Shown: piece by piece, positions 1 through 64,000 of the stretch
Numbering within the stretch: the first letter of the stretch is position 1
How the letters are laid out: every line of letters starts with the position of its first letter
Origin: Luteitalea sp.
GTDB lineage: Bacteria; Acidobacteriota; Vicinamibacteria; Vicinamibacterales; Vicinamibacteraceae
DNA length: 64,000 nucleotides
Direction: 5' to 3'
Assembly (NCBI GenBank): GCA_009377495.1
Contig: WHTZ01000013.1
Location: forward strand, 1-64,000
Notes under the pieces: generated by a model
Databases searched by the model: none
Told to the model about the DNA's origin: nothing
Seen by the model: only the letters and a program-made list of their open reading frames with translations
Translations under genes and position numbers: made by a program

Positions 1-125
1 CCGACAAGCCAGTGCTGGCTAGCGGCCCGCGTCGAGCGGGCCGCCGTGGCGGTCCACCTTCGCGCTTGGCGCTATGGCGGACTCGTCCGCCGAAGCTTTA
101 TGCGAAGGCGGAAGCCGCGCCCTAC
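1..125. repeat. REP-like mosaic repeat, copy 1
   Basis: Bases 1-51 match 9707-9757 at all but about three positions. They contain a 9-bp stem (GCGGCCCGC / GCGGGCCGC). Bases 79-92 and 102-125 match the reverse complement of 33436-33449 and 33401-33424, so the same mosaic recurs in opposite orientation. The element may extend left of the window. No protein is supported here, although an open frame runs through it into the next gene. Confidence 0.75.
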
Positions 126-130
126 CTTGT

Positions 131-154
131 AGGGCGCCCCTTTAGGGGCGCCCT
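131..154. repeat. perfect 10-bp inverted repeat hairpin
   Basis: AGGGCGCCCC-TTTA-GGGGCGCCCT is a perfect 10-bp stem with a 4-base loop, ending 10 bp before the ATG at 165. It has no following T-run, so it looks more like a repeat-derived hairpin than an intrinsic terminator. As part of a 5' leader it could affect initiation of the next gene. Confidence 0.7.
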
Positions 155-164
155 CGTCGTAGGA

Positions 165-1388
165 ATGACCAGCTTGCTGGTAGCGAGTGCCTGGGCGCAG
201 CCCGATCTACGCCAGATGGCCGGCACGCCGCTACCGAGCAGCGATTTGCCAAACGGCGCCGTGTCGGTGCGGGTCGTTCGGGGCGCGATCTCGAACAACG
301 TCAGCGACCAACGTGTGGAGCTCGTCGGAGGGCCGCAACCGTTGGCAGCCGCCACAGACGGGAGCGGACGCGCGCAGTTCGACGACGTACCGCGCGACGC
401 GACGCTGCGGGCGGTGGCGGTGGTGGACGGGGAGCGCCTTGAGTCGCAGCCATTTCAACGTCCCTTGCGAGGCGGCGTGCGACTGCTGCTCGCGGCTGGC
501 CTCGGCGACGTGGGCAGCGCGTCCGGCGGCGCGACCGGCGCTGCCCAGCCAGGTGACGTGGCTCTCGGCAACGACTCGCGCTTCATCGTCGAGCTGGCGG
601 AAGGCTCGGTTGAGGTGTTTGGCGCACTAGAGATCGTCAACGTCCAGAAAGTGCCTGTGCAGCCGTCCGCGCCTATCGTCTTCGAAGTGCCGCCGGATGC
701 GCAGAGCGCGACCGTGCTCGAGGGCTCGGCGAAGCAGGCGCTCGTTGAAGGTCAACGGGTTCTCGTCACCGGGCCGTTTGCTCCGGGATCGACGCCTGTT
801 CAGTTTGCGTATCGGTTGCCGTACTCGAATGGGCGCCTGACCATCGAACAGCGCGTACCAATTCCGCTGAGCCAGCTCAATGTTGCTGTGCGTCGCGCGG
901 GCGACATGCGCGCGGATGTACGAGGCGCCGCGCAGCAGCGCGAAACAGCATTCGAGGGGCGAACATACCTGGTTGCCGGTGGGCCAGGTCTCGCACGCGG
1001 TGAGACCGTGCGCATCGACCTGGAAGGCTTGCCGCACCATCCGCGCTGGCCGCTGTATCTGGCGATTGGTCTTGCGGCTGCCATCCTCCTCAGTGCGACG
1101 CTGGTGTTGATGAAGCCTGTTCGGGAGGACGTCGCGGATACTGGGGCACTCGAGGCACAGCGCCGGACACTGCTCGAGGCGCTCGTGGCGGTCGAGCATC
1201 AGCAGGCCACGGGTGCGCTCGAGATGAGCGCGTACGCTGCGAAGCGCGCCGCGCTCGTTGAGGCGCTCGAACCCATCTACGAGCAGATCGACCGCCTGCA
1301 CCGTAACACACCCGCGGCGCGAGGCGCGGGAGCGGGCGCAGACCTCCGACCCAAAGCCGCGAGCCCCGATCCGGTTGCACGGGCCTGA
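165..1388 (+). CDS. membrane-anchored protein with carboxypeptidase-regulatory-like domain, ccm-associated
   Basis: About 407 aa. An N-terminal hydrophobic stretch ends in ASAWAQ, like a short signal peptide. It is followed by a beta-rich extracytoplasmic region that looks like a carboxypeptidase regulatory/transthyretin-like fold. A single membrane helix (starting WPLYLAIGLAAAILLS) follows at about residues 295-316. A cytoplasmic helical tail (RRTLLEALVAVEH... AAKRAALVEALEPIYEQID) resembles the short helical hairpins of CcmI/CcmH-type assembly proteins. The stop overlaps the ccmA-ccmB start (TGATG), so the two are translationally coupled and a role in cytochrome c maturation is inferred. The start is uncertain: the frame stays open to position 12, but that part is repeat DNA and the ATG at 165 has no good ribosome-binding site. 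Confidence 0.65.
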   Translation: MTSLLVASAWAQPDLRQMAGTPLPSSDLPNGAVSVRVVRGAISNNVSDQRVELVGGPQPLAAATDGSGRAQFDDVPRDATLRAVAVVDGERLESQPFQRPLRGGVRLLLAAGLGDVGSASGGATGAAQPGDVALGNDSRFIVELAEGSVEVFGALEIVNVQKVPVQPSAPIVFEVPPDAQSATVLEGSAKQALVEGQRVLVTGPFAPGSTPVQFAYRLPYSNGRLTIEQRVPIPLSQLNVAVRRAGDMRADVRGAAQQRETAFEGRTYLVAGGPGLARGETVRIDLEGLPHHPRWPLYLAIGLAAAILLSATLVLMKPVREDVADTGALEAQRRTLLEALVAVEHQQATGALEMSAYAAKRAALVEALEPIYEQIDRLHRNTPAARGAGAGADLRPKAASPDPVARA

Positions 1389-2947
1389 TGACCGCGCCGC
1401 CCCGTTTCTCCCCTGGCTCCACCGGAAGCCTGCGCCTGGTAGGCGTCTCACGCGACTACGGGCGACTGCGAGCGCTGACAGATGTCTCGCTCGAGTGCCG
1501 CGCCGGAGAGATCGTGGGCATCCTCGGACCAAACGGCGCGGGCAAGTCTACGCTGCTCGCGCTGTTGGCGACGCTCGCACGCCCGTCCGCGGGGCGAATC
1601 GAGTATGGTGACGGCCGCGCGCCGGAGTCCGCAGACGCCCGTGCACGCGTTCGTCGGGACCTTGGTGTGCTTGGCCACGAGCTGTGTCTCTATCCAGAGC
1701 TGACCGCACGGGAGAACCTGCGCTTTTTCGCGCGATTGTACGTCGCCACCGATGTCGAGGCGCGCGTCGAGGCGGCGCTCAGAGCAGCGCGCCTCGAGGG
1801 GCGCGCCGACGATCCGGTAAGTGGATTTTCTCGTGGCATGCGTCAGCGGCTCGGATTCGAGCGGGCCGTCATTCACGAGCCGCGGTTCCTGCTACTGGAC
1901 GAGCCTTTCACCGGGCTCGACGACTTTTCGGCAGACCGTTTAGTGGAGCGGCTACGAGCCCTGCGTGCGGCCGGCGTCGGCGTCGTCGTGGCGACGCACG
2001 ACCTGGAGCTGGTGGATGGCGTGATCGATCGCGCCGGGATTCTTCGAGCGGGACGCGCAACGGTCGTCGACGCGCGCGGCACCGCGCTCCGGGCACTCTA
2101 TGCGCGCGTCGTGCGCAACGAATCGGCATCCAGCACCTTCCGCCTCCGCGATTCGCGCTTCGGCGGACAAGCTGCACCCAGCACCCCAGCACCCAGCACC
2201 CCAGCACCCAGCACCCCAGCACCCAGCACCCCAGCACCGAGCGCCCCAGCACCCAGCGCCCCGACGGCAACCTTCGCCCGTGTCGTCTGGCAAATCCTAC
2301 GTAAGGACTTGCTGATCGAGACGCGTAATCGGGAGGTGGTGGCCACCACATTGTTCTTCGCGGTCGCGTGCGTGCTCGTCTTCTCCTTTGGCTTCGTGGA
2401 AGAAGGACGCCCGGTGCGAGAGGCGGTAGGCGGCATTCTGTGGATCGCGGTGGCGTTCTCGGGCACGCTTGCGCTCGGTCACGTCTTCGAGCGGGAGCGC
2501 AGTAACGCCACGCTGCAGGGGCTGCTGCTCGCGCCGGTCTCGCGTGCTGCCGTGTACCTCGGGAAGCTCGGGGGCATTCTCGCGCTGATGGCGGCGGTGG
2601 AGTTGGTGGTCGTGCCCCTCGTGGTGCTGTTTTTCCAGGTGCGGGACATCGCGCAACCGTTGCTGCTCGTGGCGCTCCTCGCGGCGGGCACGGTCGGGTT
2701 CGCGGCCGTCGGTGCGCTTTTTGCGGCCATGCTCACCCGGGCCACGAGTCGCGAGGTGCTCCTGCCGATCCTCCTGTACCCCATGACCGTGCCCGTCCTG
2801 ATTGCCGGCGTGCGCGGCACCCTGTCGCTCCTCGATCCGTCTCACGATGACGCGATGGCTGTCACGTGGCTGGCCATGCTGATATTCTTCGACACCGTGT
2901 TCCTTACGCTCGCGCTCTGGACGTTCGAGGCGCTCATGACGGAGTAG
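1388..2947 (+). CDS. ccmA-ccmB: CcmA-CcmB fusion, heme/cytochrome c maturation ABC transporter
   Basis: 519 aa. Residues about 15-235 are an ABC ATPase with Walker A GPNGAGKS (47-54), signature FSRGMRQR, Walker B FLLLDEP and H-loop ATHD. Residues about 262-293 are a PAPST/PAPSA tandem linker. Residues about 298-519 are a CcmB-type permease with six hydrophobic helices. CcmA and CcmB are normally separate subunits of the CcmABCD complex, which releases heme-loaded CcmE in system I cytochrome c biogenesis. Here they form one polypeptide. ccmC and ccmD follow on the same strand. ccmE, ccmF and ccmH are not in the window. The fusion joint is DNA of the same type as intergenic repeats elsewhere. 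Confidence 0.9.
   Translation: MTAPPRFSPGSTGSLRLVGVSRDYGRLRALTDVSLECRAGEIVGILGPNGAGKSTLLALLATLARPSAGRIEYGDGRAPESADARARVRRDLGVLGHELCLYPELTARENLRFFARLYVATDVEARVEAALRAARLEGRADDPVSGFSRGMRQRLGFERAVIHEPRFLLLDEPFTGLDDFSADRLVERLRALRAAGVGVVVATHDLELVDGVIDRAGILRAGRATVVDARGTALRALYARVVRNESASSTFRLRDSRFGGQAAPSTPAPSTPAPSTPAPSTPAPSAPAPSAPTATFARVVWQILRKDLLIETRNREVVATTLFFAVACVLVFSFGFVEEGRPVREAVGGILWIAVAFSGTLALGHVFERERSNATLQGLLLAPVSRAAVYLGKLGGILALMAAVELVVVPLVVLFFQVRDIAQPLLLVALLAAGTVGFAAVGALFAAMLTRATSREVLLPILLYPMTVPVLIAGVRGTLSLLDPSHDDAMAVTWLAMLIFFDTVFLTLALWTFEALMTE
2174..2262 (+). repeat. in-frame CCCAGCA tandem repeat (CcmA-CcmB linker)
   Basis: Degenerate 15-bp units of the CCAGCACCCAGCACC type, repeated about six times, encode the PAPST linker of the fusion. 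The same units occur between genes at 4102-4143 and 52390-52427. Confidence 0.85.
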
Positions 2948-3015
2948 GAGGTGACAGGGTGACAAGGTCAGGGGATCGGGAATCGGGAATAAGGGTGACA
3001 AGGTGACAGGGTGAA
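2948..3015. repeat. intergenic degenerate tandem string (GGTGACA / GGGAATC type)
   Basis: Begins directly after the ccmA-ccmB stop and fills most of the gap to ccmC. It contains runs such as AGGTGACAGGGTGACAAGG and ATCGGGAATCGGGAATAAGG. No reading frame or classical promoter was recognised inside it. Confidence 0.8.
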
Positions 3016-3039
3016 CGACGGACTCGAGAGGCGAGAGCG

Positions 3040-3699
3040 ATGCTGAACCGGATGGCTGTGCCAGCGCTCGTGCTGGGGCTCGTGATGCTCGTGCTCGCGC
3101 CGTTCTTCATTGCGGCTGCGCCGTACGAGTCCACCATGGGCCTGGTGCAGAAGATCTTCTACTTGCACCTTCCGTCGTGGATCGCGATGTTCCTGGCGAT
3201 CTTTGTGTGCGGCATCGCCAGCATCCGCTTCCTGTGGACGCGCCGCGAATCCGCGGATCACGTGGCGCTTGCCGCGGCAGAGCTCGCGCTGCTCTTCGGG
3301 GCCATCGGCTTGATGACGGGCCCGATGTGGGCGCGCAAGGCCTGGGGCGTATGGTGGGAATGGGACGTGCGGCTCACGTCCGCGCTGGTGCTGTGGATGA
3401 TCTTTGCCGCCTACGGACTGCTGCGCCGGTTCGGGGGTCCGGGGTCCGAGCGCCTGGCGGCCGGCGTGGCGATCTTCGGCATGGCCAACGTGCCGTTCGT
3501 GTATTGGTCGGCGAATCTGTGGCGCACGATGCATCCGAAGACCACCGTGCTGCCCACGCTAGTGCCCGCGATGATGGGGCCGATGCTGTGGTGTGTGGGC
3601 GCGTTCCTGGTGCTGTTCATTGTTTTACTGGCGGCGCGCGTGCGCATCGCAGAGCAGGAGTCGCTCTTGGACGATGTCATGCGCGCCCGGGAAGCCTGA
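3040..3699 (+). CDS. ccmC: CcmC, heme-handling membrane subunit of cytochrome c maturation
   Basis: 219 aa with six predicted membrane helices. It carries the tryptophan-rich heme-handling motif WGVWWEWD at about residue 108. Candidate axial histidines lie in FYLHLPS (about 48) and in MHPKTTVLP (about 167). CcmC loads heme onto the chaperone CcmE in the periplasm. Length and motifs are normal for the family. It sits between ccmA-ccmB and ccmD in the same operon. Confidence 0.93.
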   Translation: MLNRMAVPALVLGLVMLVLAPFFIAAAPYESTMGLVQKIFYLHLPSWIAMFLAIFVCGIASIRFLWTRRESADHVALAAAELALLFGAIGLMTGPMWARKAWGVWWEWDVRLTSALVLWMIFAAYGLLRRFGGPGSERLAAGVAIFGMANVPFVYWSANLWRTMHPKTTVLPTLVPAMMGPMLWCVGAFLVLFIVLLAARVRIAEQESLLDDVMRAREA

Positions 3700-3738
3700 G
3701 GCAGCTCGCTCTACCCCCGTACCGAGAAGGAGATCACG

Positions 3739-4089
3739 ATGCGACCAGTGACGCGCCGATGGTGTATGCGCCTCATGACCGTGGCGTTACTGGCGGTGGT
3801 ATGCACGACACGACCCGCGGTGGTGGTCGGCACGACGGGCGACGTCGCGCGCGCCGCAGACGTTGCCGCCTCGAGTGCAGAGCAGCCGCAAGAACCGCCG
3901 GCGCGCGAGGAGTTCGTTCCCGTCAGCGAGCTTCCGCCCGAAGAGCAGATCCCGGCCGCTCCTTTGCTCATAGCAGGCTACGCGGTTGCCTGGCTGGTGG
4001 TCATCGGCTACGTGTGGCGTCTCTGGCGACGCTTGGCCCGTGTCGAGCGCGAGCTCCACGAGGCACTTCGAGCTGAGGGGAAACCGTGA
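3739..4089 (+). CDS. ccmD: CcmD-like protein with N-terminal signal segment
   Basis: 116 aa. The C-terminal part (PLLIAGYAVAWLVVIGYVW then RLWRRLARVERELHE) is a CcmD-like single helix followed by a basic/acidic cytoplasmic helix. Ordinary CcmD is only 40-70 aa. Here an extra hydrophobic leader (LMTVALLAVVCTTRPAVVVG) and a Pro/Glu-rich linker precede it, so the protein may be a two-helix protein or be processed. An AGAAGGAG ribosome-binding site precedes the ATG. CcmD stabilises the CcmABC-CcmE complex, and the position after ccmC supports the call. Confidence 0.75.
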   Translation: MRPVTRRWCMRLMTVALLAVVCTTRPAVVVGTTGDVARAADVAASSAEQPQEPPAREEFVPVSELPPEEQIPAAPLLIAGYAVAWLVVIGYVWRLWRRLARVERELHEALRAEGKP

Positions 4090-4101
4090 CGGAGTGCAGG
4101 A

Positions 4102-4143
4102 GTGCTGGGTGCTGCGTGCTCGGTGCACCTCAGCACCCGGCAC
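4102..4143. repeat. imperfect palindrome of GTGCTGG / CAGCACC units
   Basis: Arms 4102-4114 and 4131-4143 pair at 12 of 13 positions. The units match the CcmA-CcmB linker DNA and the string at 52390. It lies between ccmD and the next small gene. Confidence 0.7.
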
Positions 4144-4167
4144 CGCGGCACTGTTCGGAGCCCTTCG

Positions 4168-4338
4168 ATGCCTGAGCTCAGCAACATGACCGCCGCGCAC
4201 TTCATCTTCATTCCCGCGGTCCTGCTCATCGGCATTGTGCTTGGCTGGATTCTCGGCTCGCGCGCCGCGGCGGATCACTACCGGGCCGAATTGCGCCGGC
4301 GGGAGGAGCGGCTCAAAAATAGAGCAGTCGACAAGTAG
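4168..4338 (+). CDS. small single-pass membrane protein of the ccm locus
   Basis: 56 aa. One membrane helix (FIFIPAVLLIGIVLGWILGS) is followed by a strongly charged helix (RAELRRREERLKNRAVDK). No family is recognised with certainty. The topology resembles CcmD or other small assembly factors, and it follows the CcmD-like gene on the same strand. The ATG at 4168 was chosen because the frame upstream is repeat DNA. It converges on the phosphoesterase gene. Confidence 0.6.
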   Translation: MPELSNMTAAHFIFIPAVLLIGIVLGWILGSRAAADHYRAELRRREERLKNRAVDK

Positions 4339-4357
4339 TGGATCGGAAGTCCCGTCG

Positions 4358-5101
4358 CTACCTTCCAACGGCCAATCGGGTCGCTAAGCTGAGAGGCAGG
4401 CCCGCCTCGAGAATGCGCGCTTGCGCGACCGCAACCGGATACGGGACCCTACGGAGCTCGACCACGTGGGCATCTGTGTCAACGATGGCGAACGCCGCGC
4501 GTGGATCGCCGTCGCGCGGCTGACCGACGGACCCCGGATTAATGAGGATGCGGCCGTTCGCAGGCAGGGCGATACGTCCTGACACATCCGGCCGCACGTA
4601 TCGAACCCCGTTGGTTTCGTCCGGAAGGCGATACACACCTTGAACGTGCGTATGGCCGAACAACCCTAGCGGCCTTCGGAGCAGATCGACCGCGTGCTCG
4701 GCGTCCTCCAATGTGAAGATATAGAAATCCTCATCATCGGGCGCGCCGTGCCAGAGCTCGACGTTCTCGTCCAGCAGCACGGGGCCGGCCGGCAGTGTCC
4801 GCAGGTACTCCCGATTCGTCGCGTCGAGCGCCTCGATCGTCCAGGTCACGGCATGGCGCGCCGCCGGGTTGAACGTCTCCGGCGCGAGAAGGCCGCTCGC
4901 CACCTTGTCATGATTGCCACGAATGACGAGGTTGGGCCGCAGCTCGCGGATCTGTTCGATGACCACGTTCGGGTCGGCGCCGTAGCCGACGAGATCACCG
5001 AGAACCAGGAAGCTGTCGTAGGAACGGGGCGGTGCTGTCGCAAGCACGGCCTCGAGCGCCTGGAAATTGGCGTGGAGGTCGCTGAGCACGAGATAACGCA
5101 T
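4358..5101 (-). CDS. metallophosphoesterase, YfcE/MJ0936-like
   Basis: 247 aa starting MRYLVLSDLHANFQ. Calcineurin-like dinuclear metal motifs are present: D-x-H in SDLHAN, GDLVGYG, RGNHDKV, and distal histidines in WHGAP and FGHTHVQG. It also has an INPGSVGQPRDG segment, typical of the small phosphodiesterase subfamily. The true substrate is unknown. An ATG 36 bp upstream (5137) is in frame but adds only unrelated residues. The gene converges with the ccm locus and lies next to aroK on the same strand. Confidence 0.88.
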   Translation of the reverse strand: MRYLVLSDLHANFQALEAVLATAPPRSYDSFLVLGDLVGYGADPNVVIEQIRELRPNLVIRGNHDKVASGLLAPETFNPAARHAVTWTIEALDATNREYLRTLPAGPVLLDENVELWHGAPDDEDFYIFTLEDAEHAVDLLRRPLGLFGHTHVQGVYRLPDETNGVRYVRPDVSGRIALPANGRILINPGSVGQPRDGDPRAAFAIVDTDAHVVELRRVPYPVAVAQARILEAGLPLSLATRLAVGR

Positions 5102-5238
5102 GTGAAAGTGGAGGAAAAGAGGCGTGTCTCGCCCCAAGGGCCAAACGCATGGCCGGTGCAGGCCTCATGGGCACACTCCCCCCTGAGGATGTACAACGTG
5201 CGCGTGACGGTAGGCGAACAGCCACCAAGCCGAGGTCG

Positions 5239-5739
5239 CTAAAGGCTGAGTTGGTCGAGTAGTCGCTCGACGAGCTCTTCGGCATCTTTGCCACGCGTAT
5301 CGAGTTGCAGGTGCGCTTCGGCGTATGTAGCACGACGAGCGAGATAGAGCTGCTCGAGCTGCACGCGGTTTTGGGCCAGCGGTCGTCGGCCGTCGGTCGG
5401 CAGACGGGCGGTGACCTCGTCCAGCGGCGCGTCGAGCCAAACCACCAAGCCGTCGGTGTTCATCGCCCAGCGGTTGGCCGGCTGGGTGTAGGTGCCACCG
5501 CCCGTGGCGACCACCAAGTAGCGCTCTGGCAGCAGTGATTGCAGTGCCTCGCGCTCGACCTGCCGGAAATACGGCTCACCGTACAGAGCAAAGATATCAG
5601 CGATCCTGCACCGCTCCCGCGTCTCAATGAGCGTGTCGAGGTCTTCCATGCGCCACGACAGGCGCCGCGCGAGCAGCCGGGCCACGGTCGTCTTTCCGGC
5701 CGCCATGAAGCCGACCAAGTACACCTTATCCGTCATCAC
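5239..5739 (-). CDS. aroK: shikimate kinase
   Basis: 166 aa, normal family length. The P-loop is GFMAAGKTT, the shikimate-binding acidic motif is EDLDTLIE, and a GGG motif lies in VATGGGTY. An arginine-rich lid region (RRPLAQNR) follows. It phosphorylates shikimate at the 3-position. aroA, the next enzyme of the chorismate pathway, lies immediately upstream on the same strand, separated by a short repeat string. Confidence 0.93.
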   Translation of the reverse strand: MMTDKVYLVGFMAAGKTTVARLLARRLSWRMEDLDTLIETRERCRIADIFALYGEPYFRQVEREALQSLLPERYLVVATGGGTYTQPANRWAMNTDGLVVWLDAPLDEVTARLPTDGRRPLAQNRVQLEQLYLARRATYAEAHLQLDTRGKDAEELVERLLDQLSL

Positions 5740-5745
5740 ACACTA

Positions 5746-5775
5746 GGGACCAGGGGTCAGGGGTCAGGGTCAGGC
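5746..5775. repeat. intergenic tandem string (AGGGGTC type)
   Basis: ACCAGGGGTCAGGGGTCAGG fills the gap between aroA and aroK. The complementary string CCCTGACCCCTGACC recurs at 34782-34818. Confidence 0.7.
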
Positions 5776-5793
5776 CCAATGCTCACGCTCCTC

Positions 5794-7128
5794 TCACCTG
5801 CACAGCGACGCCAGGGTCGCGAAGAATCCCGGGTACGAGACGTTGGCGGCGTCGGCGCCTTGCACGACCACCGCCGCCCGTGCGCCCAGCGCGGCAATGG
5901 CAAACGCCATGGCCAGCCGATGATCGTCACAGGCGTCCGCCACTCCGCCCGCGAGCGGCCGGCTGCCGCGAACCTCGAAGCCGTCCGGCAGCTCCTCGGC
6001 ATCCGCTCCAAGAGCGCGCAACCCAGAAACGAGCGCCGCAATACGGTCGCTCTCTTTCGTCCTGAGCTCAGCCGCGCCGGTTACGCGCAGCCCACCGCCA
6101 AATGTGGCCAGGGCCGCCAGGGCTGGCAGCTCGTCGATGAGCCCCGGCACCTCCGCCGGAGCGATCTCAACAGGACGAAGCGTGCCGTGCGCCACCTGAA
6201 CGCTGCCCACGGGCTCCTCGTCCACAGCGTCCGGCGTCTCACGGCGGTTCCCGGGAGTCAGCACGACGCGGACACCCATACGCTCCAGCACATGAAAGAC
6301 TGCAGTGCGCGAGGGGTTCAGACCGACCTCGACAATTTCGACCGCGGAACCCGGCAGGGCAGCACCCGCCACAGCCCAGAATACCGCCGATGAGACGTCG
6401 CCAGGCACCGCGACCGGCGTGCCCCGGAGTGATTGCTCTCCTTCCAGCGTGACCACCAGACCGTCGACGTCGACGTGGGCGCCGAACGTCCGGAGTGCCC
6501 GTTCCGTATGATCTCTCGTTGTGGCCACTTCACGCACGATGGTGCGGCCACGCGTTTGGAGCCCCGCCAACAGAATGGCGGTCTTCACCTGAGCGCTTGG
6601 TACGTCGGGCGTGTAGTCGATGGGGGAGAGGGTCCCGCCGCGAACCGTCAGCGGCGGTCGCCCATCTACCGCCTCGACCTCGGCGCCCATCTGGCGGAGT
6701 GGGCGCACGATGCGTGTCATGGGCCGGCGGCGCAACGACTGGTCGCCCGTGAGCGTCGTCTCGAAGGGGTGTGCAGCGACGACTCCGGCCAGCATGCGAA
6801 GGGCGGTGCCGGAATTGCCGGCGTCGAGCGGCGCGTTGGGCGGCTGGAGCCCACTGAGGCCACGCCCGATGATCCGTATCGTGGGGCCGAGGCGCGAGGT
6901 TGAGGCCGGATCGAGACAAGTGACCTCGACGCCCAGTTGTGCCAGGCAGGTGAGCGTGGACGCGCAATCGGCGCCGGGCGCGTAGCCGTGAATCTCGCTC
7001 ACCCCACCGGCTAGCGCGGCCAGAATGGCATACCGATGCGAAATAGACTTGTCGCCGGGCACGCGCACCCTGCCTACGACGCGGCGCGCCGGCGAGACGG
7101 TTTCAGACGCTTGAAATTCAACCGACAT
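5794..7128 (-). CDS. aroA: 3-phosphoshikimate 1-carboxyvinyltransferase (EPSP synthase)
   Basis: 444 aa. Family motifs in order: PGDKSISHR (substrate Lys-Ser), GNSGTALRML, TGDQSLRRRP, QVKTAILLAGL, the catalytic-region acidic motif in LIDELPALA, ELRTKESDRI and DDHRLAMAFAI. It joins shikimate-3-phosphate and PEP to make EPSP. The start was set at MSVEFQASE because the open frame upstream is antisense to the 7240-7674 gene and crosses repeat DNA. It forms an aroA-aroK unit. Confidence 0.95.
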   Translation of the reverse strand: MSVEFQASETVSPARRVVGRVRVPGDKSISHRYAILAALAGGVSEIHGYAPGADCASTLTCLAQLGVEVTCLDPASTSRLGPTIRIIGRGLSGLQPPNAPLDAGNSGTALRMLAGVVAAHPFETTLTGDQSLRRRPMTRIVRPLRQMGAEVEAVDGRPPLTVRGGTLSPIDYTPDVPSAQVKTAILLAGLQTRGRTIVREVATTRDHTERALRTFGAHVDVDGLVVTLEGEQSLRGTPVAVPGDVSSAVFWAVAGAALPGSAVEIVEVGLNPSRTAVFHVLERMGVRVVLTPGNRRETPDAVDEEPVGSVQVAHGTLRPVEIAPAEVPGLIDELPALAALATFGGGLRVTGAAELRTKESDRIAALVSGLRALGADAEELPDGFEVRGSRPLAGGVADACDDHRLAMAFAIAALGARAAVVVQGADAANVSYPGFFATLASLCR

Positions 7129-7129
7129 T

Positions 7130-7190
7130 TCCCGATTCCCGCAGGCTGTTTCCTGATTGCTGATTCCCGATTCCCGATTCCCGATTCCCT
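7130..7190. repeat. intergenic tandem string (CCCGATT type)
   Basis: Four or more near-perfect GATTCCC heptamers flank an AGGCTGTTTCCTGATTGC core. It lies between the divergent aroA and anti-sigma-type genes, immediately upstream of the aroA ATG. It would therefore be in the aroA 5' leader. Confidence 0.8.
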
Positions 7191-7239
7191 GGGTGCTTGA
7201 CCCCTTTATCTCACTAATGGTAATCGTTCGCGGGGCTGC

Positions 7240-7674
7240 ATGACCGATTCGGCGAGTATCGTCCGTCTCACGATCCCGAGCGAGTTCGAGATGCTCGACT
7301 TCGTTCAGCTCGTCTCCGATCGGTTGTGCGAGGCCTGCGCGCTCGACGAGGACGGGGTCCACTGGGTGGGCGTCGCGGTCCGCGAGTCGGTCATTAACGC
7401 GATCAAGCACGGGAATCACCTCGACGAGGCCAAACACGTGACCGTGGAGTTCGCGCTGGTGCCGGGCGACGTTCCGGCCGAGCTGGTTGTCCGCGTGCGC
7501 GACGAGGGCGAGGGATTCGACCCAGGTGAGCTGGCCGACCCACTCGAGCCGGACAACCTGCTGAGGTCGGGCGGCCGCGGGATCTTCTTCATGCGCAGCT
7601 TCATGGACGAAGTCGACATTCAACGCGCCAGCGAGGGCGGCATGGAAGTGCGCATGGTCAAGCGATTACGTTAG
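7240..7674 (+). CDS. anti-sigma regulatory factor-type histidine-kinase-like ATPase (RsbW/RsbT-like)
   Basis: 144 aa, a stand-alone HATPase domain. The N box is ESVINAIKHGN, the G1 box DEGEGFDP and the G2 region GGRGIFFMRSFMD. These small GHKL proteins bind ATP and either phosphorylate STAS anti-anti-sigma partners or sequester sigma factors. No STAS protein, sigma factor or phosphatase lies nearby, so the partner is unknown. The gene ends 7 bp before the inositol-phosphatase-like gene and is likely co-transcribed with it. Confidence 0.85.
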   Translation: MTDSASIVRLTIPSEFEMLDFVQLVSDRLCEACALDEDGVHWVGVAVRESVINAIKHGNHLDEAKHVTVEFALVPGDVPAELVVRVRDEGEGFDPGELADPLEPDNLLRSGGRGIFFMRSFMDEVDIQRASEGGMEVRMVKRLR

Positions 7675-7681
7675 GGGAAGC

Positions 7682-8503
7682 ATGCCTCATGATCCACTGT
7701 TCTTGGCCACCGCGACCGAGGCGGTGCTCCGTGCGGGCGAAATCCAGCTCGCACATTTTCGTCAACCCATTGAAGTGACCAAGAAGGGCGCCATCGATCT
7801 CGTAACGGAGGTCGATCTCGCGGTCGAGCGCATGTTTCGTGCGCTCATCGCCGAGCGCTTTCCCGATCATGCGGTGCTTGCCGAGGAGCTGCAGGAGCCC
7901 GATGAGGCGCAGCGTGACGCGTCGCACTGGTGGATCTTCGACCCGGTCGACGGCACCACGAACTACGCGCATGGCCTACCCATCTTTTGTTCCTCGCTCG
8001 CCCTCGAGATCCATGGTTCGGTGGAGATTGCCGCCGTCTATGATCCAACCCGCCGTGAGCTGTTCACCGCAGAGCGGGGCGGTGGCGCCTTCTTGAACGG
8101 CGAGCCGCTTCATGTGTCGCACACCGCAACCCTGCTGGAAGCCCTGTTGTGCACGGGGTTTCCCTACGACGTGCATCAGACGCTCGACGAGGTGATGGCG
8201 TTCTTCATCGCGTTCGTGGGCCGCGCGCGGGCCGTTCGGCGGCTTGGGTCGGCTGCGCTCGATCTCTGCTACGTCGCGGCTGGTCGGCTCGACGGTTTCT
8301 GGGAGACGCGCCTTCAGCCTTGGGACACCGCAGCGGCCGCGCTGATTACGGAGGAAGCCGGGGGAACGATTACCCGGTGGGATGGCTCGCGGTATGGGTC
8401 GCGCGACACGGAGCTCGTCGCTTCCAACGGCCCGCTCCATCACGCCATGCTCGAGGTCTTGCAGGCCGTCAGCATGGACCGTGCTCGTTTGCGGACGGGG
8501 TGA
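7682..8503 (+). CDS. suhB: inositol monophosphatase family protein
   Basis: 273 aa. Metal-binding signatures of the family are EELQE (about residue 66), WWIFDPVDGTTNYAHGLP (about 83) and a C-terminal WDTAAAALITEEAGG. It is a Mg-dependent phosphatase for inositol-1-phosphate or related sugar phosphates. The exact substrate (inositol phosphate, PAP, fructose bisphosphate) cannot be fixed from sequence. The symbol is used in the broad sense. Confidence 0.88.
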   Translation: MPHDPLFLATATEAVLRAGEIQLAHFRQPIEVTKKGAIDLVTEVDLAVERMFRALIAERFPDHAVLAEELQEPDEAQRDASHWWIFDPVDGTTNYAHGLPIFCSSLALEIHGSVEIAAVYDPTRRELFTAERGGGAFLNGEPLHVSHTATLLEALLCTGFPYDVHQTLDEVMAFFIAFVGRARAVRRLGSAALDLCYVAAGRLDGFWETRLQPWDTAAAALITEEAGGTITRWDGSRYGSRDTELVASNGPLHHAMLEVLQAVSMDRARLRTG

Positions 8504-8822
8504 CCCGAGCACAGGACAATTTTAGCCGCGCCACCCGGTTCCACGAAGGACGGTCGCCCGACCCAGCACGCCCCACGCGGCCGAAAAACTGGGCCATTTT
8601 GCGCATCCCCGATTGCGCCTACGCGCTCGAAGGAAGGGCTACGCACGTGGCGAGCAGATACTCGTATCTCTTGGCACACAGCATGCTTCAATAGAGGACA
8701 GCAGCGTCCGGTGATGCGGATTGCCTCAGGTGCTGGATGACCGCCTGGCGACCTCTGGCGCAGACGAGAACGGCCGCGTCGCTGCCTTCGGACGGACAGC
8801 GGTCTTACAGGAGCACGTCCTC
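8504..8822. other. gap without recognised gene
   Basis: About 320 bp between the inositol-phosphatase-like gene and the barrel gene. A short palindrome AGATAC-TC-GTATCT lies near 8655. The last 100 bp are open in frame with the barrel gene but show no start signal. A CAGGAG ribosome-binding site precedes the ATG at 8823. No other feature is supported. Confidence 0.5.
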
Positions 8823-9575
8823 ATGATGCGACGCTTCATTCTTGCTGGTTTATTGAGTGCCGCCTGGGTCTTGGGAGCGGCTGGTCCGGCGCAGGCGCAA
8901 GTGGACCAGGTTCTCAGCGTGAATGCGGGTGGCTGGATCGTCAAAGGACTCGACGGTCGCGAGCTGGATCCCGGCACTGGTCCGATCACTGGCGACGTGT
9001 TCGCCAACAACCTCCTTGGAAGTAGCTTTCCCCTCCTCTACGAAATCGAAGACTTCAACGGGGGCACCTTTGGCGCTGACTATCTGGTCAGCGTCGGCAG
9101 CTTCATCGAGGTAGGCGCAGGCATTGGGTACTACCAGCGCACGGTGCCCACGATCCACGCGGAGCTCGAAGACGTGGACGGATCCGATATCGAAATGGAC
9201 ATGAAGCTACGCGTGCTGCCGATTACCTTCACTGGCCGCTTTTTCCCCCTGAGTCGCGATCTTGGTCTCCAGCCGTACGTGGGCGCGGGGCTGGGGTTGC
9301 TGCGATGGCGCTATAGCGAGACCGGTGAGTTCGTGGACTTCGACACGTTCGAGATCTTTCCTGAAAACTTCGTTGGCGAGGGCACGGCGGTGGGCCCGGT
9401 CGTTCTGGCCGGTGTGCGGTTCCCCCTGTCGAGAACCGTCCTCATCGGCGGCGAATATCGATTCCACGGAGGGACAGCAGAGCTCGATCCTGAGGACCCA
9501 GACCAGGGCTTCTTTGGCGATGAGATCGATTTGGCGAACCACACCTTTCAAGTTACCGTGGGCTTCCGATTCTAA
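8823..9575 (+). CDS. outer-membrane beta-barrel protein
   Basis: 250 aa. A clear Sec signal peptide (MMRRFILAG ... AGPAQAQ) is followed by alternating amphipathic strands. It ends in FQVTVGFRF, a terminal aromatic typical of BAM-dependent barrels. The size suggests an 8-stranded barrel of the OmpA/OmpW/opacity type. Ligand and function are unknown. The start at 8823 has a ribosome-binding site (CAGGAG) and begins the signal peptide; the open frame further upstream has no signal-like sequence. Confidence 0.78.
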   Translation: MMRRFILAGLLSAAWVLGAAGPAQAQVDQVLSVNAGGWIVKGLDGRELDPGTGPITGDVFANNLLGSSFPLLYEIEDFNGGTFGADYLVSVGSFIEVGAGIGYYQRTVPTIHAELEDVDGSDIEMDMKLRVLPITFTGRFFPLSRDLGLQPYVGAGLGLLRWRYSETGEFVDFDTFEIFPENFVGEGTAVGPVVLAGVRFPLSRTVLIGGEYRFHGGTAELDPEDPDQGFFGDEIDLANHTFQVTVGFRF

Positions 9576-9597
9576 GAGCTGACATGTCTCGAGTGTA

Positions 9598-9798
9598 GGC
9601 CCGACCTTCAGAGCGGCCAGCGCGAGGCCTAAAAAGGCCCCGCGCTACGTCGCTCACGTTGCGTCGACCTCACCGCCTCCGCCCCGGTCGGGTCCCGTCG
9701 GGGGACCCGACAAGTCAGTGCTGGCTAGCGGCCCGCGTCTCGCGGGCCGCCGTGGCGAGTCCGCCGAAGCGCGAAGCGCGAAGGCGGAAGGTCGGGCC
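9598..9798. repeat. 201-bp inverted-repeat-bounded element (REP/MITE-like)
   Basis: Perfect 12-bp terminal inverted repeats GGCCCGACCTTC (9598-9609) and GAAGGTCGGGCC (9787-9798). Inside are several palindromes: GGGTCCC/GGGACCC near 9690, the copy of bases 1-51 at 9707-9757, and a 29-bp CCGCC...GGCGG palindrome at 9760-9788. No coding frame is supported. It fills the gap between the barrel and DedA-like genes. Confidence 0.8.
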
Positions 9799-9825
9799 TG
9801 ACACTCTTGTGTCAAACTCGCGTTG

Positions 9826-10431
9826 ATGTCCGGCTTCGTGCAGTGGATCGAGAGCGCCGCAGCCAACTGGGGCGGGCCCGGGCTCTTTGTCGTCGCGTTC
9901 CTCGATTCGTCCTTCCTCTCGCTCCCGCAGATCAACGACCTGCTCATCATCTGGATGGTCACGCAACAGCCGCAGCGGCTCGTCTACTACGCGACGATGC
10001 AGACGCTTGGCTCGGTTGCCGGATGCCTGGTTGTCCATGGGCTTGGCCGCAAGGGTGGTGAAGCCCTGCTGCGCGGCCGATTCAAGAGCGCGACCGTGGG
10101 TCGTGCGACCGCGTTGTTCGAGCGTTGGGGTGCGCTGGCGCTGGTCGTGGCGGCCCTGCTGCCCCCGCCCGCACCGTTCAAGCTGTTCGTGCTGCTGAGC
10201 GGCGTGATGCGCGTCAAGCTCCGAGACTTCGTCACCGCCGTCCTGGTCGGTCGCGGGCTCCGCTACTTCGGTGAGGGCCTGCTGGCGTTCTACTACGGGG
10301 CACAGGCGATCGAGTTCCTCAAAGCGAACGGCCGCATGGCCTCGCTGGTGGCCGTGGCTGTGTTCCTCACGGGCGTCGGCGCCTACCTGCTTTGGCGGCG
10401 CAGCCGTCACGAAGCTCCGCCTCGTCATTAG
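9826..10431 (+). CDS. DedA/YqaA-like membrane protein (VTT domain)
   Basis: 201 aa with four to five hydrophobic helices. The VTT-type core includes LDSSFLSLPQIND near the N-terminus and LPPPAPFKLFVLLSGVMRV in the middle, the re-entrant proline-rich segment of the DedA superfamily. Some members flip polyprenyl phosphate or phosphatidylethanolamine. That role would fit the downstream polyprenyl-phosphate-type glycosyltransferase, but here it is inference. An in-frame TTG lies just before the ATG. Confidence 0.75.
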   Translation: MSGFVQWIESAAANWGGPGLFVVAFLDSSFLSLPQINDLLIIWMVTQQPQRLVYYATMQTLGSVAGCLVVHGLGRKGGEALLRGRFKSATVGRATALFERWGALALVVAALLPPPAPFKLFVLLSGVMRVKLRDFVTAVLVGRGLRYFGEGLLAFYYGAQAIEFLKANGRMASLVAVAVFLTGVGAYLLWRRSRHEAPPRH

Positions 10432-10446
10432 CCCGGCCGCTGACGG

Positions 10447-10452
10447 TATAAT
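10447..10452 (+). promoter_or_regulatory. -10 box TATAAT close to the GT2 start
   Basis: A perfect TATAAT lies 10 bp before the ATG at 10463. Transcription would begin within a few bases of the start codon, giving a leaderless or nearly leaderless mRNA. No convincing -35 was seen. Confidence 0.45.
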
Positions 10453-10462
10453 GCCTTACCAC

Positions 10463-11461
10463 ATGATGCCCGACCTGTCCGTCATCGTGCCGGTCTTCGA
10501 CGAGTCGCCCAACTTACAAACGCTCCACGAGGAGCTGGATGCGGCCCTCACCGCCTGGGGGCGCCCCTACGAGCTCGTGTTTGTCGACGACGGTAGCCGA
10601 GACGACAGCTTTGCGGTGCTGACGCGGCTCCAGGCCCGCGACGCCCACGTCCGCATCATCCAATTCCGCCGCAACTTCGGCCAGACCGCGGCATTCTCGG
10701 CGGGTATCGCCCACGCGCGTGGCCGCATCATCGTCACCGCCGACGGCGACTTGCAGAATGACCCGCAGGACATTCCAGCGCTCGTGGCCAAGCTCGAAGA
10801 GGGCTACGACATCGTCTGTGGCTGGCGGAAGAATCGCAAGGACACGTGGCTGACGCGTCGCGTGCCGTCCATGATCGCCAACAAGCTCATTTCACGCGCG
10901 ACCGGCGTGGATCTCCACGACTACGGATGCTCGCTCAAGGCGTTTCGCGCGGAGGTCGTCAAGCCGCTGCGGCTCTACGGCGAGATGCACCGCTTCATCC
11001 CGGCCATTGCGAGCGAGCTTGGCGTGCGTGTCACCGAGGTGGTGGTCAATCATCGGCCGCGGCGCGCGGGCGAGTCGAAGTACGGCCTCGCGCGGACCGT
11101 CCGGGTCGTGCTCGATCTGGTCACGGTGAAGTTCTTACTGAGCTATTCAACGCGGCCGCTGCAAATATTTGGTCTCATCGGCTTGCTGATGGGTGGGCTC
11201 GGCGGGATCATCCTTCTCTATTTGGCGTATGTGCGGTTGACCACCACTCAGGCCATCGCCGATCGTCCGCTGTTGCTGCTGGGCATCCTGCTCGCCTTTA
11301 CCGGTGTGCAGCTCCTCACCGTTGGGTTGCTCGCCGAGCTCCAGTCGCGGACCTACCACGAGTCGCAGGACAAGCCGACCTACGTCATTCGCCAGGTTCT
11401 CGAGGCGCCCGAGGCCGGAGCCGAGCGCCCGCTCGAATCCGTCCGCGCGCGGAGCCGCTGA
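10463..11461 (+). CDS. family 2 glycosyltransferase, dolichyl/polyprenyl-phosphate sugar synthase type
   Basis: 332 aa. A GT-A domain starts LSVIVPVFDESPN, with nucleotide-binding FVDDGSRDDS, DxD-type TADGDLQNDP and GYDIVCGWRKNRKD. Two C-terminal membrane helices (FGLIGLLMGGLGGIILLYLA and LLLLGILLAFTGVQLLTVGL) follow. This is the architecture of DPM1/GtrB/ArnC-like enzymes, which transfer a sugar to undecaprenyl phosphate on the cytoplasmic face. An in-frame ATG at 10451 overlaps the TATAAT box, so 10463 is preferred. The acetyltransferase gene follows after 3 bp. Confidence 0.88.
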   Translation: MMPDLSVIVPVFDESPNLQTLHEELDAALTAWGRPYELVFVDDGSRDDSFAVLTRLQARDAHVRIIQFRRNFGQTAAFSAGIAHARGRIIVTADGDLQNDPQDIPALVAKLEEGYDIVCGWRKNRKDTWLTRRVPSMIANKLISRATGVDLHDYGCSLKAFRAEVVKPLRLYGEMHRFIPAIASELGVRVTEVVVNHRPRRAGESKYGLARTVRVVLDLVTVKFLLSYSTRPLQIFGLIGLLMGGLGGIILLYLAYVRLTTTQAIADRPLLLLGILLAFTGVQLLTVGLLAELQSRTYHESQDKPTYVIRQVLEAPEAGAERPLESVRARSR

Positions 11462-11464
11462 CAC

Positions 11465-12241
11465 GTGAAGCCGCATCGGGAGCACGATCCGCGCATCACC
11501 GTTATTCAGCGCGAGTTGTTCGACGATCGCCGATCGAAAGCGCAACGTTATGCCGACCTCGTCGTCGGCCGTACCGGTTTGCTGGCGCTGCTCGAGTACG
11601 AGCTCCTCACGATGTTGTGCGCGAACATGCCAGGGGCGCTCGGTCTGTTCCTGCGAGCGAAGCTCTACCCGCGGTTGTTGGGTCGCGTAGGGCGCAACGT
11701 GACGTTCGGACAGAACGTGGTGCTGCGCCACCCGCACAAGATCGCAATCGGCGACAACGTCGTGGTCGATGATTGGTGCTGCCTCGATGCCAAGGGGCAA
11801 GACAATACGGGCATTGAGATTGGCAGCGGCGTCTTCATTGGACGCGGTACGATCCTCAGTTGCAAGAACGGTGACATCCTCATCGAGGATCAGGCGAACA
11901 TCGGGTTCAACTGCGAGATCTTTTCCGGCGGGCGCGTTCGAGTGGGCAAGAAGGTCTTGATGGCGGCCTTCACGTATCTTGTCGGCGGGGATCACCTGTA
12001 CGACCGCGTGGACATCCCGGTGCTCGACCAGGGGCGGACGGCGCAGGGCATCGACGTGGGCGATCACGTCTGGCTTGGTGCGCATGCGGTTGTCACCGAC
12101 GGGGCGCGCATCGGTGCCGACGCAATCATCGGTGCCGGTGCGGTCGTCGTCGGCGAGGTCCCTGAGTTTGCGATTGCCGTTGGCATTCCGGCCAAGGTGG
12201 TGCGGGATCGACGGGATATAGAAGTGACACGTAGCAAGTAA
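11465..12241 (+). CDS. left-handed beta-helix (hexapeptide) acyltransferase
   Basis: 258 aa with a GTG start. Repeated hexapeptide units are visible from about residue 75 (VTFGQNVVLRHPHKIAIGDN... IGSGVFIGRGT... IGADAIIGAGAVVVGEV) and it ends IPAKVVRD, as in WcaF/maltose-O-acetyltransferase-like enzymes. It probably O- or N-acetylates a sugar of the glycan assembled by its neighbours. Its stop overlaps the amidotransferase start (TAATG), indicating tight coupling. Confidence 0.85.
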   Translation: MKPHREHDPRITVIQRELFDDRRSKAQRYADLVVGRTGLLALLEYELLTMLCANMPGALGLFLRAKLYPRLLGRVGRNVTFGQNVVLRHPHKIAIGDNVVVDDWCCLDAKGQDNTGIEIGSGVFIGRGTILSCKNGDILIEDQANIGFNCEIFSGGRVRVGKKVLMAAFTYLVGGDHLYDRVDIPVLDQGRTAQGIDVGDHVWLGAHAVVTDGARIGADAIIGAGAVVVGEVPEFAIAVGIPAKVVRDRRDIEVTRSK

Positions 12242-14136
12242 TGTGCGGCATTGTTGGCATCGTCGATCGTGATCTCACTCGACCCGTCCTCCGCGATGAG
12301 GTGGAGCGGATGGTGCGCACGCTGCACCACCGCGGCCCGGACGAGGAAGGGCTCGTCGTGACGCCGGGCGTGGGCCTCGGCATGCGCCGACTCGCGATTG
12401 TCGATCTCGCGGGCGGCCAGCAGCCGTTCACCAATGAGGACGGCACGATTCAAGTTGTCGCGAACGGCGAGATCTACAACTTCGAGGAGCTTCGCCGCGA
12501 TCTGACCGCGCGGGGTCATCGCTTTCGGAGCCGTGCGGATGTGGAGGTTATTGTCCACGCGTACGAAGAGCTGGGCGAGGCATTTCTCGGCCGGCTGCGC
12601 GGGATGTTCGCGCTGGCGCTGTGGGACGGGCGTACCTCCACGCTGATTGCTGCGCGCGACCGCGCGGGCGAGAAGCCGCTGTACTACACGGAGACGCCCC
12701 AGGGCCTCTTGCTGGCATCAGAGGTCAAGGCCCTGCTGGCACGTCCGGAGGTCTCCCGCGAGCTGGATCTCGAGGCGCTCGACGAGTTTCTCACCTACGA
12801 GTACGTCATCGCGCCGCGAACGATGATTCGTGGCATCCGAAAGCTACCGGCAGCGCATTTCCTGCGATACCGCAATGGGTGCGTGGAGGTGCAGCGCTAC
12901 TGGGACGCGCGGTCGGTGCCCGTGCGCGCTTGGGAAGAAGCAGAGGCGGCGGAAGCCCTTCGCGCGACGCTCCGCAAGGCGGTCGACAGCCAAATGATGG
13001 CCGACGTGCCCGTCGGCATCTTTCTGTCGGGTGGCATCGACTCGAGCGGCATTGCGGCGTTCATGAGCGAGGCCGCCGAGCGACGTGGCGTGTCCGTTCA
13101 GAGCTTCAGTCTCGGATTCGACGAGACGAGCTACAACGAGTTGCCGTACGCACGCGAGATCGCCCACCGGTTCGGCACGATCCACCGTGACGACATGGTG
13201 ACGCCTGACCTCGTCGACCTGTTCGAACGGCTCGTCGTACACCTGGACGAGCCGTTTGCGGACGTCTCACTGTTTCCGACCTACTTGGTCTCGCGCCTGG
13301 CGCGCGAGCACGTCAAGGTGGTGCTCGGCGGCGATGGCGGCGACGAGCTGTTCGGTGGCTACGACGCGTACGCGGCCTACCAGCTCGCGGCGCGACTCGA
13401 GCGCCTGGCGCCCAGCGGGGCGTTCAAGGCGGCTTACGTGCTCGCCTCTTTGTTGCCGCCGACGGAAAAGAAAAAAGGCCTCATCAACAAAGTGCGGCGT
13501 TTTACGGAGGGCATGGCGACATCGCCACCCGGCATCGGGCAGTATCGGTGGATGAGCTTCATGCCGCCAGGGCTGAAGCGCCGTCTCTACGCGCCCCAGT
13601 TGCGCGACGCCGTGGCGCGGTCGGACGTCTACCGGCCGGTCACGGAAGCCTTGGGGGCATATACGGGGGACGATTTCCTGAACCGCGCCTTATATGCGGA
13701 TCTACGTATCTATCTTGCAGACGACATCCTGGTGAAGGTCGATCGGATGAGCATGGCGACGTCGCTCGAGACTCGGGCCCCATTTCTCGACGCGGACGTC
13801 ATGGAGCTCGCCTTCTCCATGCCCGGAGACCTCAAGATTCGTAACGGGCAGCGCAAGTACATCCTCAAGCGGGCGCTCGAGGGCATCCTGCCAGATCGGA
13901 TTCGCATGCGTCGCAAGGAGGGCTTCAGCATCCCGATGAAGAACTGGCTGCGTCGCGAGCTCCAGCCGCTCATGCGCAGCTTGCTGTCGGCCGAGCGCCT
14001 GCGTCGCCGCGGCTTGTTCGACCCCGCCACCGTGGAGCGCCTGATGGACGCACACGTAGCCGGTGACCAGAATTACGCCCACCAGCTCTTCGCGCTCATG
14101 GTCTTCGAGCGCTGGGCAGACTCGATTGGCGCCTGA
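12241..14136 (+). CDS. asnB: asparagine synthase (glutamine-hydrolysing) type amidotransferase
   Basis: 631 aa. After Met removal the N-terminal Cys of MCGIVGIVDRD is the class II glutaminase nucleophile. HHRGPDEEG and ANGEIYNFEEL follow. The synthetase domain has PPi-loop FLSGGIDSSGIAA (about 258-270) and LGGDGGDELFGGYD. Housekeeping AsnB is similar, but copies inside glycan loci often amidate sugar acids. The coupling to a GT2 and an acetyltransferase makes the second role plausible. Which applies cannot be decided from sequence. Confidence 0.88.
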   Translation: MCGIVGIVDRDLTRPVLRDEVERMVRTLHHRGPDEEGLVVTPGVGLGMRRLAIVDLAGGQQPFTNEDGTIQVVANGEIYNFEELRRDLTARGHRFRSRADVEVIVHAYEELGEAFLGRLRGMFALALWDGRTSTLIAARDRAGEKPLYYTETPQGLLLASEVKALLARPEVSRELDLEALDEFLTYEYVIAPRTMIRGIRKLPAAHFLRYRNGCVEVQRYWDARSVPVRAWEEAEAAEALRATLRKAVDSQMMADVPVGIFLSGGIDSSGIAAFMSEAAERRGVSVQSFSLGFDETSYNELPYAREIAHRFGTIHRDDMVTPDLVDLFERLVVHLDEPFADVSLFPTYLVSRLAREHVKVVLGGDGGDELFGGYDAYAAYQLAARLERLAPSGAFKAAYVLASLLPPTEKKKGLINKVRRFTEGMATSPPGIGQYRWMSFMPPGLKRRLYAPQLRDAVARSDVYRPVTEALGAYTGDDFLNRALYADLRIYLADDILVKVDRMSMATSLETRAPFLDADVMELAFSMPGDLKIRNGQRKYILKRALEGILPDRIRMRRKEGFSIPMKNWLRRELQPLMRSLLSAERLRRRGLFDPATVERLMDAHVAGDQNYAHQLFALMVFERWADSIGA

Positions 14137-14213
14137 GGCGCGACGCAGGCAATGCTGTGCGTTTGACTCCCGGTCGGGACGATGGCATCGTCGTCGTCCA
14201 GAGGGCGCATGCT

Positions 14214-14812
14214 ATGCTTCAAGAGGTGAGCCATTCAACAGGTCATGGGCGACCGGCGACCTATGAGGATCTTTTGCGCGTGCCGGATCATCTGGTAGCC
14301 GAGATTGTCGATGGTGAGCTGTACACCTCGCCACGACCGGCGTTCCCACACGCACGTGCAGGAACCCGCTTAGGGGGGCGGCTCGATCCGTTTCAGCAGG
14401 GCGGTGGCGGTCCGGGCGGCTGGTGGATACTGTTCGAACCGGAGTTGCATCTCGGCTCGGACATCCTGGTCCCCGATCTTGTAGCCTGGCGCGTGGAGCG
14501 CATGCCTGAGTTTCCGGATACGGCGTTCGCCACACTCGCACCGGATTGGGTGTGCGAGATTCTATCCCCCTCCACCGCACGCCTCGATCGCGCGAAGAAG
14601 CTCGAGATCTATGCCCGGGAGCGCGTGTCGTGCGTGTGGCTCCTCGATCCGATCGCACAGACGCTCGAGGTCCTCACGCTCGATGGTGGTCACTGGGTGA
14701 TTCAGGCGATTCACCAAGCCAACGATAGCATTCGCGCCGTGCCCTTCGAGGCCATGGCAATCGACCTTGCCTACCTCTGGGGAGAGACGGCCTCCGAGGC
14801 CATCAGCCGCTA

Positions 14813-14813
<1 letters not shown>
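14214..14813 (+). CDS. Uma2 family (DUF820) restriction-endonuclease-like protein
   Basis: 199 aa. The PD-(D/E)XK-type core is visible: VAEIVDGELYTS, DILVPDLVAWR and WVCEILSPSTARLDRAKKLEIYA, with the catalytic E and K in the last. Uma2 proteins are abundant in Cyanobacteria and several soil phyla, and their biological role is unclear. The ATG at 14214 was chosen over an in-frame GTG at 14157 because it gives normal family length. The stop overlaps the next gene's GTG (TAGTG). Confidence 0.85.
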
Positions 14814-15934
<1,121 letters not shown>

Positions 15935-15947
15935 TCCCGCGGCCCAA

Positions 15948-17570
15948 TCATTCCTCGACCTGATAGAGACGCTCGACGTTGGCGATCTCGTCCTGCCGCA
16001 CCGCGTCTCGCCAGCCGTGGAGCTGCGCCATGATGTCGGCCGCAGCCGACAACGCATCTGAACCCGGGTGACCGGCGGAGCCCGCCTCGGTGCGGCGCAG
16101 CACGGCGTCAGCCAACCGCATCGCCATCTCCTCGCGCACGGCGTAGACGATCTCGGCGCGTCTGATGTCGCAGGTCCTGGCGAGCGGACGGGCGAGCTCC
16201 GGGTGGCGGCGCATCATCGTGAGAAGCTCCGGATAGCGTGTCCCGTAGGAGAGCAGCAGCCGACGCATCGTGCTCTCCGTGATGCCGGTTGGCCGGTCGC
16301 GCAGGCCGCGCGCGAGGAAGGCATTCACGTCAGGAATGTCGCCGCCGTCGAGCGGCGTCGACGCGCTGCGAGATGCGGGTGCGCGCCGGCCGGCGCGTGC
16401 GAACGCACGCGTCACCGCGTGTTCTGCAGTGTGGCGGGCCGTTGTATAGCGGACGCCGACCATCGAGATCAGACCGTCGAGGCCATCCGCGTGATGATCG
16501 CGAATGAGGCTTCGTCGCAGGAGCACGACGTTGCGGTCTCGCTGCGCGGGCAAGAGCCCACGATGCACGAGCCGCACGTCATCGAGTGTCAGCCGCGCAC
16601 CGGGAAACGCAGCGTTGAGATCGTCGAGCAACGACGTCACATCCCCGCGACGGGCGACCAGCGTCTCTGGCGGCGCATCGTAGGGGTCGTGACTCGTGCC
16701 CGCGATCGTGACATGGCGCCAGGGTGCCAGGAAGAACAGCCGGCCCCGTGCTGAGCCGCCCACGGCGCAGTCTTCTGCAATGGGGCGCACAACGACGTTC
16801 ATCGCGCGCGAGAGCGCGGCGACGAGCGGGCGCCGCGACGTGGATGCCGTGCGAACTAGCGTCTCGCTCCACGGACCGGCGGCGACGAGCACCATGCGTG
16901 CCCGCACCTCGAAGCCTTCGCCCGCCAAGCGGTCGTACGCGCGGACACCACACACGCGGCCGCGGTCGACCATGAGCGATCGGGCCTCGACGTAGTTCGC
17001 GGCGGCGGCGCCTCGTTCGGCAGCGCTGCGAACGAAGGTCAGCGTCGCACGGTCGCTGTTGTACAACTGGCAGTCGTGCCAGATCATGGCGCCCGTGACA
17101 TCGGTAGGGTCGATCACGGGGTGGCGCGCCAGGCATTCGGCGCGCGAGATCAAATGGCTCCGTGGCAGGTGCTTGGACGGGTCCGGCAGCGCATTCCGAT
17201 CGAAGGCCACCAAGTCGTTCACCGCGAAGTACGCGGCGAGCAGCCAGCGATGCCGGGGGAGCGTCCGATACGTGGGGATTAAAAAGGGGAGCCGATGAAC
17301 GAGATGGGGGAGGATGCGGCACAGCGTGCGGCGCTCGCGTAAGTACTCGCGCACCTCGCCCAAGCGGCCCCGTTGGAGCGATCGCACACCGCCGTGAATG
17401 GTCTTGGCGCTGTTGAACGACGTGCCGCCACCGAAATCGTCCCGGTCGATGAGCGCAACCGACCATCCACGCTCGGTGGCGTCCCAGGCCGCGGCCGCAC
17501 CATAAATCCCGGCCCCGACGATGAGCAGGTCGAACGGGGTGTTGGCCAGATGGCGGAGATCGCGCCGCAC
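15948..17570 (-). CDS. glpD: FAD-dependent glycerol-3-phosphate dehydrogenase
   Basis: 540 aa. The FAD-binding dinucleotide fold is FDLLIVGAGIYGAAAAWDAT near the N-terminus, then IDRDDFGGGTSFNSAKTIHG, typical of GlpD/DAO enzymes. A C-terminal helical domain (TMRRLLLSYGTRYPEL... IRRAEIVYAVREEMAMRLAD) is as in aerobic GlpD. It oxidises glycerol-3-phosphate to DHAP, feeding quinone. The start was set at GTG 17570, preceded by AAGG; the frame further upstream is antisense to the methyltransferase gene. The two genes are divergent across a repeat string. Confidence 0.92.
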   Translation of the reverse strand: MRRDLRHLANTPFDLLIVGAGIYGAAAAWDATERGWSVALIDRDDFGGGTSFNSAKTIHGGVRSLQRGRLGEVREYLRERRTLCRILPHLVHRLPFLIPTYRTLPRHRWLLAAYFAVNDLVAFDRNALPDPSKHLPRSHLISRAECLARHPVIDPTDVTGAMIWHDCQLYNSDRATLTFVRSAAERGAAAANYVEARSLMVDRGRVCGVRAYDRLAGEGFEVRARMVLVAAGPWSETLVRTASTSRRPLVAALSRAMNVVVRPIAEDCAVGGSARGRLFFLAPWRHVTIAGTSHDPYDAPPETLVARRGDVTSLLDDLNAAFPGARLTLDDVRLVHRGLLPAQRDRNVVLLRRSLIRDHHADGLDGLISMVGVRYTTARHTAEHAVTRAFARAGRRAPASRSASTPLDGGDIPDVNAFLARGLRDRPTGITESTMRRLLLSYGTRYPELLTMMRRHPELARPLARTCDIRRAEIVYAVREEMAMRLADAVLRRTEAGSAGHPGSDALSAAADIMAQLHGWRDAVRQDEIANVERLYQVEE

Positions 17571-17584
17571 GGGTACCTTACGAT

Positions 17585-17630
17585 AGGGGACAAGGGGTAA
17601 AGGGGTAAAGGGGTAAAGACAGGGGCGAGG
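17585..17630. repeat. intergenic tandem string (GGGGTAAA type)
   Basis: Three GGGGTAAA octamers plus GGGGACAA and GGGGCGAGG variants fill the space between divergent glpD and the methyltransferase gene. The opposite strand of the same unit occurs at 23020-23055. Confidence 0.85.
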
Positions 17631-18404
17631 GTGAATAGTTTGACCGACGACATCAAGCGCTACTGGAACGCGCATATTCATGATCTGCAAATGACGCAGC
17701 ACCCGATCGGGACGCGCGCGTTCTTCGACGATCTCGACGCATATCGCTTCGACAAGCTGCGCTACTTGCCACACCTGGTCGACTTTGACGGCTTCTGTGG
17801 TCAGTCGGTTCTGGAGGTTGGCTGCGGCATTGGCACCGACCTCGTGCGGTTCGCCCGCGGCGGCGCGCGCGGCACGGGCGTGGATCTCTCGGAGACCGCG
17901 ATCGACCTGGCACAACGCAACGTCGAGCTGCACGGTGTGGGTGACCGCGTCACGCTGCGCGTGGAGGACGGAGAAGCCCTGCCGTTCGACGCGAATGAGT
18001 TCGACTGCGTGTACGCCCACGGCGTGATCCAGTACGCGGCCGACCCGGTTCGACTGGTCGCCGAATGCTACCGTGTTCTAAAGCCCGGCGGTCAGGGCCT
18101 ATTCATGGTGTACAACCGCGTGTCGTGGCTGAATGCCCTCTCGAAGGTCATGCGCGTCGACCTCGAGCACGCCGACGCGCCTGTGCTACGCAAGTACTCG
18201 ATTCCTGAGTTCCGCGCGCTCTTGGGGCAGGCTGGCTTCCGCGACGGACGGATCATCCCCGAACGCTTCCCGGTGCAGTCACGGCTCCACGGTGGCTGGA
18301 AGGGCGCCCTCTACAACACCTGCTTCGTCGGCACGTTCAACGCCTTGCCACGGCCGCTCGTCCGGCGCTTCGGCTGGCACCTCATGGCGCTATGCAGGAA
18401 GTGA
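17631..18404 (+). CDS. class I SAM-dependent methyltransferase
   Basis: 257 aa, GTG start. Motif I is VLEVGCGIGTDLVRFA, the acidic loop VDLSETAIDLA, then VEDGEALPFDANEFDCVYAH and a post-motif LKPGGQGLFMV. These are the hallmarks of UbiE/type 11 methyltransferases. The substrate is unknown. The C-terminal part (FRDGRIIPERFPVQSRL...) is not diagnostic. The stop lies next to a permease gene remnant on the other strand. Confidence 0.85.
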   Translation: MNSLTDDIKRYWNAHIHDLQMTQHPIGTRAFFDDLDAYRFDKLRYLPHLVDFDGFCGQSVLEVGCGIGTDLVRFARGGARGTGVDLSETAIDLAQRNVELHGVGDRVTLRVEDGEALPFDANEFDCVYAHGVIQYAADPVRLVAECYRVLKPGGQGLFMVYNRVSWLNALSKVMRVDLEHADAPVLRKYSIPEFRALLGQAGFRDGRIIPERFPVQSRLHGGWKGALYNTCFVGTFNALPRPLVRRFGWHLMALCRK

Positions 18405-18410
18405 CGGGGC

Positions 18411-18475
18411 TTGGGCAGGGCGCTGGCTACGAGCGCCGCGCACATCACGAGTCCGGCGACAGTCATTCGCATGAT
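18411..18475 (-). pseudogene. remnant of an ADOP permease 3' end
   Basis: Read on the minus strand it encodes MTVAGLVMCAALVASALP, almost the last membrane helix of the intact permease at 19121-21757 (VALLVMCAALVASALP). The 35 bases 18417-18451 are the exact reverse complement of 21668-21702. The rest of the gene is missing, so it is a decayed partner of the padR gene just upstream on the same strand. Confidence 0.75.
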
Positions 18476-18533
18476 CCAGCTCATTGGCAATGCTCCCGTG
18501 GAAGATGAGGTCAACGGAGAATCGGAGGCTCCG

Positions 18534-18869
18534 TCAGGTCGTGTGCAGGATGGTTTCCATCGTGGCGGCGAACCGCCGCCAGCTCTCCGCCTCTTTGCCC
18601 AAGGCGCGTCGTCCCGACGCGGTGATCGCGTAGACACGAGCCCGGCGATTGTTCTCGGTCGTCTGCCAGGCACTCGTGATCAGCCCGCGCTGCTCGAGAC
18701 GCTGGAGTGCCGGATAGAGCGAGCCTTGGTTGACCTCCAGCTTCCCGCCAGAGATCTGCTGGATCCGTTGCCCGATCCCCCAGCCGTGCATGGGAGCGAG
18801 GGACAGTGTCTTCAGCACGAGCAGGTCCATCGAGCCGCGCAGAACATCGGATTGAGGCTGTGGCGTCAT
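18534..18869 (-). CDS. PadR family transcriptional regulator
   Basis: 111 aa. The winged helix begins LRGSMDLLVLKTLSLAPMHG and continues GWGIGQRIQQISGGKLEVNQ and GSLYPALQRLEQRGLITS, the characteristic PadR recognition and wing region. A short C-terminal helix (WRRFAATMETIL) is the dimerisation arm. It is divergent from an ADOP permease, which it probably represses. A permease remnant lies directly downstream. Confidence 0.92.
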   Translation of the reverse strand: MTPQPQSDVLRGSMDLLVLKTLSLAPMHGWGIGQRIQQISGGKLEVNQGSLYPALQRLEQRGLITSAWQTTENNRRARVYAITASGRRALGKEAESWRRFAATMETILHTT

Positions 18870-18907
18870 GGGAGACCTCGTCTGAGCGTGATCTCGAAAT
18901 CAAGAGA

Positions 18908-18936
18908 AGAATAGGCTGCACTCCTCTAGAAGTCAA
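18908..18936 (-). promoter_or_regulatory. padR promoter with repeated operator-like half-sites
   Basis: On the minus strand a -35 TTGACT (18931-18936) and a -10 TATTCT (18908-18913) are separated by exactly 17 bp. The sequence TCAAGAGAA occurs twice (18900-18908 and 18933-18941), overlapping or adjoining both boxes. This suggests binding by a dimeric regulator, most simply autoregulation by PadR. Confidence 0.6.
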
Positions 18937-19120
18937 GAGAAACGTACGCGGCCATACTTCGCACGTCCGACGTTCTTAAGATCAAGTGTGGGATTGCGTG
19001 CGCGTGGCAGAGACTTGGCAAGCCTTGCGCGAAGGCTCTGTGGATAGTAGTATGCGCTCCAATCACATCGTGAGTGGAACATTCGCCGCACCGCGGCCGT
19101 CCAATCGGGAGATCAGACCC

Positions 19121-21757
19121 ATGAAGCGTTGGCGTGTGACGCGACTGTTTCGCTTCTCCGCCCGCACCCGTCAGGAAGTGCGCGCGGACATCCATGACGA
19201 GTTCCAGTTTCATGTCGACATGCGGACCGACGAGCTCGTTCGCTCAGGTCTGACCGAAGCCGAGGCGCGTGCACAGGCGCTCCGCGAGTTTGGCGATCAG
19301 GCATCCGGCGCCAAGGTCTGTGCTCGACACGATGACCGGATCGAGCGCCGTCGCCGGATCACGCAATTCGCCGGCGAGCTCCGGCAGGATGCGCTGTTCG
19401 GTCTGCGTCTGATCGCACAGAGCCCCGGCTTTGCCGTCGTTGCCATTCTGACACTCGCCGTCGCGATTGGTGCCAATACCGCGACCTTCACGGTGGTCAA
19501 CGCGCTCCTCTTCAAGCCACCGCCGGTCGCGGCGCCGCACGAGCTGGCGCGCATCCGTCCCGGCCAAAGCCATACGTCCTGGCCGAGCTACGAGGACATC
19601 CGCGAGCGCAACGACGTCTTTTCGGACGTGGCCGCACTTGACCGGTTCAACGCCGCCCTGGCGACGCGCGGCCTGCCTGTGCGGCTCCAGGGGGAGCGTA
19701 CGTCGGTGAACTACTTCAGCGTCCTTGGCGTCCCCGCCGCGTTGGGGCGCACGTTCACCCCCGCCGACTCGCGACGCGACCTCCTCGTCCTTGCCGATCG
19801 CGTCTGGCGCGCGCGGTTCGGCGCCGATCCGTCGGTCGTCGGCCGCATCCTGACCCTCGATGGCCGGCCGTATGAGGTGCTCGGCGTGATGCCTCCGATG
19901 TTCCGCGGCGTCGCACCACCGGGAAGATTTCAGGATTTCTGGGTACCCGTCGATGCCACCTTGTCCAATCCCGCGCTGCGCGATCGGCGTGGCACCCAGT
20001 TCGCGCTCTACGGGCGTCTGAAGCGGGGAGTCACGCCCGCACAGGCCACCGCGGCCATGCGGGTGATGGCGCGGCAACTAAAGGCCGAGCCTCCCGAGAA
20101 CTTCCTCGCGTGGGAGGTGCTTTCAATCGTGGGGCTTGACGCCTTCACCGGGATAACCAGCACGCTCGTACCGCTGTTCATCTTTCTCGCGCTGATGACG
20201 GTGGTCTCCGGCTTCGTGCTCCTGATCGGCTGCGCCAACATCGCGGGGCTCCTGCTCGGACGCGCGGCGGCGCGACGACGTGAGATTGCCGTGCGCTTGG
20301 CGCTTGGCGCCGGCCGGGGTCGCCTCGTGCGTCAGCTCCTGACTGAAAGCCTGCTTCTTGCGCTCATGGGCGGTGCAGCCGGTGTGCTACTGGCGATCTG
20401 GCTTGCGGGTAGCTTGAACACGCTCGCGTGGCGGCTTCCGGGGGTGGGCGAATTCGACCTTGGCATTGACCGCCGCGTTCTGGCGTACGCGCTCGGACTG
20501 ACGACGCTCACGTGCCTCCTGTTCGGTCTCGTGCCTGCGCGACGCGCGGCGTGTTTCGACGTCGTCTCATCGCTCAAGCAGGAGGGCGGTTCGACGACGC
20601 GGCAGCGGCTGCGCCAGGTGCTGGTCGTCGGACAGGTTGCCGTCTGCAGCCTCCTGCTCGTGTGGGGTGGGCTATTCCTGCGCAGCCTCGGTCAGATCAG
20701 CGAGGTGGATCCCGGCTTCGATCCCGTCGGCGTACTGCTCGCTAAAGTCACGCTTGGCGAAGGGCCGGACGAGGATCGCGCACGTGGCGAGCGGATATTT
20801 GCCGAGCTTCAGCAGCGCGTCGGCGACGCCCCGGGCGTCCAGTCGGTTGGTATGGCCCGGCTTGTGCCGCTGGCGCTGACGGGGCGCGAAACCTTCTATG
20901 TGCGCATCGAAGGCGACCGCACCGATACGGAAGGCCGCCCCGTCGTGGTCAACAAAGTGACGCCGGGGTGGCTCGAAACGGTCCGAATCCCGTTGCTGGC
21001 CGGTCGCGACTTCACGTGGGACGATCACGAGGGCAGGCCGGGCGTTGTGATCGTGAACGAGACGCTGGCACGGCAGTTCTGGGACGGCGACGCGCTCGGC
21101 AAGCACCTCAATCCCGGACCCGACTCGTGGGAGGTGGTGGGCATCGCACGCGACAGCAAGTTTCGGACGCTCGGAGAGACGAGCGCGCCGGCGATCTATC
21201 GACCCCTTCGCCAAGCGTACGAGTCCGACATGACGCTGCACGTGCGCACGGACCACATGCAGGCGACGGGGAACGTGATCGAGCGTGAGATGCAGCGCAT
21301 CGCGCCGGAGGTCGCCGTTGATATCGAGCCGATGACGGAGGCAGTCGCGGTAGCCGTCCTACCGGCTCAGATCGGCGCCGCCATCACGGGCGCGATCGGC
21401 ATGGTCGCGATGCTGCTGTCAACACTCGGCGTCTATGGGCTCGTCTCGTTTTCTGTCGTACAACGCACGCGTGAGATCGGCGTCCGCAAGGCTCTCGGCG
21501 CGCGTACCCCGGACATCATCCGCTTGGTCGTCGGCGGGAGCGCCGCGTTAACCGCTGTCGGACTCGCCGTTGGCCTCGGCGTCGGCGCGCTTGGCGCCAA
21601 CGTGCTCAGGGGGTTTCTGACGGGCGTCTCACCGATGGATCCCAGGACGCTGACAGGCGTCGCGCTGCTCGTGATGTGCGCGGCGCTCGTAGCCAGCGCC
21701 CTACCGGCACGGCGCGCGTCGCGCGTCGATCCGCTCATCACATTGCGCGACGCGTAG
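19121..21757 (+). CDS. ADOP-type ABC permease (MacB-PCD/FtsX, duplicated)
   Basis: 878 aa. An N-terminal charged prefix domain (EVRADIHDEFQFHVDMRTDEL) precedes the first membrane helix (FAVVAILTLAVAIGANTATF), a MacB periplasmic core domain and an FtsX triplet of helices near 380-480. A second periplasmic domain and a C-terminal FtsX triplet end in ARRASRVDPLITLRDA. No ATPase gene is adjacent, as usual for this 'orphan' group. The exported substrate is unknown. It is divergent from padR. The ATG at 19121 opens the conserved prefix; an earlier in-frame ATG adds nothing recognisable. Confidence 0.92.
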   Translation: MKRWRVTRLFRFSARTRQEVRADIHDEFQFHVDMRTDELVRSGLTEAEARAQALREFGDQASGAKVCARHDDRIERRRRITQFAGELRQDALFGLRLIAQSPGFAVVAILTLAVAIGANTATFTVVNALLFKPPPVAAPHELARIRPGQSHTSWPSYEDIRERNDVFSDVAALDRFNAALATRGLPVRLQGERTSVNYFSVLGVPAALGRTFTPADSRRDLLVLADRVWRARFGADPSVVGRILTLDGRPYEVLGVMPPMFRGVAPPGRFQDFWVPVDATLSNPALRDRRGTQFALYGRLKRGVTPAQATAAMRVMARQLKAEPPENFLAWEVLSIVGLDAFTGITSTLVPLFIFLALMTVVSGFVLLIGCANIAGLLLGRAAARRREIAVRLALGAGRGRLVRQLLTESLLLALMGGAAGVLLAIWLAGSLNTLAWRLPGVGEFDLGIDRRVLAYALGLTTLTCLLFGLVPARRAACFDVVSSLKQEGGSTTRQRLRQVLVVGQVAVCSLLLVWGGLFLRSLGQISEVDPGFDPVGVLLAKVTLGEGPDEDRARGERIFAELQQRVGDAPGVQSVGMARLVPLALTGRETFYVRIEGDRTDTEGRPVVVNKVTPGWLETVRIPLLAGRDFTWDDHEGRPGVVIVNETLARQFWDGDALGKHLNPGPDSWEVVGIARDSKFRTLGETSAPAIYRPLRQAYESDMTLHVRTDHMQATGNVIEREMQRIAPEVAVDIEPMTEAVAVAVLPAQIGAAITGAIGMVAMLLSTLGVYGLVSFSVVQRTREIGVRKALGARTPDIIRLVVGGSAALTAVGLAVGLGVGALGANVLRGFLTGVSPMDPRTLTGVALLVMCAALVASALPARRASRVDPLITLRDA

Positions 21758-21793
21758 CGAATCTTTGCGGGCGCACCACACGAACACTGTCGG

Positions 21794-22942
21794 TCATGCC
21801 GACGCGGCGACGAGCTCTCGATTCCGATGCCGGCGCTTTTCCGCAGACGCCCGGACCAGGAACTTCGCGTAGGGGACAACTTGCTTGATGGCCGCGACGT
21901 TCATTTGGCACGGGCTGAGGCAGGTCGGACACTTCTCGGCTCGAATCCAGTCGCGGTGCGCTTGAGCGGACTCGCGGAAGTAGATCGCCTCCGCGTCCTC
22001 CTCCCGCACGTTGCCCACGACACGGCTGTTCTCGCAGAAGAACAATCCGCCGTCTGGGTTCAGCATCACACCTTGTGACTGGAACGGGCAGGGCGCCAGC
22101 CGATGATAGCCGTTTCCGATCATGTCGGCATAGTGCATGTAGATGAAGTTCTGGCCGTCGAGCAGCGGGTCTTGACGCACGCGGTCGAGGAAGAACTGCC
22201 GCATCTGCTCCTCTTCCTTCGCGACGGGCTTGATGTCACCTTCGAGCTCCGAGTTGCCGAGCATGGCCTCGGTGAAGCGCACCATGTTGAACACGATGTC
22301 GAGCTGCTCGTTTCGTGCCCACGCGAGGATGTTCTCGGCATCATCGAGGTTCATCGAGAAGATGGTGGAGGAGATGCCGAAATTGAAGGAATGCGTCTTC
22401 TGCAGCGCCTTCATCGCGGCAATCGTTTCACCGGCCTTCGCGAAACCGCGCTTCACCCGGCGCACGTCGTTGTGCACCTCGCCGACACCGTCAATCGAGA
22501 CACGCCCACTGAAAATGACGTCGCGTGCGGTGCACAGCTCGACGATCTTCGTGAGCATCGGGATGGCCCGGTGCGGCGTGAGCCCCGTCGTGTTGAGCGT
22601 GAGCTTCCGGAGCCGCGGCAGCTTCTCGGTGACCAACCGGCAGATGTCTACGAGGTCGTTACGGGTCGTGGGCTCGCCACCCGAGATGCTGCAGATCTCG
22701 ATGTTCTTCCAGAGGGACGAGTCGAGCGCCCGCTCGATTTCCTCCAGCGTCATATCCTGCTTGCGGTCGCCACGCTGCCAGTTGCTGCACATGTTACAGC
22801 GGGCGTCGCAGACAAACGTGATGTGGAAGATGAGGACCGTCGGGTGGATCGGCCGGTGTCGCGCCACGTAACCGTTCACGAGGTCGCGCGGCGCGCTCAG
22901 CGCCGCCTTGGTCAGATACTTAGCTGCATAGACTTGCGCCAT
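21794..22942 (-). CDS. radical SAM protein with C-terminal SPASM-like cysteines
   Basis: 382 aa. The 4Fe-4S/SAM motif is CDARCNMCSNW (CxxxCxxC), followed by SISGGEPTTRNDL. The C-terminal part has clustered cysteines (APCPFQ, LFFCENS, CPTCLSPCQMN), indicating an auxiliary Fe-S cluster. Such enzymes act on peptides, carbohydrates or lipids by radical chemistry. The substrate is not predictable. It stands at the head of a glycan/lipid gene group on the same strand, with a repeat string between it and the membrane protein gene. Confidence 0.85.
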   Translation of the reverse strand: MAQVYAAKYLTKAALSAPRDLVNGYVARHRPIHPTVLIFHITFVCDARCNMCSNWQRGDRKQDMTLEEIERALDSSLWKNIEICSISGGEPTTRNDLVDICRLVTEKLPRLRKLTLNTTGLTPHRAIPMLTKIVELCTARDVIFSGRVSIDGVGEVHNDVRRVKRGFAKAGETIAAMKALQKTHSFNFGISSTIFSMNLDDAENILAWARNEQLDIVFNMVRFTEAMLGNSELEGDIKPVAKEEEQMRQFFLDRVRQDPLLDGQNFIYMHYADMIGNGYHRLAPCPFQSQGVMLNPDGGLFFCENSRVVGNVREEDAEAIYFRESAQAHRDWIRAEKCPTCLSPCQMNVAAIKQVVPYAKFLVRASAEKRRHRNRELVAASA

Positions 22943-22985
22943 ACTAAGCTGTTGATTTTACGTGATTTCGGCGCCTACGTCAAAA

Positions 22986-23055
22986 GACAGGTACCTCGCC
23001 CCTCGCCCCTGGCACCTGCCTTTGCCCTTTACCCCTTTACCCCTTTACCCCTTAG
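22986..23055. repeat. intergenic tandem string (TACCCCTT and CTCGCCC types)
   Basis: CTCGCCCCTCGCCCC is followed by TTTGCCC and three TTTACCCC octamers. Its right end codes the last residues and stop of the downstream-read membrane protein gene (stop at 23029). Confidence 0.85.
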
Positions 23056-23970
23056 ATAGAGCCACCCCCCTGGGAGATTCCCCGCGATACCCGAGAGGAC
23101 AATGAGCGTCGAGAGCGCGAATGACAGCTCATCCGGAACACCGAGCGGCTGCAGGAGCCAGACGATCACGCCCTGGGGCAGGCCGAAGCCACTGACCGAG
23201 AGCGGGAGCAGCAGCATCAACAAGCCGATCGGCATGAAGACCAGATAGTACGTGAGTGGAACGTCAATGCCGAGACCGAGTCCCAGGACGTACGCCTGCA
23301 AGACGCGGAGCACCTGAACCGACAGCGAAAGGCCGAGAACCGAGACCAGCACGCGTGGCGTGCGGCGATAGCGCGCCACCGCATCGGCGAGCCGCAGCAG
23401 CTTTTGCCCGAGACCGCTCGCCCTCCAGCGTGCGGGCAGCACGCGAGGCACGACCCGGTCCGCCCAGAAGGCGGCGACCGTTCCTGCGGCCACCAGAACT
23501 GCAAGCAGAAGAATCCAGTCTTGCGGTGCGGATTCCGCCGTGCGCGTCCAGACCACGGCACCGATCGTCCCGAGGAGGACGATGGCCATCACGCCGAGCA
23601 GTCTGTCGACCGCGACGGACGCCAGCGCGGCGCTGGTTCGTGCCGTGAGCCGGCCAAGGGACCACGCCCGCGCCGCGTCGCCGCCGACACCGGCGGGGAG
23701 AAAGCTGCCAACAAACGAGCTGACGAGAAAGATCCGCGCGGCTGCGCCGACGCCGATGGGTGTGCGGACGGCCTGCAGCAAGAGCACCCACCGCCAGACC
23801 ATTACGAGGCGATCGAGCGCGAGCAGAACGGCCACTACCGCCAGCGACCAGAGGCAGACGTTGAGGATGGCACGCGCGGCAGCACCCGTGTCGACCTGTC
23901 GCACGAGATAACCGAGAATGACAGACGTGACCAGGAGGCGGAGCCACGTCGAGCGAAGGAGTGCGGTCAC
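23029..23970 (-). CDS. lysylphosphatidylglycerol synthase-type membrane protein (flippase-like), first copy
   Basis: 313 aa with about eight hydrophobic helices. It belongs to the AglD/LPG-synthase transmembrane family: RLVMVWRWVLLLQA, FVGSFLPAGVGGDAARAW and PLSVSGFGLPQGVIVWLLQP are the conserved blocks. Family members lack the soluble aminoacyl transferase and have been linked to lipid-linked glycan handling. The C-terminal residues LRGKGVKG and the stop lie in tandem-repeat DNA. The start overlaps the methyltransferase stop (ATGA). Confidence 0.85.
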   Translation of the reverse strand: MTALLRSTWLRLLVTSVILGYLVRQVDTGAAARAILNVCLWSLAVVAVLLALDRLVMVWRWVLLLQAVRTPIGVGAAARIFLVSSFVGSFLPAGVGGDAARAWSLGRLTARTSAALASVAVDRLLGVMAIVLLGTIGAVVWTRTAESAPQDWILLLAVLVAAGTVAAFWADRVVPRVLPARWRASGLGQKLLRLADAVARYRRTPRVLVSVLGLSLSVQVLRVLQAYVLGLGLGIDVPLTYYLVFMPIGLLMLLLPLSVSGFGLPQGVIVWLLQPLGVPDELSFALSTLIVLSGIAGNLPGGWLYLRGKGVKG

Positions 23971-24683
23971 GAGAGCGGCTTACGCGCCACGATGGTGAGC
24001 GTTTCGAAGAGGTTCTTGCGGACCTTGAACAGGAGCTCCTCCGAGCGCGTATAGCGCGCCAGCGCGTCGACGCCCGGTACGTTGGCGAGGAGCGCGGCCG
24101 CCGCCAGCAGGTCGCGGCCGAGACCTGTGGTAACCCCAATGCTCCGCACGACCTGTTCGACCTGAAATCCCCCATCGTAGAGGAGCTGTCGGACACGCCG
24201 TTCGGTGGTCACAAAATTATGCGTGTAGTCGACGTCCCAGAAGAAGGTCCGCTCCTTGAGGTAGTCTGGGACCACGACAAAGAACACGCCATTTGGTCTG
24301 AGCGCGCGCAGCGCTTCGGCCGTGAACGCCCGGGCCGCGTCGATGCCGGACATGTGCTCGAGCACTTGGTCGGCGTACACCACCTCATAGCTCGCATCCT
24401 CAACCGGCAGCGGCGGCGCGAACGCCGTGATGACCTGGAGGCCTTTCTGTCGCAACACCTCGGTCAGGAGGTCGCTGGCCTCGACGGCTAGGTAGCTCCA
24501 GCCGGCGGCGACGGCAGCCTCGCCAAACGAACCGTGACCAGGTCCAATTTCCAGCAGGCGACCAGGCGGCCGGATGTGCCGCATGAGCAACGCGAGGCGC
24601 GTCTGCTCGATGCGGCTGCGCCGCGCTGCGCCGTAGCCGGTGAGCTGCTTCTCGGTGAACGATCGATAGAACGTGTCAGCCAC
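23967..24683 (-). CDS. class I SAM-dependent methyltransferase
   Basis: 238 aa. Motif I is LLEIGPGHGSFGEAAVAAG, acidic residue AVEASDLLTEV, then ASYEVVYADQVLEHM and LRPNGVFFVVVPDYLKER. It is probably a sugar or lipid O-methyltransferase given the neighbours. The gene overlaps the flippase-like gene by 4 bp, so the two are translationally coupled. Confidence 0.85.
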   Translation of the reverse strand: MADTFYRSFTEKQLTGYGAARRSRIEQTRLALLMRHIRPPGRLLEIGPGHGSFGEAAVAAGWSYLAVEASDLLTEVLRQKGLQVITAFAPPLPVEDASYEVVYADQVLEHMSGIDAARAFTAEALRALRPNGVFFVVVPDYLKERTFFWDVDYTHNFVTTERRVRQLLYDGGFQVEQVVRSIGVTTGLGRDLLAAAALLANVPGVDALARYTRSEELLFKVRKNLFETLTIVARKPLS

Positions 24684-24706
24684 GATCCCCGATCATAACC
24701 GCCGAT

Positions 24707-25585
24707 TCAGTATTCGTTCGAGAAGCGCCCGCGAGTGATCCAAATCATCAGACCGGGCGTGGTCTTGCTGTGCACCTCGTTGACCGCGAAGGTCGGCCTG
24801 TTCCCGCAGTGCCCGATGATCACGTCGTAGAGCCAGACGTCACGGCGGTTCTCACTCGGGCCAGGGCCGTAGTGATACGCGATCACGTCGTGCGAGGGAT
24901 CGTGCGGGTTGCCGCGCTTTCCGTTGTAGGCCCACCGATTGTCATGTTTGCGCAGGCGATCGACCAGCGTGTTCAGGAAGCGCCACCCGCCCGCGCTACG
25001 CTTCTGGCACGAGTCGCGGAGCAGCCCCGACTGTTGGGCGGCGAGCTCGCCGCCGACCGCGGCTAAGAGCGCACGCGCCGCCGGATCACTCGTTTGCCCA
25101 TCTGGCGTCCGGGCTTGGACTCCCGCGCCTGTCGTGAAGGTCGACATGGGCGACCATGGTCCAACACCCTCCTCGTTTTCCCCGCGAACGCGCCACCGAT
25201 ACTCCGTCCGCGCGGCCAGGCTGGCCCGCCGTACGTCGAAGCTCGCCGTCTCACCCTTCGTCGGCACGACGCCGTCGATGACGCGCTGATTGCCCTTGAG
25301 CACCTGGAACCGATGCGCCACGCCGCTGATCTCGGCGAACTCGCCGGTGGCCGCCTCCACCTCGAGTGTTGAGGGACGCTCACCCTTGGGATACGTGTGA
25401 CCGTTGGCCGGCTCAGTTGGTGTCGGCGGCGTCAACTTCAGCACGGCCTGTTCACCGGATTCAGCGGTCCGCGAGCCACTGTCCGTGGCGCCAGGCGCAG
25501 CAGCGGGCGCCGCCGGCGATTGCTCGCTACAGGCCGCAGCAACGCTCATCAACAGCAACAAGCCGACTTTCTTTACAGATTGCAT
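24707..25585 (-). CDS. lipoprotein with fibronectin-III-like domain
   Basis: 292 aa. Lipoprotein signal LLLLMSVAAAC-S with lipobox Cys19. An Ala/Pro-rich linker leads to a region (YPKGERPSTLEVEAATGEFA ... LAARTEYRWRVRGENEEGVG) that reads like a fibronectin type III or cell-surface Ig-like module. A C-terminal domain of about 110 aa has two cysteines and a His-rich segment (HDPSHDVIAYHYG). That domain is not recognised with confidence. An AGGGGAGAG ribosome-binding site precedes the ATG. A weak promoter (TAGAAT) lies about 70-80 bp upstream. Confidence 0.75.
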   Translation of the reverse strand: MQSVKKVGLLLLMSVAAACSEQSPAAPAAAPGATDSGSRTAESGEQAVLKLTPPTPTEPANGHTYPKGERPSTLEVEAATGEFAEISGVAHRFQVLKGNQRVIDGVVPTKGETASFDVRRASLAARTEYRWRVRGENEEGVGPWSPMSTFTTGAGVQARTPDGQTSDPAARALLAAVGGELAAQQSGLLRDSCQKRSAGGWRFLNTLVDRLRKHDNRWAYNGKRGNPHDPSHDVIAYHYGPGPSENRRDVWLYDVIIGHCGNRPTFAVNEVHSKTTPGLMIWITRGRFSNEY

Positions 25586-25704
25586 AGCTCTCCCCTTGTT
25601 TGACCGACAGCGAACACAGCGAGTCTTCGCCCCCGGTCCGCGCTGGGAGAGCGAACCAATGGCAGGAACGTCCGCATTCTACAATGGGTCATCCGCGCTA
25701 TCCA

Positions 25705-26574
25705 CTACTTTCGCCACGGGACGGGGAATCTCAGGTCGTCGAATGTCATCCGGATGCCGAGGCCTCCCTGCACACCCCCGGCCCGCACTTTACGCGGGCC
25801 GCTCGCGGCCTCGAGCGTGACGGAAGCGGTCGCATAGCGAACGAACGCCGTCGCACCGACCTCGGTGACGGCCGGGAGGCGCCACGGCAGACGATAGGTG
25901 CCGTCGAGGCCGACGTGGTAACCCACCGTCCACGCGCTGGCTTTCTGCCCCGAGACGCTCCCGATGGAGACGGTTTCGAAGTCGGGTGGGTCGTCTTCGT
26001 TCAGGTTCTCTGGCGTCAGGGCGCCGACGAACTCGTGTGAGACGAAATAGAACGATGGTCCCAGTGACAACCCGACGTCGATGTTCTCGCGGACCGGCAC
26101 CATCCAGGTTCCGCTCAGGTGAAACGCAGTTTCAGCGTGGTCGAGCGCATCGCTTCGGCCAGACGTCTCGCGCGGGCTGTCGAAGTCAATGGGGTGTGGC
26201 ACCACTGCCGTCAGGGCCGACCTGGCCTCAGCGAAGACACGCGTGAACGTGCCGCCCACGAGGGCGTTCCGCCAGATCCGCCATCCTCCTCCCACACCGA
26301 AGAGGAACCCGCTACCGTACCGCTGTAATGTTTGAACCTGTGCCGTTTCGTCATAGACGTCGAACGTAAAGCCCTCGCCCACCGACGAGCCCAAGATTTC
26401 ACCACCGAGCCCAACGCCGACGATCACGTCGTGCTCCCAGGGCCGCATGATCGTCTGCGGAATTCGACCGAGCATGCCTGGCTGGGAGTCCGGCGGCGTT
26501 TGCGCGTACGCAGACGACCCGATGACGACACTGAAAAACAGGAGACACGCGACGTACCGCATAAGCGGCGACAT
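25705..26574 (-). CDS. putative outer-membrane beta-barrel protein
   Basis: 289 aa with a signal peptide (LMRYVACLLFFSVVIGSSAYAQ). Amphipathic strands follow, including VIVGVGLGGEILGSSVG, GFLFGVGGGWRIW and GGLGIRMTFDDLRF. The terminal strand is followed by a short FPVPWRK tail. No specific family was recognised. It lies between a lipoprotein and a flippase-like gene, all on the minus strand, so it could be an envelope component of the glycan locus. An in-frame ATG six codons upstream is possible. Confidence 0.65.
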   Translation of the reverse strand: MSPLMRYVACLLFFSVVIGSSAYAQTPPDSQPGMLGRIPQTIMRPWEHDVIVGVGLGGEILGSSVGEGFTFDVYDETAQVQTLQRYGSGFLFGVGGGWRIWRNALVGGTFTRVFAEARSALTAVVPHPIDFDSPRETSGRSDALDHAETAFHLSGTWMVPVRENIDVGLSLGPSFYFVSHEFVGALTPENLNEDDPPDFETVSIGSVSGQKASAWTVGYHVGLDGTYRLPWRLPAVTEVGATAFVRYATASVTLEAASGPRKVRAGGVQGGLGIRMTFDDLRFPVPWRK

Positions 26575-26608
26575 TCTTTCAGCAGCTTGCAAGCAGAGTC
26601 AACCAAAT

Positions 26609-26650
26609 AAGGGGCGAGGTGCGAGGGGCGAGGGGCGAGGGAAGGGCAGC
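26609..26650. repeat. intergenic tandem string (GGGGCGA type)
   Basis: GGGGCGAGGTGCGAGGGGCG and further copies lie between the barrel gene and the second flippase-like gene. Confidence 0.8.
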
Positions 26651-26694
26651 ATGCCCCTCCCAACGCTGTTTTTCTGCAGCCAAATCACGCGGGC

Positions 26695-27771
26695 TCACGT
26701 GTCGATGTCGAGATCATCGGTCGCGTCGAGCAAACGGCGGTGGCGGCCGTCGTGAAGCTCCGCGCGTTCCGTGGCGGGCTGGGACCTTCGTCGAAGCAAG
26801 AAGAGGACGCCGCCGACGAGCGATAGGATCATGATGAGACCCGCACTTGCGAGCGACAGCGCCAGGGCCGCACCGACACCAAGGCCCAACCGCGCGAAGA
26901 AATAGCTGAACAGCGCTTCGCGCACGCCCAAGCCGTTGATGGAGATCGGGAGGAGCTGCGCAACGAGGCTGACAGGAACGATGATGAACGCGTCGCGAAC
27001 GCGGAAGGAGATACCGAGGCCGTGCGCGAGCGCGACGTACACGAGCACGAGCAGGACCTGGACGATCACGGAGCCCGCGCCCGCAACTACCAGGGCACCA
27101 GGGCGTTGCCCCATCTGCTCCAGCAGCGTATGAATGCGTGCCAGACGATGCTCCACCCACTCGGGATGCAACACGCGCAGCGGTCCGAGCATCTTGGTGA
27201 CGAGCTGTGGATGGTAGAGCGCGGGGACGCCGACGGCGACGAAGCCAACCAGCACCATCCAGAGATACGCGGCGCCTGGCACCGGCATGCGGCCATGGTG
27301 TGCGAGCACAGACCCCAGTGCCGCCACGGCCGTGAGCGCCACAAGGCCAATCACCCGATCGACGAGGATCACGCCGGTCGCGACGGTGCGTGATCCGGTG
27401 AGGGGCGCCGTGTCGGCAATCCGGATGACGTCACCTCCGATATTGCTCGGGAGGAAGTTGTTGAAGAACGTCGCGACGAGGTAGGAACGAAACAGCGTCC
27501 AAACCGGGACGCCAATGCGCTGCGTGCCGAGCAGGAGGCGCCAACGCCACGCGCCCACGAGCAGGTGTAAGAGATAGATAGCAGCACTTAGCAGCAGCCA
27601 GCCTACCTCCATACCGCGCAACCGCGCGCCAACCGCTCCGACATCGGTCTGTGAGAAGAGCAACCACAGCAGGCCCGCGCTGACCCCAATCTTCACGACC
27701 ACGAACAGGGCCCGCCGAGCACGCCCGTCGCGCCATCCCTCGCCCCATCCCTCGCCCCTCGCCCCTCGCAC
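26695..27771 (-). CDS. lysylphosphatidylglycerol synthase-type membrane protein, second copy
   Basis: 358 aa with about eight membrane helices. Conserved blocks are LLVGAWRWRLLLGTQ, FFNNFLPSNIGGDVIRI and PISINGLGVREALFSYFF. It is paralogous to the gene at 23029-23970. The first about 15 residues (RGARGEGWGEGWRDG) are coded by tandem-repeat DNA. The true start may instead be a GTG within the LFVVVKIG segment about 22-24 codons later. Divergent from the GT4 gene. Confidence 0.85.
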   Translation of the reverse strand: MRGARGEGWGEGWRDGRARRALFVVVKIGVSAGLLWLLFSQTDVGAVGARLRGMEVGWLLLSAAIYLLHLLVGAWRWRLLLGTQRIGVPVWTLFRSYLVATFFNNFLPSNIGGDVIRIADTAPLTGSRTVATGVILVDRVIGLVALTAVAALGSVLAHHGRMPVPGAAYLWMVLVGFVAVGVPALYHPQLVTKMLGPLRVLHPEWVEHRLARIHTLLEQMGQRPGALVVAGAGSVIVQVLLVLVYVALAHGLGISFRVRDAFIIVPVSLVAQLLPISINGLGVREALFSYFFARLGLGVGAALALSLASAGLIMILSLVGGVLFLLRRRSQPATERAELHDGRHRRLLDATDDLDIDT

Positions 27772-27809
27772 CTTAACCTTGTCTCCTTGTCACCCTTCCA
27801 CCTTGTCAC
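27735..27809. repeat. intergenic tandem string (CTCGCCC then CTTGTCA types)
   Basis: Runs of CCCTCGCCC change to CCTTGTCACCCTTCCACCTTG. It separates two divergent genes, with a TATAAT at 27810-27815 directly at its right edge, so the promoter of the GT4 gene abuts the string. Confidence 0.8.
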
Positions 27810-27815
27810 TATAAT
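27810..27815 (+). promoter_or_regulatory. -10 box TATAAT for the GT4 gene
   Basis: A perfect TATAAT overlaps the ATG at 27814. Transcription from it would start near 27822, which argues against 27814 as start codon and supports GTG 27865. Confidence 0.5.
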
Positions 27816-27864
27816 GCCCTCGTTGTTGCTGGGCTGCATTGCTGCGACGCATGGGTTGACCTCT

Positions 27865-29127
27865 GTGACTGCCACCGCCGCTCCGCTCCGGATCCTCATG
27901 CTTGCTCCGGAGCCCTTCTTCGAGCCGCGCGGCACGCCCTTCAGCGAGTATCACCGGATCAAAGCGCTGGTCGAGGACGGCCACCAGGTCGACCTCGTGA
28001 CGTATCCGTTTGGCGGTGACGTGACGCTGCCGAACGTCCGCATCGTTCGCTGCGCGCGGCCGCCGTTCGTCCACGGCGTGCCGGTTGGTCCCTCCGTTCG
28101 CAAGGCGATTCTCGATGTCTGCCTGGGTGTCACCGCGTTTCGGCTCGCGCTCGGCAGCCAGCACCGCTACGACGCGATCCACTCGCACGAGGAGGCGGGC
28201 TTGCTCGGTGTGTGGCTGAGCCGCCGGCTCGGCATCCCGCATCTCTACGACATGCATTCGAGCCTGCCCCAACAGCTCACGAACTTTCACTTCTCGCGTT
28301 CACGACTGCTGCGGCGCACGTTCGAGTGGATGGAGCGGACGACGATCCGCGAGTCGCGGGTGATCATCACGATCTGCCAGGAGCTGCAGGACCAGGTGCG
28401 CGCCATGGGTGCCGGCGAGCGCGCGGTGCTGATCGAGAACGTCATGGGCGGAGACGTCGACGAGGTGCCGGGACCGGGACGCGAGCGTTTGCGCGCCGAC
28501 TGGGGGCTTGGAGCCGAGCAGCCGGTCGTGTTATACACTGGCACATTCGAGTCGTACCAGGGATTGGATCTGTTGCTCGACGCGGCAGTGCACCTCCGGA
28601 AACGTGTGGCGGACGCCGTCGTGCTCATCATTGGTGGGACGCCTGACCAGGTGGCGGCGTATCGGGAGCGAGCCGCTCAGTGGGGCGCACCCGTCGTCTG
28701 CGTAGGGCAGCGGCCACCTGAAGACATTCCACACTTCGTGGACGCGTGCGACGCGCTCGTCTCCCCGCGGACTGCCGGCACGAACACGCCGCTCAAGATC
28801 TATTCGTACTTACGCTCCGGTCGCCCCATCGTGGCCACCGACCTCTGGACGCACCGCCAGGTGCTCGACGAGACATCCGCCGTGCTCGTGCCGGCGCACG
28901 CCGAGGGGCTGGCCGCCGGTCTCGCGTTGGTGCTCGGCAACCCGCACGAGCGTGCCCGTGTTGTCGAGGGTGCACGGGCGCTCGCTCGCTCGAAGTACAG
29001 CCGCGAGGGATACGTGGAACGAACGCGGCGCGCATACCAGTTGCTCGTGAACGGCTCGTCTCACGTGACGCACAACACGCCCGTGCCGGTCGCCCACGTG
29101 GGCGCGAGGAGCTCGAAGCTGCCGTGA
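27865..29127 (+). CDS. GT4 family glycosyltransferase
   Basis: About 420 aa. The N-terminal GT-B donor-side opening is LRILMLAPEPFFEPRGTPFS, a block typical of bacterial GT4 enzymes. The C-terminal domain has VVLYTGTFESYQGLDLLLDA and the sugar-nucleotide-binding RTAGTNTPLKIYSYLRSG. It probably extends a lipid-linked glycan in the cytoplasm. GTG 27865 is chosen; the in-frame ATG at 27814 overlaps a -10 box. The stop overlaps the GTG of the epimerase gene (GTGA). Confidence 0.87.
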   Translation: MTATAAPLRILMLAPEPFFEPRGTPFSEYHRIKALVEDGHQVDLVTYPFGGDVTLPNVRIVRCARPPFVHGVPVGPSVRKAILDVCLGVTAFRLALGSQHRYDAIHSHEEAGLLGVWLSRRLGIPHLYDMHSSLPQQLTNFHFSRSRLLRRTFEWMERTTIRESRVIITICQELQDQVRAMGAGERAVLIENVMGGDVDEVPGPGRERLRADWGLGAEQPVVLYTGTFESYQGLDLLLDAAVHLRKRVADAVVLIIGGTPDQVAAYRERAAQWGAPVVCVGQRPPEDIPHFVDACDALVSPRTAGTNTPLKIYSYLRSGRPIVATDLWTHRQVLDETSAVLVPAHAEGLAAGLALVLGNPHERARVVEGARALARSKYSREGYVERTRRAYQLLVNGSSHVTHNTPVPVAHVGARSSKLP

Positions 29128-30116
29128 AAACTCTTGTCACCGGCGTGACGGGCTTCACGGGCGGACACCTCGCACGGTATCTCAAGTACCGCGGCGCGGA
29201 GGTTCGCGCGCTGGTTCGGCCCCAGAGTGCCGGCCGTCCGGTCGTGCAGGAGCTGCGCGCGGCCGGCATTGATATTGCGGAAGCGGATCTGAGTGACCCG
29301 TTGACGGTCGGACAGGCCTGCGACGGCGCCGAGGTGGTCTATCACGTCGCGGCGGCCTACCGAGAAGCGGGTCAGCCACCCTGGGCCTACCGCGAGGTGA
29401 ACGTCGGCGGGACGTTGAACATCATACATAGCGCGCGCAAGCGCGGCGTGCGGCGGGTCGTGTATTGCAGCACGGGGGGCGTTCACGGCCATGTAGCAAA
29501 GCCGCCGGGCAACGAGCGATCGCCCTTCAACCCCGGCGACGTCTACCAGCAAACCAAGCTGGAGGCCGAAGAAGAGGCGCGCCGCGCCGGGCAGCGCGGC
29601 GACTTGGAGGTCGTCGTCACCCGGCCGATTGGCATCTACGGTCCGGGCGACACACGGTTTCTCAAGATGTTCCGCGGGATCGCGCGGGGCCGATTCCCCA
29701 TTCTGGGAACGGGTGACGTCTTCTACCATCTCACGTACATCGACGATCTCGTGGAGGGATTCCGTCTCTGCGGCGAGCTTCCACAGGCGGCGGGGCAGAC
29801 CTACATTCTTGCGGGTCCTCGCTATACGACCCTCAATGAGCTCACGCGGCTCATCGCCGACGAGCTGAAGGTCAAACCCCCGCGGTTGCGACTGCCGGTG
29901 TGGCCCTTCTGGCTTGCAGGCGCGGTGTGCGAGCTGGTGTGCGTGCCGTTACGCGTGGAGCCGCCGCTGTATCGTCGGCGCGTGGACTTCTACACCAAGA
30001 GCCGCGCGTTCGACATCACACACGCGCGCACCGAGCTGGGGTACGAGCCCAAAGTGGATCTCCCCGAGGGCATCCGGCGGACGATCGCCTGGTATCGGGC
30101 ACAGGGCATGTTGTAA
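29124..30116 (+). CDS. NAD-dependent epimerase/dehydratase (extended SDR)
   Basis: 330 aa, GTG start. The Rossmann motif is LVTGVTGFTGGHLARYL, the catalytic Y-x3-K is YQQTKLEAEEEA, with Ser/Thr in CSTGGVHG. Related sequences include HpnA-like and other sugar-modifying SDRs. It may convert a nucleotide sugar for the neighbouring GT4 enzymes, or act on a lipid aldehyde as proposed for HpnA-like proteins. Translationally coupled to the upstream GT4. Confidence 0.85.
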   Translation: MKTLVTGVTGFTGGHLARYLKYRGAEVRALVRPQSAGRPVVQELRAAGIDIAEADLSDPLTVGQACDGAEVVYHVAAAYREAGQPPWAYREVNVGGTLNIIHSARKRGVRRVVYCSTGGVHGHVAKPPGNERSPFNPGDVYQQTKLEAEEEARRAGQRGDLEVVVTRPIGIYGPGDTRFLKMFRGIARGRFPILGTGDVFYHLTYIDDLVEGFRLCGELPQAAGQTYILAGPRYTTLNELTRLIADELKVKPPRLRLPVWPFWLAGAVCELVCVPLRVEPPLYRRRVDFYTKSRAFDITHARTELGYEPKVDLPEGIRRTIAWYRAQGML

Positions 30117-30122
30117 CTGACG

Positions 30123-30163
30123 CTTGTCAATGCTCAATGCTCAATGCCCAATGCATTGACAAG
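30123..30163. repeat. hairpin with TCAATGC tandem loop
   Basis: Perfect 11-bp arms CTTGTCAATGC (30123-30133) and GCATTGACAAG (30153-30163) flank TCAATGC repeats. The hairpin ends six bases before the ATG of the next gene and covers its ribosome-binding region, so it could dampen translation. Confidence 0.75.
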
Positions 30164-30168
30164 AATCC

Positions 30169-31425
30169 ATGTTGAACGTTGTCCAAGTCTGCGACCATCT
30201 CGGGTGGCCCGGGTCCCGGATGCACGGTGTCAAGCGGCTCTTCGCATGGATGATCCCGCGGTTCGATCCCACTCGATTCCATGTGTCGCTCGTGAGCCTC
30301 CGCCGGAAGGACCTCTCCGAGGACACGCTCGAGCAGCTCGGCATCGACGTGACCTATCTGCACAAGGGAAAGTTCGATCCATCGACCTGGACGGCGCTCG
30401 GTAAGGTGTTCGACGCGCAGCGCGCCGACATCGTCCACCTGCACGGCTACGGTGCGACAACGTTTGGCCGGCTGGCGGCCGCGACCCGGGGCCTGCCGGT
30501 CCTGTTGCACGAGCACGCGAACCACACAGACACACCCTGGTTTCAAAAGGTTGCTGATAGGATCCTGCAGCCCTATACGGATCTCGCCCTTGCTGTGTCG
30601 AAATCGACCGCGGAGTTCGTCGTGCGTGCGCGGCTGGTCCCCTCGGCGAAAACGAAAGTGGTCTATCTGGGTGTGCCGCTGGATGAGTTCGCACGACCTC
30701 GTACTCATGAGGAGATTCGCGCGGCACGCGCCGCGTTGGGCATCGAGCCCGAGACGTTCGCTCTCGGTACCATCACGCGCCTCATGCCGTCGAAAGGGAA
30801 CACGTACCTCATCGAAGCCATGAAGCACGTCGGCCAGCGTCTGCCCGACGCCCGCTGTTTCATTGTCGGCGAGGGAGAGCTGCAAGCCGAGCTCGAAGCG
30901 CAGGCGCGAGCGCTGGGCGTGTCAGACCGCGTGCGGCTCACCGGGTTCACGCGGGACGTCGCGGCCGCGCTTTCGGCGCTCGACCTCGTGGTCTTTCCGT
31001 CGCTGTGGGAAGGGACACCGCTCACGGCGTTCGAGGCGTTGGCGATGGGAAAGCCCATCGTGGCGACTGACGCCGATGGCCTGAAGGACATCCTCACCGA
31101 CGGGGAGGACGCGTGCGTCGTGCCGCAGCGCGATGCCCGCGCTCTCGGGGATGCCATTGTCCGGCTGCAGGGTGACCGAGAGCTCCGGTCTCGCTTGGGC
31201 GCCCACGCGCGCACGACAGGGCGGCGGTACGATATCCAGGCGTTCGTCCACAAGATGGAGCACCTCTACGAGCTGATGCACCGCGTCTCACGTGCAACGA
31301 AGCGCGAAGGGCTGTTTCGCGAAGACCTGAGCTTCCTCGGCCGTCTTGGCGTGGCGAGCGCCCCGCACGGTGCGGCTAAAGCCGCGAAAGCCGCGCCCGA
31401 CCATGGTCAAGGGGCGCCTTGGTGA
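30169..31425 (+). CDS. GT4 family glycosyltransferase, GalNAc/mannosyl-type
   Basis: 418 aa. GT-B fold: MLNVVQVCDHLGWPGSRMHG at the N-terminus, LGTITRLMPSKGNTYLIEAM at the donor-binding start, CFIVGEGELQAELEAQA, and PSLWEGTPLTAFEALAMGKP with the conserved E-x7-E. It probably adds a sugar to the same lipid-linked product as the upstream GT4. The stop overlaps the GTG of the following GT-C gene. Confidence 0.88.
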   Translation: MLNVVQVCDHLGWPGSRMHGVKRLFAWMIPRFDPTRFHVSLVSLRRKDLSEDTLEQLGIDVTYLHKGKFDPSTWTALGKVFDAQRADIVHLHGYGATTFGRLAAATRGLPVLLHEHANHTDTPWFQKVADRILQPYTDLALAVSKSTAEFVVRARLVPSAKTKVVYLGVPLDEFARPRTHEEIRAARAALGIEPETFALGTITRLMPSKGNTYLIEAMKHVGQRLPDARCFIVGEGELQAELEAQARALGVSDRVRLTGFTRDVAAALSALDLVVFPSLWEGTPLTAFEALAMGKPIVATDADGLKDILTDGEDACVVPQRDARALGDAIVRLQGDRELRSRLGAHARTTGRRYDIQAFVHKMEHLYELMHRVSRATKREGLFREDLSFLGRLGVASAPHGAAKAAKAAPDHGQGAPW

Positions 31426-33386
31426 ACGCGCCGCGTACCCCACGCGTCGCACCGATGTGGCAGGAGCCGGGTGTCGTGGGGGTGCTGCTCGTGGGCGCCT
31501 TCCTCACCACGTTTGCCCTCACCGTCGACTTCCCGCGAAAGGCCCGTGGGTTTCATGGTGACGAATCCACCTACTACGTCCTCGGTCATAGCCTGGCGGA
31601 GGACTTCGACTTCGAGTACCGCTATGAGGACCTCGTGCGCGTGTGGCGCGAGTTTCCGTCTGGACCCCAAGGCATCTTCCTCAAAGAGGGGAAAGATGTC
31701 GAGCTGGCGCTCAGCTCGGAGCTCCCATTCATTCGACGGATCAAGCACGACGATCCGGAGCGCCAGGAGCGCTTGTACTTCGGCAAGTCCTTCATCTACC
31801 CGCTCGTGGCGGCTCCGTTTGTCTTCTTTTTTGGGACGAACGGGTTTCTCGTCCTGCATGCGCTTCTATTCACGCTAAGCCTTGCCGCGGCGTACGCGTT
31901 CCTCCGCACCCGTACCTCGCCGATCGCCGCGCTCGCGTTCTCGATGGCGTTTCTCTTCGCGTCGGTGGTGCCGGTGTACTTCGTCTGGCTGACGCCGGAG
32001 CTGTTCAATATCTCGCTGATGCTCCTCGGCGTCTTCCTTTGGTGTTACAAGGAGGTCGCCGGGCCCGTGGTGCCCAGCCGCCACTTGAAGGACGAGTGGG
32101 GGCGCTTCCTGCGCGCGGATGTCAGCACGTGCCTCGGCGTGGTGCTGATTGGTGTGGCGACCTTCTCCAAGCCCACCAACGTGTTCGCGCTGGTGCCGCT
32201 TGTCGCGCTGCCATTCCTCCGTCGCCAGTGGAAGCGCACGTGTCTCACGGTGCTCGTGTTCACGGTGGTCGTCGGCGGGTTGTTCACGCTCAACGCGGTC
32301 ATCACCGGAGAGTTCAACTACCAAGGCGGATATCGCACGACGTTTTACGCCAACAGGGGCTTTCCGTTCCTCACGGAAGATCGGACGTTTCGCAACAGCG
32401 GCTTGCCGCGCGCCACCGACAGTGTTCCCATCGATGTGCTATTCAATCGCGGGGCGCTGACCACCGTCTTCCCGCACAATGTGATGTACTTCGTGCTTGG
32501 GCGTCACACCGGCCTGGTCCCGTACTTCTTCCCCGGTGTGCTCAGCCTCCTGTTGTTCCTGTGGGCGGGACGACAGCGGCGCGAGGGATTTCAGTGGCTC
32601 GTGGCGGCGACCATCGCGCTCGGCGCGCTCGCCCTGCTGCTCTACATGCCATTCACGTACTCCGGTGGCGGTGCGCCGGTCGGGAACCGCTATTTCCTGC
32701 CGTACTACGGCCTGTTCCTCTTTCTCGCGCCGACCCTCTTCAGCGCGCGGAGCGCCTTCACGGCGATGGCGGTTGGTGGGTTGTTCTGCGGGCAGCTCAT
32801 CGTCGACCCGTTCTACACCTCGTTTAATGCCTGGGCGCACCCGCAGCGCGCCCTGTTCCGCTGGCTGCCGGTCGAGCTCTCGCTCGTGAACGACCTGCCC
32901 GTCAACGTGCTGCCTTCCCGCTCGAAGCTGCGGCTTCCGGGCGATCCGCCGCTCACGGGGTACTTCTTGGACGACCAGGCGGACAGGCTCGAGGCGAACG
33001 GGTGGTTTTGGATTCGGGGCGAGGGATCGACCGAGATCCTCTTGCGCGCGCCGGTCTGGGTACCATCCGCCGCGCAAGGGCCACGACCCGCCCGCATCGG
33101 CACGCTGGTCATCGATCTCATGTCGGGTGAAAAGGCCACGACCGTTCGAATCGATGCTGGCGCGGAACGTCTCGAGGTGGCGCTCACGGAGAATGCCTTC
33201 AAGCAGGCCCGCGTGCAAATGCCGCGCGGGTTTCCGTACAAGCCGATGCCCGGTCAGCCCCTGAACTACATCTATCGCGTGAGGCTATCGTCGAGCACCG
33301 GCTTCTTCCCTCTGTTCGACATGCCCGGCTCCGTCGATCCGCGTTTTCTTGGGGCCCGGGTCCGCCTGACACCGCTCTATCGATGA
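31422..33386 (+). CDS. polytopic membrane protein, GT-C glycosyltransferase-like
   Basis: 654 aa, GTG start overlapping the upstream stop (GTGA). About ten membrane helices are visible. An FHGDESTYY motif after the first helix fits the catalytic acidic pair of the ArnT/PMT (GT-C) family, which uses polyprenyl-phosphate sugars on the periplasmic side. After about residue 480 a soluble extracytoplasmic domain follows (LPSRSKLRLPGDPPLTGYF...). If correct, it would consume the lipid-linked sugar made by GT2-type enzymes. Confidence 0.7.
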   Translation: MNAPRTPRVAPMWQEPGVVGVLLVGAFLTTFALTVDFPRKARGFHGDESTYYVLGHSLAEDFDFEYRYEDLVRVWREFPSGPQGIFLKEGKDVELALSSELPFIRRIKHDDPERQERLYFGKSFIYPLVAAPFVFFFGTNGFLVLHALLFTLSLAAAYAFLRTRTSPIAALAFSMAFLFASVVPVYFVWLTPELFNISLMLLGVFLWCYKEVAGPVVPSRHLKDEWGRFLRADVSTCLGVVLIGVATFSKPTNVFALVPLVALPFLRRQWKRTCLTVLVFTVVVGGLFTLNAVITGEFNYQGGYRTTFYANRGFPFLTEDRTFRNSGLPRATDSVPIDVLFNRGALTTVFPHNVMYFVLGRHTGLVPYFFPGVLSLLLFLWAGRQRREGFQWLVAATIALGALALLLYMPFTYSGGGAPVGNRYFLPYYGLFLFLAPTLFSARSAFTAMAVGGLFCGQLIVDPFYTSFNAWAHPQRALFRWLPVELSLVNDLPVNVLPSRSKLRLPGDPPLTGYFLDDQADRLEANGWFWIRGEGSTEILLRAPVWVPSAAQGPRPARIGTLVIDLMSGEKATTVRIDAGAERLEVALTENAFKQARVQMPRGFPYKPMPGQPLNYIYRVRLSSSTGFFPLFDMPGSVDPRFLGARVRLTPLYR

Positions 33387-33400
33387 GCACGTCCGATCTG

Positions 33401-33513
33401 GTAGGGCGCGGCTTCCGCCTTCGCGCCTCCCGCTACGGCGGACGAGTCCACCGTAGCCTCGGCGAAGGTGGACCGCCGTAGCCTTGGCGGAGGCGGTTAG
33501 CCGCGCCGACGCA
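33401..33513. repeat. REP-like mosaic repeat, copy 3 (inverted relative to copy 1)
   Basis: 33401-33424 is the exact reverse complement of 102-125, and 33436-33449 that of 79-92. Further GGCGG-rich palindromic parts follow to about 33500. It fills the gap before ttcA. Confidence 0.75.
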
Positions 33514-33520
33514 TGGCTTG

Positions 33521-33526
33521 TATACT
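33521..33526 (+). promoter_or_regulatory. -10 box TATACT placed for a leaderless ttcA transcript
   Basis: TATACT ends 7 bp before the ATG at 33534, the usual distance from -10 to the transcription start. The mRNA would begin at the start codon itself. No ribosome-binding site is seen. Confidence 0.5.
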
Positions 33527-33533
33527 CAATCCG

Positions 33534-34310
33534 ATGTCGTACCGAAGCTCCCTCGAGGCGCGTATCGCGCGGAAGACGACGAAGGCGATCGTCGATTTTG
33601 CGCTCATCGAGGACGGCGACCGCGTCATGGTGGGGCTCTCCGGCGGGAAGGACAGTTGGGCGCTCCTTCAGGTCCTCGATGTGCTCCGCCAGCGCGCACC
33701 GATCACGTTCAGTCTCGTGGCCGTGAACGTCGACTCCGGCTATGACGGGTATCGCCACGACCTCATCAAAGCAACGTGCGAGGCGCACGGCTGGGAGTAC
33801 CGCATCGAGCACACGCAGATCGGCGCCGTCATGGACGACCTGCTCGAACCAAACGCGACGCCTTGCTCGCTGTGCGCGCGGTTGCGTCGTGGTGTGCTGT
33901 ATCGGCTGGCCGAACAGGTTGCTGCCACCAAGATCGCACTGGGCCACCATGCCGACGACTTCGTCGAGACGGCGCTCCTGAACCTGTTCTTCGGTGGATC
34001 CCTCAAAGCGATGCCGGCCCGCCTCGTGTCCGACAGCCAGCAACATGTCGTGATTCGACCACTGGTTTATGTGTCGGAAGACGAGGCGCGCGCGTACACG
34101 AAAGAGTCTTGCCTGCCGATCATTGGTTGTTGCTGTCCAGCATGTGGGGATCTGAGCCTTCAGCGGCAGCGGATCAAGCGCCTCATTGCGGAGCTCGAGC
34201 GCGAGCATCCGGGCGTCAAGAGCTCCATGCTGCGGGCCCTCGGCAACGTGATGCCCCGGCATCTACTCGACACGCGGTTGAACCCGCGGCCGTCGTTTTG
34301 CGAGCAATGA
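33534..34310 (+). CDS. ttcA: tRNA 2-thiocytidine(32) synthetase TtcA
   Basis: 258 aa. PP-loop VMVGLSGGKDSWALL, CSLCARLRRG (first CxxC), GHHADDFVET and a second Cys cluster CCCPACGD match TtcA, which binds a 4Fe-4S cluster and thiolates C32 of tRNA. The ATG at 33534 (MSYRSSLEARI) is preferred; an in-frame ATG at 33513 overlaps the promoter. It overlaps dtd by 4 bp (ATGA). Confidence 0.92.
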   Translation: MSYRSSLEARIARKTTKAIVDFALIEDGDRVMVGLSGGKDSWALLQVLDVLRQRAPITFSLVAVNVDSGYDGYRHDLIKATCEAHGWEYRIEHTQIGAVMDDLLEPNATPCSLCARLRRGVLYRLAEQVAATKIALGHHADDFVETALLNLFFGGSLKAMPARLVSDSQQHVVIRPLVYVSEDEARAYTKESCLPIIGCCCPACGDLSLQRQRIKRLIAELEREHPGVKSSMLRALGNVMPRHLLDTRLNPRPSFCEQ

Positions 34311-34756
34311 GAGCTGTCGTGCAGCGCGTGAGCGGCGCGCGCGTCCGCGTGGATGGCGCCGTGGTAGGGGAGATCGGCCACGGGCTGGTCGTGTTCGTGG
34401 GCGTGGAGAAGGGTGACGCCGCGCAGGACGCAACCTACGTCGCCAGCAAGGTGGCCGAGCTTCGCATCTTCAACGACGAGGCAGGCAAGATGAATCAGGC
34501 CGTGACGGAGGTGGAAGGCCACGTCCTGCTCGTGTCCCAGTTCACGTTGCACGGCGATTGCCGGAGGGGACGCCGCCCCTCCTTCGACCTGGCCGAGGCG
34601 CCTGGTCCTGCCCGCACGCGCTACGCGGACGTTGCACGCCACCTGCGCGAGCGTGGCCTTGTGGTGGCCGAAGGTGTCTTTCAGGCCATGATGCACGTCG
34701 AGCTCGTTGGCGACGGTCCCGTCACCATTCTCCTCGACAGTCGCAAAGGGTTCTAG
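34307..34756 (+). CDS. dtd: D-aminoacyl-tRNA deacylase
   Basis: 149 aa, normal length. Motifs MRAVVQRVSGARVRVDG, the catalytic SQFTLHGDCRRGRRPSF and a C-terminal VELVGDGPVTILLDS are diagnostic. The usual C-terminal Gly-cisPro is not obvious in this copy. It hydrolyses D-amino acids from mischarged tRNA. Coupled to ttcA, giving a tRNA-quality pair. Confidence 0.94.
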   Translation: MRAVVQRVSGARVRVDGAVVGEIGHGLVVFVGVEKGDAAQDATYVASKVAELRIFNDEAGKMNQAVTEVEGHVLLVSQFTLHGDCRRGRRPSFDLAEAPGPARTRYADVARHLRERGLVVAEGVFQAMMHVELVGDGPVTILLDSRKGF

Positions 34757-34781
34757 AAAAAGGAACCGGGTACCGTATGTC

Positions 34782-34818
34782 CTCGCCCCTGACCCTGACC
34801 CCTGACCCCTGACCCCTT
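34782..34818. repeat. intergenic tandem string (CCCTGAC type)
   Basis: CCCCTGACCCTGACCCCTG and further heptamers lie between dtd and the porin-like gene. A TATGAT -10-like box (34823-34828) directly follows it, and a GAGGAGGA ribosome-binding site lies further down. Confidence 0.8.
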
Positions 34819-34874
34819 TTGATATGATGCGCAATGACCGGGGCGCCTGCACGTGTTGAGGAGGACCGACCATC

Positions 34875-35747
34875 GTGGAACGTCACACGACGCTCTGGCG
34901 CCGGCTGGTGTGCGTCTGCGCACCTGCTATCCTCTCGTGGGGCCTCTTCGCAGCGCCGGGCGCGGCGCAGCAGCGACCCCTGGTCACCGAGGATCCGGAA
35001 ACCATCGGGAGTGGCAACATCCTCATCGAGGCGGGCGCTGACTACGGCCGCGACGTGTTCTATCCCGCGTCGGGGCTCACCGGTAACCGGTTGCGCCTGC
35101 CCACGCTCGGCTTGAGCATTGGGCTCAGTTCGATTGCTGAGCTGCAGTTCGATACAGGTCCCCACACGCGCCTGTCGATCACCGAGCGCGAAGACGCGCC
35201 CTTCACCAACGATCTCGAGATCGACGGCACCAGCACGCGCAGCTTCGACGACACGCTGGTTGGTCTGAAGATGCGACTGGTTGGCGAAGGGCCTGATCGC
35301 CCGGCCTTCGGCGTACGCTTGGCGACCCGTTTGTCGACGGCCAGCAAGTCGAGCGGACTGGGACTCGCCACAACGGACTTTCTCGTGCAGGCATTGGCCG
35401 CGAAGACGACGCAGTCGACCCGCGTCGTGGGTAATGTGGGCGTGGCCTGGCTCGGGAATCCCGTGGGCGGCGAGCAGAACACCGCCTTCTTGTACGGCGC
35501 CTCGCTCGCCAACGCTGTCGCGCCTGGCCTCGAGATCGTCGGCGAGCTGAACGGCCGGTTCGATACCGGGGAGACTCCCGCGCCGGCTGGGACCGAGAGC
35601 CGAAGCGCGCTGCGCGCGGGCCTGCGCCACACGCATGGTCCTGGACGCATCGACGGCGGCATCATTCTCGGTCTCACGGACAACGAGCCCGGCTTCGGCT
35701 TCACCATCGGCTATACCTACGTGTTCCACGCCTTCGCCGTGCCCTAG
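34875..35747 (+). CDS. putative outer-membrane transporter/porin-like protein
   Basis: 290 aa, GTG start with a strong GAGGAGGA ribosome-binding site. Signal peptide LSWGLFAAPGAAQQ. The mature protein begins VTEDPETIGSGNILIEAGAD, like barrel proteins annotated as 'transporter, phenol meta-pathway associated'. It alternates amphipathic strands and ends in GFTIGYTYVFHAF. Function is unknown. A TATGAT box 46 bp upstream is a plausible promoter. Confidence 0.72.
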   Translation: MERHTTLWRRLVCVCAPAILSWGLFAAPGAAQQRPLVTEDPETIGSGNILIEAGADYGRDVFYPASGLTGNRLRLPTLGLSIGLSSIAELQFDTGPHTRLSITEREDAPFTNDLEIDGTSTRSFDDTLVGLKMRLVGEGPDRPAFGVRLATRLSTASKSSGLGLATTDFLVQALAAKTTQSTRVVGNVGVAWLGNPVGGEQNTAFLYGASLANAVAPGLEIVGELNGRFDTGETPAPAGTESRSALRAGLRHTHGPGRIDGGIILGLTDNEPGFGFTIGYTYVFHAFAVP

Positions 35748-35750
35748 CCG

Positions 35751-35778
35751 CACCTGGCACCTCGCACCTTGCACCTTG
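35751..35778. repeat. intergenic tandem string (CACCTTG type)
   Basis: CACCTGGCACCTCGCACCTT and one further copy end 2 bp before the dapF-like ATG. Confidence 0.75.
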
Positions 35779-35780
35779 AT

Positions 35781-36602
35781 ATGGCCAAGCTGCACGTCAT
35801 CAAAGCGCACGCCTACGGCAACGACTTTCTCTACGTGCCGCGCGCCGACGCGCTCACCGCGTGTCCTGATCCGGCAGCGCTGGCACGCCGGTTGTGCGAT
35901 CGCCACACGGGCGTCGGTGCCGACGGCCTGATCCTCTACGCGCACACCTCCGAGGGCGCAGCGATGCGATTGCTCAATGCCGACGGGAGCGCGGCAGAAG
36001 TGTCGGGAAACGGCGTTCGCGGGCTTGCCGCGGTTGTCGCGAGGGCATGGCTCGACGCGCGGGAGATCGAGACGCCGACCGGTCGTACCATTGCCATTGC
36101 CACTGACGCCGGCCGCAAGCTACTCGAGCTGATGCAGGCTGACTCGAGCCACTGGTTCCTCTTTCGCGCCGACATGGGCGCGCCGCGGGACCTGCGTATG
36201 GTCACGCTCGACGTGGCGGGTGAGCGCATCGAGGTGGCGCAGCTCTCGATGGGTAACCCCCAAGTCGTCCTGCTGGCACCGCTCGACCCGGAACGACTCA
36301 TCCGTTTGGGCACGGCGTTGCAGTCGCATCCAGCATGTCCGGAAGGGACGAACTTCGAGATCGCCGAGGTTGAGTCACCGCGACAGGTGCGGATCCTCAT
36401 TTACGAGCGAGGCGTTGGACCGACCTCCTCGTCGGGCACGGGGTCATGCGCGGCGGCGGTCGCGGCGGCCGCGTTCAGCAGCGGTGCGCGCGACCTGCAA
36501 GTCGACGCGCCTGGGGGGGCCCAGCGCGTCGAGTGGCGCGACGGCACCGTGTACCTCACGGGCTGGGTCGAGGTTCTCTTCGAGGGGACGTGGCTCATGT
36601 AG
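35781..36602 (+). CDS. dapF: diaminopimelate epimerase homologue lacking both catalytic cysteines
   Basis: 273 aa, normal length and clear DapF fold: FIKAHAYGNDFL-like start (VIKAHAYGNDFLYV), RHTGVGADGLI, MRLLNADGSAAEVSGNGVRG, and ERGVGPTSSSGTGSCAAA. In DapF the two-base mechanism needs Cys in CGNG and CGTG. Here both positions are Ser (Ser75, Ser218). The nearest Cys is C223, five residues on. The enzyme may be inactive, slow, or a racemase of a different substrate. The symbol denotes family only. Confidence 0.8.
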   Translation: MAKLHVIKAHAYGNDFLYVPRADALTACPDPAALARRLCDRHTGVGADGLILYAHTSEGAAMRLLNADGSAAEVSGNGVRGLAAVVARAWLDAREIETPTGRTIAIATDAGRKLLELMQADSSHWFLFRADMGAPRDLRMVTLDVAGERIEVAQLSMGNPQVVLLAPLDPERLIRLGTALQSHPACPEGTNFEIAEVESPRQVRILIYERGVGPTSSSGTGSCAAAVAAAAFSSGARDLQVDAPGGAQRVEWRDGTVYLTGWVEVLFEGTWLM

Positions 36603-36720
36603 GGGTCAGGGGCAAGGGGCCAGGGCTGTCTCAGGACCAGGGAAAGGGCCCCAGACAGCCTAGCCCCTGCTCACTCCTGCCCTCGCCCCGCCCCTTGCCC
36701 CTTGCACCTTGCACCTACTC
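36603..36720. repeat. palindromic string element A
   Basis: Begins at the dapF stop and runs to the next start. The left half carries GGGGCAAGGGGCCAGGGCTG and TGTCTCAGG, the right half AGACAGCC and CGCCCCTTGCCCCTTGCACC, so the halves can pair. The core AGGGCTGTCTCAGG is shared with elements at 42004, 55681 and 57605. Confidence 0.75.
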
Positions 36721-36722
36721 TT

Positions 36723-38264
36723 ATGCGCACAGTGCACGAAGCCATTGGAGGCGTTGAAACTTACTCGCCCGCCGAGGAGCGCTTCAATCGTCGCCGACGT
36801 ACGTGGGGCCTCGCCCTGGCGCCGACCGTCTTTGCCTTGATCTGGGTGCTGCCGCTGCCGGCCCTTTCGGTGCCGGCGCATCGCCTCGCGGCGATCCTGG
36901 CGATGGTGGTCGTCCTCTGGATTTGTGAGTCGCTGCCCATGGCGATGACCGCGGTCCTCGGGCCCGTGCTCGCCATCGTGATGGGGGTCGCGCCAGCACG
37001 GGAGACCCTCGCACCTTTTGCAGATCCCATCATCTTCCTCTTCATTGGCAGCTTCATGCTCGCCGAAGCGATGTTCGTCCACAAAGTGGATCGCCGCATC
37101 GCTTTTACGGCGCTATCCTCGCGCTTCGTTGGAACGAGCGCCGCGCGCATGCTCGTCGTCTACGGCGGTGTAGCGGCTGTGCTCTCCATGTGGATGAGCA
37201 ACACGGCGACCACCGCCATGCTCTTTCCCATCGGACTCGCCATCGTGTCCCACGTGGCGCGCACGGCGCCGCGGCCCGCGGGCGCGAGCGTGGGCCGCTT
37301 TGCCCTCGCGATGATGCTCATGACGGCCTTTGGGGCGTCGGTCGGCGGCCTGGCCACGCCGGTCGGCACGCCGCCAAACCTCATTGGCATTGGGCTGATC
37401 GACCGGCTTCACGGCCTGCACATCGGCTTCTTCCAGTGGATGGCGGTGGGCCTGCCGGTGGCTGCCCTGCTGTTCGGCTTCTTGGCGCTGTACTTTTATC
37501 TGACCTGCGTGCGAGGGCGGGGGCTCACGATCGGCGAGGACAGCGCGGCGCTCGTCCGCCAGGAGCTGACCCGATTGGGTCCCATGTCGCGTGGGCAGCG
37601 CAATGTCCTGATTGCGTTCGGTGCGACGGTGGTGTTGTGGATGATACCGGGGTTGTTTGCGATTACAGGCCAGGGCAGCGCCGACTTCGCCAGAGCCTAC
37701 GCAGCTGCGGTACCAGAAGGCGTCGCCGCCATGCTCGGCGCCCTGTTGTTGTTCGTGCTGCCAGTCAACTGGCGGGCGCGGCGCTTCACGCTGAGTTGGG
37801 ACGAGGCCGTGCGCATCGACTGGGGTATCGTCCTGCTCTATGGGGGCGGTCTGGCGCTGGGCGAGCTGGCGTTCTCAACCGGTCTGGCTGAAACGCTCGG
37901 CCAGACGCTCACCGGATGGCTACCATCGCACACGGCCGTGACGCTCGCCGTGCTCTTTGCCGCAACCGCCATCCTGCTCTCGGAGACGACCTCGAACACC
38001 GCCTCGGCCAACATGCTCGTGCCCATCGCGATTGCCGTGGCGCAGGCAACCGGCGTCGATCCCGTGCTGCCGGCGGTGGCCGCCACGTTAGGTGCGAGCC
38101 TCGGGTTCATGATGCCGATTTCCACGCCGCCAAACGCCATCGTCTACAGCTCAGGCTATGTGCCCATCACCGCGATGATGCGGTATGGACTTGCGCTGGA
38201 CCTGGTTGGCTTCATCCTCATCGTTGGGCTCGTGCTCGCGCTCGCCCCGTTCGTGCTCCCGTGA
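36723..38264 (+). CDS. SLC13/DASS family sodium:dicarboxylate-type transporter
   Basis: 513 aa, about 12 membrane segments. Two signature repeats are present: SMWMSNTATTAMLFPIGLAI in the first half and SETTSNTASANMLVPIAIAV in the second, the S-N-T substrate/Na+ binding motifs of DASS transporters. FMMPISTPPNAIVYSSGYV is the family C-terminal block. It imports C4-dicarboxylates, citrate or sulfate; the motif alone does not decide. Confidence 0.9.
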   Translation: MRTVHEAIGGVETYSPAEERFNRRRRTWGLALAPTVFALIWVLPLPALSVPAHRLAAILAMVVVLWICESLPMAMTAVLGPVLAIVMGVAPARETLAPFADPIIFLFIGSFMLAEAMFVHKVDRRIAFTALSSRFVGTSAARMLVVYGGVAAVLSMWMSNTATTAMLFPIGLAIVSHVARTAPRPAGASVGRFALAMMLMTAFGASVGGLATPVGTPPNLIGIGLIDRLHGLHIGFFQWMAVGLPVAALLFGFLALYFYLTCVRGRGLTIGEDSAALVRQELTRLGPMSRGQRNVLIAFGATVVLWMIPGLFAITGQGSADFARAYAAAVPEGVAAMLGALLLFVLPVNWRARRFTLSWDEAVRIDWGIVLLYGGGLALGELAFSTGLAETLGQTLTGWLPSHTAVTLAVLFAATAILLSETTSNTASANMLVPIAIAVAQATGVDPVLPAVAATLGASLGFMMPISTPPNAIVYSSGYVPITAMMRYGLALDLVGFILIVGLVLALAPFVLP

Positions 38265-38333
38265 TTGACGGCAGTGGGGTTTGCTGCACAAACTGCCACG
38301 CCATGCGCGACTGCGCGCGTGAAATTGCTCGTA

Positions 38334-38921
38334 CTATCCCTTTCCCCCTTTCTTCGCGCGTTCGACGAGCATCTCGTACACTTCGTCGATGGCGGCCGGC
38401 AGTTGCGGGCCGATGTCGTCAAGCGCCGCGATTGCGCGCGCGAAGTCCTGTCGGTCGAGTGCTGAGCGCGCTTCTTGCAACACCTGCTCGGTCGCGTCGA
38501 CGGCCTCGACGAGGGGACGGACGGCTCGCGTGGGAAGCCTCGCCTCACGCGCCGCGGTCAGCAGACTGCTGGCGTGCTCGAGGCGCGTCTGCACCGCTTG
38601 CACAGCTCTCTCCGCGTCGCCGCGCGCCCGCGCTCTCATGTCCGCGGCTTGCCGGGCGGCGTCGTGCGCGCGCTCGCGCGCATCGAGCGCGTAGTTGAGT
38701 GCTTGGCGGTAGTCGCGTTGGTTGGCGAGGTTGCTGGCGCGCTCGAGCGCGTCGAGGGCCGCCTGGAACTCTGGCTGGGCGTACTCGCGGGCGCCGGCAG
38801 CACGCGCCGCGTCGACGGCGCCTCGGGCCTGGTTCAGCTCCTTGCTCGGGGGCTCGTCGCAAGCCGCCGCGAGCAGGGCAATGGTCAGGAAGAGCAAGAT
38901 GTAGGGCGCGGAGAGCGCCAC
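38334..38921 (-). CDS. lipoprotein with helical repeats (DUF4398-like)
   Basis: 195 aa, GTG start. Lipoprotein signal LLFLTIALLAAAC-DEPP, then a long charged helical region (ELNQARGAVDAARAAGAREY, QPEFQAALDALERASN) resembling the tetratricopeptide-like helices of DUF4398 proteins. It ends in a basic VERAKKGGKG. The start codon follows a 73-bp hairpin element that contains the likely ribosome-binding site. The function is unknown. Confidence 0.72.
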   Translation of the reverse strand: MALSAPYILLFLTIALLAAACDEPPSKELNQARGAVDAARAAGAREYAQPEFQAALDALERASNLANQRDYRQALNYALDARERAHDAARQAADMRARARGDAERAVQAVQTRLEHASSLLTAAREARLPTRAVRPLVEAVDATEQVLQEARSALDRQDFARAIAALDDIGPQLPAAIDEVYEMLVERAKKGGKG

Positions 38922-38994
38922 AAGACATCTTCTAAGGCCGAAGTCGTGACAGATGAAGCAAGTTTTCTGAAGGAGCGGCCTTAGAAGCTGTCTT
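38922..38994. repeat. 73-bp inverted-repeat element at the lipoprotein start codon
   Basis: Arms AAGACATCTTCTAAGGCCG (38922-38940) and its near-perfect reverse complement (38976-38994; 18 of 19) flank a 35-base loop. Read from the lipoprotein gene's strand, the arm next to the GTG includes its GAAG ribosome-binding site. It could be a small MITE or a translational switch. Confidence 0.7.
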
Positions 38995-38998
38995 AGGC

Positions 38999-39020
38999 GC
39001 GGCCGCCCCTCGGCGGCCGC
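38999..39020. repeat. GC-rich hairpin
   Basis: GCGGCCGCC-CCTC-GGCGGCCGC, a perfect 9-bp stem next to the previous element. There is no T-run on either side, so terminator function is doubtful. Confidence 0.6.
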
Positions 39021-39027
39021 GCATTCT

Positions 39028-39093
39028 AGTAGCGAAGATCCGCCCCACCGTGTTTCGCCTAGGCTCGGCAGTTTGAGGCGGAGCTTCGCTACT
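39028..39093. repeat. 66-bp inverted-repeat element
   Basis: Arms AGTAGCGAAGATCCGCC and GGCGGAGCTTCGCTACT pair at 16 of 17 positions. The 31-bp interior contains no gene. The rest of the gap to radC (39094-39366) shows no recognisable feature. Confidence 0.7.
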
Positions 39094-39366
39094 GGCCAGG
39101 TGCGATGGAGACCGGAAGATGTCGGCATTGACCCCTTCTCCATTTGACACCGCGGGCTGCGTGGGTGGTCACACGACTCATCGGTGGGTGGGCCGTTACC
39201 CCGCAATCGCCGGTATCGGTCGCTGTGTGGAACGCAGACAGGCGCCGGCAGCGCAGAGCCTGTTCTCATCTGTAGTACGATTGACGATCGCGGCGGTCGG
39301 TGCGGCGTGCGGTCGTTGGTCCAGACAGTGTCCTGGTTCAAGGGACACCACCAGGCCAGTGACGGC

Positions 39367-40035
39367 ATGAAACGGTTATCAGAAGAGGATCGGCCGCGCG
39401 AGAAGCTCGATCGTCTGGGGCCGACCGCCCTAGGTGACAACGAGCTGCTTGCCATCGTCATCGGCCACGGCATCGGGCGACTCGACGCGCTCGAAGTGGC
39501 GAACGGCTTGCTCGCCGAGGTTGACGGGCTGCATGGATTGCCCCGTGCATCCCGGGACGACTTACACCGCGTGCGCGGCGTAGGCCCAACCAAGGCGGCG
39601 CAACTGCTCGCGGCGATTGAGCTGGGCCGGCGGACGCTCACGCGGGCCGCGCCAGAGCGCCCTCAGTTGGTGACCGCGCGAGAGATGGCCGCGTATCTGC
39701 TGCCACGCTTCGGGAGCCATCGCGTCGAGCAGTTCGGCATCGTCATGGTCGATACGAAGCACCGTGTGCTCAAGGCGACGGCGGTCTCGCGGGGCACGTT
39801 GGACGGCAGTCTCGTACATCCTCGTGAGGTGTTCCGGGAGGCCGTCCTGCGCGGTGCCGCCGCCATCGTCCTGTTTCACAACCATCCGTCGGGCGACCCG
39901 TCACCGAGTCGTGATGATGTGAAGCTGACCCGCCGGCTCCTGATGGCCGGTGACGTGATGGGCATTGACGTGCTGGACCACATCATCCTTGGCGACACGA
40001 CCTACTTCAGCTTTCAAGAGGCGAAGCAACTCTAG
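39367..40035 (+). CDS. radC: RadC-family JAB domain protein
   Basis: 222 aa. N-terminal helix-hairpin-helix (LHRVRGVGPTKAAQLLAAIE) followed by the JAMM metal motif VLFHNHPSGDPSPSRDD with upstream acidic residue (REVFREAVLRG). RadC proteins are common, but their once-proposed recombination repair role is unsupported. The metG start follows immediately (1 bp gap), suggesting co-transcription. Confidence 0.92.
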   Translation: MKRLSEEDRPREKLDRLGPTALGDNELLAIVIGHGIGRLDALEVANGLLAEVDGLHGLPRASRDDLHRVRGVGPTKAAQLLAAIELGRRTLTRAAPERPQLVTAREMAAYLLPRFGSHRVEQFGIVMVDTKHRVLKATAVSRGTLDGSLVHPREVFREAVLRGAAAIVLFHNHPSGDPSPSRDDVKLTRRLLMAGDVMGIDVLDHIILGDTTYFSFQEAKQL

Positions 40036-40036
40036 A

Positions 40037-42001
40037 ATGGCGCGCTTCTACATCACCACACCCATTTACTACACAAATGGTGAGCCACACCTCGGCCATG
40101 CTTACACGACGATACTGGCCGACGCGATCGCACGAGCGCACCGCCTGCTCGGTGACGACGTCTTTTTCCTGACGGGAACCGACGAGCACGGTCAGAAAAT
40201 CGAGCGCTCTGCCCAAAAGGCTGGCGTGGAGACGCGCGCCTATGTCGATCGACTGTCGGGCCAGTTTCGCGCGCTGTTCGACGCCCTCAATATCTCGAAC
40301 GACGATTTCATCCGGACGTCAGAGCCGCGACACTATCGGGCGGCAGAAGCCATCTGGCGTCTGGTGCGCGATAGGGGCGACCTCTACAAGGGAAGCTACG
40401 AGGGCTGGTATTGCACGGTCGACGAGATCTTCGTGCCCGAGACGCAGCTCGTTGACGGTCGCCACTGCCCCGTGTGTCGCAACGTCGTGGAGTGGCTCAG
40501 CGAGGAGAGCTACTTTTTCCGACTGTCGAAGTACGAGCAGCCGCTGCTCGACCACTACCGTACCCATCCTGACTTCGTCTCGCCAGAGATTCGTCGCAAT
40601 GAGGTCGTGTCGTTCATCGAGCAGGGGCTCAAGGATCTCAGCGTCAGCCGCACGTCGTTCCGCTGGGGGATTCCTGTGCCAGACGACCCTGCGCACGTCA
40701 TCTACGTGTGGTTCGACGCCTTGACGAACTACATCACGGCCGTCGGGTTTGGTGATCCAGGCGCACAAGGTGAGACACGCTTCCGCGCGCTCTGGCCCGC
40801 TGATGCGCACCTGATTGGCAAGGAGATCGTCCGGCAACACGCGGTGTACTGGCCAGCGTTCTTGATGTCAGCCGGCTTACCGCTGCCCAAACGTATCGTC
40901 ACGCACGGCTTCTGGCTCATGAAGGGCGCCAAGATGTCCAAATCCGTCGGCAACGTCGTGCAGCCGCACGGATACATGGACACCTTTGGCGTCGACGCCC
41001 TGCGCTACTTCGTGTTGCGCGAGATGACCGTCGGGAATGACGCCAGCTTCAACGACCGGGCGTTTGTCGGACGCTACAACGCGGATCTCGCCAATGACCT
41101 CGGCAACCTGGTCAGCCGCGTCGTGACGATGATCCACCGCTACGCGAACGGACGTGTGCCCTCGCCGGGCACGGATATCTCCGGAGATGTCGCCACCGAA
41201 AACGCGGTGTTTCAGGACCAAGTACGTCGAGCGATAGAGACGACGTGTGAAGCGGCCCGCCGGTTCGACTCTGCAACGACGCTGAGCTCGGCATGGCAGG
41301 CCGTCAGCAGCACCAATCGCTTTCTGGTAGCGCGAGAGCCATGGCGGCTCGCGAAACAACCGCAGCACCGAGCGTTGCTCGAGACGACCCTCTACCACGC
41401 GGCGGATGCCGTCCGCGTGATCGCGTCGCTCGTTGAGCCGGCGATGCCGGACACGGCCACACGCATCCGGCGCATGCTTGGCGTCGACGCCGAGTCATGG
41501 GTCGACCTGCGGCCGGGTACGCTGGCGGCCGGCCAGACACTGGGGCCCGTGGAGCCCCTCTTCCCACGAGTGGAGATTGACGTGACTGAACAGGATCAGG
41601 ATCAGAGCACAGACGCGGCACAGCCGGCCGTGTCCGGTGCGCAGTCGTCGGCGCCCGCGGTACGTACCGACGAGCCCCGCATTACCATTGATGACTTCAT
41701 GAAGGTCGACTTGCGCGTGGCCAAGGTGCTCGACGCGGAGCGCGTGCCCAAGTCGAAGAAGCTCCTCAGGCTCCGCGTGGATGTCGGGGAGCAGGAACGA
41801 ATGCTCGTCGCGGGGATTGCCGAAGCCTACGAGCCGGACACTCTGGTCGGACGACATGTCGTCATCGTCTTCAACCTCCAGCCAGCGACCTTGATGGGCC
41901 TCGAGTCGAACGGCATGGTGCTCGCCGCCACCCAGGCAGACGGTAAGCCGGAGCTGCTGACGTTCGCCAGTCCGCCGCAGCCTGGCACGCGGATAAAGTA
42001 G
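40037..42001 (+). CDS. metG: methionyl-tRNA synthetase with C-terminal tRNA-binding domain
   Basis: 654 aa. HIGH motif appears as PHLGHAYTT, KMSKS as KMSKSVGN. Only a single CPVC knuckle is visible (HCPVCRNVVEWLS), so it is the one-knuckle form. A Cys-free linker leads to a C-terminal EMAPII/Trbp111-type domain (ITIDDFMKVDLRVAKVLDAE ... GLESNGMVLAA) that aids tRNA binding and dimerisation. Charges methionine onto tRNA-Met. Confidence 0.95.
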   Translation: MARFYITTPIYYTNGEPHLGHAYTTILADAIARAHRLLGDDVFFLTGTDEHGQKIERSAQKAGVETRAYVDRLSGQFRALFDALNISNDDFIRTSEPRHYRAAEAIWRLVRDRGDLYKGSYEGWYCTVDEIFVPETQLVDGRHCPVCRNVVEWLSEESYFFRLSKYEQPLLDHYRTHPDFVSPEIRRNEVVSFIEQGLKDLSVSRTSFRWGIPVPDDPAHVIYVWFDALTNYITAVGFGDPGAQGETRFRALWPADAHLIGKEIVRQHAVYWPAFLMSAGLPLPKRIVTHGFWLMKGAKMSKSVGNVVQPHGYMDTFGVDALRYFVLREMTVGNDASFNDRAFVGRYNADLANDLGNLVSRVVTMIHRYANGRVPSPGTDISGDVATENAVFQDQVRRAIETTCEAARRFDSATTLSSAWQAVSSTNRFLVAREPWRLAKQPQHRALLETTLYHAADAVRVIASLVEPAMPDTATRIRRMLGVDAESWVDLRPGTLAAGQTLGPVEPLFPRVEIDVTEQDQDQSTDAAQPAVSGAQSSAPAVRTDEPRITIDDFMKVDLRVAKVLDAERVPKSKKLLRLRVDVGEQERMLVAGIAEAYEPDTLVGRHVVIVFNLQPATLMGLESNGMVLAATQADGKPELLTFASPPQPGTRIK

Positions 42002-42003
42002 GG

Positions 42004-42102
42004 AAGAGGTGCGAAGGTGCGAGGTGCCAGGGCTGTTTCAGGCTTCAGGGACCGCTTGTCCCTGAGACAGCCCTCGGAGCTCGCCCCTCGCCCCTCGTAC
42101 CT
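42004..42102. repeat. palindromic string element B
   Basis: The left half GGTGCGAGGTGCCAGGGCTG then TTTCAGG pairs with right half CCCTGAGACAGCCCTCGG and CTCGCCCCTCGTACCTT. It fills the whole gap between metG and the tatD gene, ending directly before the start codon. Confidence 0.75.
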
Positions 42103-42104
42103 TG

Positions 42105-42884
42105 ATGATTGATTCCCACTGCCACCTGGCCGACGAGGCCTTCGTCGCGGACGCGAGCGAGGTGATCAGGCGTGCGCAGGACGTCGGTCTGCGCGGCGCG
42201 CTCTGCATCCTCGATGCCAGTAGTGAGCAGGAGCAGGGGCGCGCACGACATGTGACCACACTGTGGCCAGCGCTGCGCATGGCCGTGGGCGTGCATCCCC
42301 ATCATGCGGCCCGCTGCGCAGACCGACCGGTGCGCGCGGCGGAGCTGGTGCGTGAGGGCATCGGTCGGCAGCCCACCGCGCGAGCCGTGGGAGAGATTGG
42401 GCTAGATTACCATTACGACTTCGCACCCCGCGAGGTGCAACAAGCGGTCTTTCGCGTGCAGATCCAGCTCGCGCGCGAGCTGGATCTCCCAATCGTGATC
42501 CACACGCGCGATGCAGATGCAGACACGACGCGTATTCTCCGCGAGGAGAGCGCGGGCGTCGTTCGGGGTGTATTTCATTGCTTCACGGCGGATGCTCGAC
42601 TCGCGGCTGCGGCGCTGGATCTTGGCTTTCATGTGTCGTTCTCGGGGATCGTCACGTTCCCGGGTGCAGGTGCGCTGCGCGAGGTGGCGAAGCACGTGCC
42701 TGCAGACCGCTATCTCGTCGAGACCGACAGCCCATACCTCGCACCTCCGCCGCATCGTGGCAAGCGGAATGAGCCAGCCTTGGTGACACGCGTGGTCGAG
42801 GTGCTCGCAACGGTGCGCGCGACATCGCCCGCAGCGGTCGCGGCAGAGACGACGGCAAACTTCGAGGCGCTGTTCAGGCCATGA
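42105..42884 (+). CDS. tatD: TatD family metal-dependent hydrolase
   Basis: 259 aa. Metal ligands are HxH in IDSHCHLAD, AVGEIGLDYHYD, IHTRDAD, FHCFTAD, and ETDSPYLAPPPHRGKRNEP. TIM-barrel Mg-dependent DNase (3'-5' exonuclease) activity is known for the family. An in-frame TTG precedes the ATG. It commonly neighbours metG, as here. Confidence 0.93.
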   Translation: MIDSHCHLADEAFVADASEVIRRAQDVGLRGALCILDASSEQEQGRARHVTTLWPALRMAVGVHPHHAARCADRPVRAAELVREGIGRQPTARAVGEIGLDYHYDFAPREVQQAVFRVQIQLARELDLPIVIHTRDADADTTRILREESAGVVRGVFHCFTADARLAAAALDLGFHVSFSGIVTFPGAGALREVAKHVPADRYLVETDSPYLAPPPHRGKRNEPALVTRVVEVLATVRATSPAAVAAETTANFEALFRP

Positions 42885-42978
42885 GGAAAACGAGGGCTGT
42901 CCCCGTTTGCCTCGCGCGCGTCTCGACCCGAGGGGAACCCCGGTTTCTGCGGTTTTGCGTTACTATGCAGAGGTTTTT

Positions 42979-46148
<3,170 letters not shown>

Positions 46149-46177
46149 AAAATGATAGCCAACGCGCACGATTGTCC

Positions 46178-47713
46178 ATGAAGCCACGCATACTCGTTAT
46201 TGACGATGAAGCCGCTATCCGCGAGATGATGCGGATGATCCTCGAATACGAGGGTTACGAGTGCCTGCTGGCGGCCACCGGTCAAGAAGCGCTCGGCCTG
46301 ATGGAGCGCGCCACCCCCGACCTGGCATTTCTCGACATCAAGATGCCCGGGATGGATGGACTCGAGGTCCTCAGCCGGATCCGGAGCATCGACGACGGTG
46401 TGCCAGTGGTGATGATCTCGGGCCACGCGACGATCAGCGATGCGGTGACGGCCACCAAGCTCGGCGCGTTCGACTTCATCGAGAAGCCCCTCGCCAGCGA
46501 ACGCGTGTTGGTCACCGTGCGCAACGCCATCGACGCGACCCGCCTCAAGACCGAGGTGGGGCGCCTGCGACAGGACGCCGAGGCGAAGTACCGCATCGCC
46601 GGTGACAGCCCCGCGCTCAAGCGGGTGCTCGATGACGTGGCGCGCGCGGCGCCGACGAACGCGACCGTCTTGATCCTCGGCGAGAGCGGTGTTGGCAAGG
46701 AGCTCGTCGCCCGGGCCATCCACCGGAACAGTCAACGCGCCAAGGAGCGCTTCGTTCAGGTGAACTGCGCGGCGATTCCCGAAGAGCTCATTGAATCCGA
46801 GCTCTTCGGTCACGAGAAAGGATCGTTCACTGGCGCGGTCGACAAGCAGCTTGGCAAGTTCGACCAAGCGGACCGCGGCACGATCTTCCTGGACGAGGTT
46901 GGCGACATGAGCCCGAAGACGCAGGCCAAGGTGCTGCGCGTGCTGCAAGAGGGCGAGGTCGAGCGGATTGGATCCGCGAAGACGTTCAAGGTCGACGTAC
47001 GCGTGATTGCGGCGACGAACAAGGATCTCGAGGCGGAGATCGCGAAGGGCACCTTCCGCGAGGATCTCTACTTCCGGCTCAGCGTCATTCCGATTTCCGT
47101 GCCGCCTCTCCGCGATCGCAACGACGACATCCCCTCGCTGATTCGTCACTTCATGGATCTTTTTGTACGCGAGGGGGCGAGCTTCCGTGCGAAGCGCTTC
47201 ACGCCGGCCGCGATGACATTGCTGCAGCAGCAGCGCTGGAAGGGCAACATCCGGGAGCTCCGGAACACCATCGAGCGCGTCTTGATCATGTCGCGGGGCG
47301 AGACCATCGACGACGCCGAGCTACGCGGCATTCTCAGGCTTGACGCAGGTCACGGCCTGGCCCCCTCGGCTGAGGCGGCGGTGCGCAGCGCTGGTGTCGA
47401 GCCTGCGAGCGGCGGTCAAGGCACTGGCGGTTCGGCAGAGGAGGCCGCCGCGACCGCGCCACCTGCCGGAACGGACGCGCCTCCCATACCTGGCGGGGGG
47501 GCGGAACCTGCGTCGCCTCCTGGCGCGGCGGAGTCGGCACGCCCGTCAACCCTCAAAGAGTTCAAGGAGCAGGCGGAGCGGGCGTTTCTGGTCGAGCGGC
47601 TGCGCGAGAACAACTGGAACATCTCCAAGACCGCCGAGGTGATTGGGACACCGCGCAGTAATCTCTACAAGAAGCTCGAGCAGTACCAGATCAGCCAGCA
47701 GCACGATGGTTAG
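46178..47713 (+). CDS. NtrX/NtrC-like sigma-54-dependent response regulator
   Basis: 511 aa. Receiver domain with VIDDEAAIREMMRM and phospho-Asp in FLDIKMPGMDGLEV. AAA+ domain with Walker A GESGVGKE, GSFTGA (a one-residue variant of GAFTGA), FLDEVGDMS, and arginine fingers. A long Ala/Gly/Pro-rich linker (about 390-450) leads to a Fis-type HTH (NWNISKTAEVIGTPRSNLYK). No sensor kinase lies nearby. The ATG at 46178 is preferred over an in-frame TTG two codons upstream. Confidence 0.9.
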   Translation: MKPRILVIDDEAAIREMMRMILEYEGYECLLAATGQEALGLMERATPDLAFLDIKMPGMDGLEVLSRIRSIDDGVPVVMISGHATISDAVTATKLGAFDFIEKPLASERVLVTVRNAIDATRLKTEVGRLRQDAEAKYRIAGDSPALKRVLDDVARAAPTNATVLILGESGVGKELVARAIHRNSQRAKERFVQVNCAAIPEELIESELFGHEKGSFTGAVDKQLGKFDQADRGTIFLDEVGDMSPKTQAKVLRVLQEGEVERIGSAKTFKVDVRVIAATNKDLEAEIAKGTFREDLYFRLSVIPISVPPLRDRNDDIPSLIRHFMDLFVREGASFRAKRFTPAAMTLLQQQRWKGNIRELRNTIERVLIMSRGETIDDAELRGILRLDAGHGLAPSAEAAVRSAGVEPASGGQGTGGSAEEAAATAPPAGTDAPPIPGGGAEPASPPGAAESARPSTLKEFKEQAERAFLVERLRENNWNISKTAEVIGTPRSNLYKKLEQYQISQQHDG

Positions 47714-47728
47714 TGTCAGCGCGCCCTA

Positions 47729-47776
47729 TTGCCATTCCATAGGGAGCGTGCTACATTCCTATGGCAGAACCATAGG
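47729..47776 (+). promoter_or_regulatory. padR promoter with CCATAGG operator boxes
   Basis: A -35 TTGCCA (47729-47734) and a -10 TACATT (47752-47757) are separated by exactly 17 bp. CCATAGG lies in the spacer (47737-47743), and CCTATGG-N5-CCATAGG (47758-47776) covers the transcription start. The last box overlaps the ribosome-binding site. Three 7-bp sites suggest strong autoregulation of the padR/permease operon. Confidence 0.7.
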
Positions 47777-47782
47777 AGAAAT

Positions 47783-48127
47783 ATGGGAGAGAAAGCTGAC
47801 GTCTGGCAGGGCACGCTCGCCTTGATGGTGCTGAAGACGCTCGAGACACTCGGGCCCCTACACGGATACGGGATTGCCCGCCGCATCGAGCAGACCAGCG
47901 GGGATCTGCTCTCGGTGAACTACGGCACGCTGTATCCTGCCTTGCTGAAGCTGGAGCAGGAGGGCTACATCACGTCCGAGTGGGGCGTCTCGGCGAACAA
48001 CCGCAAGGCGAAGTTTTACCGCCTGACCCGTGCAGGCCGAAAGCAGCTCGGTAGAGAAGCCCGGGCATGGGATCAAACCACCGCGATCCTCGCGCGGTTC
48101 CTGTCACCGGGGGAAGGGCGGTCGTGA
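47783..48127 (+). CDS. PadR family transcriptional regulator
   Basis: 114 aa. WQGTLALMVLKTLETLGPLHG, GYGIARRIEQTSGDLLSVNYG and TLYPALLKLEQEGYITSEWG are the PadR winged helix. The C-terminal tail is ARAWDQTTAILARFL. The start follows an AGGAGA site. Its stop overlaps the GTG of the permease gene (GTGA), so regulator and target are one operon. Confidence 0.93.
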   Translation: MGEKADVWQGTLALMVLKTLETLGPLHGYGIARRIEQTSGDLLSVNYGTLYPALLKLEQEGYITSEWGVSANNRKAKFYRLTRAGRKQLGREARAWDQTTAILARFLSPGEGRS

Positions 48128-50884
48128 GGCGGCTGCGCGCCGCGGCGCGGCGGTTGCGCGGCCTGCTCCGCAGGCGCAGTCTCGACCGCGAGTTGGCCGA
48201 GGAGCTGGAGAGCCATCTCCAACTGCACGTCGACGACAATATTCGTGGCGGCATGACACCGGAGGACGCGCGACGCCACGCGGTCCTCGCGCTCGGCGGC
48301 ATCGAGCAGACCAAGGAACGGTATCGCGATCGACGCGGGTTCCGGTTGTTCGACCAGCTCGCGCAGGATCTCGGTTACGCCGGCCGTCTACTGCGCAGGA
48401 ACGCTGGCTTCACGGCTATCGCGATCCTGACGCTTGCCCTCGGCATCGGCGCCAACACCGCAATCTTTTCACTGCTCGACCAAGTGCTGCTGCGGACCCT
48501 TCCAGTCGAAGCGCCAGACCAGCTTGTCTATCTCTACAGCGACGGGCCGTGGCAAGGAAGCACATCCAGCGACGAGCCGGGCGGGTCGTCTTTTAGCTAC
48601 CCACTGTTTCGCGAGTTGCAAAAGTCGCAGACACCATTTGTTGGCCTGGCCGGCGCTCGCGACCGCTTGGCCAGCCTGGCGTTCGAGAACCACGCGTCAC
48701 ACGGGCGAACCCGGTTCGTGTCGGGCAACTACTTCGATCTGCTCGGCGTCCATCCGGCCATCGGCCGCCTCTTGACCGAGGATGATGACCGCACACCGGG
48801 GGCGCATTCGGTGGCCGTGCTCAGCTACGCATATTGGTCGTCACGGTTCGCGGAGGATGTCAGCGTTCTCAACCAGACGATCCTCGTGAACAACGTTCCG
48901 ATGGCCATCGTCGGTGTCGCGCAGAAGGGCTTCAAGAGCGAGCGCGTGGGCGATCCGCCTGAGGTCTATGTACCCATTAGCATGAGGGAGGCGTTGACCC
49001 CCGACTGGGAGGGGCTCGCGGACCGGAAGCACATATGGCTCACCATGTTCGGTCGCTTGAAGCCCGGTATGACGCGCGAGCGTGCCGAGCGGGAGATCAA
49101 CGTTCCGTATCGCATGCAAGTGGAGCAGGACATCCAGCTCTTGGACCACCCGAGCGACGACTTCCTCGAACGATTTCGGGCGAGAAGGATCACGTTGGAG
49201 CCAGGTCAGTACGGGCGCGGCACTCTGGACGACCAATGGGGCGCGCCGCTGTTCCTGTTGATGGGCTTGACGCTGCTCGTGTTGCTGATCGCGTGTGCCA
49301 ATATGGCCAATCTCCAGCTCGCACGCGGCACGGCTCGAGCGCGAGAAGTGGCGGTGCGCACGGCCATGGGCGCGTCGCGCATGCAGCTTGTTCGCCAATT
49401 CCTCACGGAATCGTGCCTGCTCGCCGTCGCTGGCGGCGCGCTCGGAATCATCGTTGCTTATTGGACCCAACACGCCATTCTCGTGAGTCTTCCTCCAGGG
49501 ATGGGCATTCAGGACCTGGCTTCCGCTGGCCTCGACGGCCGCGTCCTGTTCTTCTGCCTGGGACTGTCGCTCTTGACCGGCATCCTGTTCGGGCTCGTTC
49601 CAGCACTCCAGGCCTCCAACACCGACCTGACCTCGTCTTTGAAAGACCAGGCAGGCCAGGTCTCGTCAACGGGCCGTGCGAACAGCTTTCGCAAGACGGT
49701 GGTCATGGCGCAAGTAGCGGTGTCGCTGCTGCTTCTGATCTCCGCGGGGCTCTTCGTCAATACGCTGGTCAACGTCGCGCGGATTGACCCGGGTATTCGA
49801 GCCGACCACCTGATGACGTTCTCGATAGGCCCGAAGCTGAACGGTTATACCGACCAGCGCGTCGCGCAACTGCACGAGCAGCTCACGGACCAGTTGGCCC
49901 AGATCCCCGGCGTGACACTCGTCTCGTCTGCGAGGACTGGCACCATCAGCGGTAACACGACCGGAACCAGCTTCAACGTTGAGGGTTATACGCCGCCGAG
50001 CGGTGACACCGCAGATTCGCTCTACAACTACGTTGGCGCTGGCTACTTTCGCACGATGGGCACGCCTCTCGTGGCGGGCCGTGAGTTCACGCGCGCCGAT
50101 CACGCATCCGCACCGCCGGTCGCCGTTGTCAACGAGGAGTTCGTTCGGCAGTTTGTGCCGAATCAGAATCCACTTGGACGCCATATAGAGATAGACATCG
50201 AAGGCGCGGGGGCCAATGACGATTGTCGGCATTGTGACGAATGCCAAGTTCGCGCACATGCGTGAGGAGCCGGCGCCGACGGTTTACGCGCCGTTGCAAC
50301 AGGGCATCACGTGGAAAGATTCTCCGTCGTGGGCATCACGTCCCGACGCTTTGTACTTCTACTTGCGAACGGCTACCACCCCGGAAAGTGCCCTGCCACT
50401 CATCCAGCACCATGTAGCCGCACTCGATCCAAGTTTGCCGATTCACGAGGCAAAGACCATGCAGGCGCAGATCGACGAGGACCTGTTTGCCGAGCGGATT
50501 CTGTCGTTTCTGACCGGTACGTTCGCGGGACTGGCCGTTCTGCTGGCATCGATTGGCCTTTATGGGGTGTTGGCGTACAACGTCGCGCGGCGCACGCGTG
50601 AGATCGGCATCCGGATGGCGCTCGGCGCAGACTCCGGCGATGTGCGCGCGCTCGTTCTCCGTGAGGTCGCCGTCATGCTGGTGATTGGCACCGCGGCTGG
50701 CGTGGCTTTGGCCGCCGCTGCCGGTCGACTTGTGCAGTCGTTCCTGTACGGGCTGGAGCCATCGGATGCCTTCACATACGGCTCGGCCGTCGTGCTCCTT
50801 TGGCTGGTCGCGCTGGCCGCCGCCTTCATCCCCGTGCGTCGTGCCACCAGCGTCGACCCGACGGTTGCCCTACGGTATGAGTAG
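48124..50884 (+). pseudogene. ADOP-type ABC permease interrupted by a frameshift
   Basis: The gene starts at GTG 48124 with a prefix domain (LRGLLRRRSLDRELAEELES), then FtsX/MacB-PCD repeats like the permease at 19121. The frame stays intact to about 50205, then is open in the +1 frame from ATG 50216 (MTIVGIVTNAKFAHMREEPA) to 50884. There the second periplasmic domain and the last FtsX helices continue, ending RRATSVDPTVALRYE. The switch lies beside a run of five G (about 50206-50212). It may be a pseudogene, a slippage site or an assembly error. Confidence 0.8.
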
Positions 50885-50951
50885 GCGCGACCGTACGAGC
50901 GAGAGCTGAGTCAGCTCAGCACGCTGACGGTGGCGCGCTGGACGGGAGTGG

Positions 50952-50957
50952 TACAAT
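50952..50957 (+). promoter_or_regulatory. -10 box of rnpB
   Basis: TACAAT lies 12 bp before the first P1 base, at a good distance for a start at about 50965-50969. No clear -35 was found at 17 bp; CTGACG lies 22 bp upstream. Confidence 0.5.
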
Positions 50958-50968
50958 TTAGGGGTGCC

Positions 50969-51404
50969 GCAGTGGTCCGAGGTGATCGCCGCGAGAGGTG
51001 CTCGTTCCGGGTGCTGACCGCGGAGGAAAGTCCGAACTCCATAGGGCAGTGCGCTGGGTAACGCCCAGTCAGGGTGACCTGAAGGAAAGTGGCACAGAAA
51101 ACATACCGCCCGCCGAAGCGCGCAAGCGCGAAGGCGGGTAAGGGTGAAAAGGTGCGGTAAGAGCGCACCGCGCGCCCCGTGAGGGGCGTGGCAGGCTAAA
51201 CCCCGCACGGAGCAAGACCAAATAGGGAAGCGTTGGCATCCCGGCGCGGGCAACTGCGCTGGAGCGTGCCAGGAGAGTCGCCCGCTCGAAGCTTCCGGGT
51301 AGGTCGCCAGAGGTCGTCAGCAATGACGGCCCCAAGAGGAATGATCGCCGCTGCACTTGCTGCAAGGCGGGTGCGGCACAGAATTCGGCTTACTGGACCA
51401 CTGC
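50969..51404 (+). ncRNA. rnpB: RNase P RNA, bacterial type A
   Basis: About 436 nt. P1 is a perfect 10-bp helix of GCAGTGGTCC (50969-50978) with GGACCACTGC (51395-51404). Conserved blocks are GAGGAAAGTCCGAACTCC (51023-51040), the GGTAAGAGCGCACCG region, GGAGCAAGACCAAATAGGG (51209-51227) and CAGAATTCGGCTTA (51379-51392). It is the catalytic RNA that trims tRNA 5' ends. Unusual: the P12 position (51109-51138) is an extended CCCGCCGAAG...CTTCGGCGGG-like palindrome nearly identical to the REP-like element at 9760. Confidence 0.95.
51109..51138 (+). repeat. REP-like palindrome forming P12 of rnpB
   Basis: Thirty bases, CCGCCGAAGCGCG then C-AAGCGCGAAGGCGG, differ from 9761-9787 by one base and end differences. 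The stem has internal loops and a GCAA tetraloop, the position and loop of the normal P12 helix. Confidence 0.65.
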
Positions 51405-51432
51405 GACCGTTTTTCACCCCGATTGAATTTCC

Positions 51433-52380
51433 ATGGCCATGTATGTCGTCACCGGTGGTGCGGGCTTCATCGGCTCGCATCTGGTCGAGGAGCTGGTCGG
51501 TCGCGGTGAGCGCGTGCGTGTCGTCGACAACTTCAGCACCGGCAAGCGAGAGAATCTGGCCCATCTGTCGGGTGTCGAGCTTCTCGAAGGCGACCTTGCG
51601 CACTTCGATGTTGCCAAGCGCGGTGTCGAGGGTGCCGATTTCGTCCTGCATCAGGCAGCGATTCCGTCCGTGCCGCGTTCGGTGCGCGATCCGCTCACGT
51701 CGCACCGTGCGAACGTGGAGGCCACGTTGAAGCTCCTCGTTGCCGCACGCGATGCGGGTGTGCGACGTGTCGTGTACGCTGGTTCCTCGTCGGCGTACGG
51801 GAATACGCCGACCCTGCCCAAGCGGGAGGATATGCCCACCCATCCATTGTCGCCCTACGCGCTGCAGAAGCTGGTGGGGGAACAATACGCGGTGATGTTC
51901 ACCGACCTCTATGATCTCGAGACGGTGACGATTCGCTACTTCAACGTCTATGGTCCGCGCCAGGATCCCTCCTCGCCGTACTCCGGGGTGATTTCTCTGT
52001 TCATCAGGGCGCTCCTGAGCCGCAGGCGTCCGACGATTTATGGCGACGGCGAGCAAACCCGCGACTTCACCTATGTCGCCAATGTCGTCGACGGCGTCCT
52101 GCGTGCGTGCGAGGCACCCGCCGCGCGCGGCCAGGTGATCAACGTCGCCACGGCGGAGCGCATCTCGCTGAACCGGCTCTTCGAAGTGCTCCGGTCGCAC
52201 ATTGGCGCTGATGGCGTCGAGCCCATCTACGCTGATCCTCGAGCGGGCGACGTCCGCGACTCGCAAGCCGACCTTTCGCTCGCCCGCCAGCTTCTTGCGT
52301 ACTCGCCACTCGTCGATCTCGAAGAGGGCCTTCGCCGCACGATTGCATGGGCTCGCAGCGCCCCGTCGATGCAGGAATAA
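51433..52380 (+). CDS. NAD-dependent nucleotide-sugar 4-epimerase (GalE/WbpP-like)
   Basis: 315 aa. Rossmann motif VVTGGAGFIGSHLVEEL, VVDNFSTGKREN (adenine-ribose binding), YAGSSSAYG and catalytic YALQKLVGEQYA (Y-x3-K), then RYFNVYGPRQDP. The block LHQAAIPSVPRSVRDP is typical of UDP-GlcNAc/UDP-GlcNAcA 4-epimerases. It makes an activated sugar for surface glycans. Directly follows rnpB. Confidence 0.9.
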   Translation: MAMYVVTGGAGFIGSHLVEELVGRGERVRVVDNFSTGKRENLAHLSGVELLEGDLAHFDVAKRGVEGADFVLHQAAIPSVPRSVRDPLTSHRANVEATLKLLVAARDAGVRRVVYAGSSSAYGNTPTLPKREDMPTHPLSPYALQKLVGEQYAVMFTDLYDLETVTIRYFNVYGPRQDPSSPYSGVISLFIRALLSRRRPTIYGDGEQTRDFTYVANVVDGVLRACEAPAARGQVINVATAERISLNRLFEVLRSHIGADGVEPIYADPRAGDVRDSQADLSLARQLLAYSPLVDLEEGLRRTIAWARSAPSMQE

Positions 52381-52389
52381 CATCCAAGT

Positions 52390-52427
52390 CGCACCCCAGC
52401 ACCCGGCACCCCAGCACCCGGCACTCC
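52390..52427. repeat. intergenic tandem string (CACCCAG type)
   Basis: GCACCCCAGCACCCGGCACC and further copies match the CcmA-CcmB linker DNA at 2174. The rest of the gap to 52696 shows nothing else except an AGGAGG ribosome-binding site before the next gene. Confidence 0.8.
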
Positions 52428-52696
52428 GCCCTACCGCCAACCGCAGGTGGCGCTCCGTGCCTACCCGGCCGGCGCCTCGATCACGCTTGCTGCAGGCCAC
52501 GCTCTGATCCCGCGCTTCCTCAATGAGTTCGCAGGTCACGGATGACCGCGCGCGCCCTGGTCCCGCATTTGCGTAACCGCGCACGTGCGGGGTGCAGGTC
52601 GCGCGTCCCAATCAGACAAGGCACGAGACCTCTTGTGCCCTGTCGCCCCTCCCGCACCCCGCAGCTCGTTTGTCAACGCTACCGAGGAGGATTGAC

Positions 52697-53053
52697 ATGC
52701 TCACCCACATCCAGCGTCCCTGGGTCCTGATCATCGGGCTGACCCTGCTCATGTCCACGCCTGTTCTGAACGCGCAGGCCTCGCGTGAAAAGCAGGCCAC
52801 CCAGCCGTCAAAGGACACTCCAGCCGTCAACCTGAATCGCGCATCGGCGCAGCAGCTCCAGGAGTTGCCTGGCATCGGCCCTAGTACTGCGGCGCGCATC
52901 ATCGAGTATCGCGAGAAGAACGGTCCGTTCAAGAAAGTGGAGGATCTCATGCACATTCGTGGCATTGGCGAGAAGACCTTTCTGCGCCTCAAGCCGCTCG
53001 TGACCGTCACGCCGGGCGCTCCCGCCCGTCAGGCCAAAGGCGGACAGCCGTGA
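52697..53053 (+). CDS. ComEA-like exported helix-hairpin-helix protein
   Basis: 118 aa. Signal peptide (LIIGLTLLMSTPVLNAQA) followed by a tandem helix-hairpin-helix domain: VNLNRASAQQLQELPGIGPS and HIRGIGEKTFLRLKPLVTV. ComEA binds incoming DNA in the periplasm during natural transformation, and this small form lacks a membrane anchor after cleavage. It is coupled by a GTGA overlap to a pseudopilin gene, which supports a DNA-uptake or pilus role. Strong AGGAGG site. Confidence 0.85.
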   Translation: MLTHIQRPWVLIIGLTLLMSTPVLNAQASREKQATQPSKDTPAVNLNRASAQQLQELPGIGPSTAARIIEYREKNGPFKKVEDLMHIRGIGEKTFLRLKPLVTVTPGAPARQAKGGQP

Positions 53054-53673
53054 GCGGCTCGCAGGCGCGCACGCCGCCGCGTGCGCTCGCTTCACCTGCG
53101 GGCTTCTCGGTGGTGGAGCTGCTCGTCACCACAGCCCTCGTGGTGGTGATCGCCGTTCCGGCGATCGCCCGGCTCGATGCGGGGCTTGGGCGCGTGCGCG
53201 CGGAGGCGGGCGCGCGGCAGGTGGCTGCGCGTCTGGCAGCGGCCCGCGCTCACGCCCTGAGCAGCGGCCGTTCCACAGCCGTGCGGTTCGAGCGGTCGGC
53301 TGACACGATTCGCATGGCGCAGGTCCTGGATGGCAATGGAAATGGCCTTCGCACGGTCGACGTGATGAGCGGCGTAGACCGGCGGGTTCGCCGACCGGTG
53401 CGACTCGAGGAGCTCGTACCGGGCGCGCGCTTTGGCATTGCCGCCGATCTTCCCGCCATCGACGAAGAATCAGGGCTGGCGGCGGGGAGTAAACCCATCC
53501 GCTTTGGCGATTCGGATATGGCGTCGTTTTCTGCGCGCGGCACGGCCACGCCTGGAACCGCGTACGTCCGAGGGCCTGACAGCGAGCAATACGCGGTGCG
53601 AGTCCTTGGGGCAACGGGCCGAATTCGCGTCCTACGATTCGATCGGATGAGGGGCCTATGGCTGACGAGGTAA
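53050..53673 (+). CDS. type IV pilin-like/GspH-type pseudopilin
   Basis: 207 aa, GTG start. Prepilin peptidase motif SPAG-FSVVELLVTTALVVVI with the conserved Glu at position 5 of the mature helix, then a beta-rich minor-pilin domain (GspH/FimT type). The leader of 18 residues is normal. FimT binds DNA in competent species, in line with the neighbouring ComEA-like gene. The last 16 bp overlap the next gene. Confidence 0.87.
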   Translation: MSGSQARTPPRALASPAGFSVVELLVTTALVVVIAVPAIARLDAGLGRVRAEAGARQVAARLAAARAHALSSGRSTAVRFERSADTIRMAQVLDGNGNGLRTVDVMSGVDRRVRRPVRLEELVPGARFGIAADLPAIDEESGLAAGSKPIRFGDSDMASFSARGTATPGTAYVRGPDSEQYAVRVLGATGRIRVLRFDRMRGLWLTR

Positions 53674-53990
53674 ACGATGCTGCGCGTTCTGAGCCTCTCA
53701 CAGACCATGCGGCGACTGGCTCCAGGCGCGACGACTTGACCGGATCGCTCGCTGAGATCGAGCTCGTGCCCGGCGGGGCCGCCTGGATGGTTGAGCGCAC
53801 GGCCGAGCGAGGTCGGGTGTTGGCGGAATGGCCATTGCCACCAGGCATGTCCATCCGGGTTCGCTCGGGCGGCCGGTCGAGCCCGGTGGGCAGCACCGCG
53901 CAGATTCTGCGCAGTGAGCTTATCGCGCTCCGGCCGGGACGTCCGCCGCTCTACGAGGGTGTGCTGTCGTTTTCGCCACCTGATGCGTAG
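53658..53990 (+). CDS. small soluble protein of unknown function
   Basis: 110 aa. An acidic, disordered N-terminus (ADEVNDAARSEPLTDHAA) precedes a possible beta domain (SLAEIELVPGGAAWMVERT... GMSIRVRSGGRSSPVG). No family could be assigned; a weak likeness to the end of PilZ-type barrels is not enough to call. Overlaps the pseudopilin gene by 16 bp, so likely translated together with it. Confidence 0.55.
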   Translation: MADEVNDAARSEPLTDHAATGSRRDDLTGSLAEIELVPGGAAWMVERTAERGRVLAEWPLPPGMSIRVRSGGRSSPVGSTAQILRSELIALRPGRPPLYEGVLSFSPPDA

Positions 53991-54149
53991 ATTCGAGAAC
54001 ACGCTGCCCAGGGCGGGAACGAGGTTTCCGGCTCTGCAGTTGGAATCGTAGGTCGGGCTGGGGAACGAGATACCCGGGAGGGTCGATCACATTGCAAAAG
54101 ATAGCAGCAATTCCACATCCTTCTGCGTCTAGTGCGTCCCAATCGTCCT

Positions 54150-54165
54150 TGGCATCCCGGTTGTC
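54150..54165 (+). promoter_or_regulatory. weak sigma-54-like promoter
   Basis: TGGCAT-CCCGG-TTGTC fits the spacing of the -24/-12 consensus (TGGCAC-N5-TTGC). The sixth -24 base and the -12 C are wrong. It lies 41 bp before the ATG at 54206. Confidence 0.3.
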
Positions 54166-54205
54166 ACACGGTGGTCGCAGCGATACCGACGGCCGGAGAC
54201 ATCCG

Positions 54206-55675
54206 ATGACCAGAGACAGGGATCGGGAGGGCGGAACGGCGTCCCCAGGCGCTGGGAGCGCGTGGGGAGGCGCAGGCGACGTGCGTGTGCGGGCGCGTGA
54301 CCAGCCGGAGCTCGAAGTTTGGACCGCTGTGTCGACCGCGTGGCGCACGACGCCCGGCGGGCTGCTGCGCGCGCAATTCGAGTTAGCGCTCACACATTTG
54401 GCCGGTGCCGCCTCGGCGCAAATTCGCGAGGGCACGCTCGCGCCCGGGGAAACCGCGTCGGAGGCGGCGCCCGGACTCCCCGATCGGGGCGTGTTGTTCG
54501 AGGTGATGCCTGGCGTCGTCTTGGAGGCGGTGCCGCATGACGGCACCGGCTTTGGACCGCGGCAGATGGCCATTCTCCACCAGGGCGTTCTGGCCGCAGC
54601 ATTGGTGGTGGAGCTCGATCGATGGCGCACCGGAGCGCTGCGCGTGCCATCCCTGCTCGGCAGGCCCATGCCCGTGCCAGAGCTCATCGGCTCGAGCCCT
54701 GCCTTTCAACCATTGCTCGATCGCGTGGCGCGGGTGGCGCGCACCGATTTCGCCGTCCTCATCGAGGGTGAGAGCGGTGTCGGGAAGGAGCTCATTGCCC
54801 GTCGTATTCACGCGCTGAGTCGTCGAAGGCGTGGCCCGTTCGTCGCCGTCAACTGCGCCGCGCTGGTCGAAACGTTGGTCGAGGCAGAGCTGTTTGGTAT
54901 CGAGGAGCGCACGGCCACGGGCGTCAGGGGGCGGCGAGGCAAGTTCGAGCACGCCGATGGCGGCACGCTGTTTCTCGACGAGGTGGCGGATCTCACGCTC
55001 CACGCGCAGGCCAAGCTGTTGCGTGCGCTTCAGGAGATGTCTGTCGAGCGCGTGGGCGGCCAGGGGACGCGTAGCGTGGACATTCGTCTCATTGCTGCGA
55101 CGAACCGGAATCTCCTGCAGCTCGTCTCGGAGGGGCGTTTCCGGCTGGATCTCTTCTATCGACTGAACTGCCTCGAGATCTACGTGCCACCCCTTCGTAC
55201 GCGGCGTCAAGACATCATCGATCTCACGAAGGCGCTGCTCGATCGCCATCGTGCGCTGGGTGCGGATGACATCGCACCCGAGGCGCTCGAGGCGCTGCTC
55301 GGCTATGACTGGCCGGGCAACGTACGCGAGCTGGAGCGCGTGATCGAGCGGGCGGTAGCCCTCGGCAACGGCCCGGTGATCGAGCTAGAGGATTTGCCAA
55401 CCGGGGTCACTGGCCGATACCGCGAGGTGCTCGTGCCGCGGGACGAGCCGGACGAAACCATGCGGGCGTGGGGGAGCCGGTACGCACGCCTCGTGCTCAG
55501 GCGCTGCGGCGGGAGGAAGCGCAAAGCATGTCGTATCCTCGACATCAGCTATCACACGCTGCAGGCATACCTGCGTTACCCGTTGAGACCAACGGACGGT
55601 CCCCCTTCAGGTTTCGATGCCACCGATGGCGGGGGAAAGGGGGAAGGGGGAAAGGGGGAAGGGGTAAAGGGGTAA
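54206..55675 (+). CDS. GAF/AAA+ Fis-type regulator without GAFTGA loop
   Basis: 489 aa. N-terminal region (FELALTHLAGAASAQIREGT... GPRQMAILHQGVLAAALVVE) looks like a GAF domain. The AAA+ domain has Walker A GESGVGKE, Walker B GGTLFLDEVADL and an R-finger region (ATNRNLLQLVSEGRFRLDL). Where GAFTGA should stand it reads ERTATGVRG. That loop binds sigma-54, so the protein probably does not activate sigma-54 polymerase, as in TyrR/HupR-type relatives. C-terminal HTH CRILDISYHTLQAYL. The last residues (GGGKGEGGKGEGVKG) are coded by the following repeat. Start 54206 has a GGAGA site. Confidence 0.85.
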   Translation: MTRDRDREGGTASPGAGSAWGGAGDVRVRARDQPELEVWTAVSTAWRTTPGGLLRAQFELALTHLAGAASAQIREGTLAPGETASEAAPGLPDRGVLFEVMPGVVLEAVPHDGTGFGPRQMAILHQGVLAAALVVELDRWRTGALRVPSLLGRPMPVPELIGSSPAFQPLLDRVARVARTDFAVLIEGESGVGKELIARRIHALSRRRRGPFVAVNCAALVETLVEAELFGIEERTATGVRGRRGKFEHADGGTLFLDEVADLTLHAQAKLLRALQEMSVERVGGQGTRSVDIRLIAATNRNLLQLVSEGRFRLDLFYRLNCLEIYVPPLRTRRQDIIDLTKALLDRHRALGADDIAPEALEALLGYDWPGNVRELERVIERAVALGNGPVIELEDLPTGVTGRYREVLVPRDEPDETMRAWGSRYARLVLRRCGGRKRKACRILDISYHTLQAYLRYPLRPTDGPPSGFDATDGGGKGEGGKGEGVKG

Positions 55676-55772
55676 AGGGGGAAGACAGGTGCAAGGGGCA
55701 AGGGCTGTCTCAGGGAACAGGGAGCACCGACTAGCCGTGGTCCCTTTGAGACCTTGTCCCTGGCGCCCTAAG
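55630..55772. repeat. palindromic string element C, left arm, including target repeat
   Basis: Starts inside the 3' end of the AAA+ gene with GGGGGAAA/GGGGTAAA octamers, then GGGGCAAGGGCTGTCTCAGG and AGACCTTGTCCCTGG. It ends with GCGCCCTAAG (55763-55772), the left copy of a 10-bp direct repeat. The right arm continues at 55922 after the inserted element. Confidence 0.8.
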
Positions 55773-55921
55773 GGTTCGGTAAGAAATAAGATTGACATTA
55801 TGGGCGTCGAGGCGCCCGGCTGGCAAGGCGCGAGGAGGGAGCATACAGGCCGTATGTGACCGACGAGCAACGCAGCCAGACGGGATGTATCGGCGGCCAG
55901 AATGTTAACCTTATTCTTACC
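55773..55921. mobile_element. 149-bp MITE-like element with target-site duplication
   Basis: Bounded by GCGCCCTAAG on both sides (55763-55772 and 55922-55931). Terminal inverted repeats are GGTAAGAAATAAG...ACATT (5' end) and the complement of AATGTTAACCTTATTCTTACC (3' end), pairing imperfectly over about 22 bp. The interior includes a further imperfect palindrome (GGCTGGCAAGGCGC ... GCAACGCAGCCAG). There is no ORF. The empty-site form of the flanking element is present at 57681-57700. Confidence 0.78.
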
Positions 55922-55980
55922 GCGCCCTAAGACTGCCCTTGGACCTCGCACCTTGCCCCTCACCCCTTTTCGTTCCCGCT
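55922..55980. repeat. palindromic string element C, right arm
   Basis: GCGCCCTAAG is followed by ACTGCCCTTGGACCTCGCAC and CTTGCCCCTCACCCC, pairing with the left arm. From 55981 to the gcvT start the sequence shows no recognised riboswitch or other feature. Confidence 0.8.
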
Positions 55981-56099
55981 CGCCTTGACCCCCTCCGCCG
56001 CCCATAGTACCGTTCCTGGGCTGTGCCGCTGGCAAGTGTCCTTGGATGGGACGCGAGCTTCCGCGCTGGAAAGTGCCGCCAGTCGCGCAATCTTGACCC

Positions 56100-57221
56100 A
56101 TGAACCAGTCCGCGCCTCCGCTCAAGCAGACGTCCCTCCACGCCCGACATGTCGCGCACGGTGCACGGATGGTCCCCTTCGGCGGATGGGAAATGCCGGT
56201 CGAGTATACGGGTATTGCTGCCGAGCATCTCCTCGTCCGCACGCGCGCGGGCCTCTTCGATGTGAGCCACATGGGCGAGCTCGAGCTCGCCGGTCGAGAC
56301 GCGTTGGCCGCCATCCAATACCTCACCAGCAACGACGCCAGTCGCCTGAGCCTGGGGCAGATTCAATATTCCGCTCTCACAACGCCGGAAGGCACGTTCG
56401 TCGATGATGTGCTGGTGTACCGTCTTGCGGATGAGCACTTCCTCCTCGTCGTCAACGCAGCCAACATCGAGAAAGACTTTGCCTGGATCCGCAGGCACAC
56501 GGCTGACCGCGGCGATGTCGTGCTGGTCAACACCAGCAACCGCTATGCGCTGCTCGCACTTCAGGGACCGGCTGCGTCGGACATCCTGCAACCGCTTACG
56601 GGTATCGAGCTCGCCAGCTTGAAGTACTACTGGTACGCTCACGGCGAGGTCGCCGGTGTGCGCGGATTCATTTCCCGAACGGGCTACACAGGTGAGGAGG
56701 GCTTCGAGATCTTTGTGCCACCCGCGGCAGCGGAGCGCGTCTGGAACGCGTTGCTCGAAGCGGGCACCGAGTTCGACCTCCGGCCCTGTGGCTTGGGCGC
56801 ACGTGACACGCTGCGTCTCGAAGCGGCCATGCGCCTCTACGGGCAGGACATCGATGAGACCACGACCGTGCTCGAGGCCGACCTCGGCTGGGTCATCGGC
56901 TGGAGCAAAGACGACTTCCTGGGAGCCGACCGCCTGCGCGCGCAAAAAACCGAAGGCGTGCCGCGAAAGCTCGTGGGCTTCGAGATTGAGGAGCGCGGCA
57001 TTGCGCGGCATGGATACGACGTCTATCTGAACGGCGTGAAAGCCGGCGTCGTGACGAGTGGAACGCAGACGCCGTTCCTGAAGAAGGCTATTGGGTTGGC
57101 GTATTTGCCCGCAGGCGATGCGGTCGTGGACCGTGTATTCGAGGTCGACGTGCGCGGCCGTCGTGTCGCGGCGCGCGTCGTGCCGCTGCCGTTTTACAAA
57201 CGCCCGAGGAGCGAACGCTGA
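56100..57221 (+). CDS. gcvT: aminomethyltransferase (glycine cleavage T protein)
   Basis: 373 aa. Folate-binding GcvT domain: GWEMPVEYTGIAAEHL, LFDVSHMGELELAGRDAL, NRYALLALQGPAAS and RTGYTGEEGFEIF, with the C-terminal barrel ending RVVPLPFYKRP. It transfers the aminomethyl carbon from H protein to tetrahydrofolate. The start of gcvH overlaps the stop (TGATG). Confidence 0.95.
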   Translation: MNQSAPPLKQTSLHARHVAHGARMVPFGGWEMPVEYTGIAAEHLLVRTRAGLFDVSHMGELELAGRDALAAIQYLTSNDASRLSLGQIQYSALTTPEGTFVDDVLVYRLADEHFLLVVNAANIEKDFAWIRRHTADRGDVVLVNTSNRYALLALQGPAASDILQPLTGIELASLKYYWYAHGEVAGVRGFISRTGYTGEEGFEIFVPPAAAERVWNALLEAGTEFDLRPCGLGARDTLRLEAAMRLYGQDIDETTTVLEADLGWVIGWSKDDFLGADRLRAQKTEGVPRKLVGFEIEERGIARHGYDVYLNGVKAGVVTSGTQTPFLKKAIGLAYLPAGDAVVDRVFEVDVRGRRVAARVVPLPFYKRPRSER

Positions 57222-57604
57222 TGTATCCGGCTGACCTGAAGTACACCAACGATCACGAGTGGCTCCGCTCGCAGAACGACGGCCACGCGGAGGTCGGCAT
57301 TACCGACTACGCCCAGCAGCAGCTCGGCGACGTGGTATTCGTCGAGCTGCCCGAGGTGGGCCGCGCTGTAGCGCAAGGGGAGGCGTTCGGCACGATAGAA
57401 TCAGTGAAGGCGGTATCCGAGCTGTTCGCGCCCGTCGCGGGGGAGGTGACCGCCGTCAACACCGAGCTGCAGCAACATCCGGAGCAGATGAACGCGAACC
57501 CGCACGCGGCGTGGATCATCAAGCTGCGTATCGCCAACGCGGCCGAAACCGACACCCTGCTCTCCAGCGAGCGCTACACGGAGATGGTGGGAGAGAAGGG
57601 GTAG
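57221..57604 (+). CDS. gcvH: glycine cleavage H protein
   Basis: 127 aa. Lipoyl-domain fold with the modified lysine in GTIESVKAVSELFAP (ESVKAV is the lipoylation site). MYPADLKYTNDHEWL is the usual N-terminus. Carries the aminomethyl intermediate between P, T and L proteins. Translationally coupled to gcvT. Confidence 0.96.
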   Translation: MYPADLKYTNDHEWLRSQNDGHAEVGITDYAQQQLGDVVFVELPEVGRAVAQGEAFGTIESVKAVSELFAPVAGEVTAVNTELQQHPEQMNANPHAAWIIKLRIANAAETDTLLSSERYTEMVGEKG

Positions 57605-57755
57605 AGGGGCAAGGTGCGAGGTCCAAGGGCTGTCTCAGGGAACAGGGACAGCCCTGGTCCCTCGAGATCTTGTCCCTGGCGCCTAGGACTGCCCTTGGAC
57701 GTCGCACCTTGCCCCTCGCACCTGTCTTTGCCCTTTACCCTCTCTCCTTTGTCCC
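57605..57755. repeat. palindromic string element D
   Basis: Starts at the gcvH stop. Arms 57608-57629 and 57692-57713 (22 bp) pair at 21 positions; inner arms CAGGGACA and TGTCCCTG add a second stem. The right side continues in TTTGCCCTTTACCCTC strings. This is the uninterrupted relative of element C. It separates gcvH from gcvP. Confidence 0.82.
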
Positions 57756-57763
57756 TAACGTTA

Positions 57764-60721
<2,958 letters not shown>

Positions 60722-61630
60722 GGGCCCGCTAGCCTAGTCTGTTCTCGAAAAGTCCACAGTAGCCGCTGCGTGATGGGGCCAGGACGACTCGTGCCGATCG
60801 TGAGGTCGTCGATCATCACAATCGGGACGATCTCGCGCGTGGTGCTGGTGAGGAATGCTTCATCGGCGAGCGGAAGGTCCGCGTAGTGGAGCGTTGTCTC
60901 GTGCACGGGCAAGCGGAGCTGCCGACCGAGCTCGAAGACGAAGCCCCGCGTGATACCCGGCAGGATGCCCGCTTCGAGCGGCGGTGTGAGCACCTTGCCG
61001 TCGCGGACGAGGAAGAAGTTGCTTTGCGCACACTCGCTGATCTCGCCTCGGTAGTTGCGCATCAGGGCCTCGAAGGCCCCGCGCTTGTACGCTTCCTGCA
61101 TGGCGAGGGCATTGTTCAGCAGGTTGTTCGATTTGATGCGTGGGTTGACCGCTTCCGGGTGATTGCGGACGACCGAGACCAGAGAGATCTTCACGCCGTT
61201 CTGGTAGGTGTCCTCGGAGGGGGGGACGAACGGCTTGACAATGATGATCAGGGTGGGGGAGGGGCAGGCATGGGGATCGTACACGATATCGCCGACGCCA
61301 CGCGTCAGGAGAATCCGCACGTACGCCTCACCCGGTAGCGGCGCGGCCGCCATTGTTGCAGACACCCGCTCGAGCAGCTCCTCGTCTGCGAACGGCACCA
61401 CGAGCGCAATCCGCTCAGCCGAGGCGCGTAGCCGTGCGAGGTGCTGGGCGAAGCGGAACGGTGTACGGTCGTAAGTTCGCAATGTCTCGTAGACACCTTC
61501 GCCGAAGAGTAAGCCGTGGTCGAACACTGAAACCGTGGCTTCACGCTCGCTACAGATGCGTCCATCGACGTTCACAGTGGCTATCATGCATGCTCCTCAC
61601 CGGCGCAAGATGGCTGGGTGACAACCCCCC

Positions 61631-61671
61631 TTCACCTTGTCACCCTGTCAGCCAATCACCTTGTCACACCA
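61631..61671. repeat. intergenic tandem string (CACCTTGT type)
   Basis: TTCACCTTGTCACCCTGTCA and a further copy lie between two divergent genes, matching the complement of 2948-3015. Confidence 0.75.
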
Positions 61672-61721
61672 CTTGTACTTCGGTTCGCATGGTGGTCGCA
61701 AGCGACCATGGGGCGGCGTGG

Positions 61722-61727
61722 TAGATT
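61722..61727 (+). promoter_or_regulatory. extended -10 placed for a leaderless nnr transcript
   Basis: TG-G-TAGATT ends 7 bp before the ATG at 61735, so transcription should begin at or next to the start codon. No ribosome-binding site is seen. Confidence 0.5.
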
Positions 61728-61734
61728 AGCCGCT

Positions 61735-63332
61735 ATGCGCGTCCTGAACGCCACACAAATGCGCGAGGCCGATCGATACACCATCGACGAGATCGGCATT
61801 CCTTCGATGGTCCTGATGGAGAACGCTGGCCGCCAGGTTGTCGCGGCCATGGAGGCATGGTTCAAGCCGCTGGCTGAGAAGCGCATCGCCGTCATCGCCG
61901 GCCGTGGCAACAACGGCGGCGATGGCTTCGTGGTGGCGCGCACCCTGCTCGATCGCGTGCTCGAGGTGGGCGTGTTCCTGGTCGGCCGTGTCCAAGACGT
62001 GAGCGGTGACGCGCGCGCGAATCTCGAGATCCTCGGCAGGCTTGGCGTCTCCGTGGTGGAGGTCGCCGATGAGCAGTCCTGGGAGCTGCACTCCTCCGAA
62101 GCCCTGACAGCCGAGGTCGTGGTGGACGCGATCTTTGGGACGGGCTTCAGGGGGCCGCTCCACGGTGTGCTGCAAACGATCGTGGCAGACCTCAACGCAT
62201 CGGGCCTACCTGTCGTCGCGGTAGACGTGCCGAGCGGTTTGGTGGCCGACACGCAAGCGGTTACCGGCGAGGTCGTGCAGGCGACCCTCACGGTGACCTT
62301 GGCCGCCCCAAAGCCGGCGCAGGTTCTCTCACCAGCCTGCCGTCAGTGTGGCGAGCTGGTCGTGGCCGACATCGGCATTCCACCCTCGGTCATCGACGCC
62401 GTCGACGGTCCACGGCTCGAGATCATCACACGCGACATGCTGCATGGCCATGTCGAGCCGCGTGATCCGGAAGCGCACAAGGGGGACTTCGGGCGCATCC
62501 TGATCGTTGCGGGAACCAGGGGGAAGACCGGCGCTGCCCACATGGCCGCGCTCGCGGCCCTCAAGTCCGGCGCCGGTCTCGTGACGATCGCCACGCCGCG
62601 CTCCTGTCAGCCCATGATCGCCGTCATGGCTCCGGAGTACATGACCGTGGCCCTACCGGAGGAGGGGGAGGACGGCCGTCTCGCCCCCGAGGCGCTCGAC
62701 TTGGTCTTGGCCCAGCCCGCGGACGTCATCGCCGTTGGGCCGGGCCTTGGGACGGGCGACGCGATCACCGCGTTCGTCACGGCGCTGCTCGAGCAATCCG
62801 GTGTCCCGCTCGTGCTCGATGCGGACGCGCTGAATGCGTTTGCGACAGATCCGCTGCGCCTCCACGCGCGCGATGGCCTCGACGTGATTGTGACGCCGCA
62901 TCCCGGTGAGATGGCGCGCCTGCTGGGGACGACGGCCGACGAGGTGCAAGCTGACCGCGTCGCGGCCGCACGTGGCCTCGCCGAGCAGCGTGATCTGCAC
63001 GTGATTCTCAAGGGGCACCGGACGCTGGTTGCGGCGCCGGATGGTGCGGTGGCCGTCAACCTGACCGGCAACCCAGGCATGGCGACCGGCGGCACCGGAG
63101 ACGTGCTCACCGGCGTCGTGGCGGCCTGGCTCGCGCAGCTCCTGGATCCGGACGCGGCCTGCCGGCTGGCGGTTTACGTGCACGGCCTGGCTGGCGATCT
63201 CGCGCAGGCGGACTGTGGTGAGGTAGCGATGATCGCGACTGATGTCTTGGATCACTTGGGTGACGCGGTGTTGGAGCTCCAGGCTGGCCGCCGCGATACG
63301 GACACGGGCGACGATCCTCGAGGAGATCTCAT

Positions 63333-63336
<4 letters not shown>
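61735..63336 (+). CDS. nnr: bifunctional NAD(P)HX epimerase/dehydratase
   Basis: 533 aa. N-terminal YjeF_N domain (MREADRYTIDEIGIPSMVLM, VIAGRGNNGGDGFVVAR, DAIFGTGFRGPL) epimerises NAD(P)HX. C-terminal ribokinase-like domain (GDFGRILIVAGTRGKTGAAH, VTPHPGEMARLLG, GNPGMATGGTGDVLTGVVAA) dehydrates it with ATP/ADP. Metabolite repair of damaged nicotinamide cofactors. Next to tsaE, a common pairing. Confidence 0.94.

Positions 63337-64000
<664 letters not shown>

Follow-up and report, generated by a model that had tools for sequence, protein, structure and literature searches.

A DapF homologue with serine at both catalytic cysteine positions is conserved across most sampled Acidobacteriota and is probably a diaminopimelate epimerase

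In the 64,000-nucleotide stretch of Luteitalea sp. DNA analyzed here (hereafter the window), a gene on the forward strand (35781-36602) probably encodes the organism's diaminopimelate (DAP) epimerase, which would convert LL-DAP to meso-DAP with both catalytic cysteines replaced by serine (we give this reading a probability of roughly 0.75). The gene is a Ser/Ser variant inside the DapF sequence family and not a Cys/Cys DAP epimerase; its sequence family, its fold and its place in the pathway make the product a DapF, and the lack of the defining Cys pair sets it apart from the classical enzyme. Most of the sampled Acidobacteriota carry such Ser/Ser DapF proteins. The accepted explanation of cofactor-free racemases is a thiolate/thiol pair, and a working Ser/Ser DapF would challenge the textbook view of DAP epimerase chemistry.

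The open reading frame starts with ATG and, with its stop codon included in the coordinates, encodes 273 aa. An in-frame TTG lies four codons 5' of this ATG, and the start at 35781 agrees with that of relatives; neither a ribosome-binding site nor a promoter can be clearly made out ahead of the gene. In the translation, the N-domain motif NADGSAAEVSGNGVRG places Ser75 (EVSGNGVR; codon TCG at 36003-36005, forward strand) at the position of the N-domain catalytic cysteine (Cys73 in Haemophilus influenzae and Cys75 in Anabaena DapF), and the C-domain motif YERGVGPTSSSGTGSCAA places Ser218 (TSSSGTGSC; codon TCG at 36432-36434, forward strand) at that of the C-domain cysteine (Cys217 and Cys224, respectively). 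These motifs and residue numbers are as a preliminary description of the sequence had given them. A third change, absent from that description, is Gln161 (GNPQ; codon at 36261-36263, forward strand), which stands where the GNPH motif has its conserved His (His159 in H. influenzae). The protein scores 171.1 bits against the DapF equivalog model TIGR00652 (cut-off 114.65) and 112.7 bits against PF01678, the sole family matched in a Pfam scan that returned no match to the proline racemase superfamily (PF05544). It is not a member of the bifunctional DapF/glutamate racemase family NF038284 (50.4 bits, cut-off 350). A viral origin was considered and rejected, as there was no relative with close patterns in viral contigs and no PHROG match.

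An AlphaFold model based on a 22-member alignment (pLDDT 96.1, pTM 0.92) predicts the two-domain DapF fold. The best solved match is inhibitor-bound DapF from Anabaena (9MRO, Z 35), followed by the inhibitor-bound Arabidopsis enzyme (3EJX, Z 34.5), with an rmsd of 2.0 over 256 residues for the top DapF matches; hydroxyproline epimerases, proline racemases and PhzF rank lower (Z 22-26), including the Agrobacterium vitis hydroxyproline epimerase 4lb0 (Z 24.5). Ser75 and Ser218 are modelled at the start of helices 76-92 and 219-232, the site of the cysteines in the Anabaena enzyme. In that enzyme the distal end of DAP is held by Asn66, Asn164, Asn197, Glu215 and Arg216 (PMC12039745); the corresponding contacts to the distal carboxylate and amine in the window protein are Asn66, Asn159, Asn191, Glu209 and Arg210, which are invariant in 78/78 members of the main acidobacterial clade described below. 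The protein thus resembles the Cys/Cys DapFs of Anabaena (9MRO), Arabidopsis (3EJX) and H. influenzae (1GQZ) in its two-domain fold (Z 28-35, ~30-37% identity), its Asn, Glu and Arg substrate residues, its TIGR00652 match and its pathway slot. It differs from them in having Ser at both catalytic Cys positions and Gln161 for His, and the Ser/Ser clade also often has Ser for Ala beside the second catalytic residue.

We searched the window protein against 199 genomes of its own phylum, and a profile built from 22 homologues against named genomes. Among the matches listed by the latter, Ser/Ser proteins occur in the window's own order and class, Terriglobia, Bryobacterales, Blastocatellia and Aminicenantes, with class names resting on named relatives and the tree; further Ser/Ser DapFs may occur outside the Acidobacteriota. 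Cys/Cys DapFs of a different subtype are found in some acidobacterial families. Two metagenomic bins labelled Arcobacter and Acidimicrobiia encode a DapF of the acidobacterial Ser/Ser kind, so these labels are doubtful. Across 225 DapF proteins the catalytic pair was Cys/Cys in 94, Ser/Ser in 88, Cys/Ser in 31 and Ser/Cys in 12. The preliminary description had proposed aligning acidobacterial DapFs for the Ser pair, and in the main clade Ser75 and Ser218 are both kept in 78/78 proteins, just as Cys is kept in 94/94 of the Cys/Cys set. These are the only invariant residues among the 14 serines of the aligned region (n = 78), and Asn14, Asn66, Asn77, Asn159, Asn191, Glu209 and Arg210 are likewise fixed in 78/78. 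Nine of the 88 Ser/Ser proteins use AGY rather than TCN at one or both sites (9/88 at Ser75, 1/88 at Ser218); therefore serine was either kept through changes of codon class or arose more than once. This pattern is one of strong purifying selection on serine at both positions. The description's statement that both thiols are gone while the fold and substrate residues persist was thus borne out by the translation, the 78/78 conservation, the AlphaFold model and the structure matches.

Little else separates the main clade from the Cys/Cys enzymes: the catalytic pair sets it apart and, less sharply, so do positions 84 and 17. Ser217 and Ser222, near Ser218, are enriched over Ala in the Ser/Ser clade, and no new basic residue that would compensate for the lost cysteines appears in the clade comparison. 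We considered whether a catalytic cysteine had been relocated and rejected both candidates, since Cys39 is invariant yet almost equally conserved in the Cys/Cys enzymes and Cys223 is not invariant in the clade. Position 161 is variable in the main clade (H 44, Q 31, N 2, V 1; n = 78). The active-site His is missing from 34/72 thinned Ser/Ser rows vs 3/55 Cys/Cys rows (Fisher p 1e-7); a coupling of its loss to the Ser/Ser pair was not established, as the tree gives just two to three independent contrasts.

The window's genome (6.5 Mb, 91% complete) contains a single DapF-family gene, which accounts for both PF01678 half-domain matches. In nearly all sampled genomes with a Ser/Ser DapF, this protein is likewise the sole DapF, including the single-contig complete genome of a member of the same family (G125), and therefore genome incompleteness is not the explanation. 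The meso-DAP dehydrogenase gene ddh was found in 0/30 acidobacterial genomes, that of the window among them, with two control genomes positive. The window's genome also has no DapL above cut-off and no PF05544 match, and the other main-clade genomes tested likewise yielded neither a Cys-type DapF nor ddh nor an above-cut-off DapL, although such homology searches are blind to an unrelated or PLP-dependent DAP epimerase. The preliminary description had suggested that the organism has another epimerase, and these searches of the window's genome (second DapF, ddh, DapL above cut-off, proline racemase) lend that no support. Nor did we find what it had named as evidence against its reading, a Cys-type DapF elsewhere together with loss of conservation in this gene.

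The window's genome has a contiguous cluster of asd, aspartokinase, dapB, dapA and dapD, of which dapA, dapB and dapD pass their models; its lysA passes TIGR01048; and its murE, like those of the other 14 genomes tested, carries DNPR, a motif characteristic of meso-DAP ligases. The dapD route leads to LL-DAP and LysA uses meso-DAP. Given the genes found around this step in the 91% complete genome (dapA, dapB, dapD, lysA and a meso-DAP-type murE), with ddh not found and no DapL scoring above cut-off, LL-DAP must be epimerised, and the window dapF is the only candidate epimerase of a known kind in the genome.

Gene order provides a further line of evidence in Terriglobia. At ~22 distinct loci a gene with mpl motifs lies ~1.6 kb downstream of the Ser/Ser dapF; in the loci that were read out, dapF is followed by an S66 LD-carboxypeptidase-type gene and then by mpl, which passes TIGR01081 in two of them. 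Mpl is the ligase that recycles L-Ala-gamma-D-Glu-meso-DAP, and this arrangement is independent evidence that the Ser/Ser enzyme belongs to meso-DAP metabolism. In the window, the gene upstream of dapF (34875-35747, forward strand) has a weak outer-membrane-type match (Phenol_MetA_deg), and the gene order dtd, outer-membrane-type gene, dapF recurs among relatives within the window's taxonomic order. Downstream (36702-38264, forward strand) lies a gene for a protein of the Na+/sulfate or citrate symporter family (PF00939, PF03600).

Thiols are far stronger acids than hydroxyls. Known enzymes work with a thiolate base and a thiol acid, whose pKa values in H. influenzae DapF are 6.5 and 8.5 (PMC12039745). 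Histidine racemase (HisR/CntK) and the 2,4-diaminobutyrate racemase PddB share the DapF-like fold and two-base chemistry but are naturally Cys/Cys, and replacing Cys by Ser removes most or nearly all of their activity: it is greatly reduced in HisR mutants (PMC11602996), and <0.1% is left in single PddB mutants (PMC8225329), which makes a natural Ser/Ser pair surprising. On the other hand, the proline racemase superfamily has known examples of a Ser/Cys pair. The 4-hydroxyproline 2-epimerase of A. vitis, of related fold, has a natural Ser at one acid/base position and is an active two-base epimerase (PMC4113996), although it belongs to another family, acts on another substrate and retains one Cys. 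The 3-hydroxyproline dehydratase of A. vitis (B9K4G4), a Ser/Thr enzyme with the DapF fold and no catalytic Cys pair, uses its Ser as the catalytic base; unlike an epimerase, it dehydrates its substrate, and its second residue, Thr, is in a non-catalytic orientation (PMC4113996). Searches of open-access papers turned up nothing on Ser/Ser DapFs, nothing on DapF in acidobacteria and nothing on the DAP chemistry of acidobacterial walls; as the literature coverage was that of open-access papers, we do not claim priority.

We favor the reading in which the window DapF makes meso-DAP for lysine and peptidoglycan. That the Ser/Ser protein has epimerase activity is quite likely, judging from its sequence and conservation, its predicted fold, its gene context and its status as the sole DapF of nearly all genomes that carry it. 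Ser75 and Ser218 would sit at the N-terminal ends of two helices, where the cysteines of known DapFs flank the substrate alpha-carbon from opposite sides, and the simplest reading is that a Ser alkoxide/hydroxyl pair operates inside the same closed pocket. A direct role of both serines as acid/base groups is accordingly our preference for the mechanism, held with somewhat less assurance than the activity itself. The preliminary description had posed a choice between another epimerase and different chemistry; a second enzyme was not found, and a third outcome, the same reaction with different catalytic groups, is favored here.

The main competing explanation, which we regard as unlikely, is that DAP epimerase activity has been lost, that the protein performs other chemistry on a DAP-like substrate and that meso-DAP is supplied by an unrelated enzyme, for example a broad-range PLP-dependent racemase. 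The near inactivity of the PddB and HisR Cys-to-Ser mutants speaks for it, as do the different reaction of the DapF-fold hydroxyproline dehydratase and three genomes of one family (f30) in which a Ser/Ser copy exists next to a Cys/Cys copy. It would, however, require such a replacement enzyme to be retained through most of a phylum, and it sits poorly with the failure to find a Cys-type DapF, ddh or an above-cut-off DapL in the tested main-clade genomes, that of the window included, with the retention of all mapped DAP-contact residues and with the mpl linkage in Terriglobia. Less probable still is that the protein is a DAP epimerase in which proton transfer falls to water, to a different side chain or to a chemical modification and the serines are place-holders only. 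Hydroxyls are poor general bases, and the enrichment of Ser217 and Ser222 over Ala, together with the relaxation of His161 to Gln, suggests a rearranged active site; but beyond the catalytic pair only positions 84 and 17 mark the clade, and these less sharply, no new base emerges as a candidate, and the invariant Cys39 is almost as conserved in Cys/Cys enzymes. The invariance of Ser75 and Ser218, together with AGY codons in some of the 88 Ser/Ser proteins, indicates, moreover, that serine itself is kept. Chance substitution, decay of the gene in one genome or sequencing error can be dismissed, given both serines in 78/78 homologues from many families, an intact frame and a TIGR00652 score well above cut-off.

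On a quick tree built without the two catalytic columns, 65 rows form the main Ser/Ser clade (SH-aLRT 96). Four rows make up another Ser/Ser clade far from it (SH-aLRT 100), whose neighbors are Cys/Ser proteins, and three rows a third (SH-aLRT 99) amid Cys/Cys proteins. Constraining all Ser/Ser rows together was rejected (p-AU 0.021, on this quick tree and for a group named after the data had been seen). The Ser/Ser pair thus seems, on moderate evidence, to have arisen more than once. An apparently independent origin is represented by the clade of ERGVE subtype (L060, L209, L210, L212, L214, L215, L217), in which Phe takes the place of the conserved His and the neighbors (L208, L222) are Cys/Ser.

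Single-Ser pairs are also fixed in some lineages. In the order of Oceaniglobus (Alphaproteobacteria), with one DapF per genome, 27/29 further loci are Cys/Ser and two are Cys/Cys. The Cys/Ser proteins (L159, L249-L273, L275, L277) have the motifs ACGNATRC ... ASGSSSCAT, and the presence of Cys/Cys relatives (L274, L276) beside them indicates that the second catalytic Cys was lost or regained within one order. The mirror image, Ser/Cys, is fixed in part of another phylum (centered on G200; L162, L279-L288, L290).

On balance we lean, with less confidence than for the window gene, toward a general picture in which working two-base DAP epimerases without a thiol extend through the phylum, evolved more than once from Cys/Cys enzymes via single-Ser intermediates and show that thiols are dispensable for cofactor-free DAP epimerisation. 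If true, a lineage living with Ser at both positions of an enzyme for an essential step would show that much of the catalysis rests with the active-site frame and not with the thiol, or would uncover a hidden compensation. For inhibitor design, aziridino-DAP traps Cys thiols, and Ser/Ser enzymes should then be labelled poorly. The natural series of Cys/Cys, Cys/Ser, Ser/Cys and Ser/Ser enzymes is a ready set for measuring the contribution of each thiol.

Outside the main clade, a Ser/Ser homologue can be an extra gene and may have a second role. The three f30 genomes (L057 in G065, L247 in G106, and G076) encode, besides the Ser/Ser copy, a Cys/Cys DapF (FCSNG ... CCGTG), and L229 (G192) is grouped with these cases of coexistence; in G065 the Ser/Ser copy adjoins an M20 deacylase gene. 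The Ser/Ser DapFs of another family, f33 (L211, L220, L227, L228), may have drifted in function, to judge from their motifs: the Arg after SGNG is gone (SGNGMA) and SGTG has become SSTG.
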